From: Brachyspira sp. G79
Lineage (GTDB): Bacteria; Spirochaetota; Brachyspiria; Brachyspirales; Brachyspiraceae
Assembly: GCF_002379365.1 (NCBI RefSeq)
Contig: NZ_JQIU01000008.1
Span: 1,182,733 to 1,235,496 of the forward strand
Length of the DNA stretch: 52,764 bases
Direction of reading: 5' to 3'
In this document: piece after piece, positions 1-52,764 of the stretch
Layout of the letters: every line of letters begins with the position of its first letter
Numbering within the stretch: the first letter of the stretch is position 1
Notes under the pieces: generated by a model
The model's input: only the letters and a program-made list of their open reading frames with translations
Told to the model about the DNA's origin: nothing
Databases searched by the model: none
Position numbers and translations under genes: made by a program

Positions 1-405
1 ATTCGTTAAATGATAAAGCAGTCATTATAAAAAATATAATATCTAAAAAATAGATTTTTATTTAAAATAGTATGAACGAAAAAAATAAAATTATTATCAG
101 CAGACATTATATCTTTAAATGTAAATTCCGAGGAAGGTATAAGAACACTAAGAATACCTATAAACAAAAATATTAAAAAAGTTATAAATATATTTTTCTT
201 ATTATTAAATAATAAATTAAAACAAAATAAATAAAAAATCTTAAAAACAAAAAAATATGATGTTATTTCAGTAATTCTATAATCAGAATTTATATTTAAA
301 GCGAAAAATAAAAAATATATAGTAAAAGGCAATATTGAAATTAATGCTAATATTATAATATTTTTTTGCGGGTTATATTTTTAATTTTTTAAAAAAATTA
401 TTCAT
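1..405 (-). pseudogene. Frameshifted multi-pass membrane protein, N-terminal part
   Basis: I do not recognise the family. An ATG at 405-403 opens MNNFFKKLKI and hits a stop at once, but the next frame continues with YNPQKNIIILALISILPF and several hydrophobic, Phe/Ile-rich segments. Dropping one A from the A-run at 378-382 (minus strand) joins the two frames. A second shift seems to lie in the T-run near 50-56: removing one T replaces the early stop (6-8) with a reading (LDIIFFIMTALSFNE) that stays open to the window edge. The gene therefore probably continues outside the window as a large polytopic membrane protein. A good promoter lies just upstream. Whether the two indels are real or assembly errors cannot be told here. 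Confidence 0.5.
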
Positions 406-440
406 AATTACAAACTATAATATAAAATTTATAGAAATAG

Positions 441-468
441 ATTATATTTATTTTTAGAGTTTTTTCAA
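441..468 (-). promoter_or_regulatory. Sigma-70-type promoter of the frameshifted membrane gene
   Basis: On the minus strand TTGAAA (468-463), a 16-base spacer and a consensus TATAAT (446-441) lie about 36 bases before the ATG at 405. The intact promoter suggests the gene was recently, or still is, transcribed. Confidence 0.55.
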
Positions 469-496
469 CTTTTTAATTAAATATAAAAATAGTAAT

Positions 497-540
497 AAAA
501 AAACCAATAGCTTAATATTAAATTAAACTATTGGCTTTAT
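497..540 (-). terminator. Rho-independent terminator of pckG
   Basis: A 13-bp stem (minus strand) with one G-T wobble is formed by 504-516 and 522-534 and ends in CTATTGG. It is followed by a T-run from the A-stretch at 497-503. It sits about 25 bases after the pckG stop. Confidence 0.8.
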
Positions 541-565
541 TTCTAAGAAAAATTATTAACTAAAA

Positions 566-2359
566 TTATTTGCTTAATCTAGCTCTTAATTCTTCTAATT
601 GTTTTTTAAGTCTAGCTGGAAGTCTTGAACCAAATTTAGCATAATGAGCTTCAATTTGATTAGCCTGATCTTTCCAAGCATCAACATCAACTCTCATAAG
701 TTCTTTGAAATCAGCTTCTGGTATATCTAAACCTTTAAGGTCTAAATCGCCTTCTTTAGGCATTTTACCTATAGGAGTGTCAACAGCATCAATTTTACCT
801 TCAACTCTTTCACACATCCATTTTAATACTCTTGAGTTATCACCGAATCCAGGCCATAACCATTTGCCGTCAGCATTTTTTCTAAACCAGTTTACATAGA
901 AGATTCTAGGAGCTTTATCGCCTAATTTATCTCCCATTTCAAGCCAGTGATTCATATAATCGCCCATGTTGTATCCAGCAAATGGAAGCATAGCAAATGG
1001 GTCAAATCTTAAAGCACCAACTGCACCGATATTAGCAGCAGTAGTTTCACTAGCAGCAGTAGAACCCATAAATACACCATGATCCCAGTTATAAGATTCA
1101 TGTACTAAAGGCATAACAGAAGCTCTTCTTCCGCCGAAGATGAATATATCTATAGGTACACCTTTAGGATCTTCCCAGTCTGGACAAATTACAGGACATT
1201 GTCTAGCAGGAGCAGTAAATCTAGCATTAGGGTGAGCACCTTTTTCTCCGCTTTCTGGAGTCCAGTCATTACCTTTCCAGTCTATACCATGTTTAGGAGC
1301 AGGACCCATACCTTCCCACCATACATCGCCGTCATCTGTTTCTACACAGTTAGTAAATATTGTGTTTTCTTTGATAGATTCCATAGCCATAGGGTTAGAA
1401 TCATAAGAAGTACCAGGAGCTACACCGAAGAAACCAGCTTCTGGGTTGATAGCATAAAGTCTTCCGTCATCTGGATTAATTTTCATCCAAGCAATATCAT
1501 CACCTATAGTTTCACATTTCCAACCAGGTATTGTTGGCTGTAACATTGCAAGGTTAGTTTTACCGCAGGCACTTGGGAATGCAGCAGCGATGTGGAATCT
1601 TTTGCCTTCTGGATTAGTAAGACGTAAGATAAGCATATGTTCTGCCATCCAGCCTTCTCTTCTAGCCATAGCAGAAGCTATACGAAGAGCGAAACATTTT
1701 TTACCAAGCAAAGCGTTTCCGCCGTAACCAGAACCATAAGACCAAATTAAGTTTTCATTAGGGAAGTGAGAAATATATTTTTTCTCTATTGGAGCACAAG
1801 GCCATTTAGTATCTTTTTGACCGTCAGCAAGAGGAGCACCTACAGAGTGTAAGCAAGGTATAAACTCACCATCAGAACCTAATACTTCTAATACTTTAGT
1901 ACCCACTCTAGTCATTATATGCATATTACAAACAACATAAGGGCTGTCAGTAATTTCTACACCTATTTTAGCAATAGGCGAACCTACAGGACCCATAGAA
2001 AAAGGAATTACATACATAGTTCTGTTTTTCATACTGCCTTTGTATAATTCTTTCATAGTACCTTTTAATTCATCTGGAGCCATCCAGTGATTAGTAGGAC
2101 CTGCATCTTCTTTATCTGGATAACTGATAAAAGTTCTATCTTCAACGCGTGCTACGTCAGAAGGATCACTTCTGAAAGAGTGGCTATGAGGTCTTTTAGT
2201 TAAAGGTTTTGCTAAACCTAATTCTACTAAGCCGTTCATGCAGCTGTCATATTCTTCTTTAGTTCCATCACATACATATATATCTTTTGGCTGACACATA
2301 TCTGCTACTTCTTTAATCCAAGCTTTTAGCTTCTCATGTTTTAAATCTTCAACCTTCAT
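566..2359 (-). CDS. pckG: Phosphoenolpyruvate carboxykinase (GTP)
   Basis: This cytosolic enzyme interconverts oxaloacetate + GTP and phosphoenolpyruvate + GDP + CO2. In fermenting bacteria it often runs toward oxaloacetate and succinate. The 597 residues match the usual ~600 of the GTP family. Signatures seen are the P-loop [14 protein letters not shown], the metal/oxaloacetate-site region around [10 protein letters not shown], and FIFGGRR, all typical of the GTP rather than the ATP enzyme. A clear SD (AAGGAG) lies 7 bases before the ATG, and there is a promoter at 2393-2421 and a terminator at 497-540, so it is a single-gene transcript. Codon use includes more G+C-rich codons than its neighbours, as expected for a highly expressed gene. 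Confidence 0.97.
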
Positions 2360-2392
2360 GAATATTACTCCTTATAAAAATTTGTTGCAAGT

Positions 2393-2421
2393 ATTATACA
2401 ATAAAATGATTTTTTAGTAAA
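2393..2421 (-). promoter_or_regulatory. pckG promoter
   Basis: The minus strand reads TTTACT (2421-2416), 17 bases, then TATAAT (2398-2393), 34 bases before the pckG ATG. Confidence 0.6.
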
Positions 2422-2500
2422 TGATTTTTATAAATTTATTCTTTACTTTATAAATATAATAAAATATAAAAAAATTGATAAACTAAAAAATATTAATTAG

Positions 2501-2660
2501 AATAAAGATAATACATTAAAAGAGCTTAGTTTGGAAGATAAGCCTGTATTATTAAATGCTGCATTGTCTAAAGCATGCAAAAGAAGCAGGTGGCGGTATA
2601 ACTATGTGATTTGCAGGGTTAGTCAAAAAAAATAATAAAAACATAAAAACTAATTTTTAA
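2501..2660 (+). pseudogene. Relic of an unidentified gene
   Basis: This stretch between pckG and the MarR gene reads like decayed protein sequence: KELSLEDKPVLLNAALSKAC, then (after dropping one A near 2582) KEAGGGITM, an in-frame TGA, and FAGLVKKNNKNIKTNF before a TAA at 2658. Frame shift plus nonsense codon suggest a dead 3' end of a once longer gene. I cannot name the parent family. The rest of 2360-2775 holds only the pckG promoter and A+T-rich sequence. Confidence 0.35.
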
Positions 2661-2775
2661 GTTTGTCAATTATAAATTATTTAAATATTTTATAATCTTG
2701 TTTTTTGTATAAAAATTTATATATTATATATATTATTATAATAAATAATACAATTTGAACAGAGGTAATATCTAT

Positions 2776-3168
2776 ATGGAAGATGTGTTTATAGGAAAAT
2801 TAATAAAAGAACTTCATACTGCTTTGGATAACAGATTTAATAAATTTTTGGATAAACATAAATTAACATCTTCTCAAATGGATATACTAATGTTCCTTTA
2901 TCATAACGAGCAAAAAATTGTTAATCAAAGGGATATAGAAAATTTTTTAGGTTTAAGCAATCCTACAATAGCTGGAACTCTATATAGACTAGAAAAAAAA
3001 GGGTTTATAAAAAGAAAAATAAGCAGTGAAGATAAAAGATATAAAGAAATATATTTAACTCCTAAAAGCAAAAAGGTCAAAGAAATTGTCTTTGAAGATA
3101 TTAATAAAAATAATGAAATGATGTTTCACAATATGTCATCTAAAGAAAAGAAACTTTGGTTTTATTAG
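2776..3168 (+). CDS. MarR-family transcriptional regulator with shifted C-terminus
   Basis: Winged-helix repressor of the MarR type. The central part carries the wHTH, with LTSSQMDILMFLY, RDIENFLGLSNPTIAGTLYRLEKKGFI as recognition helix region, and the wing with SSEDKRYKEIYLT. The ATG at 2776 is preferred over the upstream TTG (2755) because the SD GAGGT lies between them. The reading stops after KEKKLWFY at 3168. One extra A in the AAAA run at 3146-3149 would instead give KEKETLVLLVEKLLSNIQNKDIDS, ending at 3215. That is a typical last dimerisation helix and gives the usual ~146 residues. So the gene either lost its dimerisation helix or the sequence has a one-base error. It stands alone, and its ligand and targets are unknown. 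Confidence 0.85.
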   Translation: MEDVFIGKLIKELHTALDNRFNKFLDKHKLTSSQMDILMFLYHNEQKIVNQRDIENFLGLSNPTIAGTLYRLEKKGFIKRKISSEDKRYKEIYLTPKSKKVKEIVFEDINKNNEMMFHNMSSKEKKLWFY

Positions 3169-3229
3169 TAGAAAAATTATTAAGCAATATACAAAACAAA
3201 GATATCGATTCTTAAATAATTCCTAAAAA

Positions 3230-4306
3230 TCATTTAAAATATAAACTATTCATTACATCACAGGCAAATGATATCAAACTATTGCTTATAGTGACAGTAG
3301 ATGAAATTGTAAGTATTATAGATTCGCTTCCTTTACTTACAACAGCTATAGCATTAAAAAAATCATTTTTATTTATCTTTGATGTAAAAATAAACTCTGC
3401 AAATAAATCATTATAATCTTCTCTGTTTTTTGTAGATATTGGTTTAATAATAGAATAAAGCTCTCCCCTTCTATCTCTAAAGCCGTCAAATAACTCTTTT
3501 ATAGCCTTTTCATCATATTTTTCATTGCTATAGCTTATTATGATTGATATTCTATTATCTGGGCTTTCTATTTTTAATAAAGAACCTTCTATATATGCAT
3601 TAAAATTTTCTGGTACAAGCAAATGAAATCTGTCTGGATTTGCCTCAATTGATGTAAACTTATCCATATAAAATTTAGAATTATCTATCAAATATTTAAT
3701 ATTATTAATTCTGTTTATAATATTAACATCATTTTTACTTATAGTTAATGCTCTTTCTAAAATATCAAAAGCCTCATCATATTTATACATAGCTCTGTAT
3801 GCTACTGACATATTAATCATAGATAAAACATCATCATTATCTATAGATACAGCCTTTTTATACTTTTCTATGGCTTCATTATGCTTTCCTTCCATTGATA
3901 GTATAATTCCATACTGCCCATAAATACTGGAATTAATATCTCCAATGGATATAAGTTTTTCTATTACATCTTTAGCTTTATCATACTGATAAGTATTTAT
4001 AAGCGCCTCAATTTTGTTTTCAAGCAAATCCTTATCATCTTTTATAAAACTAAGACCTTTATCCATTAATTCTATTACGGAGTTAAAATTATTTTCTTCA
4101 TAATATATATCTGCTAAAACTAAATATCCGTATTTATATTTATTGTCTTTTTTTATTAATTCTAAAGCTAGTTTTTTAGCATAAGAAATATTATTTATAT
4201 CTATTAAATTATTTATCTTTTCTATAACAATATCATTACTTTCTTTTATAACCTCTTTAATATCATCATCTACATTGATATTATTTACACTTTCACTAGC
4301 TAACAT
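3230..4306 (-). CDS. Tetratricopeptide repeat protein
   Basis: A 358-residue cytosolic protein with no signal peptide. Residues ~40-215 form about five TPR-like helical pairs (for example YLVLADIYYEENNFNSVIEL, and GQYGIILSMEGKHNEAIEKY followed by VLSMINMSVAYRAMYKYDEA). Residues ~220-358 are a separate alpha/beta domain of unknown family. TPR stacks bind partner proteins, but the partner cannot be inferred. It starts 4 bases after the HAD phosphatase stop, and its SD (TTGGAG) overlaps that junction, so the two are translated from one mRNA. Confidence 0.8.
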   Translation of the reverse strand: MLASESVNNINVDDDIKEVIKESNDIVIEKINNLIDINNISYAKKLALELIKKDNKYKYGYLVLADIYYEENNFNSVIELMDKGLSFIKDDKDLLENKIEALINTYQYDKAKDVIEKLISIGDINSSIYGQYGIILSMEGKHNEAIEKYKKAVSIDNDDVLSMINMSVAYRAMYKYDEAFDILERALTISKNDVNIINRINNIKYLIDNSKFYMDKFTSIEANPDRFHLLVPENFNAYIEGSLLKIESPDNRISIIISYSNEKYDEKAIKELFDGFRDRRGELYSIIKPISTKNREDYNDLFAEFIFTSKINKNDFFNAIAVVSKGSESIILTISSTVTISNSLISFACDVMNSLYFK

Positions 4307-4310
4307 AATT

Positions 4311-4970
4311 TTATCTCCAATTAACTATAATAAAGCCTTTATTTTTGTTATTTAAAGCATGCTCTTTTAATCTCTTATCAGGATTAACGCATATTTTAGT
4401 GTCGGCAAATTCAAAAAGAGGTAAATCACTTATAGAGTCGCTGTATGCTATATTTTTATCTCTATGTTTAGGAAAAAAATGCTCGGTAAATAGTCTGTAT
4501 CTTTTAGCAGAACCATAGCAGTTTCTTCCGTACATATAACCAGTATACTTTCCTCTAAAAGTCCATAGCTCAGTACCCATACATCTGTCAAAACCTAAAT
4601 TTTCTGCTATATATTTGGCATAAATCTCAAAACTGGCTGTAACTAAAACTAATGTATACCCTTTGCTCTTTAATTTTTTTATTTCTTCTAAAGCATCTTG
4701 ATAATAAAGAGATGGTACTACAGTATCGGCAAACTCTTTTCCTATATTATTTCCAAACTCTATATCTATATTTCTAAATATATGTGCTATTCTATACTTT
4801 ACACTTTCATTATTTATTATTCTTAAGCAAAATAAGATAAAATAAGGAAGCAAAGCTATATAATATATAAAACTTGAAGGATTCTTTTTTAAATAGAATT
4901 TCATAAAAGGAACTATTGAATCTTTTTTCAAGATAGTTTTATCCAAATCAAAATATGCCGCTTTCATCAT
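4311..4970 (-). CDS. HAD-superfamily subfamily IB hydrolase (SerB/CicA-like)
   Basis: A 219-residue phosphatase of the HAD-IB group, which includes phosphoserine phosphatase and CicA. Motif I is YFDLDKT (nucleophile and acid/base Asp), motif II VLVTAS, and motif III AYSDSISDLPLFE (metal Asp). The substrate cannot be told; the cap region has a hydrophobic stretch (FIYYIALLPYFILFCLRI) as in membrane-associated members of this group. Two ATGs in tandem form the start (4970 or 4967) with no strong SD. It is the first gene of a two-gene unit with the TPR protein. Confidence 0.85.
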   Translation of the reverse strand: MMKAAYFDLDKTILKKDSIVPFMKFYLKKNPSSFIYYIALLPYFILFCLRIINNESVKYRIAHIFRNIDIEFGNNIGKEFADTVVPSLYYQDALEEIKKLKSKGYTLVLVTASFEIYAKYIAENLGFDRCMGTELWTFRGKYTGYMYGRNCYGSAKRYRLFTEHFFPKHRDKNIAYSDSISDLPLFEFADTKICVNPDKRLKEHALNNKNKGFIIVNWR

Positions 4971-5061
4971 AATAATGTTATTCTACTACAAAATAATCAT
5001 TTGTCAAAGGAATTTAATCAATTTATACAAAAAAATTATGTAAACTTACTATAAAAATGTC

Positions 5062-5090
5062 TTGACTATAAGCAAAAAATTTAATATTAT
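5062..5090 (+). promoter_or_regulatory. Promoter of def
   Basis: TTGACT (5062-5067), 17-base spacer, TATTAT (5085-5090), about 94 bases before the def ATG. Confidence 0.6.
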
Positions 5091-5183
5091 ATAGGAAATT
5101 TAATATTAATTAATAATGAATATTATTATTAGAATAATGAATATACAATTTTTACAGACAATTTTTTAGGAGAAAATATAAAT

Positions 5184-5753
5184 ATGCTTAGAGAGTTAGT
5201 TATATATGGAGATGAAAGACTTCAGCAGGTATCAGAAAAAATAGAAAAAATAGATGATGAAATAATTACATTAATAGATGATATGTTTGAAACTATGTAT
5301 AAAGAGCGTGGTGTAGGACTTGCTGCTGTTCAAATAGGAATATTAAAAAGACTTATAGTTATATCAGTACCAGATTTGGATGATGAAACTAAAGCAGACT
5401 TCAAATTAGCACTTATAAACCCAGAAATAATATGGCATGGAGAAGAAAAAGAGATATTAGAAGAGGGCTGTTTGTCATTTCCAGAAATAAGAGACGATGT
5501 AGCAAGATATAAAGAAATAAAAGTGAAATATTTAGATAAAGAAGGAAATGAACAGATACTTGAAGCTGAAGGCTATATAGCAAAGGTACTACAGCATGAA
5601 ATAGATCATACAAACGGAATATCATTTATTGACAGACTTGAATCATATCAAAAAAGAAGATTAAAAAGAGAATTAAAAGAACTTAGAAATAATACTGTAA
5701 GAGAAATAAAAAAGGTACAAAACAGAGAAAAGCTGCAAAATACTAACAATTAA
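5184..5753 (+). CDS. def: Peptide deformylase
   Basis: Removes the N-formyl group from the initiator Met of nascent proteins; a metal enzyme of the cytosol. All three family motifs are present: GVGLAAVQIG (motif 1), EGCLSFP with the metal Cys (motif 2) and QHEIDHTNG with HExDH (motif 3). The 189 residues include a charged, coiled C-terminal tail after ~residue 150 (repeated RELKEL-like segments), slightly longer than E. coli Def (169). SD AGGAGA precedes the ATG. It is followed after 17 bases by an HAD phosphatase gene, likely in one operon. The usual partner fmt is not adjacent. Confidence 0.96.
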   Translation: MLRELVIYGDERLQQVSEKIEKIDDEIITLIDDMFETMYKERGVGLAAVQIGILKRLIVISVPDLDDETKADFKLALINPEIIWHGEEKEILEEGCLSFPEIRDDVARYKEIKVKYLDKEGNEQILEAEGYIAKVLQHEIDHTNGISFIDRLESYQKRRLKRELKELRNNTVREIKKVQNREKLQNTNN

Positions 5754-5770
5754 TTAAAAATGGGCAAAAA

Positions 5771-6424
5771 ATGATTAAAAACATAATATTTGATTTGGAT
5801 GGTACTTTAGCAGATTCTATAGACGATATTTACTATTGCGTCAATACAACGCTTACATATTTTAACTTAAAAAATATAACAATTGAAGATACACATAATT
5901 TTGTAGGTAATGGTGCTAGAATGCTTATAAAACGTGCTGTAAATAAATACTATAATAATGAAAATATTGAAGAAGAAGTATACAGCTTTTATATAAAATA
6001 TTATGAAGAGCATTGCGTTGATAATACAAAATTATACAGCGGAGTTTATGATACTCTAGAGTTATTATACAAACATAATATTAAAATGTTTATTATAAGC
6101 AATAAGCCTAATAAAATGGTAAAAAAAACAGCAGAAAAACTAAATATAATCAAATTTTTTAAAGCTGTGATAGGAGACGGTGTTTATCCATACAGGAAGC
6201 CCAATGTAAATATATGGTATAGTATAAAAGATGATTATAACTTGAAAGAAGATGAAACTATTATGGTTGGAGATGGTGTACCAGACTATGAATTTGCCGT
6301 TAATTCCAAAATAAAATGCATATTAGCATTATACGGCATAACTGACAAAAATATTCTGATAAATTTAAATAATAATGATTATTATTTAAATTCATTTAGA
6401 GAAATTGCCGATTATGTATTATAA
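5771..6424 (+). CDS. HAD-superfamily IA hydrolase, phosphoglycolate phosphatase-like
   Basis: A 217-residue HAD-IA phosphatase resembling Gph/PGPase. Motif I is IFDLDGTLADS, the cap has FVGNGARMLIKRA as in Gph, motif II is MFIISNKP, the motif III Lys is in YRKPN, and the acidic pair is MVGDGVPDYEFA. The likely role is clearance of 2-phosphoglycolate or a similar small phosphate ester, inferred from family only. It follows def by 17 bases without a strong SD, suggesting translational coupling. Confidence 0.85.
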   Translation: MIKNIIFDLDGTLADSIDDIYYCVNTTLTYFNLKNITIEDTHNFVGNGARMLIKRAVNKYYNNENIEEEVYSFYIKYYEEHCVDNTKLYSGVYDTLELLYKHNIKMFIISNKPNKMVKKTAEKLNIIKFFKAVIGDGVYPYRKPNVNIWYSIKDDYNLKEDETIMVGDGVPDYEFAVNSKIKCILALYGITDKNILINLNNNDYYLNSFREIADYVL

Positions 6425-6456
6425 GAAAGTAAATTTAAAAAAAGAATACTAAACTA

Positions 6457-6485
6457 TTGACAATACTAAAAAATGTTTGTATATT
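6457..6485 (+). promoter_or_regulatory. Promoter of the M23 peptidase gene
   Basis: Consensus TTGACA (6457-6462), 17 bases, TATATT (6480-6485), about 50 bases upstream of the ATG at 6536. Confidence 0.65.
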
Positions 6486-6535
6486 AGAAGAAATTATTTC
6501 TTAAATAAAACAATTAGTATTAATTTAACAGAGAC

Positions 6536-7774
6536 ATGAAAAATAACAAATTTAAGTACACAAAAATCAGAAAAAGTAAAGGTATATTTCTTCATATAGA
6601 AAATATACTTGAAGGTATCAAATCCAAATTTCAAAATAATGCCCCTAGAATAAGAACTACTTTTGTACATTCTACAAGGTACAATGAAAATAAACCAAAC
6701 AAAATATTTACAAGTTTAATTAAGAAATTTGCATTAACTGTTGTATCATTCTCACTATTTCTATTCCTTGCCAATTTTTTAATAATGAATATGCGTCAAA
6801 CTTCTAATGCCGCAATACTTCCAAAGGATAAAATGCCTTCAAATATCGCATACAATAAAGTATTAGATGAAATGTCTCCAGAACAATTATCCAGCAGTCC
6901 TGAATCTAGCTTATCTGACGTACCTACAGTAACTTCTGCTGTAACAATAGAAAATGCCACAGATATATTTTATAATACTATAACTTCTGATAATACATTA
7001 GTAGGTGACGGAACTATAGGAATGAAATACGATGAATATATCATAGAAGAAGGAGATAATCTCACTGTTATATCAAGAAAAATAGGTGCTAATTTAGATA
7101 CTTTAGTAAGTGTTAATAAAATAAGCAATGCAAATAGATTAAGACCTGGACAAAAAATTATAGTGCCTAATAGAAACGGACTGTTATATACTATAAAAAA
7201 AGGTGAATCTTTAGAAGATGTTACAGAAAGATATGATGTTTCATTAAAAAGAGTACTTACTTTCAATAAAATATCTGATGTTAGCGATATAGAAGCAGGA
7301 GACGATATATTCCTACCTGGTGCTAAATATACTTTAGATGAGAGAATAGATAAATTCGGACAGATGTTCAGTCTTCCTACAACTATAACTAGAATAAGCA
7401 GTGTATTCGGATACAGAGTACACCCTATTACTGGAGTAAGAACTAAACATATGGGTGTTGATATACCTGGAAGACTTAATACCCCAGTATATGCAGCAAG
7501 AAAAGGTAAAGTTATATTCGCAGGATATAGCGGCGGATACGGAAATTTGGTAATAGTAAGACATGATAAGGGATACACTACATATTACGGTCACCTCAAT
7601 TCTATAACCACAAAAGCAGGAGCAAATGTAGGTGTTGGAGTTATGATAGGAAGAATGGGAAGCACAGGAAGATCTACTGGAAGCCATTTACACTTTGAAG
7701 TTAGAAGAAATGGTGTAGCACTTAATCCTGCTGACTTCATACCTATTAAAAAGTTTTTGAGAGGAAGAAGATAA
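6536..7774 (+). CDS. LysM-M23 peptidoglycan endopeptidase, membrane anchored
   Basis: A 412-residue envelope protein. The basic N-terminus (1-60) is followed by one membrane segment (~63-85), so the rest lies in the periplasm. Two LysM modules (about 166-210 and 218-262; each ends in LRPGQKIIVPN- or DIEAGDDIFLPG-like sequence) bind peptidoglycan. The C-terminal M23 domain keeps the zinc and catalytic residues: HMGVD (~304-308), YYGHL and HLHFE (~384-388). It is therefore probably an active DD-endopeptidase or a divisome/flagellar-path wall remodeller, unlike the degenerate EnvC/NlpD type. It is a single-gene transcript with its own promoter and terminator. Confidence 0.93.
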   Translation: MKNNKFKYTKIRKSKGIFLHIENILEGIKSKFQNNAPRIRTTFVHSTRYNENKPNKIFTSLIKKFALTVVSFSLFLFLANFLIMNMRQTSNAAILPKDKMPSNIAYNKVLDEMSPEQLSSSPESSLSDVPTVTSAVTIENATDIFYNTITSDNTLVGDGTIGMKYDEYIIEEGDNLTVISRKIGANLDTLVSVNKISNANRLRPGQKIIVPNRNGLLYTIKKGESLEDVTERYDVSLKRVLTFNKISDVSDIEAGDDIFLPGAKYTLDERIDKFGQMFSLPTTITRISSVFGYRVHPITGVRTKHMGVDIPGRLNTPVYAARKGKVIFAGYSGGYGNLVIVRHDKGYTTYYGHLNSITTKAGANVGVGVMIGRMGSTGRSTGSHLHFEVRRNGVALNPADFIPIKKFLRGRR

Positions 7775-7801
7775 TAATATAATTATTAAAAATATACATA
7801 T

Positions 7802-7836
7802 AAAAAGGATTCATTTTTATGAGTCCTTTTTTATTT
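7802..7836 (+). terminator. Terminator after the M23 peptidase gene
   Basis: A 13-bp stem (7802-7814 with 7819-7831; one G-T pair) closes a short loop and runs into a T-tract, 27 bases after the stop. Confidence 0.8.
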
Positions 7837-7869
7837 TTTAATATTTTTGATTTTTTATACATATTACTA

Positions 7870-7897
7870 TTTACAATTATATCTATTTGAGTATAAT
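7870..7897 (+). promoter_or_regulatory. Promoter of the GGDEF gene, suggesting a leaderless mRNA
   Basis: TTTACA (7870-7875), 16 bases, consensus TATAAT (7892-7897). The expected start point (~7904) is only ~2 bases before the ATG at 7906, and no SD is present. Confidence 0.5.
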
Positions 7898-7905
7898 ACA
7901 TCTTT

Positions 7906-8733
7906 ATGAATGATATTATAAAAATTATTAACACATTAAATGAAATACCAGAGCCTTTCTCTGTAGACGGAATAATAAAAACATTTGAAGCAAGTTCAAA
8001 AAATATAATAGAAAGTTTTGCCGTTTATTTTTATAAAGAAGAAAATGCTGAGGCTAATTTATGGTATGTATCTGCAAATAAATCCGTAATAGATGATAAA
8101 GATAATAATAAAAAATATAAATTATTTGCAAGAGGAAATAACTTCGGCTTTATAATAATTAACAGTGAAAAAGATAAAGAAAAAATTGAAATATTAATAA
8201 ATTATTTATCTATAATACTTTACAGTGAAAAGCTATCTTTTTTGGCAAATAGAGATAAACTTACAGGTCTATATAACAGAGGATATATACTAAAATATCT
8301 TCATGAAAAAGAAATTAGCGGACATATATATTCTATTGTAATAATAGACTTGGATAAATTCAAACATTATAATGATAGCTACGGACATAATATAGGTGAT
8401 CATGTATTAAAGAATGCTTCTAAAGTGATGAAAGAAACATTAAAAAAAATTGTACATAAATCTGTACTTGGACGATATGGCGGAGAAGAGTTTATTGTAA
8501 TCTTTGATATAAACAACAGAGACGAACTTTATAATGCTATGGAAAAAATAAGAATAAATCTAATGGAAAGCGATTTCTCTAATGAAGAATACTCATTAAA
8601 AGCTACTGCTTCTTTAGGCGGTGCTGTAAAAGAAGGGAATATAAATTTAAGAACTTTTATACATCAGGCCGATCAATCATTATATAATGCCAAAGAAACT
8701 GGAAGAAATAAATCTGTTATACTAGCATTTTAA
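7906..8733 (+). CDS. Diguanylate cyclase (GGDEF domain)
   Basis: A 275-residue cytosolic protein expected to make cyclic di-GMP from two GTP. Residues ~1-105 look like a small GAF-type sensor domain, and ~112-275 are GGDEF, with LTGLYNRGY, the metal-site VIIDLDKFKHYND and the active loop RYGGEEF (~189-195), which is the active GGEEF form. The RxxD inhibitory site that normally precedes the loop is replaced (VHKS), so product inhibition is probably absent. There is no membrane segment. Its last 17 bases overlap the 3' end of the convergent methyltransferase gene. Confidence 0.9.
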   Translation: MNDIIKIINTLNEIPEPFSVDGIIKTFEASSKNIIESFAVYFYKEENAEANLWYVSANKSVIDDKDNNKKYKLFARGNNFGFIIINSEKDKEKIEILINYLSIILYSEKLSFLANRDKLTGLYNRGYILKYLHEKEISGHIYSIVIIDLDKFKHYNDSYGHNIGDHVLKNASKVMKETLKKIVHKSVLGRYGGEEFIVIFDINNRDELYNAMEKIRINLMESDFSNEEYSLKATASLGGAVKEGNINLRTFIHQADQSLYNAKETGRNKSVILAF

Positions 8734-9806
8734 AATTAAGAAGTGAATGATATGTATTTCCTATTCTATGATATTCATTCACAAGTTTAAATCCTTCCCC
8801 TTCTATTGTATCTATTAAAAGTTTATAGGGATACATTTTGCTGCTGCCGTTAGCAATAGCTGTAAAATATAATGAGGTTGCCTGTATAGAAAAAGCTGCT
8901 GATAAATGCTGCTGCTTATCCCAAAGAGGCTCTAAAATAAATATATCTGTATCTTTATTTGATACAGCTTTTACTTTTCTCATTATAAACTTAATCTGTT
9001 CTATAGAAAAACAATCCAAAAACTGACTCATCCATACAACATCGCAGTTATCAGGCAATTTACTATCATTATCTAATATATTCATAGAAAAATAGTCTAC
9101 CCTATCTGAAAAATGATTATATTCTATATTTTGTTTAGCAAGCTCTATTTGTCCTTCTAAATCTATCAATGAACATTTTACATCATTATCATATTTAAGT
9201 GCCGATATAGAAAATTTTGCTGTATTAGTACCTATATCTATTATATTTTTTCTTTTTTTCTCAAATATTATAGGAAGAGAACTATGATAACAATTATCAG
9301 AGTAATAATTATCAAAATCTATCCAACTTTTTCTACTTTTTTTCTGGTATTGATGAGAGACCTTTATATATTGTTTCATAATCTCCAAAAACTTTTAGTC
9401 CTTCTGGTTTAGAATTTATAAGACTGTCTTTCAAATAAAACATGCCATTATAGCATATATCATTAACAAAATTAATATTTACTCTAGTAAGATTATCATT
9501 AATAAGAAAAAAACCTATTTTACCCAAAATATATTTATAGGGGTTAGAATTTTTAACTATTTTTATCAGACAAAGTCCTAAACTTAATTCAAGCAAAACT
9601 GAAAGAGCATAAGAAGATAAATTTGTATTTTTTAATATATCTTCTTCAGTTATTCCATTTTCACCGCTATTTTCGATAATATTTAATATATTAAAATCTA
9701 TCATACATTTTGCAGCTTGAAACACTATAGGAGCAAAAGCTATTTTCTGAGCTTCAAATCTGGCATCTATAGCTTTTATATCATCTGTATAAAAATCATC
9801 TAACAT
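8717..9806 (-). pseudogene. SAM-dependent O-methyltransferase split by a frameshift
   Basis: Two adjacent readings make one class I methyltransferase of the caffeate/hydroxyneurosporene OMT type. The first (9806-9333) is the helical dimerisation part, with an IDFNILNIIENSGENGITEEDI winged-helix-like region. The second (ending 8717) is the Rossmann part, with IIDIGTNTAKFS (SAM motif I), CSLIDLEGQIE and DIFILEPLWD. The first frame ends SSIPEKK at a stop. Removing one base from the seven-T run at 9337-9343 (plus strand) joins it as IPEKSRKSWIDFD, so the break is one base in a homopolymer. The ATG at 9806 is used because the upstream TTG (9821) has no SD. Substrate unknown. Confidence 0.8.
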
Positions 9807-9836
9807 AAACAAGGTATCCAATAAATGTTTATTTTG

Positions 9837-9866
9837 AGTATACTAACAAAATGTAAAAAAAGTCAA
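9837..9866 (-). promoter_or_regulatory. Promoter of the methyltransferase gene
   Basis: The minus strand has TTGACT (9866-9861), an 18-base spacer and TATACT (9842-9837), about 31 bases upstream of the ATG at 9806. Confidence 0.5.
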
Positions 9867-9892
9867 TTATAATGCAGATATAAATAAAAAGT

Positions 9893-9934
9893 CACTTTTA
9901 TTTAGCTTTATTTGTTAAAAGCTAAATAAAAGTG
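9893..9934 (-). terminator. Perfect 17-bp hairpin, terminator of the antiporter gene
   Basis: CACTTTTATTTAGCTTT (9893-9909) pairs perfectly with 9918-9934 around an 8-base loop. On the minus strand the stem is followed by a T-rich tract. It lies between the antiporter stop (10010) and the methyltransferase promoter. Confidence 0.7.
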
Positions 9935-10009
9935 GGAGATTATTTATGAAAAATACTTATCTATTATAACCATTTATAAAAGATATGGTAAAAAATAAAT
10001 ATCAAAATA

Positions 10010-11605
10010 TCATACATCTCTTAATAATACAATATCTTTATCTCTTATTACTGTATTACCTCTTGGTATTACAGTTCCGCCATCTCTTTTTATCATAACT
10101 ATCAAATTATTTTTAGGCAAATTTAAATCTTTCAATTCCTTGTCTCTCCAAGGATGATGAAGATTTATATGTATCTCTCTTAAACTTATATCATAATATT
10201 TAGTTCTTTTGGCATTGAGTATAACAACATCTCCAGCCTCAATAACAGTTTTTCCATTAGGTATAATAGTGGTATTTCCCCTCTCTACAGTTACAATAAT
10301 AGAGTCTTCTGGAAGCTCTATCTCCATTATTGGTCTTCCAACCCAATGATGATGCGGAGGTATAGTTATCTGTATAAGCTCCATATCAGAATCATCAACA
10401 AAGTCGTTAAATGTTTTAAGTACATTTTCATCTGAATCTACCAAATCAAGCTTTTTAGCTATAATAGGAAGCAGTGTACCTTGAAATAATACTGATATTA
10501 TAGCTAGGAAAAATACTATATGAAATATATCATAACTTATAGAATTATTATTAACTATTACAAATATAGCAAATACTATCGAAGCAGCACCTCTAAGTCC
10601 TGCCCACATAACAAGCAGCTGCTTTTTGAATGATATCTTAAAAGGAGTTAGTATGGAAAATACAGCTATAGGTCTTGCCACAAATGTCACAAAAAGAGCT
10701 ACATATATAGCAGTAGGTGCCACATTAAATATTCTTGATGGAAAAGATAAAAGTCCTAACAAAAAGAAAAGAACCATCTGCATAAGTCCAGTAACTCCGT
10801 CAAAGAAATGAACCAAAGTAACTTTATTTTTTATGCTGCTGTTTCCAAGCACTATTCCAACTATATAAACAGTTAAATATCCATTTCCTCCTATTACAGA
10901 AGATAGTGAATATGAAAGCAATGCTACAGCAAGTACAAATATAGTATCAAGTCCATTAACTGGGAATTTGAATCTCCTAAGCATATTATATGCCATAAAT
11001 GATACTAAAGCTGCCACTGCCAAAGCAAAAACAATCTGAGCAAAAACCATGTATATAATGGCTAAAGGACTGGTTAATGTTTTTCCTAAAAGTCCCAAAA
11101 ATATAACTGTAAGCATATAAGACATAGGGTCGTTACTTCCGCTCTCAAGCTCAAGCAATGAAGCTAAACCGTCTTTAAGGTTAAGACTTCTTGAACGAAG
11201 TATAGAGAATACTGAAGCTGCATCAGTAGAACCTATAACAGAGCCTATCAAAAAACTTTCAAAAAGTCCGAATTTAAGTACAAAATAGCATAATACTCCA
11301 GTAACCATAGAAGTGATGAAAGTACCTATAAATGAAAGTAAAAATGCCTTACTTGCAACAGGTTTTGCCGCTTTCCAATTGGTACCAAATCCTCCGTAAA
11401 ACATAATGAATATCAATGTTATGGTACAAAGCTGTTCTGCTATTTTATAATCATCAAAACGTATTTTTAAAACTCCATCTGTACCAAATACCATTCCCAA
11501 AACAAGAAAAAGCAAAAGAGAGGGAACTCCTACTTTTGTTGAAATTTTACTTACAATTATACAAAGAATAATTATTATAGATGATAATAATATTGAAAAA
11601 TTCAT
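10010..11605 (-). CDS. Potassium(sodium)/proton antiporter, CPA1 family with TrkA-C domains
   Basis: A 531-residue inner-membrane antiporter of the NhaP2/CvrA type. About 12 membrane segments (1-395) carry the ion-path motifs GSTDAASVFSIL and ELESGSNDPMSYML. A cytosolic tail (~405-531) has two TrkA-C (RCK-C) lobes, ITIPPHHHWVGRPIME...GDVVIL and INLHHPWRDKELKDL...DKDIVLLRD, which usually bind ligands that gate transport. It exports K+ or Na+ against H+ for pH/volume control, with ion preference not decidable from sequence. It is a single gene with a terminator at 9893-9934. Confidence 0.9.
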   Translation of the reverse strand: MNFSILLSSIIIILCIIVSKISTKVGVPSLLLFLVLGMVFGTDGVLKIRFDDYKIAEQLCTITLIFIMFYGGFGTNWKAAKPVASKAFLLSFIGTFITSMVTGVLCYFVLKFGLFESFLIGSVIGSTDAASVFSILRSRSLNLKDGLASLLELESGSNDPMSYMLTVIFLGLLGKTLTSPLAIIYMVFAQIVFALAVAALVSFMAYNMLRRFKFPVNGLDTIFVLAVALLSYSLSSVIGGNGYLTVYIVGIVLGNSSIKNKVTLVHFFDGVTGLMQMVLFFLLGLLSFPSRIFNVAPTAIYVALFVTFVARPIAVFSILTPFKISFKKQLLVMWAGLRGAASIVFAIFVIVNNNSISYDIFHIVFFLAIISVLFQGTLLPIIAKKLDLVDSDENVLKTFNDFVDDSDMELIQITIPPHHHWVGRPIMEIELPEDSIIVTVERGNTTIIPNGKTVIEAGDVVILNAKRTKYYDISLREIHINLHHPWRDKELKDLNLPKNNLIVMIKRDGGTVIPRGNTVIRDKDIVLLRDV

Positions 11606-11731
11606 AAAAATAAAAACCTTATTAAATAGAAGTATATTATTATAATACTATTTTAAAAAAATATAAATATGTTAACAAAAAAATTAATAAATATACTTCT
11701 TTTTATAATAAGTTATCATAATATAAATAGG

Positions 11732-11908
11732 CTTATTTCAAAAACTAACAGATAATCATACTATTTTAATTAGTCTTTTATATTTTATAATCAGGTGTTA
11801 CTCTAAGCTATGCATACCATAGGCAAGATAAAAATTGTATATTTGGTATATAATAAAAGTAATAAAAAATTTTATATATAATCTTTGTCCAGTATTTTGA
11901 AACAAGTA
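11732..11908. repeat. Degenerate intergenic element with ACTTGTTTCAAAACTA-like ends
   Basis: Left end CTTATTTCAAAAACTA (11732-11747) and right end TATTTTGAAACAAGTA (11893-11908) are imperfect inverted copies of the 16-base ends of the element at 34342-34599. The core is A+T rich and holds no ORF of note. The remainder of the 11606-12088 gap has the flgL promoter -10 and leader, and otherwise nothing I can assign. Confidence 0.4.
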
Positions 11909-11955
11909 TAATAATGTAATTTTTAATAGTCATAATATTTTTTATAATCACACTT

Positions 11956-11963
11956 TCCGATAA
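11956..11963 (+). promoter_or_regulatory. Sigma-28-type -10 element for flgL
   Basis: TCCGATAA matches the flagellar sigma-28 -10 box (GCCGATAA) at all but the first base. The same CCGATAA stands before the flagellin gene at 37169-37175. A TAAA-type -35 at the right distance is not convincing. The ~125-base flgL leader contains AAAGGAAT, AAAGGATA and the SD CAGGAGA, possible CsrA contact points. Confidence 0.5.
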
Positions 11964-12088
11964 TAAAAAGGAATATAAAAGGATATACCAAAAACTATAT
12001 CATAAAAAAATAATAAAAGAATTTATAATTATTACGAGAATAGAAACGATATAATCACTTCTATATAAAAACAGGAGATATAAAAATT

Positions 12089-13342
12089 ATGAGAGTTACT
12101 GAACAAGCCCAATTTAATAGAACAGTTAGTACAATAAAAAGAAACTATAGCGAGATGGAAGCTTCACAAACTAGATTATCTACTGGTCAAAGGGTTCAGT
12201 ACCCTCACCAGAATGTTACTGCAACTATCAATTCTATATACTATAAAACTAGAATGTCATCAGTAGACAGATATCAGAATAATATAGTTGATGGTAAAGA
12301 AAGATTAAGCGTAGCACATGACTCTATGTCAGCAATAACAGAGGCATTAAACAGAGCTAGAGATTTAGCAGTACAGGGAGCAAACAGTACATATGGTGCT
12401 GATGACAGAGCAAAAATGGCTATGGAAGTTGAGGAGATGATAGAGAGAATATATGATATATCAAAAACTCAAAGCAAAGGCGAATTTGTATTTTCTGGTA
12501 CAAGTATAAAAACAGCACCTTTCAGAGCATTTTATGGTCATGATGAAAAAGCAGGACGCTCTATAATAAAATCTGTTATGTATGAAGGTGATGGAAATCC
12601 TCAAAACAGAGAAATAGAAAACGGTCAGCTTATAAATGTTGCTACCCCTGGTAATTATGCATTTTGGGGAACTGATATGGAAATAATATCTACAACTGAT
12701 GCTTCTGCTTATGTAGCTGCTGAAAATCAAGATATTATGATAGATGATATGGTTATTAATATTAAACAAGGTGATAATATAGAAACAATTGTTCAAAGAA
12801 TAAATGACGCTAACGGCAATGTAAGTGCAAGTATTGGAGATTTAAAAGGCGGACAAAAAGTTATACAGCTAAAAACAGGTACTCCTCATAAAATATTATT
12901 ACAGGATTTGGCAGGCGGTACTGTTTTACAGGATATAGGTTTGGTAAGAGTAGGAGCGGCTAATACTCCTGAAAATAACTATGAACCTAGTGCTTTGGTA
13001 ACAGGAAAAAGTGTATTTGAAAGTTTAATATATTTAAGAGACGCTATGCTTAATGATGATGTTAGAGCTATAGGCAGTGAGGCTTTAGGATATATCGACA
13101 GTTCTTTAGACAATGTTGCAACTGTTCAGGCTAATGCTTCATCTAAAGTAACAAGACTTGATATGGGTTACACTAGCTTTGAGGATCAAAAATTAGCTAT
13201 TGAAGAGGCTTTGGCTAAAAATGAAAATATTGATTATGCCGAAGAAATAGTAAATTTCAATATGTGGCAGTATGCTCATAATGCTTCGCTTCAAACAGCT
13301 GGAAGATTATTGGGCAGAACATTGATGGACTATTTAAGATAA
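12089..13342 (+). CDS. flgL: Flagellar hook-associated protein 3 (FlgL)
   Basis: A junction protein between hook and filament, here of the periplasmic flagellum. The 417-residue protein starts MRVTEQAQFNRTVSTIKRNY and has the flagellin-like N-terminal coiled coil (RLSTGQRVQYP, LNRARDLAVQGAN) and a C-terminal helix (AEEIVNFNMWQYAHNASLQT, ending in GRTLMDYLR). The middle part (~170-300) is the variable exposed domain. SD CAGGAGA lies 10 bases before the ATG. It is the first gene of flgL-fliW-csrA, the standard order in spirochaetes and Firmicutes. Confidence 0.95.
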   Translation: MRVTEQAQFNRTVSTIKRNYSEMEASQTRLSTGQRVQYPHQNVTATINSIYYKTRMSSVDRYQNNIVDGKERLSVAHDSMSAITEALNRARDLAVQGANSTYGADDRAKMAMEVEEMIERIYDISKTQSKGEFVFSGTSIKTAPFRAFYGHDEKAGRSIIKSVMYEGDGNPQNREIENGQLINVATPGNYAFWGTDMEIISTTDASAYVAAENQDIMIDDMVINIKQGDNIETIVQRINDANGNVSASIGDLKGGQKVIQLKTGTPHKILLQDLAGGTVLQDIGLVRVGAANTPENNYEPSALVTGKSVFESLIYLRDAMLNDDVRAIGSEALGYIDSSLDNVATVQANASSKVTRLDMGYTSFEDQKLAIEEALAKNENIDYAEEIVNFNMWQYAHNASLQTAGRLLGRTLMDYLR

Positions 13343-13428
13343 TTAAAATATAAATAAAAAATGCTGACAATTGCAAAAGTTTATTCTTTATTAAAGAAAG
13401 TACAAAAAGTATAAAAGGAAATTATTTT

Positions 13429-13887
13429 ATGCCAGAAATAGAATCTAGGATATTAGGAAAAATAGAGGTTTCTGATAATTCATTATATCATCTTAATGGT
13501 ACTATATTAGCATTTGAAGATTATGATGAGTTCTATCTCGTTAATATGGACGAAGAGGGAACTTTTAAAATACTGCAGTCTAAAGATGATAAAAATGTAT
13601 GCTTTATACTCATAGACCCATTTTTAGTATTTAAAAATTACGAACCTGATGTTCATGACGATGATATAAAATATTTGGGAATAGAAAATAAAGAGGATTT
13701 ATACCTTCTTACAATAGTCAGCATTCCAAACAGTGATTTAAAAACTATGAGTGCTAACTTAGTAGCACCTGTAGTTTTTAATATAAAAAATCATAAAGCA
13801 AAACAATGTACTGTTTCAGGAGATAAATACACTACCAGACACTCTATTTTATTAGAAGATAACGATTCTTCAGAAAGGAGTTCATAA
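13429..13887 (+). CDS. fliW: Flagellar assembly factor FliW
   Basis: FliW binds flagellin in the cytosol and antagonises CsrA, so that flagellin translation follows filament demand. The 152 residues match the family. Seen features are the start [46 protein letters not shown], and [25 protein letters not shown], the most conserved block. SD AAAGGAAA precedes the ATG. It ends 1 base before csrA, so the antagonist pair is co-translated. Confidence 0.95.
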
Positions 13888-13888
13888 T

Positions 13889-14143
13889 ATGCTCGTACTT
13901 TCTAGGAAAATTAATCAAAGCATAGTCATAGGTGACAATATAGAAATAATGCTGGTAGATATAAGAGGCGATCAAATAAAATTAGGAATTAATGCCCCTA
14001 AAAATGTAAAAATATTCAGAAAAGAAGTTTATGAAGAGATAGAAAGCCAAAACTTAGAGGCGTCTAAAGAGGCTACAGCTGATAAATTAAATATATTAAG
14101 TAATTTTGTTAAAAATAAATTTGGAAATAATAACAAAAAATAA
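13889..14143 (+). CDS. csrA: Carbon storage regulator / translational repressor CsrA
   Basis: A small RNA-binding dimer that blocks SD access at GGA-loop hairpins. The core [20 protein letters not shown] and [24 protein letters not shown] covers all five beta strands and the RNA-contacting N- and C-terminal strands. At 84 residues it has a C-terminal extension of ~25 residues beyond E. coli CsrA (61), as in FliW-regulated CsrA proteins. SD AAGGAGTT lies inside the fliW end. A matching double target is present in the flagellin leader of this window (37183-37226). Confidence 0.96.
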
Positions 14144-14292
14144 TTTTTATTTATCATATTCTAAACTTATTCAATAATTAATTTTTTATTTTTATATTTG
14201 AAGTTTTATTCCAAAAGTATTAGAATTTATTTTATACGCTGATAATTTTTAATCTATATTCTTATAATTAATTCAATATAAATTCTACACTA

Positions 14293-15195
14293 TTAAAAAG
14301 GATTTATTAGTTTTCCATTTCTTATAAGATTAATAGGCGTCAAAATGATATATGATATTATAAAATTAAATAAAGATATTATAGCTGAAAATATTAAAAG
14401 CATATTATAAGTTTCAAGCATTCTATTTATAAAAATATAAACAGAATCTGGAATTTCTAATTTCAAAAATACTTTTATCAGAATTAAAAATGTATTTATA
14501 ATCAAAGACAATGCAAATATAACAATAATACCCTTCCAAGCATGTGAAATATCAGCAGGACTTAATTCCATATGAGAAGCTATAGAAATAGATAAATACA
14601 AAAATATCCAAAATGTTATACTTTTAAAAGGGGCATAAACAGCAAAATTTTTTATTATATTCATAAAAATATTGTATGTATAAATAAATATATTAGAAAC
14701 ACTATAATATATGATAGATAAAATTTCTGAATTAAACATCTGCTTATATTTAAGCTCAGGAACAGTAAATATATTATTTTTAAGTTCTGGAGCTAACAGC
14801 ATAAAAAGCAAATATACTATCAAAGTACCAATTATAATTGGGGCAACCCCTATAAAGAAGTTACCCATTTGCTGATACCAACTTCTTGAATCATAGCTAT
14901 GAAGCACGTAGCCTATAGTATCAGATTTACTGTTAAAAAGTTTTATATCATTTATTTTATGTCTGAAAATAATGCAAAATAAGGCATGAGAAAGCTCATG
15001 TATAGGAGTACCTATCCAGCCTGTTATATAAACCTCTGTTTTAGAGCCTAATGTTTTGGCAAATATCCTTCTTGTTACCGATGAAAGAACATAAAGTATA
15101 AATCCGAATATTATAATACTTCCAAATAACCTAAATAAATCTATTACAGTTTTGGATAAAATAATAACTACAAAATAAATAAAATCTCTTATCAT
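14293..15195 (-). CDS. Polytopic membrane protein with HExxH motif, M50-like metallopeptidase
   Basis: A 300-residue membrane protein with about 6 hydrophobic segments. After the first ones comes WIGTPIHELSHALFCIIF, where HELSH is an HExxH zinc motif in a hydrophobic context, as in site-2/M50 peptidases and the related M50-like families. A clear NPxDG motif is not seen. Near residue 210 there is a conserved-looking ASHMELSPADISHAW that could give the third ligand. It may be an intramembrane protease or a non-catalytic relative, and substrate and pathway are unknown. It is alone on its strand between csrA and the surface-protein gene. Confidence 0.6.
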   Translation of the reverse strand: MIRDFIYFVVIILSKTVIDLFRLFGSIIIFGFILYVLSSVTRRIFAKTLGSKTEVYITGWIGTPIHELSHALFCIIFRHKINDIKLFNSKSDTIGYVLHSYDSRSWYQQMGNFFIGVAPIIIGTLIVYLLFMLLAPELKNNIFTVPELKYKQMFNSEILSIIYYSVSNIFIYTYNIFMNIIKNFAVYAPFKSITFWIFLYLSISIASHMELSPADISHAWKGIIVIFALSLIINTFLILIKVFLKLEIPDSVYIFINRMLETYNMLLIFSAIISLFNFIISYIILTPINLIRNGKLINPF

Positions 15196-15404
15196 AACTA
15201 AATACCAATATTTGCAAATATATCGGAAGAAAACAGTATTTAATTTAATAAACTAAATAACTATATTTTTATATGATATAGGCACTTGAAAAAATAAGGT
15301 TTCTACTATAAACTATTATGTAATATTATAAAAAATTGTAAAACTATTACATTATTGAATAATATCTGTTTTTAAGAACATAAAATATAAAAAGTGGAGA
15401 AAAA

Positions 15405-16490
15405 ATGAAAAAAATTGTATTTATGCTGTTATTACTGAGTTCTTTTGCATTCGCTATAGATGATATAGTAGATAAAGATAATATGCACAATTTGATAGAA
15501 GGAGTAACATCAACAAGATTCGGTTCTGATAGAGTGAGTACAATATATGATTTTGCTCCGCTTATGAACAGCAATACACCTTTAAAATTGGGAGTATCTA
15601 TATTAGATTTATCACATATAGTCGATAACAGTTACACAAATCAGGACGGAAAAAGAAAACTAGCGTTTCTGCCTAAAGCATTTGTCGGCTTAAGTTACGG
15701 AATGTTTGCTTTCGGATACCAGTTTAATTTATATAATGATCTTACAGATAAAAACAGACCTATTGCTCATAGCCATTCCTTTTCATTTGGATTTGCAAAT
15801 GAAAGATACAGACTCTCTCTTCCTATATCATTTTCTTTTGGAGATAAAAACTATTATGGAGGAAAAGTATCTATAAGTACAACTCCGAAATTTAGTTTTA
15901 TGTTCAGAGGCGGCTTATTAGATGAGTTTACAATATCTCTTCATTATGGTATTCAATTATCTTCAGTTACAAATACTACTGTAACAGGAACTAATATAGC
16001 ACCTATGGTCATAGGTGGTTCTTTATATGGTAATATTATGCTTACAAGATTTGATAATTTCCCAGTACAGATAAGTATGCCTTTAAAAGTAGCATTTTAC
16101 TATGGTATAGGAGCCAGATGGGCTAGTATAGATGCTGGATATGCTGAAGATGCTTTAAACAATTATTTATATGATGATAATGGTGAACGTGCCACTGACA
16201 GTATGAGATTCTATGTATTAGTGCCTGCCAAATTTGAAACAAAACTTGGTGCTTTTTATGCATATATTATGCCTAGGCTGATGTTTGAAGGAAATATATT
16301 CAAAACAGACGGATATTATAATATGCATTATGGTATAGAGGGTGAAATGAGAATGACACTTATAGAAAATCTCACATTTGGTCTTACCGCATATGCTGAA
16401 GGTCAAGGAATAATGAGAAAAAGTACTGACTTTGAAATTAATAATGCATTCGGAGGCGGTATAGATGTATGGGGAATTTGGAGATACTAA
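15405..16490 (+). CDS. Outer-membrane-type beta-barrel surface protein, possibly Vsp-like
   Basis: A 361-residue exported protein. The first 17 residues (MKKIVFMLLLLSSFAFA) form a signal peptide with an AFA cleavage site. The mature part alternates polar and hydrophobic residues with many Gly/Tyr/Phe and no hydrophobic helices, and ends in an aromatic residue (DVWGIWRY), a pattern typical of outer-membrane barrels. Length and composition resemble Brachyspira variable surface proteins, but I cannot assign a specific name. SD GGAG precedes the ATG. It ends 24 bases before the first small ORF of the double-cubane cluster genes, so read-through into that system is possible. Confidence 0.7.
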   Translation: MKKIVFMLLLLSSFAFAIDDIVDKDNMHNLIEGVTSTRFGSDRVSTIYDFAPLMNSNTPLKLGVSILDLSHIVDNSYTNQDGKRKLAFLPKAFVGLSYGMFAFGYQFNLYNDLTDKNRPIAHSHSFSFGFANERYRLSLPISFSFGDKNYYGGKVSISTTPKFSFMFRGGLLDEFTISLHYGIQLSSVTNTTVTGTNIAPMVIGGSLYGNIMLTRFDNFPVQISMPLKVAFYYGIGARWASIDAGYAEDALNNYLYDDNGERATDSMRFYVLVPAKFETKLGAFYAYIMPRLMFEGNIFKTDGYYNMHYGIEGEMRMTLIENLTFGLTAYAEGQGIMRKSTDFEINNAFGGGIDVWGIWRY

Positions 16491-16514
16491 AAATACTTAT
16501 AAAGTAATTATATA

Positions 16515-16592
16515 ATGATAAACAATTTTTCTAAATCAAAAATAATAGCTGCTGTAGGTTATTTATCTAAGAAATATACCAGACATAATTAA
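16515..16592 (+). CDS. Small ORF (25 residues) upstream of the first DCCP-like gene
   Basis: The short reading starts with MINNF and has the core YLSKKYTRH near the end. An alignable 26-residue ORF (17866-17946) lies at the same place before the second paralogue: 13 of 24 aligned residues are identical and most others conservative, while several identical residues use different codons (GCT/GCC, TAT/TAC, TTA/CTA, TCT/TCC, ACC/ACA). That pattern favours a translated peptide over a chance ORF. No strong SD is visible, so translation may rely on read-through from the upstream gene. Basic and partly hydrophobic; function unknown. It could be a leader peptide or a small partner protein. Confidence 0.5.
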   Translation: MINNFSKSKIIAAVGYLSKKYTRHN

Positions 16593-16600
16593 TATATTCT

Positions 16601-16617
16601 TTCTATAGTCTATAGAA
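16601..16617. promoter_or_regulatory. Perfect inverted repeat before the first DCCP-like gene
   Basis: TTCTATAG-T-CTATAGAA, 8-bp arms, lies 8 bases after the small ORF stop and 39 bases before the DCCP ATG. A near copy is at the equivalent place before the second paralogue (17954-17972). There is no T-tract, so an operator or mRNA hairpin is more likely than a terminator. Confidence 0.5.
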
Positions 16618-16656
16618 TAATAATTAATTTTTAATTTTATTTTAAAGGATATAATT

Positions 16657-17811
16657 ATGTCTAATAATAATGATTTACCAGAAATTTTTGAAACATTTAC
16701 AGAAGCACGCAAAAAAGGCTTTCTTACTATGAAAGAAGAAAAAGATAAAGGAAGAAAAGTAGTAGGAACATTTTGTACATATACACCTAAAGAAGTAATA
16801 TATGCTGCTGATGCCATAAGTGTATCATTATGCTCTACCAATGATGAGACTATACCTGAAGCTGAAAAGTATCTGCCTAAAAATTTATGTCCGCTAATAA
16901 AATCAAGCTACGGATTTGCTGTCAGCGATAAATGCCCTTATATGTATTTTTCTGATATTATAATAGGAGAAACAACTTGCGACGGTAAAAAGAAAATGTA
17001 CGAGCTTTTAGGTGAAATAAAAGATACTCATATTATGCAGCTCCCGCATTCTCAAAATAAATTATCATTAGAAATTTGGAAAAATGAGATAAAAGAACTT
17101 ATAAAAAGATTGGAAGAAAAATTTAATATAAAAATTACAGAAGAAAAATTAAGAGAAGCAATAAAATCATGCAATGAAGAGAGAAAAATAATAAAAGAGT
17201 TTTTTGATTTAGGAAAATTAGTACCATCCCCTATTAAAGGAAGTGAAATGCATGAAGCTTTGCAGTCATCTAATTATAAATTTGATAGAAAACTTTATGT
17301 AAAAGAAATAAAAAAATTAATAGATAATTTAAAAGAAAAATATAATAACGGAGAATATCCTTTTGATGAAAATACTCCTAGAATTTTGATAACAGGCTGT
17401 CCTACAGGAGGACTTGTTGAAAAAATAATAAAGCAAATAGAAGAAGCAGGTGCAAGTGTAGTATGCTTTGAAAACTGTGTGGGGACAAAAAGTTTTGAAA
17501 TGCTTATTGATGAAGAAAATAAGGATACAATAGAAGCTATAGCAGATAGATACTTAAATATTCCATGCTCTGTGATGACGCCTAATAATGAAAGAATAAA
17601 GAGAATAAAACAATATATAGATGAATATAAAATAGACGGTGTTGTAGATGTTACTCTTACAGCATGCCATACATATGCTGTAGAAACTGAAAAAGTAAGA
17701 AGAGCTACAGAAGAGCTAGGAAAATCATATCTGCAGATAGAAACTAATTACTCAAATAGTGATGCTCCTCAGCTAAGAACTAGATTAGAAGCATTTGTTG
17801 AAATGTTATAA
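16657..17811 (+). CDS. Double-cubane cluster protein / YjiM-like (2-hydroxyacyl-CoA dehydratase family)
   Basis: A 384-residue Fe-S protein of the HgdB/BcrC fold, closest in motif order to E. coli YjiM and the double-cubane [8Fe-9S] cluster proteins (DCCP) rather than to true acyl-CoA dehydratase subunits. Landmarks are LPEIFETFTEARKKGFL, GTFCTYTP, SLCSTNDETIPEAEK, NLCPLIKSSYGF, DKCPYMYFSD, GETTCDGKKKMYE, ITGCPTGG, FENCVGTK, LTACHTYA and SDAPQLRTRLEAF. The many conserved Cys include enough ligands for two cubanes. Members reduce small molecules such as acetylene, azide or hydrazine in vitro, and the natural substrate is unknown. SD AAAGGA precedes the ATG. It forms a tandem pair with 18016-19167, with sulfur-mobilising and activator genes downstream. 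Confidence 0.88.
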   Translation: MSNNNDLPEIFETFTEARKKGFLTMKEEKDKGRKVVGTFCTYTPKEVIYAADAISVSLCSTNDETIPEAEKYLPKNLCPLIKSSYGFAVSDKCPYMYFSDIIIGETTCDGKKKMYELLGEIKDTHIMQLPHSQNKLSLEIWKNEIKELIKRLEEKFNIKITEEKLREAIKSCNEERKIIKEFFDLGKLVPSPIKGSEMHEALQSSNYKFDRKLYVKEIKKLIDNLKEKYNNGEYPFDENTPRILITGCPTGGLVEKIIKQIEEAGASVVCFENCVGTKSFEMLIDEENKDTIEAIADRYLNIPCSVMTPNNERIKRIKQYIDEYKIDGVVDVTLTACHTYAVETEKVRRATEELGKSYLQIETNYSNSDAPQLRTRLEAFVEML

Positions 17812-17829
17812 ATTATTTGTATATTTTGA

Positions 17830-17858
17830 TTGACAAACAAAGTTATTTTGATTATAAT
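17830..17858 (+). promoter_or_regulatory. Consensus promoter before the second small ORF/DCCP unit
   Basis: TTGACA (17830-17835), 17 bases, TATAAT (17853-17858): a perfect sigma-70 consensus. The expected start is ~17865, one base before the small ORF ATG at 17866, so its mRNA would be practically leaderless. Confidence 0.75.
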
Positions 17859-17865
17859 TTTAATT

Positions 17866-17946
17866 ATGATTACTGATTTTGCTATAAACAAATTGATAGT
17901 AGCCATTTCTTACCTATCCAATAAATATACAAAACATACATTATAA
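17866..17946 (+). CDS. Small ORF (26 residues) upstream of the second DCCP-like gene
   Basis: Starts MITDF, has the core YLSNKYTKH, and is homologous to the ORF at 16515-16592 with synonymous codon differences. It lies directly after a consensus promoter and would be read from a leaderless transcript. It stops 69 bases before the DCCP ATG. The pair most likely arose when the DCCP unit was duplicated, and both copies have kept the reading open. Function unknown. Confidence 0.5.
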   Translation: MITDFAINKLIVAISYLSNKYTKHTL

Positions 17947-17953
17947 TCTTTTA

Positions 17954-17972
17954 ATTCTATAGGATATAGAAT
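17954..17972. promoter_or_regulatory. Inverted repeat before the second DCCP-like gene
   Basis: ATTCTATA-GGA-TATAGAAT, 8-bp perfect arms, lies 7 bases after the small ORF stop. It shares TTCTATAG and TATAGAA with the repeat at 16601-16617 although the surrounding bases differ. Probably an operator or leader hairpin. Confidence 0.5.
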
Positions 17973-18015
17973 CCATTTCTATTTTTATAAACAAATATAT
18001 TTAGGGAGTAATAAT

Positions 18016-19167
18016 ATGTCTAACAACAATTTACCAGAAATTTTTGAAACATTTGCTGATGCACGCAAAAAAGGCTTTCTTACTATGAAAGCTGAAAAGG
18101 ACAAAGGAAAAAATGTAGTAGGTATTTTTTGTACTTATACGCCTAGAGAAATAATATATGCTGCTGATGCTTTAAGCGTATCATTATGTTCTACAAGCGA
18201 AGAGACTATACCTGAAGCAGAAAAACATCTGCCTAAAAATTTATGCCCTCTAATAAAATCGAGTTATGGATTTGCTATTACAGATAAATGTCCTTATATG
18301 TATTTTTCTGATTTAATAGTAGGGGAAACTACCTGCGACGGTAAAAAGAAAATGTATGAACTTTTAGGAGAGGTAAAAGATACTCATGTTATGCAGCTGC
18401 CTCATACAAGAAACAGCTATTCTTTTGAACTTTGGAAAAATGAAATAAAAGAACTTATTAAAAAACTAGAAGAAAAGTTTAATGTAGAAATAACAGAAGA
18501 AAAATTGAAAGATGCTATAAAATTATGCAATGAAGAGAGAAATGTTATGAAAGAATTTTTCTCGCTTGCAAAATTAGTACCTTCCCCAGTTAAAGGAACT
18601 GAAATGCATGATGTTATGAACTCTTCTAATTTTAAATTTGATAAAAAAGAATTCTTTGAAGAAATAAGAAAAACTACACAAAATATGAAAGAAAGATATG
18701 ATAAAGGCGAAACTCCTTTTAATGAAGATACTCCTAGAATACTTATCACAGGCTGCCCTACTGGAGGTGTTGTTGATAAAGTAATAAAACAAATAGAAGA
18801 AATTGGTGGAAGTGTTGTATGTATTGAAAACTGTGTGGGAACTAAAAACTTTGAAATGCTTGTTGATGAAGAAAATAAAGACCCTATAGAAGCTATAGCA
18901 GAAAGATACATAAATATACCTTGTTCTATTATGACTCCTAATGACGGAAGAATGGAGAGAATAAAACAGTATATAGAAGATTATAAAGTTGACGGTGTTG
19001 TAGATGTTACGCTTACAGCATGCCACACATATGCAATAGAAACTGAAAAAGTAAGAAGGACAGTAGAAGGATTAGGAAAATCATATTTGGCAATAGAAAC
19101 TAACTACTCAAACAGCGATGCTCCTCAGTTAAGAACTAGATTAGAAGCGTTTGTTGAAATGCTTTGA
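18016..19167 (+). CDS. Double-cubane cluster protein / YjiM-like, second paralogue
   Basis: A 383-residue tandem duplicate of the preceding gene, roughly three-quarters identical. It keeps every conserved Cys segment (GIFCTYTP, SLCSTSEET, NLCPLIKSSYGF, DKCPYMYFSD, GETTCDGKKK, ITGCPTGG, IENCVGTK, LTACHTYA), so both copies should carry the cluster. Differences concentrate in residues ~185-240 (the linker between the two lobes). SD GGGAG is better than that of copy 1, and the unit has its own consensus promoter, so this copy may be the more strongly made. Subunits of the family work as dimers, so a heterodimer of the two paralogues is possible (inference). Confidence 0.88.
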   Translation: MSNNNLPEIFETFADARKKGFLTMKAEKDKGKNVVGIFCTYTPREIIYAADALSVSLCSTSEETIPEAEKHLPKNLCPLIKSSYGFAITDKCPYMYFSDLIVGETTCDGKKKMYELLGEVKDTHVMQLPHTRNSYSFELWKNEIKELIKKLEEKFNVEITEEKLKDAIKLCNEERNVMKEFFSLAKLVPSPVKGTEMHDVMNSSNFKFDKKEFFEEIRKTTQNMKERYDKGETPFNEDTPRILITGCPTGGVVDKVIKQIEEIGGSVVCIENCVGTKNFEMLVDEENKDPIEAIAERYINIPCSIMTPNDGRMERIKQYIEDYKVDGVVDVTLTACHTYAIETEKVRRTVEGLGKSYLAIETNYSNSDAPQLRTRLEAFVEML

Positions 19168-19235
19168 TGATATTAAAAAATATTTAAATAATATTAAATA
19201 ATAATAAAATAATAATAAAAAAAACATTTTTTAAT

Positions 19236-19271
19236 AGGTAAACTAGTATTAATTAATATACTAGTTTACCT
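19236..19271 (+). promoter_or_regulatory. Long inverted repeat between DCCP 2 and the desulfurase gene
   Basis: AGGTAAACTAGTAT (19236-19249) pairs perfectly with 19258-19271 over an 8-base A/T loop. No T-run follows on the plus strand, so it is not a standard terminator for this operon. It may be an operator, a processing hairpin or a partial terminator tuning the downstream genes. Confidence 0.5.
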
Positions 19272-19297
19272 AGAATAAAAAATTATCGGATACTTTT

Positions 19298-20443
19298 ATG
19301 ATTTATTTTGATAATGCGGCAACTACATTAAAAAAGCCTGATACCGTTGCAAAAGCAGTTTTTAAAGCTATAAATAGTTTTGCTAATGCATCAAGAGGCT
19401 CTTATGAAGCATCATTAAGCAGCGAAAGAATAATACTTGAAACAAGAGAAAGAATAGTAAAACTTTTTAATGGATACACTCCAAACTATACAGTGTTTAC
19501 AAGTAATTCTACAGAAGCATTAAATACCGCAATTAAAGGTATAATACAAAATCATAAAGATACTCATATTATAACAACATCATTAGAACATAACAGCGTT
19601 TTAAGACCTCTCTATGAAATGCAGGAACTTGGTACGGAACTTACGATAATAAATACCAATATCAAAGGTGAGATAAATTATAATGATATAGAAAAAAATA
19701 TAAAACAAAATACAAAAGCAATTATATGTACTCATGCCTCTAATGTTATAGGCGATGTTTTGGATATAGATTTTATAGGCAGTTTATGTAAAAAACATAA
19801 TATACTTTTTATACTGGATGCTTCTCAAAGTGCAGGAAGTATAGATATAGATATGAAAAAAAGTAATATTGATATTGTATGCTTTACTGGTCATAAAGGG
19901 CTTATGGGACCTCAAGGAACTGGAGGGCTATGTATAAAAAAAGGTATAGATATAAAACCGTTAAAAACTGGAGGCTCTGGCATTAAAACTTATTCAAAAA
20001 CTCAGCATGAAAACATGCCAGTAAGACTTGAAGCAGGTACTTTAAATAGTCATTCTATAGCGGGACTTAATGCTGCATTAAAGTTTATAGAAGAAGAAGG
20101 CATAGAAAAAATAAGAAATCATGAAAGACAATTAGCAAAATATTTTTATGATGAAATAAAAAATATAGAAAATATAAAGTTCTATGGTAATTATAATACT
20201 GATAAAAGAACATCAATAGTATCTTTAAATATTGCAGATATTGATTCTGCCAAAATATCTGATATACTTTCCTCTAAATACGATATAGCCACTAGGTCTG
20301 GAGGACATTGTGCCCCACTTATGCATACTTCTCTTAATACTGTTAATCAGGGGATTGTAAGATTCAGTTTTTCTTACTTTAATACAATAGAAGAAATAGA
20401 AAATGGAGTTAATGCTGTAAAAGAAATAAGCAGGCGTTTTTAA
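19298..20443 (+). CDS. Cysteine desulfurase family protein (class V aminotransferase fold)
   Basis: A 381-residue PLP enzyme of the NifS/SufS group, closest to the EF2568-type subfamily (TIGR01977) that often lies near selenium or sulfur-carrier genes. It removes S (or Se) from Cys as an enzyme-bound persulfide. Visible features are MIYFDNAATTLKKP, STEALNTAIKG, the PLP lysine in FTGHKGLMGPQGTGG (~201) and the catalytic Cys in RSGGHCAPL (~337). The placement between the double-cubane genes and an activator with a DUF3343 tail suggests a dedicated sulfur source for the cluster or carrier (inference). Only a weak SD (CGGATA) is present. Confidence 0.9.
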   Translation: MIYFDNAATTLKKPDTVAKAVFKAINSFANASRGSYEASLSSERIILETRERIVKLFNGYTPNYTVFTSNSTEALNTAIKGIIQNHKDTHIITTSLEHNSVLRPLYEMQELGTELTIINTNIKGEINYNDIEKNIKQNTKAIICTHASNVIGDVLDIDFIGSLCKKHNILFILDASQSAGSIDIDMKKSNIDIVCFTGHKGLMGPQGTGGLCIKKGIDIKPLKTGGSGIKTYSKTQHENMPVRLEAGTLNSHSIAGLNAALKFIEEEGIEKIRNHERQLAKYFYDEIKNIENIKFYGNYNTDKRTSIVSLNIADIDSAKISDILSSKYDIATRSGGHCAPLMHTSLNTVNQGIVRFSFSYFNTIEEIENGVNAVKEISRRF

Positions 20444-20497
20444 ATTTGTAATAAAAAATATTAATAAATGATAAATAAAATATAAAGGAAAAATAAA

Positions 20498-21577
20498 ATG
20501 TATTATATTGGTATAGATATAGGATCAACTGCTTCAAAAGTGGCGGTTTTTGACGATGAAAAAAATGATTTGACAGAATTATTTATGATTCCTACAGGCT
20601 GGTCTGGAGTAGAGGCTGCTTCAAAAATATTAGAAATGCTTAAAGAAAAAAATATAAATAAAGAGAATTCATATTTTACAGGTACAGGTTACGGAAGAGT
20701 ATCAATAGAATATGCAAATAAAACTATAACTGAAATTACTTGTCATGCCAAAGGTGCTAATTTTTTATTCAATAATTTAAACGGAACTTTAATTGATATA
20801 GGCGGACAGGATACAAAAATAATAAGCATAAAAAATGGAAAAGTTGATAATTTTATTATGAATGATAAATGCTCAGCTGGTACTGGAAGATTCATAGAAT
20901 TAATGGCAAACTCTTTGGGCTGTTCTATACCTGCCCTTCTTGAAGAGGCTGAAAAATGTAATGATACTGATGTTGTTATAAGCTCTATGTGTACAGTATT
21001 TGCAGAAACAGAAGTTATAAGCCTTAAAGCAAGCGGAAAACAAAAAAATGAAATAGCATATGCAATAGTAAACTCTGTTGCAAATAAAGTTGCTTCTCTT
21101 TGTGGAAAGTTTAAAGATGATACGTACTTCCTTACTGGGGGATTATGTGTATTTGATTATTTAATAAAAACTTTAGAGAAAACATTAGGCGGAAAAGTTA
21201 TTACAGACAGCAGAGGACAATATGCAGGTGCTATAGGGGCTGCTATTATTGGTTTTGAGAAAAATGCCTCTAATAAAAATAAAATAAAACAAAACTCTTC
21301 AAACATAAAAAACAATGAAAAAAAAGAAGAGATAAAAGACAAAAGATTAATAATAACTTTTAATACCACAACAGATGTTATGAGGGCTGAAAAATCATTT
21401 AAAAATGTTATGTCAGAAACTAATGAGCCTCTTGGAAAAATAATATCAATACCAAGCGAAATATCAGCAGGATGCGGAATGTCTTGGGAAAGTGAAATAC
21501 ATTTAAAAGATAAATTAACTAATATATTAAAAGAAAATGATATAGAATATGACAATTTTTATGAAATATATAAATAG
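20498..21577 (+). CDS. YjiL-type dehydratase/DCCP activator ATPase fused to DUF3343
   Basis: A 359-residue protein with two parts. Residues 1-~255 are an ASKHA-fold activator (YjiL / DCCP reductase): GIDIGSTASKVAVFDD, the YjiL-typical PTGW, TGYGRVSIEYA, DIGGQDTKII, and the two Cys of the dimer-bridging [4Fe-4S] cluster in NDKCSAGTG (~125) and SSMCTVFAE (~165). It hydrolyses ATP to inject low-potential electrons into its partner. After a Lys/Asn-rich linker (~256-280), residues ~281-355 are a DUF3343 domain (S/Se-carrier-like), with FNTTTDVMRAEKSF and IPSEISAGCGMSWES, whose Cys (~326) is conserved. YjiL proteins normally lack this domain. SD AAAGGA lies before the ATG. Confidence 0.88.
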   Translation: MYYIGIDIGSTASKVAVFDDEKNDLTELFMIPTGWSGVEAASKILEMLKEKNINKENSYFTGTGYGRVSIEYANKTITEITCHAKGANFLFNNLNGTLIDIGGQDTKIISIKNGKVDNFIMNDKCSAGTGRFIELMANSLGCSIPALLEEAEKCNDTDVVISSMCTVFAETEVISLKASGKQKNEIAYAIVNSVANKVASLCGKFKDDTYFLTGGLCVFDYLIKTLEKTLGGKVITDSRGQYAGAIGAAIIGFEKNASNKNKIKQNSSNIKNNEKKEEIKDKRLIITFNTTTDVMRAEKSFKNVMSETNEPLGKIISIPSEISAGCGMSWESEIHLKDKLTNILKENDIEYDNFYEIYK

Positions 21578-21706
21578 TTCTATTAAATCATTTTTATATT
21601 TTTCTTATTAATAATAGATATATAAATATAAAACTTTTTTATATAGCAGTTGAATATAACTGATTATAAGTTTTTTTATATGTTTAGTATATACCTAAAC
21701 AAATAT

Positions 21707-22010
21707 AGTTTGTCAAAAAATTAATTTTTTTAATTTGAAATATTTGCAGGGCTTTGCCCACCACTCTGTGTGCCCCACTTCTTTTGTGACGCTGTCCGCC
21801 TTTGGTGTGCCACAAAAAAGTAAAAAGGCTACATTTTATGCTGAATTTAGCAATTTATCCTACATATAAAACATAATTAGTACGATTTTATAATAATTTC
21901 AATACTTGTACTTTCTCGAAGTGTATCCGAGCTTGTCTAGGATATAAGGTTATTTTGGCGAAGCCCGCAGAGCAAAGGCTGGAAAATAACAACAAAAAAA
22001 TTAACAAACT
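21707..22010. repeat. Dispersed intergenic element, copy A (AGTTTGTCAA ends)
   Basis: A 304-base G+C-richer element with ends AGTTTGTCAA (21707-21716) and TTAACAAACT (22001-22010). About 240 bases of the core (from GTGACGCTGTCCGCC near 21787 to the right end) are nearly identical to copy B at 27358-27637. Outside the ends, AGTATATACCTAAACAA occurs on both sides (from 21687 and 22022), looking like a long imperfect flanking repeat. Short hairpins (TTTTGTG/CACAAAA) lie inside. It has no credible protein. It fills most of the 21578-22157 gap, the rest being A+T-rich leader of argF. Confidence 0.75.
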
Positions 22011-22157
22011 TAAAAGTTTTCAGTATATACCTAAACAACTATAATTTGTAAAAATAGTTCTATTATTTTTTAATCATAAATTATTGCAATATTACAAAAA
22101 CAGTATATAGTATTACTTAAAAAAGTAACATTTAAATTTTATTTATGGGTAAAAATT

Positions 22158-23108
22158 ATGAATAATACAAAAAAAGTAAATTTATCTGGAAGACATTTTA
22201 TCAATTTAGAAGATTTCACACCTCAAGAGTTATCAGCATTAATTGATTATACTTTTGATCTTAAAGCAAAAATAAAAAATAATGAAGAAATGAATATAAT
22301 GAAAAATAAAACTATGGTAATGTATTTTTCAAAACCTAGTTTAAGAACACGTTTAAGTTTTGAAATAGGAATGAAAAAATTAGGCGGAGATGCTTTTGTA
22401 TTAAAACAAGATGAAATTATACTTGGAGAGAGAGAAAGCATTGAAGACAGTTCAAATGTTATTTCAAGATACTGTGATTTGATTATGATAAGAACGTTTG
22501 CTCACAGCGATGTAGAAGATTTTGCTAAATATTCAAAAGTACCTGTTATAAATGCATTGACAGACCTTTCGCACCCTTGCCAAATTATGGGGGATTTATT
22601 TACCATAAAAGAACATTTCGGAAAGCTAAAAGGATTAACTCTTTCATTTATAGGAGACGGTAATAATGTATGCAATAGTCTTTTAATAGGCTGTTCTATG
22701 CTTGGGCTTAATATAAAAGTAGCAACTCCTAAAGGCTATGAACCTGATTCAAAAATAACAGAACTAGCCAAAAATTATGCAAAAGAAAATGGATGCACTG
22801 TTGATATTATGAATGATGTAAAAAAAGCAGTAGAAAACTCTAATATAGTGTATACTGATGTATGGGCTTCTATGGGAAAAGAAAAAGAAAAGGAAAAGAG
22901 ATTTAATGATTTTAAAGGTTTTACACTCACTAAAGAATTATTTTCTCTTGCAAATAAAAATGCTATAGCCCTTCATTGTCTTCCTGCTCATAAGGGTGAA
23001 GAGATAAATGAAGATATATTTAAGATAAACTCTGAATATATTTATACTGAAGCAGAAAACAGAATGCATGCCCAAATGGCTATAATGAGCAGCATAATAA
23101 AAGAATAA
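22158..23108 (+). CDS. argF: Ornithine carbamoyltransferase
   Basis: Forms citrulline from ornithine and carbamoyl phosphate (reversible in arginine catabolism). The 316 residues match the family. The carbamoyl-phosphate loop is KPSLRTRLSFE, followed by MIRTFAH, LTDLSHPCQIMGD, YTDVWASMGKE (ornithine side), and the closing HCLPAHKGEEI with the catalytic Cys. It heads argF-argG-argH. The long leader carries repeat element A and no clear ARG box. No SD better than GGGT is present. Confidence 0.95.
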   Translation: MNNTKKVNLSGRHFINLEDFTPQELSALIDYTFDLKAKIKNNEEMNIMKNKTMVMYFSKPSLRTRLSFEIGMKKLGGDAFVLKQDEIILGERESIEDSSNVISRYCDLIMIRTFAHSDVEDFAKYSKVPVINALTDLSHPCQIMGDLFTIKEHFGKLKGLTLSFIGDGNNVCNSLLIGCSMLGLNIKVATPKGYEPDSKITELAKNYAKENGCTVDIMNDVKKAVENSNIVYTDVWASMGKEKEKEKRFNDFKGFTLTKELFSLANKNAIALHCLPAHKGEEINEDIFKINSEYIYTEAENRMHAQMAIMSSIIKE

Positions 23109-23185
23109 TAAAAAATAATAATAGAAATATTGTAATTTAAACAATTTTATAAATATTTTATTTAATTAAAAAAAGGAAATTCACT

Positions 23186-24406
23186 ATGAAAAAGAAATTA
23201 GTACTAGCCTATTCAGGCGGATTAGACACTACAGTTATTATACCATGGCTTAAAGAAAATTATGACTATGATATCATTGCTGCATGTGTGGATGTAGGTC
23301 AGGGAACAGAAACAGACGGACTAGAAGAGAAAGCTATAAAAACAGGAGCTTCAAAATATTATCTAGTAAAATGCGAAGATGAATTCGTTACAGATTATAT
23401 TTACCCTATATTAAAAGCTGATGCAGTTTATGAAGATAAATATCTTTTAGGTACTTCAGCAGCACGTCCTTTAATAGCAAAAAAACTTGTTGAAATAGCA
23501 TTGAAGGAAGGAGCTTCTGCTATAGCACATGGAGCTACAGGAAAAGGAAATGACCAAGTAAGATTCGAATTAACAGTAAAAGCATTAGCACCTAATCTTG
23601 AAATAATAGCCCCTTGGAGAATATGGGATATATCATCACGTGAAGATGAAATAAAGTATTTGGAAGAAAGAAATATACCAGTACCTATGAAAAAAGATGA
23701 TTCTTATTCCAGAGATAAAAACCTTTGGCATTTATCACATGAGGGTTTAGAGCTAGAAGATCCTGCTAATATGCCTAATTACGAAAAACTTTTGAAATTA
23801 TCAAATACTATTGAAAATGCTCCTAATGAGGCACAATTTGTAGAATTAGAGTTTGAAAAAGGAATACCTATTAAAGCAGATGGTAAAGAGTTTTCACCTT
23901 CAGATTTGGTAAAATACTTAAATGAAATAGGCGGAAAACATGCAGTAGGTATAGTTGATTTGGTAGAAAACCGTGTAGTAGGTATAAAATCAAGAGGTGT
24001 TTACGAAACTCCGGGCGGAACTATTCTTTATGCAGCACATAGAGAGCTTGAACATCTATGTTTAGACAGAGAAACTTTATCATTCAAAGCTATAGTTGCA
24101 AATAAATTAACAGACCTTGTATACAGCGGAAGATGGTTTACTCCTCTTCGTGAGGCTTTGAGTGCTTTTGTTGATAAAACTCAGGAAACTGTAACTGGAA
24201 AAGTAAAATTAAAACTATATAAAGGAAATATTATACCTGCAGGAGCTTCTTCTCCTTATTCTCTTTATAATCAGAGTTTGGCTAGCTTTACCACAGGCGA
24301 ATTATACAATCACAAAGATGCTGAAGGCTTTATAACATTATACGGACTTCCTTTGAAAGTTAATGCCTTAATGAAAGAACAAAATAAAATAAATGAGGTT
24401 AAATAA
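23186..24406 (+). CDS. argG: Argininosuccinate synthase
   Basis: Joins citrulline and aspartate with ATP to argininosuccinate. The 406 residues are typical. Motifs are the PP-loop [43 protein letters not shown], and APWRIWD. SD AAAGGAAA lies 9 bases before the ATG. It is followed by argH after 7 bases, so both are on one mRNA. Confidence 0.97.
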
Positions 24407-24413
24407 TTAATTT

Positions 24414-25805
24414 ATGAAAGAAAAATTATGGGGGGGACGTTTTTCAAAAGCTCTTAATAAAGAAGCTAATGATTTTAATTCATCATTATCTTTTGACTGT
24501 AAGATGTATAAAGAGGATATATTAGGAAGCATAGCACATGCAAAAATGCTTGGCGAATGTTCTATTATACCTCTTGATGAAAGCGTAACTATAATAAACG
24601 GCTTAAAACAAATTTTAGAAGAAATAGAAAATAATAAACTTCAATTCGATTTTGAACTTGAAGATATACATACTCAAATAGAGAAATGGCTTATAGAAAA
24701 AGTAGGCGAAGTTGGTAAAAAAGTACATACTGGAAGAAGCAGAAATGATCAGGTAGCCCTTGACCTTAGAATGTATTTAAAAAACGAAACAGAAAATATA
24801 AAATCTCTTTTACTAAATTTAATTTCTGTTTTAATAAGCATTCAAAAAGAAAATACAAAAACATATATGAGTGGCTATACTCATCTTCAAAGAGCACAGG
24901 TTATTACATTTGCACATTATTTAGGGGCTTATGTAGAGATGTTTAAAAGAGATTTTGAAAGATTAAATGACGCTTATAAACGTATAGATGTAATGCCTCT
25001 TGGAGCTGGTGCTTTGGCATGTTCCACTTACAATATAGACAATAAAAAAACTGCTGAAACATTAAACTTCAAAAATGTAATGCTTAACTCTTTGGACGCT
25101 GTATCTGACAGAGATTTTGTTATTGAAACTGAAGCTGATTTATCAATAATTATGATGCATTTAAGCCGATTTTCTGAAGAGCTTATTTTATATTCCACTT
25201 CTGAGTTTAAGTTTATAGAGTTTGATGATGAGTTTACAACAGGTTCAAGCCTTATGCCTCAAAAGAAAAACCCAGATATACTTGAACTTATTCGTGGAAA
25301 AACTGGAAGAGTATATGGAAACTTATTTTCTATATTAACAGTAATGAAATCTCTTCCTTTGGCATACAATAAAGATATGCAGGAGGATAAAGAGGGAATA
25401 TTTGACTCTTTAAAAAATGTTGAAAACTGTTTATCTATACTTCCTAATGTATTAAAAACTATGAAGATTAATAAAGAAAATATGCTTAACTCTGTTAATG
25501 AAGGATTTTTGAATGCTACAGAGGTCGCTGATTATCTTGTAAGAAAAGGTATTCCTTTCAGAGATGCTCATGGCATATCTGGAAGGCTTGTTGTATACTG
25601 CATTAATAATAATAAAAATCTTTCTTCTCTAAGTATAGAAGAATATAAAAAAGAATGCAGCCTATTTGAAGATGATATATATTCTTTTATAACTCCAGAG
25701 GCACAGATTGCTAATAAAACTATGTTGGGAAGCCCTAATGAAAATGCTGTTTTAGAAGTGATAAAAATTAATGAAAATTGGCTTGATAATAATAAAATGA
25801 GCTAA
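24414..25805 (+). CDS. argH: Argininosuccinate lyase
   Basis: Splits argininosuccinate to arginine and fumarate; a homotetramer of the fumarase/aspartase superfamily. The 463 residues show LWGGRFSKALN, HTGRSRNDQVALDLRMY, SGYTHLQRAQ and the signature TGSSLMPQKKNPDILEL with the catalytic Ser loop. It starts 7 bases after argG, without its own strong SD, and so is probably coupled. A strong terminator follows at 25822-25855. Confidence 0.97.
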   Translation: MKEKLWGGRFSKALNKEANDFNSSLSFDCKMYKEDILGSIAHAKMLGECSIIPLDESVTIINGLKQILEEIENNKLQFDFELEDIHTQIEKWLIEKVGEVGKKVHTGRSRNDQVALDLRMYLKNETENIKSLLLNLISVLISIQKENTKTYMSGYTHLQRAQVITFAHYLGAYVEMFKRDFERLNDAYKRIDVMPLGAGALACSTYNIDNKKTAETLNFKNVMLNSLDAVSDRDFVIETEADLSIIMMHLSRFSEELILYSTSEFKFIEFDDEFTTGSSLMPQKKNPDILELIRGKTGRVYGNLFSILTVMKSLPLAYNKDMQEDKEGIFDSLKNVENCLSILPNVLKTMKINKENMLNSVNEGFLNATEVADYLVRKGIPFRDAHGISGRLVVYCINNNKNLSSLSIEEYKKECSLFEDDIYSFITPEAQIANKTMLGSPNENAVLEVIKINENWLDNNKMS

Positions 25806-25821
25806 AAAAATTAATTGTATC

Positions 25822-25855
25822 AAAAAAAGAGTGCTTAAAAAAAGCACTCTTTTTT
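25822..25855 (+). terminator. Terminator of the argFGH operon
   Basis: GAGTGCTT/AAGCACTC stem extended by A-T pairs (25825-25836 with 25842-25853), a 5-base loop and a T-run, 17 bases after the argH stop. Confidence 0.9.
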
Positions 25856-25878
25856 GTTATTTATTTACAAAATTTATT

Positions 25879-26323
25879 AGACTTGTTTTAAAACTAAATT
25901 TATTAATATTTATAAATTTTTAATCTAATATTTTTTATTATAGTTGGGGCTTTGCCCCAAACCCCAGTTCTTTTATTGATATAAAAGAACCAAAAGAACT
26001 GCATTTTGTAGTTCAAATATATAATTTATACAATATATAAAACATAATTAGTACGATTTAATAATAATTTCAATACTTGCACTTTCGCGAAGCGTATCCG
26101 AGCTTATTGAGGATATAAGCTTCTTTGACGCTGTCCGCCTCGCTCTGCGTACCGTAGGTGTGGCACAAAGAAGCAAAAAGACTGCATTTTTTACTAAAAT
26201 ATAGTTATTGTAATACATTTTTAACATATTTTATTAATACTAAATAATACTTCATATTATTTATAAATTATAATTACATTTATAAATAACTAAAATTTGA
26301 CAAATTATACTTGTTTAGGTATA
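25879..26323. repeat. Dispersed intergenic element, copy C, flanked by a 14-base direct repeat
   Basis: The left border has ACTTGTTTTAAAACTA (25881-25896), and the right border contains TTGACAAATT (26297-26306) plus ACTTGTTTAGGTATA. The core shares with copies A/B the block around ACATAATTAGTACGATTT, CGAAGCGTATCCGAGCTT and GACGCTGTCCGCC, but in a different order. Hairpins GGGGC/GCCCC (near 25945) and TTCTTTG/CAAAGAA (near 26122) are present. TTACAAAATTTATT occurs at 25865-25878 and again at 26324-26337, a possible target duplication; the right copy includes the stop of the LEA lipoprotein gene. No gene is seen in 25806-26332. Confidence 0.6.
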
Positions 26324-26332
26324 TTACAAAAT

Positions 26333-26824
26333 TTATTCTACAAATGTTATTTCTTTATCATAAGGGAAACTAAATGACATTCCGTATATTGTAAATGTCA
26401 AAGTTGTTGCAGCAGTACATTTGAAACTTTTACTTTTTACGGCATTAAATGCTGTAGTAAATACATCTAAATATTTGGCATTAAAATTAATATTAATTTC
26501 TTTAGACTTATTTGCAGGTATTGTTAAATTTTCTACAGAACTTGCTGTTGCAAATGTTTTACCAGATGTATTAACTAAATCTATCTGAACTTTGTCTATT
26601 GGAACTTCAAGCGGGAGATTATTTTTTATTTCTAAAAGAGTAGTTAAAGTCATATCTGTTAATTTAACTTCAGAAATAGAGGCTTTTTTTATTTTTATAT
26701 CTGGTTTATGCTCCTCTATATAACTTCTTGTAATTTCTGTTGCTGACTTTTGTAATGTTTCACAAGACAATACAAAAAACATTATACTAAATATTAATGC
26801 AAAATATAGTGTGTTTTTTAACAT
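26333..26824 (-). CDS. LEA type 2 family lipoprotein
   Basis: A 163-residue exported lipoprotein: the hydrophobic N-terminus ends in FVLSC, so Cys21 should be lipidated. Residues ~40-160 form a LEA-2/WHy beta-sandwich (ISEVKLTDMTLTTLLEIKNN, LEVPIDKVQIDLVN, NLTIPANKSKEININF, GMSFSFPYDKEI). Such proteins occur in the envelope of many bacteria, possibly protecting or binding other proteins; the exact role is unknown. A second LEA-type gene lies just upstream on the same strand. Confidence 0.8.
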   Translation of the reverse strand: MLKNTLYFALIFSIMFFVLSCETLQKSATEITRSYIEEHKPDIKIKKASISEVKLTDMTLTTLLEIKNNLPLEVPIDKVQIDLVNTSGKTFATASSVENLTIPANKSKEININFNAKYLDVFTTAFNAVKSKSFKCTAATTLTFTIYGMSFSFPYDKEITFVE

Positions 26825-26886
26825 GTATTATACCTTTTATATATTATATTTAATAATAACAGATATAAATATAAATAGTAATATTT

Positions 26887-27288
26887 TTAAGAATGATATA
26901 AATGTTTGATAATATCAAGTATATCGATATTTTTTTTCTTATTTGATAAATTTATTGGTATTAAAGAAAATAGATATAATTTACCGCTTATAAATTGTAC
27001 ATTAAAAACAGATTTTTTATGATATATAAAATTATGTATAAATGCTGATAATTCTTTATTATGTATTGTAATATTTAAAACTATATCATCTAAATTCATA
27101 GCTTTTATAGAAAAGTCTTCGCATTCAATATTGGTAAAAACCTTTTCTGTTATACTTATTAAATCTGCTTTAACATTTTTTACTTTAATTTTTAGAGGAT
27201 AATTATTTTTTATATTTAATACAGCTTTTAAATATGTATAGTCCCATTCAAATTTAATTAATTCTATATTTTTTAAGCTAAATTTCAT
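26887..27288 (-). CDS. Small LEA type 2-like protein without signal peptide
   Basis: A 133-residue protein with the WHy/LEA-2 pattern (FEWDYTYLKAVLNIKNNYPL, IKVKNVKADLISI, SIKAMNLDDIVLNITI), related to the downstream lipoprotein domain. No signal peptide or membrane segment is visible, so it may be cytosolic, or its 5' end may have been lost next to element B. The SD is weak. A short gap (62 bases) to the lipoprotein gene suggests co-transcription. Confidence 0.6.
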   Translation of the reverse strand: MKFSLKNIELIKFEWDYTYLKAVLNIKNNYPLKIKVKNVKADLISITEKVFTNIECEDFSIKAMNLDDIVLNITIHNKELSAFIHNFIYHKKSVFNVQFISGKLYLFSLIPINLSNKKKNIDILDIIKHLYHS

Positions 27289-27357
27289 ATATATGCTCTA
27301 ATTATTATTTCAATAAGATTAACATATAATATATTATTTTCAATATATACCTAATAC

Positions 27358-27637
27358 AGTTTGTCAAAATATTTTCAAGGCTTCACTACCGTACCGCACC
27401 CTACTTCTTTTGTGACGCTGTCCGCCTTTGGTGTGCCACAAAAAAGCAAAAAGGCTACATTTTATGCTGAATTTAGCAATTTATCCTACATATAAAACAT
27501 AATTAGTACGATTTTATAATAATTTCAATACTTGTACTTTCTCGAAGTGTATCCGAGCTTGTCGAGGATATAAGGTTATTTTGGCGAAGCCCGCAGAGCA
27601 AAGGCTGGAAAATAACAACAAAAAAATTAACAAACTT
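27358..27637. repeat. Dispersed intergenic element, copy B (AGTTTGTCAA ends)
   Basis: A 280-base element with AGTTTGTCAA (27358-27367) and TTAACAAACT (27628-27637). From GTGACGCTGTCCGCC to the right end it is almost base-for-base the same as copy A (21707-22010), so the two are recent copies or undergo conversion. The first ~40 bases differ. It lies between the LEA genes and the symporter promoter region, and no coding is supported. Confidence 0.75.
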
Positions 27638-27708
27638 AAAAATTTTCAGTATAATCCTTATTTGATGTAAAGATATAAAATATATTGACTTATTAATTTT
27701 TTTCATGT

Positions 27709-27734
27709 AACCTATTACAGTAATATAATAGGTT
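27709..27734. promoter_or_regulatory. Inverted repeat in the symporter leader
   Basis: AACCTATTA (27709-27717) and TAATAGGTT (27726-27734) are perfect 9-bp arms just before the SD (TTGGAG). It could be an operator or a hairpin affecting the SD. TTGACT at 27685-27690 is a candidate -35. Confidence 0.45.
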
Positions 27735-27747
27735 TGGAGTATTATAT

Positions 27748-28959
27748 ATGAATATTTTAAAAAATTATAAGTTTTCATTTATATTGATTTTTTCAATGAT
27801 ATTAGGTACAGTTATAGGGGCAGTGTTTGGAGAAAAAGCAGCTGTACTTCAGCCTATAGCAGATGTATTTTTAAATCTGCTATACTGCTGTGTTGTACCT
27901 ATGATATTTGTTTCATTAGTGTATTCCATATCAAATATGGAAAATACAAACAAATTAGGAAAAGTGCTATCTGTTATGCTTATCATTTTTTTATTAGCAG
28001 AGATAATAGCCTCAATTTATATGCTAATAATAACTATAATCTTTAACCCTGCAGAAGGTTATAATATAGTGATGAATGAAACTGTAAATAATATTAAAAG
28101 CAATTCAAATATATTATCTATGTTTACTGTGAGTGATTTCAATCTTTTATGGTCAAGACAAAATTTAATGGCATTAATAGTATTTGCTATGTTTGTTGGA
28201 ATTGCTGCAGTTAAATCAGGAGATACTGCTAAACCTGTAATAAAATTATTTGGTTCTTTAACTGTGATTATATCTAAAGTAGTTTCATATGTTATGTATT
28301 TAGCTCCTATAGGACTAGGTGCTTTTTTTGCTGTTTTGGTAGGACAAAATGGTGCTGCATTATCAGGACCTTTATCTAGGGCTTTGATAATATACTTTAT
28401 AGCTGCTATTGTATTTTATTTTTTATCAAATACAATATTTGCATATCTTGGGGCTGGAATAAAAGGAGTAAAACTATTTTGGAAATATATTATACCTCCT
28501 TCTTTAGTGTCACTTGGAACCTGCTCATCAGCAGCTACAATACCTACCAATTTGATAGCTGGAAAAAATATAGGAATACCAGATGATATTAATGACTTAA
28601 CTATACCTATGGGATGCAATCTTCATAAATCTGGAGCTGCATTGATAACTGTACTAAAAATTACTTTTATGTGCAGCATGTTTAATGTTAATATATTAGA
28701 GCCTCAAAATATTATTACTGCCGTATTAGTATCGGTGCTTGCTGCTTCTGTTATGGGAGCAATACCTGCAGGAGGATATGTAGGAGAGATTTTTATAATA
28801 TCAGCATTCAATTTCCCACAGGAGGCTATACCTATAATGGTATTAATAGGAACAATAACAGACGCACCAGCTACTACAATAAATGCCACTAATGATGTAG
28901 GAGTTGGAATGATTATGGCTAGAATATTTAAAGGAAAAAATTGGCTAAAACAATATTAA
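27748..28959 (+). CDS. Dicarboxylate/amino acid:cation symporter (DAACS family)
   Basis: A 403-residue inner-membrane secondary transporter (GltP/DctA/SstT fold) using Na+ or H+ to import acidic or small neutral amino acids or C4-dicarboxylates. About 8 membrane helices and two re-entrant loops are expected. Seen signatures are CVVPMIFVSLV (HP/TM1 region), LGTCSSAATIPTNL (serine-rich hairpin HP1), PMGCNLHKSGAAL (TM7, normally NMDGT-like, here NLHKSG), AIPAGGYVGE (HP2), and TDAPATTINATNDVG (TM8). The TM7 variant suggests a substrate other than glutamate. It is the first of three closely spaced genes. Confidence 0.88.
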   Translation: MNILKNYKFSFILIFSMILGTVIGAVFGEKAAVLQPIADVFLNLLYCCVVPMIFVSLVYSISNMENTNKLGKVLSVMLIIFLLAEIIASIYMLIITIIFNPAEGYNIVMNETVNNIKSNSNILSMFTVSDFNLLWSRQNLMALIVFAMFVGIAAVKSGDTAKPVIKLFGSLTVIISKVVSYVMYLAPIGLGAFFAVLVGQNGAALSGPLSRALIIYFIAAIVFYFLSNTIFAYLGAGIKGVKLFWKYIIPPSLVSLGTCSSAATIPTNLIAGKNIGIPDDINDLTIPMGCNLHKSGAALITVLKITFMCSMFNVNILEPQNIITAVLVSVLAASVMGAIPAGGYVGEIFIISAFNFPQEAIPIMVLIGTITDAPATTINATNDVGVGMIMARIFKGKNWLKQY

Positions 28960-28990
28960 ATAAATTTTAAAATAATAAAGGAAATAAAAA

Positions 28991-29473
28991 ATGGAAATAA
29001 TAAAATACGAAAAGAAATATATTAAAGAAGCATTAAATATATGGAATGAAATAATAAAAGAAGGAATATATTTTCCTCAAATAGAAACTCTTCAAAATGA
29101 AGAAGAGGCTCATAAATACTTTAGTTCACAGGATTATACTGCTATTGCATATGAAGATGATAAAATCTACGGAGTTTATATACTTCACCCAAATAATATA
29201 GGAAGATGCGGACATATATCTAATGCCTCATATGCTGTAAGTAAAGATGCAAGGGGTAAAGGTATAGGAGAGGCTTTAGTAAGAGATTCTATAAAAAAAG
29301 GTGCTGAGCTTGGATATAAAATACTACAGTTTAATGCCGTTGTAATATCCAATAATGCAGCTCATAAATTATATGAAAAGATTGGATTTAATAAAATAGG
29401 AATAGTAAAAAAAGGATATCTTAATAAAAATAATGAATATGAAGATATTGTACTTTATTATATAGATTTATAA
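28991..29473 (+). CDS. GNAT-family N-acetyltransferase
   Basis: A 160-residue acetyl-CoA-dependent transferase. The CoA-binding motif A is SKDARGKGIGEALVRDSI (Q/RxxGxG/A), and the C-terminal NNAAHKLYEKIGFNKIG is motif B. It resembles PhnO/Pat-like members acting on amino acids or antibiotics, and the substrate is unknown. SD AAAGGAAA. It follows the symporter by 31 bases. Confidence 0.88.
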   Translation: MEIIKYEKKYIKEALNIWNEIIKEGIYFPQIETLQNEEEAHKYFSSQDYTAIAYEDDKIYGVYILHPNNIGRCGHISNASYAVSKDARGKGIGEALVRDSIKKGAELGYKILQFNAVVISNNAAHKLYEKIGFNKIGIVKKGYLNKNNEYEDIVLYYIDL

Positions 29474-29503
29474 TTTATTATTAATAAAAAAGGATAACAT
29501 TTT

Positions 29504-29851
29504 ATGGATTTTAAAAAAGTAAAAATAGAAATATATATACCAGAAGAATATACTGATAAATTAAGAGAGGCTTTAAATAATATAGGAGCTTTAGGTGTTG
29601 GCAACTATGATAATGTTATGTCTGTAACAAAAATTACTGGGTATTGGCGTCCTCTTAAAGGAGCTAATCCTTTTGACGGAGAAGTTGATAAAATATCAAA
29701 AGCTCCTGAAGATAAGGTGGAGTTTTCAACTGATATAAAAAATGTGGAAAATATTATTAAGGTTATGAAAGAAGTTCACCCATATGAAGAGCCAGTAATG
29801 AATATAATACCATTAATTAATGATAGATTTGATATTGGATTAAATTATTAA
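29504..29851 (+). CDS. NIF3/CutA-like (YqfO insert-type) protein
   Basis: A 115-residue stand-alone version of the ferredoxin-like insert domain found in YqfO/NIF3 proteins. Visible are VKIEIYIPEEYTDKLREALN, GNYDNVMSVTKITGYWRP, and the C-terminal MKEVHPYEEPVMNIIPL (PYEEP signature). Such proteins may bind metals or small ligands, with no proven reaction. SD AAAGGA. It is the last of the symporter-GNAT unit, followed by a shared terminator. Confidence 0.85.
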   Translation: MDFKKVKIEIYIPEEYTDKLREALNNIGALGVGNYDNVMSVTKITGYWRPLKGANPFDGEVDKISKAPEDKVEFSTDIKNVENIIKVMKEVHPYEEPVMNIIPLINDRFDIGLNY

Positions 29852-29870
29852 TATTAAAAAAATGCAATAA

Positions 29871-29908
29871 AAAAACAAGAGCCTATAATTATATAAACTC
29901 TTGTTTTT
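29871..29908. terminator. Bidirectional terminator between the NIF3-like gene and rnfB
   Basis: An 11-bp perfect stem, AAAAACAAGAG (29871-29881) with CTCTTGTTTTT (29898-29908), gives a T-run on either strand. It serves both convergent operons. Confidence 0.88.
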
Positions 29909-29929
29909 ATATTCACAAATTAATTAATT

Positions 29930-30769
29930 TTATGCCTGTTTAACTTCTGAAAGATCTTTTACAGAATTTACTCTCTCATTAGTAATAGCTTTAGTAGGAC
30001 ATTTAGCTATACTTTCATTTGTAATAGAATAATCATCATAATTAACTATAGCAAGATAATTATCTATTTTCATACCGCCCTCTTTAGTAGCTTTAACACA
30101 GATACTGCATCCTATACAAGCTCTATCACATGCCTTTTTAGCAATAGGACCTTTATCTTTTGACTTACAATATACATGGAATTCTTGAGAAACAGGGTGT
30201 ATTTCTATAAGTTTTTGAGGACAAGCCTTAACACATGCATTACATGATACACATTTATCTTCAACAATAACAGGCATTCCAGTCTTTTCATCTTTAATAA
30301 TAGCACCAAACTCGCATGCCTTCATACAATCATAAAAACCAACACAGCCATAAGAACAGTTCTTATTTCCTCCAGCCATAACAGCAGAAACACAAGTATC
30401 AGCACCATTATATACTTTATCAGATTTGGCTATACCATTATGTCCATGACAGAAAATATAAGCTCTTGTTCTTTCTTTTTGAGGAGGTGCTACTTTACCC
30501 AAAAAGTCTGCAACTTTAGCTGCAGTATTAGCTCCTCCAACAGAACAGCCATCTACAGGAGCTTTGTCATCAACTAAAGCCTTAGCAAACTGAGCACAGC
30601 CCGGAAAACCGCATCCTCCGCAGTTAGCACCCGGAAGCATTTCGGTTAATTGAGTAACTCTCTCATCAACTTCAACTTTAAAAATTTTAGAAGAAAATAT
30701 CAATAAAACAGCCAATATCAAAGCAATTAAGCCTGAAGATATTGAAGCTACTAAAACAGATGTCATCAT
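29930..30769 (-). CDS. rnfB: Rnf electron-transport complex subunit B
   Basis: An Fe-S subunit of the ferredoxin:NAD+ oxidoreductase that pumps Na+ or H+. An N-terminal membrane helix (~5-27) is followed by the Fe-S domain with NCGGCGFPGC and DGCSVGG, then ferredoxin-type clusters in CVSCNACVKACP and ACIGCSICVKA ... KCPTKAI, with further Cys (CSYGCVGFYDC). The 279 residues fit the longer anaerobe-type RnfB rather than the short proteobacterial RsxB. It receives electrons from reduced ferredoxin. It is the last gene of rnfE-rnfA-rnfB. Confidence 0.95.
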   Translation of the reverse strand: MMTSVLVASISSGLIALILAVLLIFSSKIFKVEVDERVTQLTEMLPGANCGGCGFPGCAQFAKALVDDKAPVDGCSVGGANTAAKVADFLGKVAPPQKERTRAYIFCHGHNGIAKSDKVYNGADTCVSAVMAGGNKNCSYGCVGFYDCMKACEFGAIIKDEKTGMPVIVEDKCVSCNACVKACPQKLIEIHPVSQEFHVYCKSKDKGPIAKKACDRACIGCSICVKATKEGGMKIDNYLAIVNYDDYSITNESIAKCPTKAITNERVNSVKDLSEVKQA

Positions 30770-30811
30770 TTTTATTATCCTTTTAAATAACTTCTAACAC
30801 ACTAATAATAA

Positions 30812-31393
30812 TCATATCTTGATTATACCAGAAAAACCATAGAATATAAGAGCAAGTATTCCTGCAGTTATGAAAGGCATAGCAGGTCCTCTGAATGCCT
30901 GAGGTATATCAGCAGTAGATAAACGCTCTCTTATGCTAGCCATTATAACTAATGCCAATGTAAATCCTACTCCTGCTCCCAAAGCAAATACTATATTCTG
31001 TATAAAATTATATTTGTATAATACACCAAATAAAGCCAAACCTAATACACAGCAGTTAGTAGTTATAAGAGGCAAATAAATACCTAAAGATAAATACAAA
31101 CTTTCACTAGTTTTTCTAACAACCATTTCAACGAACTGAACCAAAGCTGCTATAACTATAATAAATAATATAGTTTGAAGAAATTCAATTTTAAAAGGAA
31201 CTAATATATAGTATTGAATCATCCAGCTTACAGCGGCAGTAAGTACGAGTACAAAAGTAACAGCAATACCCATACTTATTGCAGAATCTAATTTATTTGA
31301 TACTCCCAAGAAAGGACATATACCCAAAAATTTAGTTAGTACGAAATTATTAACTAATACAGTAGCAACAAAAAGTAAAATTAAATTAACCAT
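30812..31393 (-). CDS. rnfA: Rnf electron-transport complex subunit A
   Basis: An integral membrane subunit with six helices. The ATG at 31393 is chosen because AGGAGG stands 8 bases before it and it gives 193 residues, the family length; an upstream start at 31414 would add only MLEEEKL from the rnfE end. Signatures are VNNFVLTKFLGICPFLGVS, LITTNCCVLG (Cys near the membrane Fe-S cluster shared with RnfE) and ASIRERL. It overlaps the rnfE end by 8 bases, so the two are translationally coupled. Confidence 0.95.
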   Translation of the reverse strand: MVNLILLFVATVLVNNFVLTKFLGICPFLGVSNKLDSAISMGIAVTFVLVLTAAVSWMIQYYILVPFKIEFLQTILFIIVIAALVQFVEMVVRKTSESLYLSLGIYLPLITTNCCVLGLALFGVLYKYNFIQNIVFALGAGVGFTLALVIMASIRERLSTADIPQAFRGPAMPFITAGILALIFYGFSGIIKI

Positions 31394-32045
31394 TAGCTTT
31401 TCCTCCTCTAGCATCTATAGCCCTTTTTATAGCAATTAAAGTACCCAAAGTAAAGAAAGCACCAGGAGCCATAATCATAACAACCCAAGGAGTTGTAATT
31501 TCGTTATAGGCATTCAAAGCAAAAGGCATAGCAGATTCTACAAAACCTCTTATGCTTCCTACTATATCAAAACCAAGCCAAGTACCATTTCCTAATATCT
31601 CTCTAACAGATGCAAGAAGTGTCAAAGCAAAGAAGAAACCTACACCGTTGCCTAAAGCGTCAAATATACTAGGTATAATACCGTTTTTATTTGCAAAAGC
31701 CTCAGCTCTTCCTAATATAATACAATTTACAACTATAAGAGGAATATAAGGACCTAAAGCTAAAGACAAAGTATAAAACTTAGCTTTCATAACTATATCA
31801 GTTAAAGTAACAAAAGCTGCTATAACTACAATGTATCCCATAATTCTAACTTCATTAGCATAAATCTTTTTTATAAGTGAAATTAAAGCAGATGAGCATA
31901 CTAATACAAAGATAGTAGCTGCTGACATACCTATAGCATTCATAACACTGCTGGTTACTGCTAAACTGGGACACATACCAAGAACCTGAACGAAGGTTGG
32001 GTTATTTTTCCATACACCTTCCATAAATACTTGAGAATTTTTCAT
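31386..32045 (-). CDS. rnfE: Rnf electron-transport complex subunit E
   Basis: A 219-residue membrane subunit, homologue of RnfA and NqrD. Motifs are GVWKNNPTFVQVLGMCPSLAVT, IPLIVVNCIILGRAEAFA and ASVREILGNGTW. With RnfA it holds the membrane-embedded cluster. It is the first gene here, with its own promoter (32087-32115). Normally rnfC, D and G precede rnfE, but none is present and the next gene upstream is a chemoreceptor. The SD before ATG is poor. Confidence 0.95.
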   Translation of the reverse strand: MKNSQVFMEGVWKNNPTFVQVLGMCPSLAVTSSVMNAIGMSAATIFVLVCSSALISLIKKIYANEVRIMGYIVVIAAFVTLTDIVMKAKFYTLSLALGPYIPLIVVNCIILGRAEAFANKNGIIPSIFDALGNGVGFFFALTLLASVREILGNGTWLGFDIVGSIRGFVESAMPFALNAYNEITTPWVVMIMAPGAFFTLGTLIAIKRAIDARGGKANG

Positions 32046-32086
32046 AATAATTTAACCTTGATTTAATTAAGATTATACACTTATAT

Positions 32087-32115
32087 ATTATATCATAAAC
32101 TGCAAGATTTTTCAA
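32087..32115 (-). promoter_or_regulatory. Promoter of rnfEAB
   Basis: The minus strand carries TTGAAA (32115-32110), a 17-base spacer and consensus TATAAT (32092-32087), about 41 bases before the rnfE ATG. It shows that rnfEAB is its own transcription unit. Confidence 0.7.
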
Positions 32116-32165
32116 GTAATATCATAAATATATACACATTATAGGTACTTTTTATTAATGATAAC

Positions 32166-34076
32166 CTATTTTAACTTAAAAAATGATACTGCTTCCTCTA
32201 AATTTATGGATAATTCTTCAAGTTCCTTAGAAATTTCACTTACATCTTCTGCCAATTTGGTATTACTTTTTGAACTTTTTTCTATGTCGCTTATATGCAT
32301 ACTTATAGAATCTATGCCTTCTTTTTGAAGTTTTAAAGCCTCAGTAAAATTAGATAAAAGTGAATATGTTTTTTCTATTTTCTCTTTCATATCATAAAAT
32401 AATTCTTTTGATTTATTAGCAGACTGTGCAGCAAGTTCTATACGTTTCTGACTTTCTTCTATAAGAGAAGATATATCTTTAACTGAACCTGATGTATTTT
32501 GGGCTAAATTTCTAACCTCATTAGCAACTACTGAAAATCCTCTACCATTATCACCAGCACGTGCTGCCTCTACTGAAGCATTTAATGCTAATATATTAGT
32601 CTGAAAAGCTATATGTTCTATAACTTTAGTAATATCTTTTATTTTATTACTTACTTCACTTACTGAATTAGAATTATCTGCTGCCTCGCTTATACTGTTA
32701 TCAGCCATATCTATATAAGCATTAGCTTCTTTCATTATATCTATAAGTTCATTAGCATAATTTGCCGTCTCTGATACAGAATTGCCTATATTATTAGTAA
32801 TATCAAAAGCAGTATGCATCTTATCAAAATTATTTTCTGTTTCACTATGAAGTTTATCATTTTTTGAAGATATCTCTCCAGCCCTATTTTTTGCCTCTGC
32901 AGAAATAACATTTACTACATTAACTGCATCTGTAAGTGCCTCTTTCATATTATAAAAACTGCACATCAAATTACCTATCTCATCTCTTCTAGTACCGCAG
33001 GTAACATCACTATTTATTATATAACCATTTGATATATTATCCGCCTCTTTTACAACAATATTTAAAGGTTTTATTATTGATTTTGCTATTAATCTTCCTA
33101 TTATACAAATTATAAAAGACATAATCAAAGCTATAACTATAACTATTTTTGTAAGTCTATTTTTATCACCGTAAATTTCATCTTGACTGTAGCTTACTAT
33201 CAAATACCAAGGTGTATTATTTATAGGATTAAATAAAGATATCTCTGACACATTATTATCATCTACATATTCTAAAATACCTTCTTTATTATCCAAAACA
33301 TACTGAAAAAATTCATCCTCTCTTTCTCTTATAGTTTCTGGTTTTCTCTCATAGGCTGATGTTCCTATTATATTACTTTCATATATGTAGAGTTTATTTG
33401 TATCATTATGTGCTATTATATTTTTATTTTTATCTATAATAGCTATAGAACCTGTACTTCCCAACTGACTTGGCATAATATAATCTGCTATAAACTTCAT
33501 CCAATTAATAGAACTATTTAATACACCTACTACATTACCATTCTCATCTTTAACACCTTTCCATATAACACATATAGCATTAAGAGGATTAGCTGAAGAA
33601 GGCTGTATCAAATCTCTTCCTGCAAAATCATAGCCTGTTTCTTTAAATCTAGTCCAGTCTGATGAGTTAGCTCCGTAATTAATATGCAGAAGTTTACCTC
33701 CTATAGAATCAAGTATTATATTGGCATTAAAGTTTACTAATGAATAATTATAAAAAACTTCTGTATCTGCTACTTCTCTTGTAAACTCTTTCAAAGAAGC
33801 TTCAGCTGCAAGTTTATTTTCTTCTGTAGGATTAACTAAATATCTTGATAAATTAGGATCTTTAGAGTATAAATCCATAACAAGTCTCTTTTCTGAAAAA
33901 TATAAATCAATCATATCTGAATACGACTTAGCAGCAACTCTTAATCCCTTTATAGCAGTATCTTCTATAGACTTGGAACTTACTATTGTAATTATAAGCA
34001 CTATAACAAACATACATAATATAAAAGTAATTGAAATTATAAAAGGTATTCTAAATGAAAGATTATTTATTTTCAT
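32166..34076 (-). CDS. Methyl-accepting chemotaxis protein with dCache-type sensor
   Basis: A 636-residue chemoreceptor. TM1 lies at ~10-32, then a ~265-residue periplasmic sensor (dCache-like: [26 protein letters not shown]-like segment, [26 protein letters not shown]), TM2 (~305-325), HAMP (~328-385) and the coiled-coil signalling domain. The tip [20 protein letters not shown]...[14 protein letters not shown] binds CheA/CheW. The ligand is unknown; dCache members often sense amino acids. The ATG at 34076 is used; a TTG 9 bases upstream is weaker. It controls periplasmic-flagella rotation. Confidence 0.93.
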
Positions 34077-34341
34077 AATATACAAACCACATAAAAAATA
34101 AACTAAAAAAAATTTAGATATTTTTTAAAAAACTAATTTTTTTTCATATATTATAATATAATATAAAAATTACAAAAAATCAAATAATTAAAATAATATT
34201 TTTATTTTAATAAGGAAAAATTACATTATAAATAATTTAATCTAATAAAAAATTAATTTAATATAATAATTAATCACAAATAGTTTATTAACTATACTCT
34301 AAATTTAAAAAAGCTTGTGTGGGAGTTATAATTTCTAATAG

Positions 34342-34599
34342 ACTTGTTTCAAAACTACTTGACAAGATTATATATAAAATTTTTATAATTTATAAATTAT
34401 AAAAGCAATGTTTTATATGTTGTATCATTTATCATTCTAGTATATAAATATGCAGTCTTTCACTGAAGGTGTACAGCGTATGCTTCTTTGTGCCAACAAA
34501 AGAAGTGGGGGGGTTACGTAGTAAGCAGAGCGGTGCACGACTGTGTGCTTCGCAGGGCTAGTACCCACAAAATTATAAAAAATTAGTTTTGAAACAAGT
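34342..34599. repeat. Dispersed intergenic element D with perfect 16-base inverted ends
   Basis: ACTTGTTTCAAAACTA (34342-34357) and its exact reverse complement (34584-34599) bound a 258-base element. The core is unusually G+C rich (34495-34560: GTGGGGGGG, GCAGAGCGG, GCTTCGCAGGGC). Read on the minus strand it shares CCCCACTTCTTTTG and GACTGCAT blocks with elements A and C, so it belongs to the same superfamily. No transposase is present. Flanks 34077-34341 and 34600-34654 are A+T-rich, with nothing I can assign. Confidence 0.7.
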
Positions 34600-34654
34600 A
34601 TAATATAAATAAACAAGAAATAAAAAACTATTTATATAACCACTAATAAAAAAA

Positions 34655-36661
34655 TCACTTGCTGTATTTTTCGAATATGCTTTTTATTTCATCATCAAAG
34701 ATTATTGACCACTTTATATATTCATTATTCATAGATAAATCTGCTCCATTTTTTAGTAAAAGCTCAAATATGTAAGCATTTTTCTTTTTGGCTGCTATAA
34801 CTAATGCAGTATTTCCTTCAGGGTCTGTCATGTTAATATCAGCATTATTTTTTATAAAAAACTCTGCAAGTTTTACATGTTCTTTCTTAATAGCAGCCAT
34901 TAGAGGAGTATATCCATCTTTTCCTCTTTTATTAATATCTGCATTATTATCTAATAATATTTTTGCAATTTTTCTCTTTTCAACAAGAGTTAAAGGCGTA
35001 TCTCCAAAATCATCTTGAAAATTAACATCTATTCCTTTTGATATATATTTTGATACTTTTTCAATTTCTCCATATGAAACACTATTAAGAAATTTGGAAT
35101 TTCTCTTATATTCTTTATCATGATAACTTTTAAAAATGTTAAACATATCATAATTTTCATTTTTACTCGCATAATATAATGCTCTTCTTCCATAAACATC
35201 TCTTGCAAATACATCAGCTTTATTTTCTATTAAAATTTTTACTATATTAATATGATTATGCATAGCAGCAAGAATTAAAGCACTAGAACCTAATTTACTT
35301 TGAATATTAATATCAGCATTATTTGCTATTAATAAGTTTAATATTTTTTCAGCATTATAAGAAGCAGCACACATTAAAGGACTAATACCGTCATTGTCCA
35401 TAGCATTTACATAGGCTCCTCTTTTTATAAACTCTTCTGCTATATCAAAGTTATTGTCATTATTAGAAATATATTCTAAAGCTGTATTATTTAAATAATT
35501 TCTAAAATTAACATCAGCATTATGTTCTAATAATATTTTTATTATTTCTTTATAATGACTGCGTGAAGCTAAAAGCAATGCATTAAATCCGAATTTCCCG
35601 TATACAGCATTATTAATATCAACTCCTTCAGAAATATATTTTAAAACATCATCTATTTTATTTTCAATAACTGCATATAAAAATTTTATTTCCTTAGATG
35701 AAGCATCTAATATTAATTTTACCATTTTCTCTTGATAAATATTTTTATTATGTGCTATATCTAATGCAGTTTCATCATAGTTATTTTTTAATGTCAAATC
35801 AGGATTATATTTCAAAAGAAGCTCAGCAATCTCTATATTATGTCCATTTACACTATACATCAGAGGGGTTTCTTTTCTATGATCGGATAAATTAATATCA
35901 GCATTATGCTCTAACAATATTTTTGCTATATCATAAGAACTATCATCACATGCAATTATCAAAGGAGTTCTGCCCCATTTATCTTGTACATTAGGACTTG
36001 CATTATATTCAAGTAAAGCTTTAACCATATCAATATTTCTACTTTCACATGCATATATTAAGGCGGTATTTTCTTCATCATTATTTTTTATTTCTGTATC
36101 AGCATTATTCTCTAATAAAGCTATTACAAAATCAGTTTTTCCAGCATAAGAAGCCCCTATTAATGCTGTAAAGCCTCTATTATCCTTTGCGTTTATATCT
36201 GCTCCATACTCTAATAATATTTTTATTATTTCTCTACTAGGTTTATTATTTTCCATTAAGGCATAATATATTAATGCCGTTTCTCCTTTTTGATTTTTAT
36301 AATTAGGATCATAGCCGTTTTCAAGTAATATTCTCACTATTTCAGCATGATTTCCGCTGCAAGCTATCATCAATGCAGTTAAATAATTATTTTCTAATGT
36401 AGTCTCTATATACATATCAGCTTTGTGTTCAAGAAGAATTTTAACTACATCTGCATTGCCATAAATACATGCATATATCAAAGCAGTATAATTATAATGA
36501 TTAGTTATATTTACAGAAGCATTATACTCTAATAAAAGTTTTACTATATCAACATTTCCTTTGTAAGAAGCAATCATTAAAGGGGTATATCCGTCTTTAT
36601 TCTTAAAGTCAATTTCAATATCTTTTTCTGAAGCAACATTTTTTATTATTTTTATTTTCAA
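34655..36661 (-). CDS. Ankyrin repeat protein, N-terminus shifted
   Basis: A 668-residue solenoid of about 18 ankyrin repeats, each ~33 residues with the TPLMIAS...G..DIVKLLLEYNADIN pattern. Two non-canonical joints (near residues ~320-345 and ~510-530, DVLKYISEGVDINNA and EIEKVSKYISKGIDVNFQ) start new repeat blocks. Ankyrin stacks bind proteins, and secreted examples act on host cells, but no signal peptide is visible. The in-frame start (36661) is probably not original: the preceding 58-residue reading at 36615-36791 has the good SD, and one base less in the six-T run at 36639-36644 joins it as NKNNKNVASEKD. Full length would be ~710 residues. Confidence 0.9.
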   Translation of the reverse strand: MKIKIIKNVASEKDIEIDFKNKDGYTPLMIASYKGNVDIVKLLLEYNASVNITNHYNYTALIYACIYGNADVVKILLEHKADMYIETTLENNYLTALMIACSGNHAEIVRILLENGYDPNYKNQKGETALIYYALMENNKPSREIIKILLEYGADINAKDNRGFTALIGASYAGKTDFVIALLENNADTEIKNNDEENTALIYACESRNIDMVKALLEYNASPNVQDKWGRTPLIIACDDSSYDIAKILLEHNADINLSDHRKETPLMYSVNGHNIEIAELLLKYNPDLTLKNNYDETALDIAHNKNIYQEKMVKLILDASSKEIKFLYAVIENKIDDVLKYISEGVDINNAVYGKFGFNALLLASRSHYKEIIKILLEHNADVNFRNYLNNTALEYISNNDNNFDIAEEFIKRGAYVNAMDNDGISPLMCAASYNAEKILNLLIANNADINIQSKLGSSALILAAMHNHINIVKILIENKADVFARDVYGRRALYYASKNENYDMFNIFKSYHDKEYKRNSKFLNSVSYGEIEKVSKYISKGIDVNFQDDFGDTPLTLVEKRKIAKILLDNNADINKRGKDGYTPLMAAIKKEHVKLAEFFIKNNADINMTDPEGNTALVIAAKKKNAYIFELLLKNGADLSMNNEYIKWSIIFDDEIKSIFEKYSK

Positions 36662-36791
36662 TTAATATTTTTGCTACTGAAAATATATTTATATTTATAT
36701 AATCATTTTTATTTAATAAATATTTTATATGCTGAATATTGCCGTCTTCTACAGCATTGAAAAATTCAATCTTTTCTTTATTTGTAAACAT
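36615..36791 (-). pseudogene. Detached 5' end of the ankyrin gene
   Basis: A 58-residue reading, MFTNKEKIEFFNAVEDGNIQ..., typical as the first helix pair of Brachyspira-type ankyrin proteins, with SD AGAGG before a tandem ATGATG (36794/36791). It ends at a stop inside the next frame of 34655-36661 because of one extra base in a T6 run. Confidence 0.6.
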
Positions 36792-37148
36792 CATAAACCT
36801 CTAATATTTTTTATTTTATAAAGTATATCAAAAACTGTATAATTAATCAATCGAAAATTAAGATATGTTATATTGTGTAAATGTTTTAAAATAAATATTA
36901 TAAATATTTTTATATAATGAAATATAGCTACATACGCCGCTCTTTTATTACTTTAAAAAGAAATTATAACTATTATTTACCCCAAAATTTTTATTAACTA
37001 TAAGTATTTATTAATACAATTAAAATATAATAGTAAAAAATAAATTAAAGACAGGTAATAGATATTAACATAACTTAATTAACATAATATTATACTAATA
37101 TTTTATGTAAAGCTGAAGAAAAAAAATTTTATTTTTAACAAAAAAAAT

Positions 37149-37175
37149 TAATAATTAATAAGCACTAACCGATAA
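37149..37175 (+). promoter_or_regulatory. Sigma-28-type promoter of flaB
   Basis: TAAT (37149-37152), 15 bases, ACCGATAA (37168-37175) matches the flagellar TAAA-N15-GCCGATAA consensus with one mismatch in each box. The expected start is about 37182. The rest of 36795-37148 is A+T rich, with no gene seen. Confidence 0.65.
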
Positions 37176-37182
37176 TAATTAT

Positions 37183-37226
37183 GTGTTCAAGGAAGAATAC
37201 ATATAATTAATTCATGGAGGAACCAT
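37183..37226 (+). promoter_or_regulatory. Two GGA-loop hairpins in the flagellin leader, candidate CsrA sites
   Basis: Hairpin 1 is GTGTTC-AAGGAA-GAATAC (37183-37200; 6-bp stem with one G-T pair). Hairpin 2 is ATGG-AGGAA-CCAT (37214-37226) and its loop is the SD of flaB. CsrA binds AGGA in hairpin loops and blocks the SD; two sites ~28 bases apart allow one dimer to bridge them. CsrA and its antagonist FliW are encoded at 13429-14143. Confidence 0.6.
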
Positions 37227-38099
37227 ATGGTTATCAACAATAATATAAGTGCTATTAATGCACAACGCACTCTTAAATTTCGCCAAGTAGATTTAAGAAA
37301 AGACGCTGCTCAGATTTCTAGCGGTTTAAGAATCAACCAAGCAGGAGACGATGCTAGTGGATTAGCAGTATCTGAAAAAATGCGTACACAAATTCGTGGT
37401 TTACGCCAAGCTGAAAGAAATACTCAAGACGGTATATCTTTCATACAAACTACAGAAGGATACTTAGAAGAAACTACTAACATTCTTCAAAGAATCCGTG
37501 AATTAGCTATACAAGCTGCTAACGGTATCTATACTGATGAAGACAGACTTTATGTACAAATTGAAGTTTCTCAATTAGTAGATGAAATCGACAGAGTTGC
37601 TTCACAAGCTCAATTCAACAAGCTTAACATGTTAACTGGTAGATTCGCTAGATCTACAGGTGAAAACACTCCTACAGCTTCTATGTGGTTGCATATTGGT
37701 GCTAACATGGATGAAAGAAAACGTGTTTATATAGGTACTATGAACAGCCAAGCTCTTGGACTTAAAAATCCAGTTGGTCCAGCTACTAGTGCTACATTCA
37801 TCAGTGTTTCTAGCCCAGCTAAAGCTAACTCTGTTATAGGTATGGTAGACGAAGCTCTTCTTAAAGTATTAAAACAAAGATCTGACTTAGGTGCTTATCA
37901 AAACAGATTAGAAATGACAGCTCAAGGCTTAATGGTTGGATTCGAAAACATGCAGGCTTCTGAAAGCAGAATCCGTGATACAGATATGGCTGAAGCATCA
38001 GTTAAACTTGCTAAAGACCAAATTCTTAACCAAGCTAACTTGTCTATGCTTGCTCAAGCTAATCAGTTACCACAAGGTGCTCTTAGATTATTACAATAA
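37227..38099 (+). CDS. flaB: Flagellin, FlaB-type core filament protein
   Basis: A 290-residue flagellin of the periplasmic flagellum. The N-terminal D0/D1 is [20 protein letters not shown]... [23 protein letters not shown], and the C-terminal D1/D0 is [21 protein letters not shown] ... [10 protein letters not shown]. The central D2/D3 domains are absent, as usual for spirochaete FlaB. There is no signal peptide, consistent with flagellar type III export. Codon use is richer in C-ending codons than its neighbours, typical of very high expression. It is single, with a sigma-28-type promoter, a hairpin leader and a strong terminator. Confidence 0.96.
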
Positions 38100-38137
38100 T
38101 TAATCTTCAATTATTAGTTTTGTAATATTAACCATAT

Positions 38138-38172
38138 AAAGGGAGACACTCTTTAATGAGTGCCTCCCTTTT
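38138..38172 (+). terminator. Terminator of flaB
   Basis: AAAGGGAG-A-CACTC / GAGTG-C-CTCCCTTT stem (one internal mismatch), a 6-base loop, then a T-rich tract, 38 bases after the stop. Confidence 0.9.
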
Positions 38173-38193
38173 AATTTTTACTCTTAATTATTT

Positions 38194-38571
38194 CTACGCA
38201 TTAATAACCATATTAAACTGCTTTGATATCTCTTTTTTTATAGCTGTTAAATACTGAGATACTGCAGACTGTGTTACATTAAGCATAACTGCTAACTCTT
38301 CCTGAGTTCTGCCCTCAGAAAAAAGCTTCATTATCTTTTTCTGCTTTGGGGTAAGTATTGCTATTATTAAATTTGATACTCTGCTGTACTCACTTTCTGT
38401 TAGAGCATTTGAATAAAGTATATTATCCAAATCATCATTTGTTAATACTGTTTCTCTGCTGTCTGTTCTATCAGAATTAACTTTCCTAGTACCCAAACTC
38501 TTATTAATCTCTTTCAAAACATCATTACAAAGTTTTTTGCAGGTGTCGTATTTAGGACATAAATTACACAT
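38194..38571 (-). CDS. Cys-rich regulator with sigma-70 region 4-like HTH
   Basis: A 125-residue protein. Its first 15 residues hold four Cys in a C-x2-C-x5-C-x3-C pattern (CNLCPKYDTCKKLC), fit for zinc or an Fe-S cluster. The C-terminal half is a sigma-region-4/LuxR-type HTH: LTPKQKKIMKLFSEGRTQEELAVMLNVTQSAVSQYL. A sigma region 2 is missing, so it is a regulator or a degenerate sigma factor rather than a full one. The ATG at 38571 is preferred over a TTG at 38580 that is too close to SD AAGGAG. It is coupled to the small gene upstream (38577-38801). Confidence 0.75.
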   Translation of the reverse strand: MCNLCPKYDTCKKLCNDVLKEINKSLGTRKVNSDRTDSRETVLTNDDLDNILYSNALTESEYSRVSNLIIAILTPKQKKIMKLFSEGRTQEELAVMLNVTQSAVSQYLTAIKKEISKQFNMVINA

Positions 38572-38576
38572 TCTTA

Positions 38577-38801
38577 TCAATACTCCTTTAATATATTTAA
38601 TATACTATCCAAAACTTCCTGATTATAATTAGAAATGTCAATATCATCTAATTTGCTTATAGCACTATTAATATCAACACGCATTATAACCCATTCCTCC
38701 CAATTAGTTTTTTTATTGTAGAAATAATCATCCTCCCCTATATTATCTAATATGTTTTTTATTATTTTTTTGTAATAGATATTGCTTTGAAATTTATTCA
38801 T
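38577..38801 (-). CDS. Small acidic protein upstream of the Cys-rich regulator
   Basis: 74 residues, no recognised domain; helical with many Asp/Asn/Ile (SAISKLDDIDISNYNQEVLDSILNIL). SD GGAG lies before the ATG. It heads a two-gene unit with the HTH regulator, and a palindrome lies 17 bases upstream. It could be a partner or anti-factor of the regulator, but this is only positional inference. Confidence 0.6.
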   Translation of the reverse strand: MNKFQSNIYYKKIIKNILDNIGEDDYFYNKKTNWEEWVIMRVDINSAISKLDDIDISNYNQEVLDSILNILKEY

Positions 38802-38817
38802 CTTAGAACTCCTAAAA

Positions 38818-38903
38818 CAGTATATTTTTATACTGTATAAGAATACTATATATACTAAATTTAAGTTAATTACAAGTATCTATAATGTATTTTTATACAT
38901 TAT
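38818..38903. promoter_or_regulatory. Two related palindromes upstream of the regulator unit
   Basis: CAGTATA-TTTT-TATACTG (38818-38835) and ATAATGTAT-TTTT-ATACATTAT (38882-38903) share the centre GTAT(A)TTTTTATAC, have perfect arms and are ~66 bases apart, about six helix turns. The first abuts the SD of the small gene. Likely a pair of operator sites, perhaps for autoregulation. The remaining part of 38904-39168 is A+T rich with no gene seen. Confidence 0.5.
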
Positions 38904-39168
38904 TTTAAATTTATTATAATAAAATTTTGCTGAATACTACATTTAAGACAAAGAAATATAATTAGAAAATATACTTGTTTAAAAAGTAATTTTATTTATA
39001 ATTGTTGGGATTATCTCCTTGAAGCATACAGTTGTGGCAATATTACTTTACATTTAATGCATATACTTAAAATATAAGATTGTAATCTTTTTATTGCAAC
39101 AAAAAAATTATAATACATTTACAAAAATACACAAATTGATAAAATAAAATCATTTCAGTGTATGCAAT

Positions 39169-39206
39169 AAAAAAGGCTCACAAATTATCATAATCTGCAA
39201 GCCTTT
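39169..39206 (-). terminator. Terminator of the giant activase gene
   Basis: On the minus strand AAAGGCT (39206-39200) pairs with AGCCTTT over an A/T-rich extended stem, followed by a T-run (39174-39169). About 38 bases after the stop at 39245. Confidence 0.75.
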
Positions 39207-39244
39207 CATTATTAATCTTTTTTATTTTTAAGCAACTATACTAA

Positions 39245-42200
39245 TTATTTAGCATAAGCACCTATTTCATCTTTTATAGTATCTTCAACCATTACACTAT
39301 TCATACTATCTTTAGCAGAACGTACGAAGAACTCTAAACGGTTTATAGTATTAACTTCACTAGCACCAGCATCCATATCCAAATAAAGAAGATTCAAATT
39401 AGGATATCTAGTTTTAAGTCTAGTTTCAATACCGCGTGCTATGATATGATTAGCAATACAACCAAAAGGCTGCAAACAAAGTACATTATTAACACCCTCT
39501 TCAGCAAAAGTAGCTATTTCACCAGGTAAAAGCCAAGCCTCTCCAAATTGGTTAGTCATAGCAGTAACTTTAGCAGCATTCTCAGCTATTTGGCGTATAT
39601 GATGAGCAGGTCTGAAACCTTTGAATTTTGACATTATCTGATTGATAGAATCTACCCTTACATCAATAACTTTTTCTGAAAGTTTAGAGCCGTAATATCC
39701 AAGGAATGATACATCTCTTGCATTAGTTTCTTTGTTTACCTGTTCGCTTATAACTTTTTGTACGAAGAAGTCAAATACAGGAGGAACTATTACCTCTACT
39801 CCTTTAGCCATTAGCCAATCACAAACATCACCGTTAGCAAACTTATTATATTTTACATAAATCTCGCCTACCAAACCAGCTTTAGGAAGCTCTAAATCAT
39901 CATTAGTTTCAATAGCATTAAACTCAGCTACTGCTTGTTTTAATAATTTATCAGTGGCTTTAAGAGCAAAATCTTTAGGGTGTAAAGCTATATATTTATT
40001 AGCAAGTGCCAAAGATTCGCCTCTTTTTACTTCGCGTGCTGCTGTGTAATAATACATTGTAGATATAGCATCAGCATAAGGCATAGCTATAATACCCTCT
40101 TTCATCAAATCAATTTTTGAAAGCTCAAAACCTGGCTGATCATTAATAACAGTAAGCCCTACAGTTACTACTGGAACATCTGGATAACCTGCATTGATTA
40201 ATCCTCTTTTTATAAGAGAAGCGTAGTTGCTAGCACGGCATTGTCCGCCTGTCTGAGTAATACCAGCAGCTATATTTTTAGGATCATATTTGCCGCTTTG
40301 CACAGCTCTTATAATATCTCCTATAACAATAGTAGCAGGGTAACATATATCCTGATTTGCATATCTTAAACCAAGTTCAACTGATTCAACATCTGGTTCT
40401 GGAAGAGGAATTGTATCATACCCACTTCTTTCTAATAGAGTTAAAATCATAGGATCATAGAATTGACCGAATTTAGGAACAAGTATTGCACGTCTGTCAT
40501 TTTTTTCATATCTTTTAATGATAGTTCTATTTGGTTTATCAGTAACTGTAAAGTCACCTTTCATTCTCATACTTTCTATCATAGAACGTATTCTTAATCT
40601 AATACTTCCGGGGCTTGAAATTTCATCAACTTTTACCAAAGTAGGATTTTTTCCATAAGCATTAAGTATAGATTTTATCTCATCTGAAGTAGTAGCATCA
40701 GGACCGCATCCGAAACTGTTAATCTGAACTACTTCAAGTTTCATATCTTTTTGCTGGCAAGCCCATAAAGCAGCTTTAAACATTTTATTAGGATAAGACC
40801 ATTGAGTTAATACCTGTACATCTCCAAGACTAGTATCATTGATATCAAGTCCGTCCTCTGTAAGTACATTAATACCAAATGAAGCAATAGTTTCTGGTAT
40901 TTTATGATTAATTAATGGGTCAATATGATAAGGTCTGCTTACTATAAGTATAGTAGGTGTCTGAGTTTCTTTGGCATGTTCTATTATCTTTTTGCCTTCA
41001 GCTTTTAATTCATTTTTTACTCTTACTTGTTCCTGCAAAGCTATTTTGAAAGCTCTATCAAAATCTTTTTTGTTTATGCCAAGTCCTTTAACAAAATATG
41101 CCTTACAGCCTTTGTATAATAAATCTTCATTCAAAAAAGAAATTGTCGGAGCATCGAAAGGTATGCCGTATTTAGTTAATGGGCTGATAGAACTGTCTAT
41201 TACATCTGGATATCCTGTTACTACAGGACAGTTATAGCTATTGGCACTTCCGTCATCTTCACTTTTTTCAAGTACAACTGAAGGATAGAATATTCTGTCT
41301 ACTTTAGATTCTATCAAATCATATATATGTCCGTTAGCTATTTTAGCAGGGAAACATATATTATCACTCATAACAGTACCAGAACCTTTTTCTGCTATAG
41401 CCATACTAGAAGGTGAAGATAACTGTACTCTATATCCGCATTCTACAAGTATAGTAGCCCAGAATGGGAAATTTTGATACATATTAAGTACACGAGGTAT
41501 ACCAATAGTACCTTTTATTTCATCTGATGCTGGAGCTAAAGGTCTGTCAAAAAGAAGAGAAAGTTTTTTCTGAGTAATATCCATTCCATAATTTCTTTCT
41601 TTGTTTCCTTTATTGGTGAATATTCTCTCACATTTATTTCCAGTATAGAATGATTTATTATCTTTGAATTTTAATCTTGTAACAGTACAAAGGTTTTCGC
41701 AGCCTTTACAAGTAAGCTGTTTTCTTTCATAATCATTAGCTTCCTGTAAATTATCCAAACCTATAAAAGTGGTATCTTCTTCTTTAGTGTTATAAGTATC
41801 CAAAGCAAGCAATGCACAGCCGTATGCTCCCATAAGCTCGGATATATCTGGACGAATAACTTTTTTATTTAAGAACTTTTCTACAGAACGAAGAACAGCA
41901 GAGTTTTTGAAAGTACCTCCCTGAACAACTATATGATCTCCTAAAATAGAAGTATCAGTAATTTTTAATACTTTAGTGAAACAGTTTAATGTAACACTTT
42001 TAGCTAGTCCTGCAGAAATATCCGCAACAGAAGAGCCTTCTCTCAAAGACTGTTTAACTTTACTATTCATAAATACTGTACAGCGGCTTCCCAAATCGCA
42101 AGGACTTGCAGATTCGCATGCTATATTGGCAAAATCAGCTACTTTATACCCCATTCCTCTTGCAAATGTTTCTATAAATGAACCGCAGCCCGAAGAACAA

Positions 42201-43555
42201 GCCTCATTAATTTCAATATTTTCTATAATACCGTCTTTAATAAATATAGCTTTCATATCCTGTCCGCCTATATCAAGTATAAAGCTTACATCTTTATCAA
42301 AAGCCTTAGCACCTCTGTAATGAGCCATAGTTTCTACTATACCCTCATCCATATTGAATGCTGCTTTTATTAAATCTTCACCGTATCCTGTAACAGCAGT
42401 TCTTGCTATATTTATTTTAATATTTTTTTCATCTAGTTCTTTTTTTATCTCTGTAAGACCTTCAGTAACAGCACCTACTGGATTACCATTATTGTTTCTG
42501 TAATGTCTTAAAACTACCTGTCCGTCTTCATCAATAATAACTATTTTAGTAGTAGTAGAGCCTGAATCTATACCTAAAAATGTATTTTTTCCATTAACTG
42601 TAGATACATCAGCAGATCTTACTTTATCTTTGCTATGCTCTTCTTTCCAATCATCATATTCTTCCTGACTTGTAAATAATGCTTCTCTTGTTTTAGAATT
42701 AGTTATTTTTACTTCAGCAGAAATATTTTCAACTAATCTTGTAAACTCAGAAACTTTTATTATAGTTTGATCTTCCTTTTCTCCGAAAGCAGCACCTATT
42801 GCAGCAGTTAATTCTGGGTGTTCAACTGTATACATATCTTCTTCGGTGGCATTTAAAAGTGCTAGGAATGTTCTTCTTAATTCTGGAAGGAAAGTTAAAG
42901 GACCTCCAGTAAATAATATTTTAGGCTTTATTTCAAAACCTTTAGCTAAAGTATTAACTGTCTGAACCGCTACAGCTTGGAATATACTCTTAGCAATATC
43001 AGCTTTTGGAATATCACGGCTTATAAGTGTCTGTACATCTGTTTTAGCGAATACTCCGCATCTGCTTGCCATAGGATAAATAGAAGTTGATTTTTCTGCC
43101 AATGTAGAAAGCTCAGAAGGCTGAACATTAAGAAGTGTAGCCATTTGGTCTATAAAAGCTCCAGTACCGCCTGCACAGTTGCCGTTCATTCTAATATCAG
43201 CTTTGAAATTATCATCAAATACTATAATCTTTGCGTCTTCTCCTCCTATATCAATCAATGTCCTTCCATAAGGATAAATCTTTCTAATAGCAGTTGAAGA
43301 AGCAATTACTTCCTGTACAAAACTAATGCCAGTCTTTTCACATACCCCCATACCTGCAGTACCTGTCATAGATAAAGCAAGAGTTAAATCTCCATGCATA
43401 GCCTGAAGATTTTCTAGTATGGATAATAATGTATCTTTTATGTCAGCATTATGTCTTACATAAGTTTTAAATATCATATTATTTTTATCATCATATACAA
43501 CCATTTTAGCAGTAGTTGATCCTATATCAATACCCGCTTTGAAAATTTTTTCCAT
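39245..43555 (-). CDS. Giant acyl-CoA dehydratase activase-related protein (two activase domains + DUF2229 + dehydratase-like part)
   Basis: A 1436-residue cytosolic protein. Activase domain 1 spans ~1-280 (GIDIGSTTAKMVVYDD, LIDIGGEDAKII, NGNCAGGTGAFIDQMA, SRCGVFAKTD) and activase domain 2 ~325-590 (GIDSGSTTTKIVIIDE, FILDIGGQDMKAIF, EACSSGCGSFIETFA, SRCTVFMNSKVK). Both keep ATP motifs and the cluster Cys. Next come a Cys cluster (CKGCENLCTVTRL) and DUF2229 (IGIPRVLNMYQNFPFW, SDNICFPAKIANGH). The C-terminal ~700 residues resemble the HgdB-like lobe (INSFGCGPDATT, NQDICYPATIVIGD, QTGGQCRASNY). ATG 43555 with SD AGGAGA is chosen over 43585. This fused type is common in clostridia, its reaction unproven. 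It follows panD by 26 bases. Confidence 0.88.
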   Translation of the reverse strand: MEKIFKAGIDIGSTTAKMVVYDDKNNMIFKTYVRHNADIKDTLLSILENLQAMHGDLTLALSMTGTAGMGVCEKTGISFVQEVIASSTAIRKIYPYGRTLIDIGGEDAKIIVFDDNFKADIRMNGNCAGGTGAFIDQMATLLNVQPSELSTLAEKSTSIYPMASRCGVFAKTDVQTLISRDIPKADIAKSIFQAVAVQTVNTLAKGFEIKPKILFTGGPLTFLPELRRTFLALLNATEEDMYTVEHPELTAAIGAAFGEKEDQTIIKVSEFTRLVENISAEVKITNSKTREALFTSQEEYDDWKEEHSKDKVRSADVSTVNGKNTFLGIDSGSTTTKIVIIDEDGQVVLRHYRNNNGNPVGAVTEGLTEIKKELDEKNIKINIARTAVTGYGEDLIKAAFNMDEGIVETMAHYRGAKAFDKDVSFILDIGGQDMKAIFIKDGIIENIEINEACSSGCGSFIETFARGMGYKVADFANIACESASPCDLGSRCTVFMNSKVKQSLREGSSVADISAGLAKSVTLNCFTKVLKITDTSILGDHIVVQGGTFKNSAVLRSVEKFLNKKVIRPDISELMGAYGCALLALDTYNTKEEDTTFIGLDNLQEANDYERKQLTCKGCENLCTVTRLKFKDNKSFYTGNKCERIFTNKGNKERNYGMDITQKKLSLLFDRPLAPASDEIKGTIGIPRVLNMYQNFPFWATILVECGYRVQLSSPSSMAIAEKGSGTVMSDNICFPAKIANGHIYDLIESKVDRIFYPSVVLEKSEDDGSANSYNCPVVTGYPDVIDSSISPLTKYGIPFDAPTISFLNEDLLYKGCKAYFVKGLGINKKDFDRAFKIALQEQVRVKNELKAEGKKIIEHAKETQTPTILIVSRPYHIDPLINHKIPETIASFGINVLTEDGLDINDTSLGDVQVLTQWSYPNKMFKAALWACQQKDMKLEVVQINSFGCGPDATTSDEIKSILNAYGKNPTLVKVDEISSPGSIRLRIRSMIESMRMKGDFTVTDKPNRTIIKRYEKNDRRAILVPKFGQFYDPMILTLLERSGYDTIPLPEPDVESVELGLRYANQDICYPATIVIGDIIRAVQSGKYDPKNIAAGITQTGGQCRASNYASLIKRGLINAGYPDVPVVTVGLTVINDQPGFELSKIDLMKEGIIAMPYADAISTMYYYTAAREVKRGESLALANKYIALHPKDFALKATDKLLKQAVAEFNAIETNDDLELPKAGLVGEIYVKYNKFANGDVCDWLMAKGVEVIVPPVFDFFVQKVISEQVNKETNARDVSFLGYYGSKLSEKVIDVRVDSINQIMSKFKGFRPAHHIRQIAENAAKVTAMTNQFGEAWLLPGEIATFAEEGVNNVLCLQPFGCIANHIIARGIETRLKTRYPNLNLLYLDMDAGASEVNTINRLEFFVRSAKDSMNSVMVEDTIKDEIGAYAK

Positions 43556-43581
43556 AATATCTCTCCTAAATATTAAGTATT

Positions 43582-43932
43582 TCAATCTATTATAAAATTT
43601 TTCATATTTACAAATATTACTTTAGTTTTAAAGTTATTTATACTATCCTCAGCTGCATGTCCATAAGAAAGTATTATTATAGTATCATCTTTTTTGGCAT
43701 AATGAACATTGTCTCCATTAATACCTATAACTCCTGTTCCGCGTATGCCTTTAACTGCAACTGTTTCAAACCTTTTATCATTACTCAAATTAATAATAGA
43801 TACCCTATCCCCTTCTAGTATATTAGCTTTATCCATCAAGGCTTCATCTATTGTTATTGAGTCTTTAAAATTTAAATCAGTTCTTGTTACCGTAAGTCTG
43901 TGTATCTTAGACTTTATAATACTTCTCATCAT
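43582..43932 (-). CDS. panD: Aspartate 1-decarboxylase (PanD) homologue with altered key residues
   Basis: PanD makes beta-alanine for pantothenate/CoA and self-cleaves at Gly24-Ser25 to form a pyruvoyl group. This 116-residue protein aligns from its start: SKIHRLTVTRTDLNF has Lys9, His11 and Arg12, Ser25 is present in DSITIDEA, Arg54/Thr57 are in KRFETV, and NG72-73 in GINGDN. But residue 24 is Asp (GAC) instead of Gly and residue 58 is Val instead of the proton-donor Tyr. So self-processing or catalysis may be altered or lost. It lies 26 bases upstream of the giant CoA-dehydratase activase gene, likely one operon. Confidence 0.8.
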   Translation of the reverse strand: MMRSIIKSKIHRLTVTRTDLNFKDSITIDEALMDKANILEGDRVSIINLSNDKRFETVAVKGIRGTGVIGINGDNVHYAKKDDTIIILSYGHAAEDSINNFKTKVIFVNMKNFIID

Positions 43933-44115
43933 AATAATAATAAATCCAAAAAATAATCTTTTCTTATTATATTATTAACTTATTTTTACAAATATTTTAC
44001 TTATATGACAAAAAAATGTCAATATTATAATTAAAGATATTTATTAATAATAGTTATTATATACTATAACTATTATTAAATATATTATACATTTTATACA
44101 TTTATAACTTAATTA

Positions 44116-44751
44116 TTAGAATTGGCTTACGAATGCATTTGTGAATTTAGCTGTTAAATCACCTTCAACAATAACATCTAAAGGAAAAACTCTTTTATTG
44201 CCCAATCTGTAATTAACATAATTTTCTTTTTCATGTATTATAATCTCAATAAGATCTATTTTATTAGCAAACTCTTTGACAAATTCTCTTTCATCAACTC
44301 TATTCTCCCCCCTCTTTGAAGCCGCCTTATTGCCTTGATTAATTATACTTCTTGCTGAGTAATCCTTAATTTTATTATCCCAATATTCTATATCAGAAAA
44401 TATATTTCTAATAAAATTAACAGCCCTTTCTTTATAGTATTCATCTGCATCGTCAAAGGCTACAAGTATCTTTCTATTATTAACCCAATCAAACTCTTTA
44501 TCAAAAGAACCTACCATTCTGTTATACAAAAAATCACCCAAAACTTCATCTTTATAATAAATAGGCTCTAAATATTCCTTAAGCATAGGAGTTAAATCTT
44601 CATCTTTGTAATTACTATCTATAATGTCTGCAAGTAAAAACTCTGCTAATTCCTCTCCCTGCTCTTTTTCGTATCTCACCTTTAATTTTACAACAGACTC
44701 CCTTTTAAGAATAGATTTATAATAATCCATTTCTTTTTCATCTATTTTCAT
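44116..44751 (-). CDS. DUF2262-like domain protein
   Basis: A 211-residue cytosolic protein with no signal peptide or membrane segment. The C-terminal half (FDKEFDWVNNRKILVAFD..., AVNFIRNIFSDIEYWDNKIKDYSA, ...GDLTAKFTNAF) fits the DUF2262 family, of unknown function. Its ATG overlaps the stop of the preceding small gene by 4 bases (ATGA), a sign of coupled translation. Confidence 0.65.
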   Translation of the reverse strand: MKIDEKEMDYYKSILKRESVVKLKVRYEKEQGEELAEFLLADIIDSNYKDEDLTPMLKEYLEPIYYKDEVLGDFLYNRMVGSFDKEFDWVNNRKILVAFDDADEYYKERAVNFIRNIFSDIEYWDNKIKDYSARSIINQGNKAASKRGENRVDEREFVKEFANKIDLIEIIIHEKENYVNYRLGNKRVFPLDVIVEGDLTAKFTNAFVSQF

Positions 44752-44939
44752 TCTGACAAGTATTTTTTTATTTTTTCTATATAGTTAGTCTCCATATCTT
44801 TATATGCAATACATATAATAAGAACATTTATTTTATCATCATCTTCTGTTTTTGCCCCTAAAAAGTCTGGAGAGCCTATTATAAAGGCAATGTCTTTATA
44901 TTCATCTCTAAATTCAGTTTCTTTTTGTAAATAAAACAT
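44748..44939 (-). CDS. Small conserved-looking protein coupled to the DUF2262 gene
   Basis: 63 residues (FRDEYKDIAFIIGSPDFLGA, INVLIICIAYKDMETNYIEK): a small alpha/beta protein without known domain, ending in the 4-base overlap with the next gene. Only a weak SD (GGGAT) precedes the ATG. Function unknown. Confidence 0.5.
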   Translation of the reverse strand: MFYLQKETEFRDEYKDIAFIIGSPDFLGAKTEDDDKINVLIICIAYKDMETNYIEKIKKYLSE

Positions 44940-45107
44940 AACTAAATCCCACTATAATTATTTATAAATATCTTTTTATAATATAAAACAAATAATGATA
45001 ATTGTCAAAAGGAATTTTTATATAGGGTAAAATAATAAATATAAGTATTTAGAATTTTATTTTATGATTTATTTATTAATAAAAAATATTTATATTAATT
45101 TAATATA

Positions 45108-45635
45108 TTATCTTAATACTCCAAACTCTATTAAATTTAAAGTATTAACTTCTTCTACATAAGGTATTGGATACTCCGACATATCTTTACCTTCACGTAA
45201 AGTATTATATATAGTTAAATTACTCTTTTTCCAATCAGCTAATCTGTTTTGATATTCTTTAGTATATCCAGAAGTCATTTTTATTTTCCCGTTATCGTCA
45301 AGTACAAAACCAACAAACATATTTACATTAGTATTTGGTATTGAATCTCTTACACTATAAGCAACATAGCTCAAAGGCATTTTTTCATAATAATATGCAT
45401 TTGTAGCAGTTTCTGCATACAAAAATACCCCCTTACCTCTTACCATACCATTAATTTTGTATTCAACATTTCCATTTTCTTTAAAAGTATACAAATATCC
45501 GTTTGGTGCCATTACACTTTTTCCGCGAACTTTTTTTATCCAAACATTATTATAATTGCTGTCTGCCACTTTATCATTAGAAGCACATGCTGTTATTAAA
45601 AATAAAAAAATTGATATACTATATAGTCTTATCAT
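45108..45635 (-). CDS. Lipoprotein of unknown function
   Basis: 175 residues from the ATG at 45635 (SD AAGAGGTG, 5-base spacing); an upstream TTG (45653) lacks an SD. The N-terminal hydrophobic stretch ends in ITAC, so Cys17 should be lipidated. The mature part is rich in beta segments (KVRGKSVMAPNGYLYTFKEN, GNVEYKINGMVRGKGVFLY), a lipocalin-like beta pattern seen in several spirochaete lipoproteins. No closer family recognised. Confidence 0.7.
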   Translation of the reverse strand: MIRLYSISIFLFLITACASNDKVADSNYNNVWIKKVRGKSVMAPNGYLYTFKENGNVEYKINGMVRGKGVFLYAETATNAYYYEKMPLSYVAYSVRDSIPNTNVNMFVGFVLDDNGKIKMTSGYTKEYQNRLADWKKSNLTIYNTLREGKDMSEYPIPYVEEVNTLNLIEFGVLR

Positions 45636-45840
45636 AAGGCACCTCTTTGACAAATTCTCGACATTAATAATAAATAGATTAAAAAATTATTTATAATTAA
45701 CACTTTTTGGTATGTACGAAAGAACATTATATATTCTAAAAATTCAAAATTGAAATGCCTATATTATATATAAATTATTTAACATATAAAACATTTCTAT
45801 TAAAAATAATTAATAATTTCATATATACATAAACAACTAT

Positions 45841-45963
45841 AGTTTGTCAAAAATTAATTTTTTAAATTTTGATATTTGAGGGTACGCCTGCGACCTAAGG
45901 AAATACTGTTAAGTATGGTGTACGGCTGGATTCCAAAAAAGTTAAATAAAAAATTGACAAACT
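45841..45963. repeat. Short dispersed element E with perfect 10-base inverted ends
   Basis: AGTTTGTCAA (45841-45850) and TTGACAAACT (45954-45963) bound a 123-base element. It keeps the ends of copies A and B and the outer TATACATAAACAACTATA flank, but has a different, shorter core. It looks like an internally deleted copy. A single half-site TAGTTTTTGAAACAA of the other end type lies near 46011. The rest of 45654-46139 has the mfd promoter region only. Confidence 0.55.
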
Positions 45964-46139
45964 TAAAAATTTTCAATATAAAATAAGAAATTTATAAAAA
46001 TTGTAATTCAATAGTTTTTGAAACAAATATATATATAAAAGTTTGTATAATCTTTTATTATAAGCTATTGCTATTTAATAGAATATTATTTATATTTATA
46101 CGAAAATATTTTATACCTTTTATAAGCGGTAAAAACATC

Positions 46140-49100
46140 ATGTACAGTAGCGAAATCATATCAGACATATTAATAGAAAGATTTACTAAAAGCGAAGAGT
46201 ATTTAAATTTTGATATAGAAAACACAAAAAGTATAACAGGCATTAAAGGCGGAAGCGATGCATTATTATTTGCAGCACTTTTTCAGAAAAACAGTATTTT
46301 GATAATAAAAGAAAATGAAAGTGAAGCAATGCTCCTTAGCCAGTCATTAAACTTTTATAACATACCTAATTATTATTTTCCAGATTATGATACAGTGCCT
46401 TTTACAAAAATGTCTCCTATAACCGATATAGCTCAGGAGAGAATAAATATTTTATACAGATTAATAAATAAAGAACACTGCATTATAATAACAACCATAA
46501 ATGCCGTAACAAGAAAAATAGCAAACAGAAAAGACTTAAAAAAACTTTATATAGAACTTTATGTAGGCAACAAATTAGATTTGGATAATTTAAGATTAAA
46601 ATTATATGATTTAGGATATGTTATAGAGAGAGAAGTTGCTGAAAAAGGTACCGCATCTGTCAGAGGAAGTATTGTAGATGTATTTTCTGTAGAATATGAT
46701 AACCCTATAAGAATAGAAATGTTTGATGATGAGATTGAAAGTATAAGGTTATTTAATATAGAAGACGGAAGATCATTTAAAAGTATTGATAATATAATAA
46801 TTTATCCAGTACGTGAAGTTGTTTACAGCGATGAAGATGTAGAAGTTTTTTTAAATAAAAATAGTACAGAAGATGAAATTAAAGATAATATAATCAAAAG
46901 AAAATATTTTGCTGGAAGTGAAAATCTGCTTCCTATGTTTTATTCAAATTTAGAAACTATATTTGATTATTTTGATTACGGATATGTATTTATAGACGAT
47001 GCCTTAAAATTAAAGACAAAATTAATAACAATACTTGATACTATAAGAGAAAATTTTAACGATATAGATAATATATTTTCTCTTATAGGTGATATTGAAA
47101 AACTATATATTAACAATGATTATTTTAATGAAATAGTAAAAAAATCAATTAATATATCACCTTTTATAACTGACATTGATATATACAAATTTAATTTTTT
47201 AGAGGGTATTTCTTTCAAATCAAGATTAACAGACTTTCTTGATTATGTTAAAGAATATAGGAAAAAAGACTATTTAATAGTTCTCTCTACTGGACATTAT
47301 GATCAGGCTTTAAGATTCTATAAAATAATGCAGGATTTATCTCCTATAATTGCAGCACCAGAAGAAGAGGAGAATAAGAAAGAAAGTGTTAAAGAAGCCA
47401 AAGAAGATATTGATAAAAAAGAAAATGATGATGAGAACAAAGAAAATAAAGAAAAAATAAAAAACACAGAAGAAAATCATAAAGAGATAGTTTTAGAAGA
47501 TAAAAGCAGCATATCAGAAGAAAACATAGCAGAAGAAAAAGAAGACTATTCAAAAAATGAAAACAATTTTTATATTATAACGGCTCAGGCATCTTCAGGA
47601 TTTGTAAAAGATAACATAAAAACTATATTTATAGCAGACTGGGAAGTATTTGGAAGAAAAAGAAAAAAGGTTAGAAAAATACCTAAAGTAAATAAAAATC
47701 TAATAGAAACATTTGTTGATTTGAATGTAGGCGATTATGCTGTGCATGTAAATTACGGTATAGGAAAGTATTTAGGACTAACAAGAAAATTATCCAACGG
47801 AAAAGAAAAAGACTATATCACTTTGGAATATGCTAAGGGTGATAAATTATATATACCTGTTGAGCAGATGAACTTTGTACAGAAATACATATCAGGTCAT
47901 GGAGAAGCGCCTAAATTAACTCAGCTTGGCGGAAGTGCTTGGGATAAGATAAAAAGTAAGGCAAGAGAAGATGCACTAGCTACTGCAAGAGAATTGATAA
48001 AACTTTATGCCATAAGGTCTAATATTCAGGGAAATGTTTATGGTGCGGATACTCAGTGGCAGGACGATTTTGAGGCTTCATTTAAATATGAAGAAACAGT
48101 TGATCAATTAAGGGCTATAAATGATATAAAAGAAGATATGGAAAGCGGAAAGATGATGGATAGGCTTGTATGCGGAGATGTGGGATTTGGTAAAACAGAG
48201 GTGGCATTTAGAGCGGTTTTTAAAGCTATAATGGCTGGCAAACAATGTGCTATACTATGTCCTACTACTATACTTTCACAGCAGCATTATAACAATGCCA
48301 AAAAAAGATTTGAAGATTTTCCTATACGTATAGAAGTTTTAAACAGATTTGTTACAAGTAAGCAGGCTAAAAGAAACAAGGAATTATTAAAAAATGGTTC
48401 CTGTGATTTGATAGTAGGTACTCATATGCTTTTATCCGACGACATAGAGTTTAAAAATTTAGGGCTTATAGTTATAGATGAAGAGCAGCGTTTTGGAGTT
48501 AAGCATAAAGAGGCTTTAAAAAGATTAAGATTAGAAACAGATGTTCTTACTCTCTCAGCTACTCCTATACCTAGAACACTAAATATGGCTTTAACTGGAA
48601 TAAGAGATATAAGCATAATAGAAACTCCTCCACTAAACAGAATACCAGTAAAAACTTTTGTTACAGAGTTCAGCGAAGAGGCTGTTGTAAATGCAATAGA
48701 AAGAGAGCTTAAAAGAGATGGTCAGGTATTTTATTTATACAATAGAATAGATACTATAGAATCATTTGCATTGATGATAAAAAAACTATGTCCTAAAGCA
48801 CGTATATGTGTAGCACATGGAAGAATGACAGGGCATCAGTTAGAAAAAATAATGGAAGATTTTATTAATCATAAATATGATATTTTAGTTTCAACTACAA
48901 TAATAGAAAACGGGATAGATATACCTAATGCCAACACCATATTAATAGATAATGCCAATAGATTAGGTTTGTCAGAGCTTTATCAATTAAGGGGACGTGT
49001 AGGAAGAAGTGACAGAGAGGCTTATGCTTATATGTTTTATCCTAGCGATTTGGCATTAACAGAAGTTGCTTATAAAAGGCTAGAAGCTATATCAGAACAC

Positions 49101-49697
49101 ACAGATTTAGGAGCTGGTTTTAAAATAGCTATGCGTGATTTAGAAATTAGAGGAGCGGGTAATATATTAGGAAAAGAACAGTCTGGTATGATATATCAAG
49201 TTGGTTATGAACTTTATACTCAAATGCTTGAAGAGGCTACAAATGAATATAAAGGTGAAATAAAAGAAGTTACATTTGATACAGTAATAGATTTAAAACA
49301 TAATCTCTTTATACCAGATTCCTATATAGCAGATTCAAAAGAGAAAATATCAGCATACAAACTTATAATGCGTTCTCAGGATAATGAAGATATTGACTAT
49401 GCTAAAGATTATATGATTGATAAATACGGTAAACTCCCTAAAGAATTGGAAGATATTTTTGATATAGCAAGACTTAAAGTAATATTAAAAAGAATAAGAG
49501 TATTATCAGTAATGGAAGGTCAGTATAATATATATTTAAAACTTGATAAATATTCTAAAATAGACACTAATAAACTTATAGAGCTTATAAACACAAAAAA
49601 CTCAGGAGTATATTTTGATAAAGATAATCTCAATCAGTTAATAATACCAGTTATACATGAAAAAGAAAATGATCTTGATTGGAAAATAGAAAAATAA
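46140..49697 (+). CDS. mfd: Transcription-repair coupling factor
   Basis: An ATP-dependent translocase that removes stalled RNA polymerase and recruits UvrA. From ATG 46140 it has 1185 residues; a TTG 72 bases upstream would add an unlikely hydrophobic tail. Order: UvrB-like module (1-~330, YFPDYDTVPFTKMSP, KGTASVRGSIVDVF), a very charged Glu/Lys insertion (~407-477), the RNAP-interacting CarD-like domain (~525-590, VGDYAVHVNYGIGKYLG), RecG-like helicase lobes (P-loop GDVGFGKTE ~680, DEEQ ~779, SATPIPRTL, QLRGRVGRSDREAYAY), and the C-terminal TRCF domain. The charged insertion is unusual. The end may be shifted: see 49679-49891. Confidence 0.95.
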   Translation: MYSSEIISDILIERFTKSEEYLNFDIENTKSITGIKGGSDALLFAALFQKNSILIIKENESEAMLLSQSLNFYNIPNYYFPDYDTVPFTKMSPITDIAQERINILYRLINKEHCIIITTINAVTRKIANRKDLKKLYIELYVGNKLDLDNLRLKLYDLGYVIEREVAEKGTASVRGSIVDVFSVEYDNPIRIEMFDDEIESIRLFNIEDGRSFKSIDNIIIYPVREVVYSDEDVEVFLNKNSTEDEIKDNIIKRKYFAGSENLLPMFYSNLETIFDYFDYGYVFIDDALKLKTKLITILDTIRENFNDIDNIFSLIGDIEKLYINNDYFNEIVKKSINISPFITDIDIYKFNFLEGISFKSRLTDFLDYVKEYRKKDYLIVLSTGHYDQALRFYKIMQDLSPIIAAPEEEENKKESVKEAKEDIDKKENDDENKENKEKIKNTEENHKEIVLEDKSSISEENIAEEKEDYSKNENNFYIITAQASSGFVKDNIKTIFIADWEVFGRKRKKVRKIPKVNKNLIETFVDLNVGDYAVHVNYGIGKYLGLTRKLSNGKEKDYITLEYAKGDKLYIPVEQMNFVQKYISGHGEAPKLTQLGGSAWDKIKSKAREDALATARELIKLYAIRSNIQGNVYGADTQWQDDFEASFKYEETVDQLRAINDIKEDMESGKMMDRLVCGDVGFGKTEVAFRAVFKAIMAGKQCAILCPTTILSQQHYNNAKKRFEDFPIRIEVLNRFVTSKQAKRNKELLKNGSCDLIVGTHMLLSDDIEFKNLGLIVIDEEQRFGVKHKEALKRLRLETDVLTLSATPIPRTLNMALTGIRDISIIETPPLNRIPVKTFVTEFSEEAVVNAIERELKRDGQVFYLYNRIDTIESFALMIKKLCPKARICVAHGRMTGHQLEKIMEDFINHKYDILVSTTIIENGIDIPNANTILIDNANRLGLSELYQLRGRVGRSDREAYAYMFYPSDLALTEVAYKRLEAISEHTDLGAGFKIAMRDLEIRGAGNILGKEQSGMIYQVGYELYTQMLEEATNEYKGEIKEVTFDTVIDLKHNLFIPDSYIADSKEKISAYKLIMRSQDNEDIDYAKDYMIDKYGKLPKELEDIFDIARLKVILKRIRVLSVMEGQYNIYLKLDKYSKIDTNKLIELINTKNSGVYFDKDNLNQLIIPVIHEKENDLDWKIEK

Positions 49698-49891
49698 AAA
49701 ATACTATACTAGAAATAGAAAGCGATAAAATTAATGAAATAGAAAATAATGAAGATATAAAAAATGAGAATAATCAAAATAATATGAGCATTACAGAAGC
49801 CAATTTCAAAAATAATAAAAGCAGTAAAAAAAGAACTTATGTTAGAAGAAGCAAATCTCCTAAAATTATAAAGATAAATAAAGATAAATAA
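49679..49891 (+). CDS. Basic-tail ORF overlapping the mfd end, probably the shifted mfd C-terminus
   Basis: A 70-residue reading from TTG that overlaps the last 19 bases of mfd in the next frame. It is acidic/Asn-rich first (EIENNEDIKNENN) and very basic at the end (SKKRTYVRRSKSP), which is not typical of a free protein. One extra A in the run just before the mfd stop (near 49690) would make mfd run on as WKIEKIKNTILEIESDK to 49891. A tail of an ~1250-residue Mfd is the simpler explanation; a separate small gene is the alternative. Confidence 0.4.
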   Translation: MENRKIKNTILEIESDKINEIENNEDIKNENNQNNMSITEANFKNNKSSKKRTYVRRSKSPKIIKINKDK

Positions 49892-49922
49892 TTTTTATAT
49901 GATAAGAATTATTAAATTAATT

Positions 49923-50627
49923 CTATTTATCAATATTAAATTTTTGTTTTATTAAAGATACAAATTCTATTCTTTTATCCATATACTGCCCCATAATTCC
50001 TATAACCTTTCCCATTGTAAAAGCAGCAAGTACAGTACCTATTCCAAGTCCTTTTATATGACCTAAAAATATAAATGTAATTACCGCTGTAGTAAAAAGA
50101 CAAGTTACATCAAAAATTATCTTTATTTTGGAATATGGAATACTTATTATATTTGAAAGCTCCCTAGGAAATAAATCAGTAGGTATAATAGGAAGTTTAC
50201 ATCTATTTGATAACGCTATACCGAAACATAGGATAAAATAACTTATTACAAAATATATTATTCTATATGTAATAGTTAATGGCAGATGACTTATCCATAA
50301 TTCATGTATATCAATAAATTTACCGAAACAAAACCCTACTATAAAACTAAACAAATATTCACCCACAAACTTTTTTCTAAGTATCATAAGCACTAATACC
50401 AATATACCCTGAAAAATATATGTGAAAGTACCAAGAGATATATTTGTTATTACTTCAGAAAAAGCATAAGGTACGCTTGAAATAGCTGATATACCAGAAC
50501 CTGAATAGAGCATTAATACTACACCAAAACTATTGATAATAACAACAATAATTAAAGCTAATTCTCCGCTTATTATAAAATTTCTATTTTGTTTATGAAA
50601 TGATATATCATTTTCTGCAGTAGTCAT
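49923..50627 (-). CDS. YczE/YitT-like integral membrane protein
   Basis: 234 residues with about six membrane helices (LALIIVVIINSFGVVLML, FTYIFQGILVLVLMIL, IIYFVISYFILCFGIAL and others) and the family feature PIIPTDLFPRELS after helix 4. It belongs to the YczE/YyaS/YitT group (DUF6198-like), of unknown transport role. SD AGAGGA before the ATG. It is convergent with mfd with only 31 bases between the 49891 end and its stop. Confidence 0.75.
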   Translation of the reverse strand: MTTAENDISFHKQNRNFIISGELALIIVVIINSFGVVLMLYSGSGISAISSVPYAFSEVITNISLGTFTYIFQGILVLVLMILRKKFVGEYLFSFIVGFCFGKFIDIHELWISHLPLTITYRIIYFVISYFILCFGIALSNRCKLPIIPTDLFPRELSNIISIPYSKIKIIFDVTCLFTTAVITFIFLGHIKGLGIGTVLAAFTMGKVIGIMGQYMDKRIEFVSLIKQKFNIDK

Positions 50628-50852
50628 ATATTTTATCCTCTTTATATATAGTACGTATAGTTATTATTTTTTTAAACGCTAATATTATATAACTAACTAC
50701 ATATTAATCAATAGTAATATTTATATTAAAGAAAAATAATTCAATTAATATAAAATTTGTATAGCTTCAAAATATAAAAACTAGCTATTGGTTTTTATGT
50801 TTCGTAATTTTCTTTAATGCCATTTTTTATTATTACTACCTATAAACTCGCC

Positions 50853-50889
50853 AAAAAATAGCTTACAACTTCATTTGTCAGTTGTAAAC
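50853..50889 (-). terminator. Terminator of rsgA
   Basis: On the minus strand TTACAAC (50887-50881) pairs with GTTGTAA (50869-50863) over an 11-base loop, followed by GC and a T-run from 50859-50853, about 28 bases after the rsgA stop. The rest of 50628-50852 has no gene I can support. Confidence 0.7.
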
Positions 50890-50915
50890 TAATCGTTTAT
50901 AGCATTAGGCAAACA

Positions 50916-52007
50916 CTACTTATTAACTTTTTTATTCCTATTTCCATGTTTTGTTATTTTTTTTAAAGCCTCTTTTCTGTCTTTCTTTATTTCTATAGAA
51001 CTTTTTTGCAATTGTCTATTTTCATTAAGGAGTGTTACATAAGCATCATATCTATCATATGGTATCTCATCATTTTCAAGCAGTTCTAATATATAGCAGT
51101 CTGGTTCATGCTGATGCGTACAGTCTTTGAACTTACATCTTTTAGCATATTCTTCTAAATCTTCAAAAGTTTTCTTTATACCTTTATCATCTTCCCAAAG
51201 CCCTAAATTTCTTAATCCTGGAGTATCTATTACTACTCCGCCGCTATCTAGTACTAAAAGCTCTCTGTGAGTTGTAGTATGCATTCCTTTAAAATCATAC
51301 TCTCTTACTTCCTGAGTTTTCATCTTTTCATCTTTCAATAGATAATTAATAATGGTAGATTTTCCAGCTCCTGATGCTCCTATAAATACTGATGAGGTAT
51401 ATTTTTTAATATATTTTAAAAATATATCAGCATTCTTACCAGTCTTTGAACTATAGGCAAAAACTGTTTCATTAGGATAAGTTTCTTTTATAGTTGCTAA
51501 TAATTCTTTATATTCTTCATCTTCATACAAATCAATTTTACTTATGGCTATTATTGGTTTTATATTAGAAGTGTGAACCACTGACAAATATCTTGCTATA
51601 GCAGACATAGGCATTTCATTATCAATACCTACTATGATAAATGCATAATCAATATTGCTTACTATAGCTTGAATATCATTTTTTTTAATATTAGCTTTTC
51701 TGTATAAAATATTTTTTCTAGTGAGTATTGTATCAATAAAGGCATTGTTATCCGACTTTTTCATAAGCACCCAATCACCTACAACTGGAAGTTCGCTTTG
51801 TATTTCAGAATTATATCTAATTTTTCCCTTAATCCTAGCTAAAAACTCACCCTCATCGGAAAAAAGAGTATAGTATCTTTTATTAATTCTTATTACTCTT
51901 GCAGGCACAAGCTCTTCATTATCAATTTCTTCCAAAGAATTAATATTCAAACTATCTAATACCAATTTTTCAAAATATTCATCAAAACCTATATCTCTTA
52001 TTTTCAA
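50916..52007 (-). CDS. rsgA: Ribosome small-subunit-dependent GTPase A
   Basis: A circularly permuted GTPase that matures the 30S subunit. 363 residues: N-terminal OB fold (~30-100, ARVIRINKRYYTLFSDEGEF), then GTPase motifs in permuted order: SKID (G4, ~156), GASGAGKS (G1, ~212), the G2 region KGMHTTTH, and DTPGLR (G3). A C-terminal zinc knuckle CKFKDCTHQHEPDC follows, and a Lys-rich tail (RKEALKKITKHGNRNKK) that contacts rRNA. The start is TTG at 52007 with GGGG about 10 bases upstream; no in-frame ATG is near. Confidence 0.95.
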   Translation of the reverse strand: MKIRDIGFDEYFEKLVLDSLNINSLEEIDNEELVPARVIRINKRYYTLFSDEGEFLARIKGKIRYNSEIQSELPVVGDWVLMKKSDNNAFIDTILTRKNILYRKANIKKNDIQAIVSNIDYAFIIVGIDNEMPMSAIARYLSVVHTSNIKPIIAISKIDLYEDEEYKELLATIKETYPNETVFAYSSKTGKNADIFLKYIKKYTSSVFIGASGAGKSTIINYLLKDEKMKTQEVREYDFKGMHTTTHRELLVLDSGGVVIDTPGLRNLGLWEDDKGIKKTFEDLEEYAKRCKFKDCTHQHEPDCYILELLENDEIPYDRYDAYVTLLNENRQLQKSSIEIKKDRKEALKKITKHGNRNKKVNK

Positions 52008-52115
52008 TATCTATAACCCCATAAAAAATTCTATGATTATATAATACTAAATATAAAAATATTTGTCAATTTAATTATTAGATTTAGTAGAATTAGTTTA
52101 TAAATATTTGTTTAT

Positions 52116-52764
52116 TTATTCTATTTTATAATTTGGTAATATATTTAAAACTCTACCTTTCAAATATCTTTCAACAGTCTGAAACACTACTATATCAGGA
52201 TCTAATTTAATAGCATAATCCAATACATTCAAATCATCATACGCTATTGATATAAAAATTACTTCATAAAAGTTTGATGATATATAATCAAGCATTGCTT
52301 GAGAAAAAGAATCTCTAAGTACAACAACACGTCTCTTATCAGAAGAATCAGAATTAAAATGCTCAATAGTAGTTGAATTTGTATTATACATATTTACTAA
52401 TACATAATTATTGGAAGTAAAATTTGATATACTATATTCTGTATCATACTTATATAATTGACTCTCAGACAAACTTATCATACCAGCTAACCTGTAAATA
52501 GGAGTTCCCATATCATTTCTAACAATATTAATATCTTTTAAATCAGTGTAGGATTTATTCATAGATTTCATTAATTCCACATAACCTATATATGCACCAA
52601 GTCTATTCCAATGGGCATCATATTTATAATATAGTAAATTTGATTCTTTATATTTCAATAATTCTTTTTTAGTATATATGATTTTTATATTAGAATTATC
52701 TTTTAAATATTCTACTAATTTATCTGTAGAGTTATATTCAGGATGAATTCTTTTTAATATAATC
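52116..52764 (-). CDS. AlgX/AlgJ-like SGNH O-acetyltransferase-type protein, partial
   Basis: The gene is cut by the window end: the frame is open up to 52764 and about 215 residues are visible. It has YKYDAHWNRLGAYIGY (DxHW motif with catalytic His/Asp), VVVLRDSFSQAM (nucleophile Ser region) and LDPDIVVFQTVERYL, as in the SGNH-like domain of AlgX/AlgJ and DltD-related polysaccharide O-acetylation proteins. A partner MBOAT acyltransferase (AlgI-like) would be expected near, perhaps upstream outside the window. Substrate unknown. Not part of the rsgA unit (108-base gap). Confidence 0.75.
   Translation of the reverse strand, partial: IILKRIHPEYNSTDKLVEYLKDNSNIKIIYTKKELLKYKESNLLYYKYDAHWNRLGAYIGYVELMKSMNKSYTDLKDINIVRNDMGTPIYRLAGMISLSESQLYKYDTEYSISNFTSNNYVLVNMYNTNSTTIEHFNSDSSDKRRVVVLRDSFSQAMLDYISSNFYEVIFISIAYDDLNVLDYAIKLDPDIVVFQTVERYLKGRVLNILPNYKIE

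Follow-up and report, generated by a model that had tools for sequence, protein, structure and literature searches.

A probable double-cubane cluster protein operon with its own sulfur-mobilisation genes in Brachyspira

The window analysed here is a stretch of 52,764 nucleotides from Brachyspira sp. G79. Between its positions 16,515 and 21,577, two tandem Fe-S protein genes are followed by a cysteine desulfurase gene and an activator gene, which raises the question of what system these genes form and how it would be supplied and controlled. Double-cubane cluster proteins (DCCPs) carry an [8Fe-9S] cluster and reduce acetylene, hydrazine and azide. The locus is fairly likely to be an operon of DCCPs and their reductase that also brings its own genes for sulfur mobilisation. 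The spirochaete host proposed in a reading made from the DNA letters alone (the sequence-only reading) is a Brachyspira. The following genes were identified.

16657-17811, + strand: DCCP1, double-cubane cluster protein, 384 aa (NF040772, 539 bits, cut-off 350)
18016-19167, + strand: DCCP2, 383 aa, 78% identity to DCCP1 (NF040772, 544 bits, cut-off 350)
19298-20443, + strand: TIGR01977 cysteine desulfurase family enzyme, 381 aa (442 bits, cut-off 377)
20498-21577, + strand: DCCP reductase (YjiL-type activator) with fused DUF3343 (TIGR00241, 233 bits, cut-off 125)
21338-21577, + strand: DUF3343 (Se/S carrier-like) domain of the activator fusion (PF11823, residues 284-356, 61.9 bits, gathering threshold 25 bits)

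Both DCCPs exceeded the curated equivalog cut-off of NF040772 ('double-cubane-cluster-containing anaerobic reductase'), and DCCP2 aligned with the DCCP of PDB entries 6eno and 7yyl (E 3.5e-77). A set of 26 Brachyspira species genomes yielded 18 DCCP copies. Cysteines 39, 58, 77, 92, 107, 247, 273, 303 and 336 were present in 18 of 18 and invariant in nine diverse DCCPs, and eight DCCP cysteines align with 6eno, in agreement with the earlier description of two tandem YjiM-like proteins with all Cys blocks kept and with the cluster ligands expected from DCCP structures. The six [8Fe-9S] ligands are probably Cys 39, 77, 107, 273, 303 and 336, as judged by alignment with DCCP and BzdN, in which Cys107 matches BzdN only approximately; these six were kept in all 18 copies. 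Strong purifying selection was found on both DCCPs (dN/dS of DCCP1 0.03-0.14 between species), with all cysteines retained in both.

The activator aligned to residues 2-258 of 1hux (E 9e-54) with the ASKHA motif kept, and its cluster cysteines 125 and 165 were invariant in 13 of 13 genomes, as was the catalytic Cys338 of the desulfurase, an enzyme resembling SufS-like structures. The family assignments of both proteins in the sequence-only reading, including the C-terminal DUF3343, were thus confirmed by the profile scores above. The DUF3343 tail has one invariant cysteine (C326) in the 13 Brachyspira, which is also invariant among 16 diverse members of the family. Modelled alone, the domain adopted a beta-alpha-beta-beta-alpha-beta arrangement (pLDDT 95), for which the PDB gave no match at E<=0.001 and generic ferredoxin-like folds only. 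For the full-length fusion, an AlphaFold model based on 10 close relatives reached a pLDDT of 51, too poor for conclusions on domain packing.

The whole set of DCCP, activator, desulfurase and DUF3343 was found in 13 of 13 DCCP-positive Brachyspira genomes, DCCP being absent from the other 13 of 26. A desulfurase above the TIGR01977 cut-off followed the same split (13/13 with DCCP versus 0/13 without), which upholds the proposal of a dedicated desulfurase and DUF3343 inherited together with the DCCP. Such a division inside one genus offers naturally matched pairs of species whose phenotypes can be compared. The activator and DUF3343 were fused in 12 of the 13 genomes and split into adjacent ORFs in the remaining one (G001). 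The four families also recur together in Clostridia, so that conservation outside the strain, on which the earlier reading depended, extends to half the genus and beyond. On one strand and within 8 kb they were found in 7 of 77 non-Brachyspira loci. The majority of DCCP-activator pairs elsewhere, at 38 of the 77 loci, had no same-strand desulfurase or DUF3343 nearby, which indicates that the latter two are dispensable for a working DCCP and counts against the reading of a dedicated sulfur supply.

The general system type is therefore already known, and its gene neighbourhood has been linked to S/Se metabolism in print (PMC5322559, PMC10418091); what is new is the detail at the level of Brachyspira. 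The DCCP/DCCP-R of Carboxydothermus hydrogenoformans (6eno, 7yyl) has the reductase and activator families in common with the present locus, with aligned cysteines and the activator's ASKHA and cluster-Cys motifs kept, but Brachyspira differs in having two DCCPs, a linked desulfurase, an activator-DUF3343 fusion and the leaders described below. The operons of Firmicutes UBA5420 (L112) and Eubacteriales STF2_94 (L123) carry the four families contiguously on one strand, as in Brachyspira, but with a separate DUF3343 ORF, a single DCCP and no homologous leader ORF. The activator-DUF3343 fusion has so far been seen in Brachyspira only.

Each DCCP gene is preceded by a small ORF (sORF) and a palindrome.

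16515-16592, + strand: sORF1, 25 aa, MINNFSKSKIIAAVGYLSKKYTRHN, 24 nt past the stop codon of the OMP gene upstream
16601-16617, no strand: palindrome TTCTATAGTCTATAGAA between sORF1 and DCCP1, 15/15 consensus in 16 of 18 leaders
17830-17858, + strand: perfect sigma-70 type promoter TTGACA-N17-TATAAT, 7 nt upstream of sORF2
17866-17946, + strand: sORF2, 26 aa, MITDFAINKLIVAISYLSNKYTKHTL, homologue of sORF1, predicted leaderless
17955-17971, no strand: palindrome TTCTATAGGATATAGAA between sORF2 and DCCP2, recurring in other Brachyspira leaders

The homologous small ORFs and inverted repeats noticed in this strain recur before other Brachyspira DCCPs. An sORF of 25-26 residues was found upstream of 17 of the 18 copies and nowhere else in the 26 genomes: all 17 matches with E<1e-14 lay upstream of a DCCP, and the next had E=0.0017. 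There is one sORF per DCCP, across several genomic contexts, and this recurrence is far beyond chance. The exception is a DCCP1 copy in G018 at which the sORF was lost. The OMP gene upstream of sORF1 is present in all the genomes. The promoter at 17830-17858 is the sole 12/12 site in the region and is conserved in 9 of 9 type-2 leaders. In nine sORF copies the ATG lies 7-10 nt downstream of a perfect TTGACA-N16/17-TATAAT, and because of this short distance they are probably leaderless.

In the type-1 sORFs pN/pS was 0.20 in the coding frame and 1.8 and 3.1 in the two alternative ones, so the diverged copies are under frame-specific purifying selection, i.e. coding constraint. For type-2 sORFs divergence was too small for such constraint to be shown. 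The palindrome TTCTATAGnnTATAGAA lies downstream of the sORF and is retained even at the decayed sORF, the changes in the G018 leader being symmetric. The spacing from sORF to palindrome and from sORF to DCCP start is nearly fixed.

The sORF may be a nascent-peptide or leaderless-mRNA leader that, together with a palindromic operator, senses sulfur, Fe-S or redox status and controls DCCP synthesis, a reading we hold tentatively. If true, it would give the first handle on the signals of DCCPs and hence on their substrate. The sORF/palindrome leader is a concrete putative regulatory element, accessible to tests that could show which signal induces these genes. Alternatively, and somewhat doubtfully, the sORF product could be a small protein acting in trans as a DCCP subunit, chaperone or assembly factor. 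Its amino acids are conserved while synonymous sites drift and it is strictly linked to DCCP, as such a protein would be; but each DCCP paralogue keeps its own sORF at an almost constant distance from the palindrome and the DCCP start, which fits a cis element, and no sORF homologue was found upstream of the 77 DCCP loci outside Brachyspira. An sORF in front of each DCCP gene has so far been seen in Brachyspira only.

Other functions for the leaders were considered and rejected. An amphipathic membrane peptide was not supported, the helical moment of the sORF being no higher than that of shuffles. A structured riboswitch or attenuator is unsupported because leader folding was no stronger than in shuffles (z 0.09 and -0.20); the palindrome at 16601-16617 forms a weak RNA hairpin (-3.5 kcal/mol), and Rfam gave no credible RNA family across the region. 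Away from DCCP leaders, each genome has roughly one exact copy of the palindrome, so a regulon-wide operator does not clearly emerge.

Taken as a whole, we consider it reasonably probable that the locus encodes ATP-driven low-potential reductases with a dedicated sulfur supply and separate leader-peptide/operator control of each DCCP. Judged by homology, ATP hydrolysis by the activator would drive low-potential electrons, one at a time, into the [8Fe-9S] cluster of DCCP1 or DCCP2, and the DCCP would then reduce a small substrate. The TIGR01977 desulfurase would draw sulfur from cysteine as persulfide and, we infer, probably pass it on to the DUF3343 tail, at Cys326. This tail would be well positioned to deliver sulfur to apo-DCCP or to a cluster under repair, since its fusion partner, the activator, docks on DCCP. 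Each DCCP gene would be under its own cis-acting leader, a translated sORF followed by a palindromic operator-like site, the sORF either following a strong promoter immediately or coming after the OMP stop codon. If the hand-over holds, the electron pump would double as a sulfur-delivery device; the fusion ties the DUF3343 carrier to the DCCP machine itself, beyond selenium metabolism alone.

A selenium module is rather unlikely; in it, the desulfurase would act as a selenocysteine lyase, DUF3343 would be a selenide carrier, and DCCP would either contain selenide or have a selenium compound as its substrate. Precedents exist in the Sec lyase-DUF3343-YedF-activase-2-HGD neighbourhood of Slackia heliotrinireducens (Lin 2015, PMC5322559), with protein families in common, and in selenium-linked clusters with DCCP and Sec lyase (PMC10418091), and selD was found in 25 of 26 Brachyspira genomes. 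However, selD occurs both with and without DCCP, and every Brachyspira genome (26/26) has a separate, paralogous desulfurase-DUF3343 pair independent of DCCP; for these two reasons a selenide role of the DCCP-linked set is less likely. In the two genomes examined (loci L210 and L211) this core pair adjoins yedF, with selD close by in G006, and its desulfurase, at 330 bits, falls below the TIGR01977 cut-off. The DCCP-linked desulfurase in turn fails the SclA (NF040779) cut-off (317 versus 525). Unlike in Slackia, DUF3343 is fused to the activator and the cluster has no YedF or SelD; with an electron donor lacking as well, 'self-contained' was an overstatement. Of the sulfide or selenide route first suggested, the dedicated genes are upheld and the selenide option is weakened, while their supply of the bridging sulfide, like a nitrogenase-type small molecule as substrate, is a proposal.

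A heterodimeric 2-hydroxyacyl-CoA dehydratase/benzoyl-CoA-reductase-like (HAD/BCR) enzyme made up of the two DCCPs, with labour divided between them, is very unlikely: tandem homologous subunits plus activator are the HAD/BCR layout and the PF06050 superfamily is common to both, but the HAD/BCR equivalogs (HadB/HadC, BcrB/C, BzdN) scored far below cut-off (at most 123 versus 700, and 88 versus 454), both paralogues retain every cysteine, and 8 of the 13 DCCP-positive genomes have a single DCCP.

Minus-strand ORFs were also observed within the DCCP genes, e.g. at 18417-18911, overlapping these conserved genes.

The operon is a well-conserved variant within a known kind of system and not a new system; its specialist interest lies in the activator-DUF3343 fusion and in a genus-specific leader of small ORF (sORF) and palindrome. 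Reading of the 16.2–21.9 kb region gave, on the forward strand, the order OMP gene, 25-codon ORF (sORF1), DCCP1, a perfect sigma-70 type promoter, 26-codon ORF (sORF2) and DCCP2, followed on the same strand by the cysteine desulfurase, the activator with its C-terminal DUF3343 domain and argF. The first gene of the series is:

15405-16490, + strand, 'OMP' gene, 361 aa, outer-membrane-protein-like by appearance, no match in a Pfam search

The family identity of the operon proteins is firm. DCCP1 and DCCP2 scored 539 and 544 bits against NF040772 (cut-off 350), the desulfurase 442 bits against TIGR01977 (cut-off 377) and the activator 233 bits against TIGR00241 (cut-off 125), with PF11823 also matched. 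Among solved structures the activator aligns to 1hux and DCCP2 to 6eno/7yyl across 356 residues; in the 6eno alignment, eight cysteines of the Brachyspira DCCPs match up. Six cysteine thiolates ligate the [8Fe-9S] cluster of BzdN (PMC11971306), which by alignment appears to share Cys positions 39, 77, 107, 273, 303 and 336, the match at 107 being approximate. Published DCCP:DCCP-R work and the conserved motifs make it likely that ATP-powered electrons would be transferred to the double cubane. In vitro, DCCP reduces acetylene, hydrazine and azide, with unclear physiological relevance (summarised in PMC11971306).

In the tree, the DCCPs of Brachyspira fall into two clades. DCCP1 occurs in all 13 DCCP-bearing genomes (of 26 species genomes) and DCCP2 in five, each also carrying DCCP1. 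Both are under strong purifying selection (between-species dN/dS 0.03–0.14) and keep every conserved cysteine. In 2-hydroxyacyl-CoA dehydratases and benzoyl-CoA reductases part of the cluster is lost from one subunit, a pattern not seen in Brachyspira DCCP1/DCCP2.

The fusion is present in 12 of the 13 DCCP-bearing genomes and is represented by two adjacent split ORFs in genome G001. Above-cut-off TIGR01977 matches fell in these same 13 genomes and in none of the remainder of the 26 searched. All 26 carry a second desulfurase (304–330 bits, below the TIGR01977 cut-off) close to a short DUF3343, with YedF just upstream in both loci examined and selD nearby in genome G006:

L210:5598-7515 (G000:C8 about 1091597-1093514), also L211, Brachyspira yedF-desulfurase-DUF3343 set

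As 25/26 genomes have an above-cut-off selD, with and without DCCP alike, this distribution shows that the DCCP operon holds a second, dedicated sulfur set and does not follow the selenium machinery. Co-inheritance, the fusion and an invariant cysteine suggest that the desulfurase would pass sulfur on to the cysteine in the fusion's DUF3343 domain, a reading to which we give even weight for and against.

The small ORFs that the sequence-only reading placed before the DCCP genes proved real, being present at 17 of 18 DCCP copies. A profile search of 26 whole Brachyspira genomes returned exactly those 17 at E<1e-14 (next match 0.0017). In the diverged type-1 sORFs (sORF1 class), the coding frame had a pN/pS of 0.20, the two alternative frames 1.8 and 3.1; the little-diverged type-2 copies (sORF2 class) showed no frame contrast. 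Fisher tests on the variable columns, taken as independent, show clustering at third positions (p 0.005 for the type-1 copies, 0.012 for the full set). In genome G008 (locus L031), sORF1 has lost its usual stop and extends to 29 aa, overlapping the palindrome.

In nine copies TTGACA-N16/17-TATAAT ends 7–10 nt before the sORF ATG, which implies that their mRNA would be leaderless or nearly so. The other nine have GGAGATAYTAA just upstream, in eight of them as the OMP gene end; where the sORF of these is intact (seven copies), its ATG follows that end after 5–24 nt. In G001 the cluster sits elsewhere on the chromosome, adjoining flagellar (fliLMY-like) genes. The sORF there is preceded by a short stretch similar to the end of the OMP gene (locus L042, around 3640-3670); GGAGATAYTAA is probably a remnant of that gene, which suggests that the cluster moved away from the OMP site. 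In G022 (L224), the single DCCP-lacking genome read at this point, a terminator-like hairpin was seen by eye after the OMP stop.

The palindrome TTCTATAGnnTATAGAA lies 3' of the sORF stop, 5–9 nt away in most copies and overlapping the sORF in G008; the DCCP ATG follows after 39–81 nt, most often about 44. At DCCP1 of genome G018, where the sORF is destroyed, the palindrome has been retained, its changes being symmetric (CTCTATAATATATAGAG), and it therefore probably serves a separate function. The palindrome is weak when folded as RNA, and the whole leader folded no better than shuffles, which favours a putative DNA operator. For the sORF itself a cis-regulatory role is slightly favoured, since every DCCP gene has a copy to itself and the spacing is nearly fixed; the same observation speaks against a trans-acting small protein, which we consider rather doubtful.

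A scan of named genomes yielded 80 DCCP loci, 77 of them outside Brachyspira. The nearest by identity are from Fusobacteriota (59–62%), followed mostly by Clostridia (about 49–58%); in the tree the Brachyspira copies form one clade, whose neighbours the tree does not settle. All four families (DCCP, activator, desulfurase, DUF3343) lie on one strand within 8 kb in 7/77 loci, contiguously in three (L112, L123, L165), and no ORF joining two of them was found in the 77. Their basic association is already known, as Lin 2015 lists a Sec lyase/DUF3343/YedF/activase/2-HGD neighbourhood (PMC5322559) and selenium-linked clusters contain DCCP, DCCP-R and Sec lyase (PMC10418091). A Desulfotomaculaceae MAG (L159:10430-14222) has two tandem DCCPs, then desulfurase, then DUF3343, the gene order of the Brachyspira operon but without the activator.

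DUF3343 was found in 241 of 399 genomes surveyed from the phylum of L123. Among the matches listed, which leave out weaker ones and so give no proof of absence, the sole frames >400 aa join DUF3343 to a HydE/BioB-like radical-SAM protein (by eye, from sequence) and not to an activator. DUF3343 is N-terminal in these (L215:4297-5586, L216:3808-5169, L217:3871-5205), and a TIGR01977-like desulfurase adjoins the fusion in two of the three loci.

Elsewhere in the window, two further genes were observed:

39245-43585, - strand, protein carrying BcrAD/BadFG activase domains as well as DUF2229, 1446 aa
34655-36661, - strand, ankyrin-repeat protein, 668 aa

Homologues of the 1446-aa protein, long open frames about 31% identical to the activator, occur in nearly all Brachyspira genomes searched, unlinked to DCCP presence.
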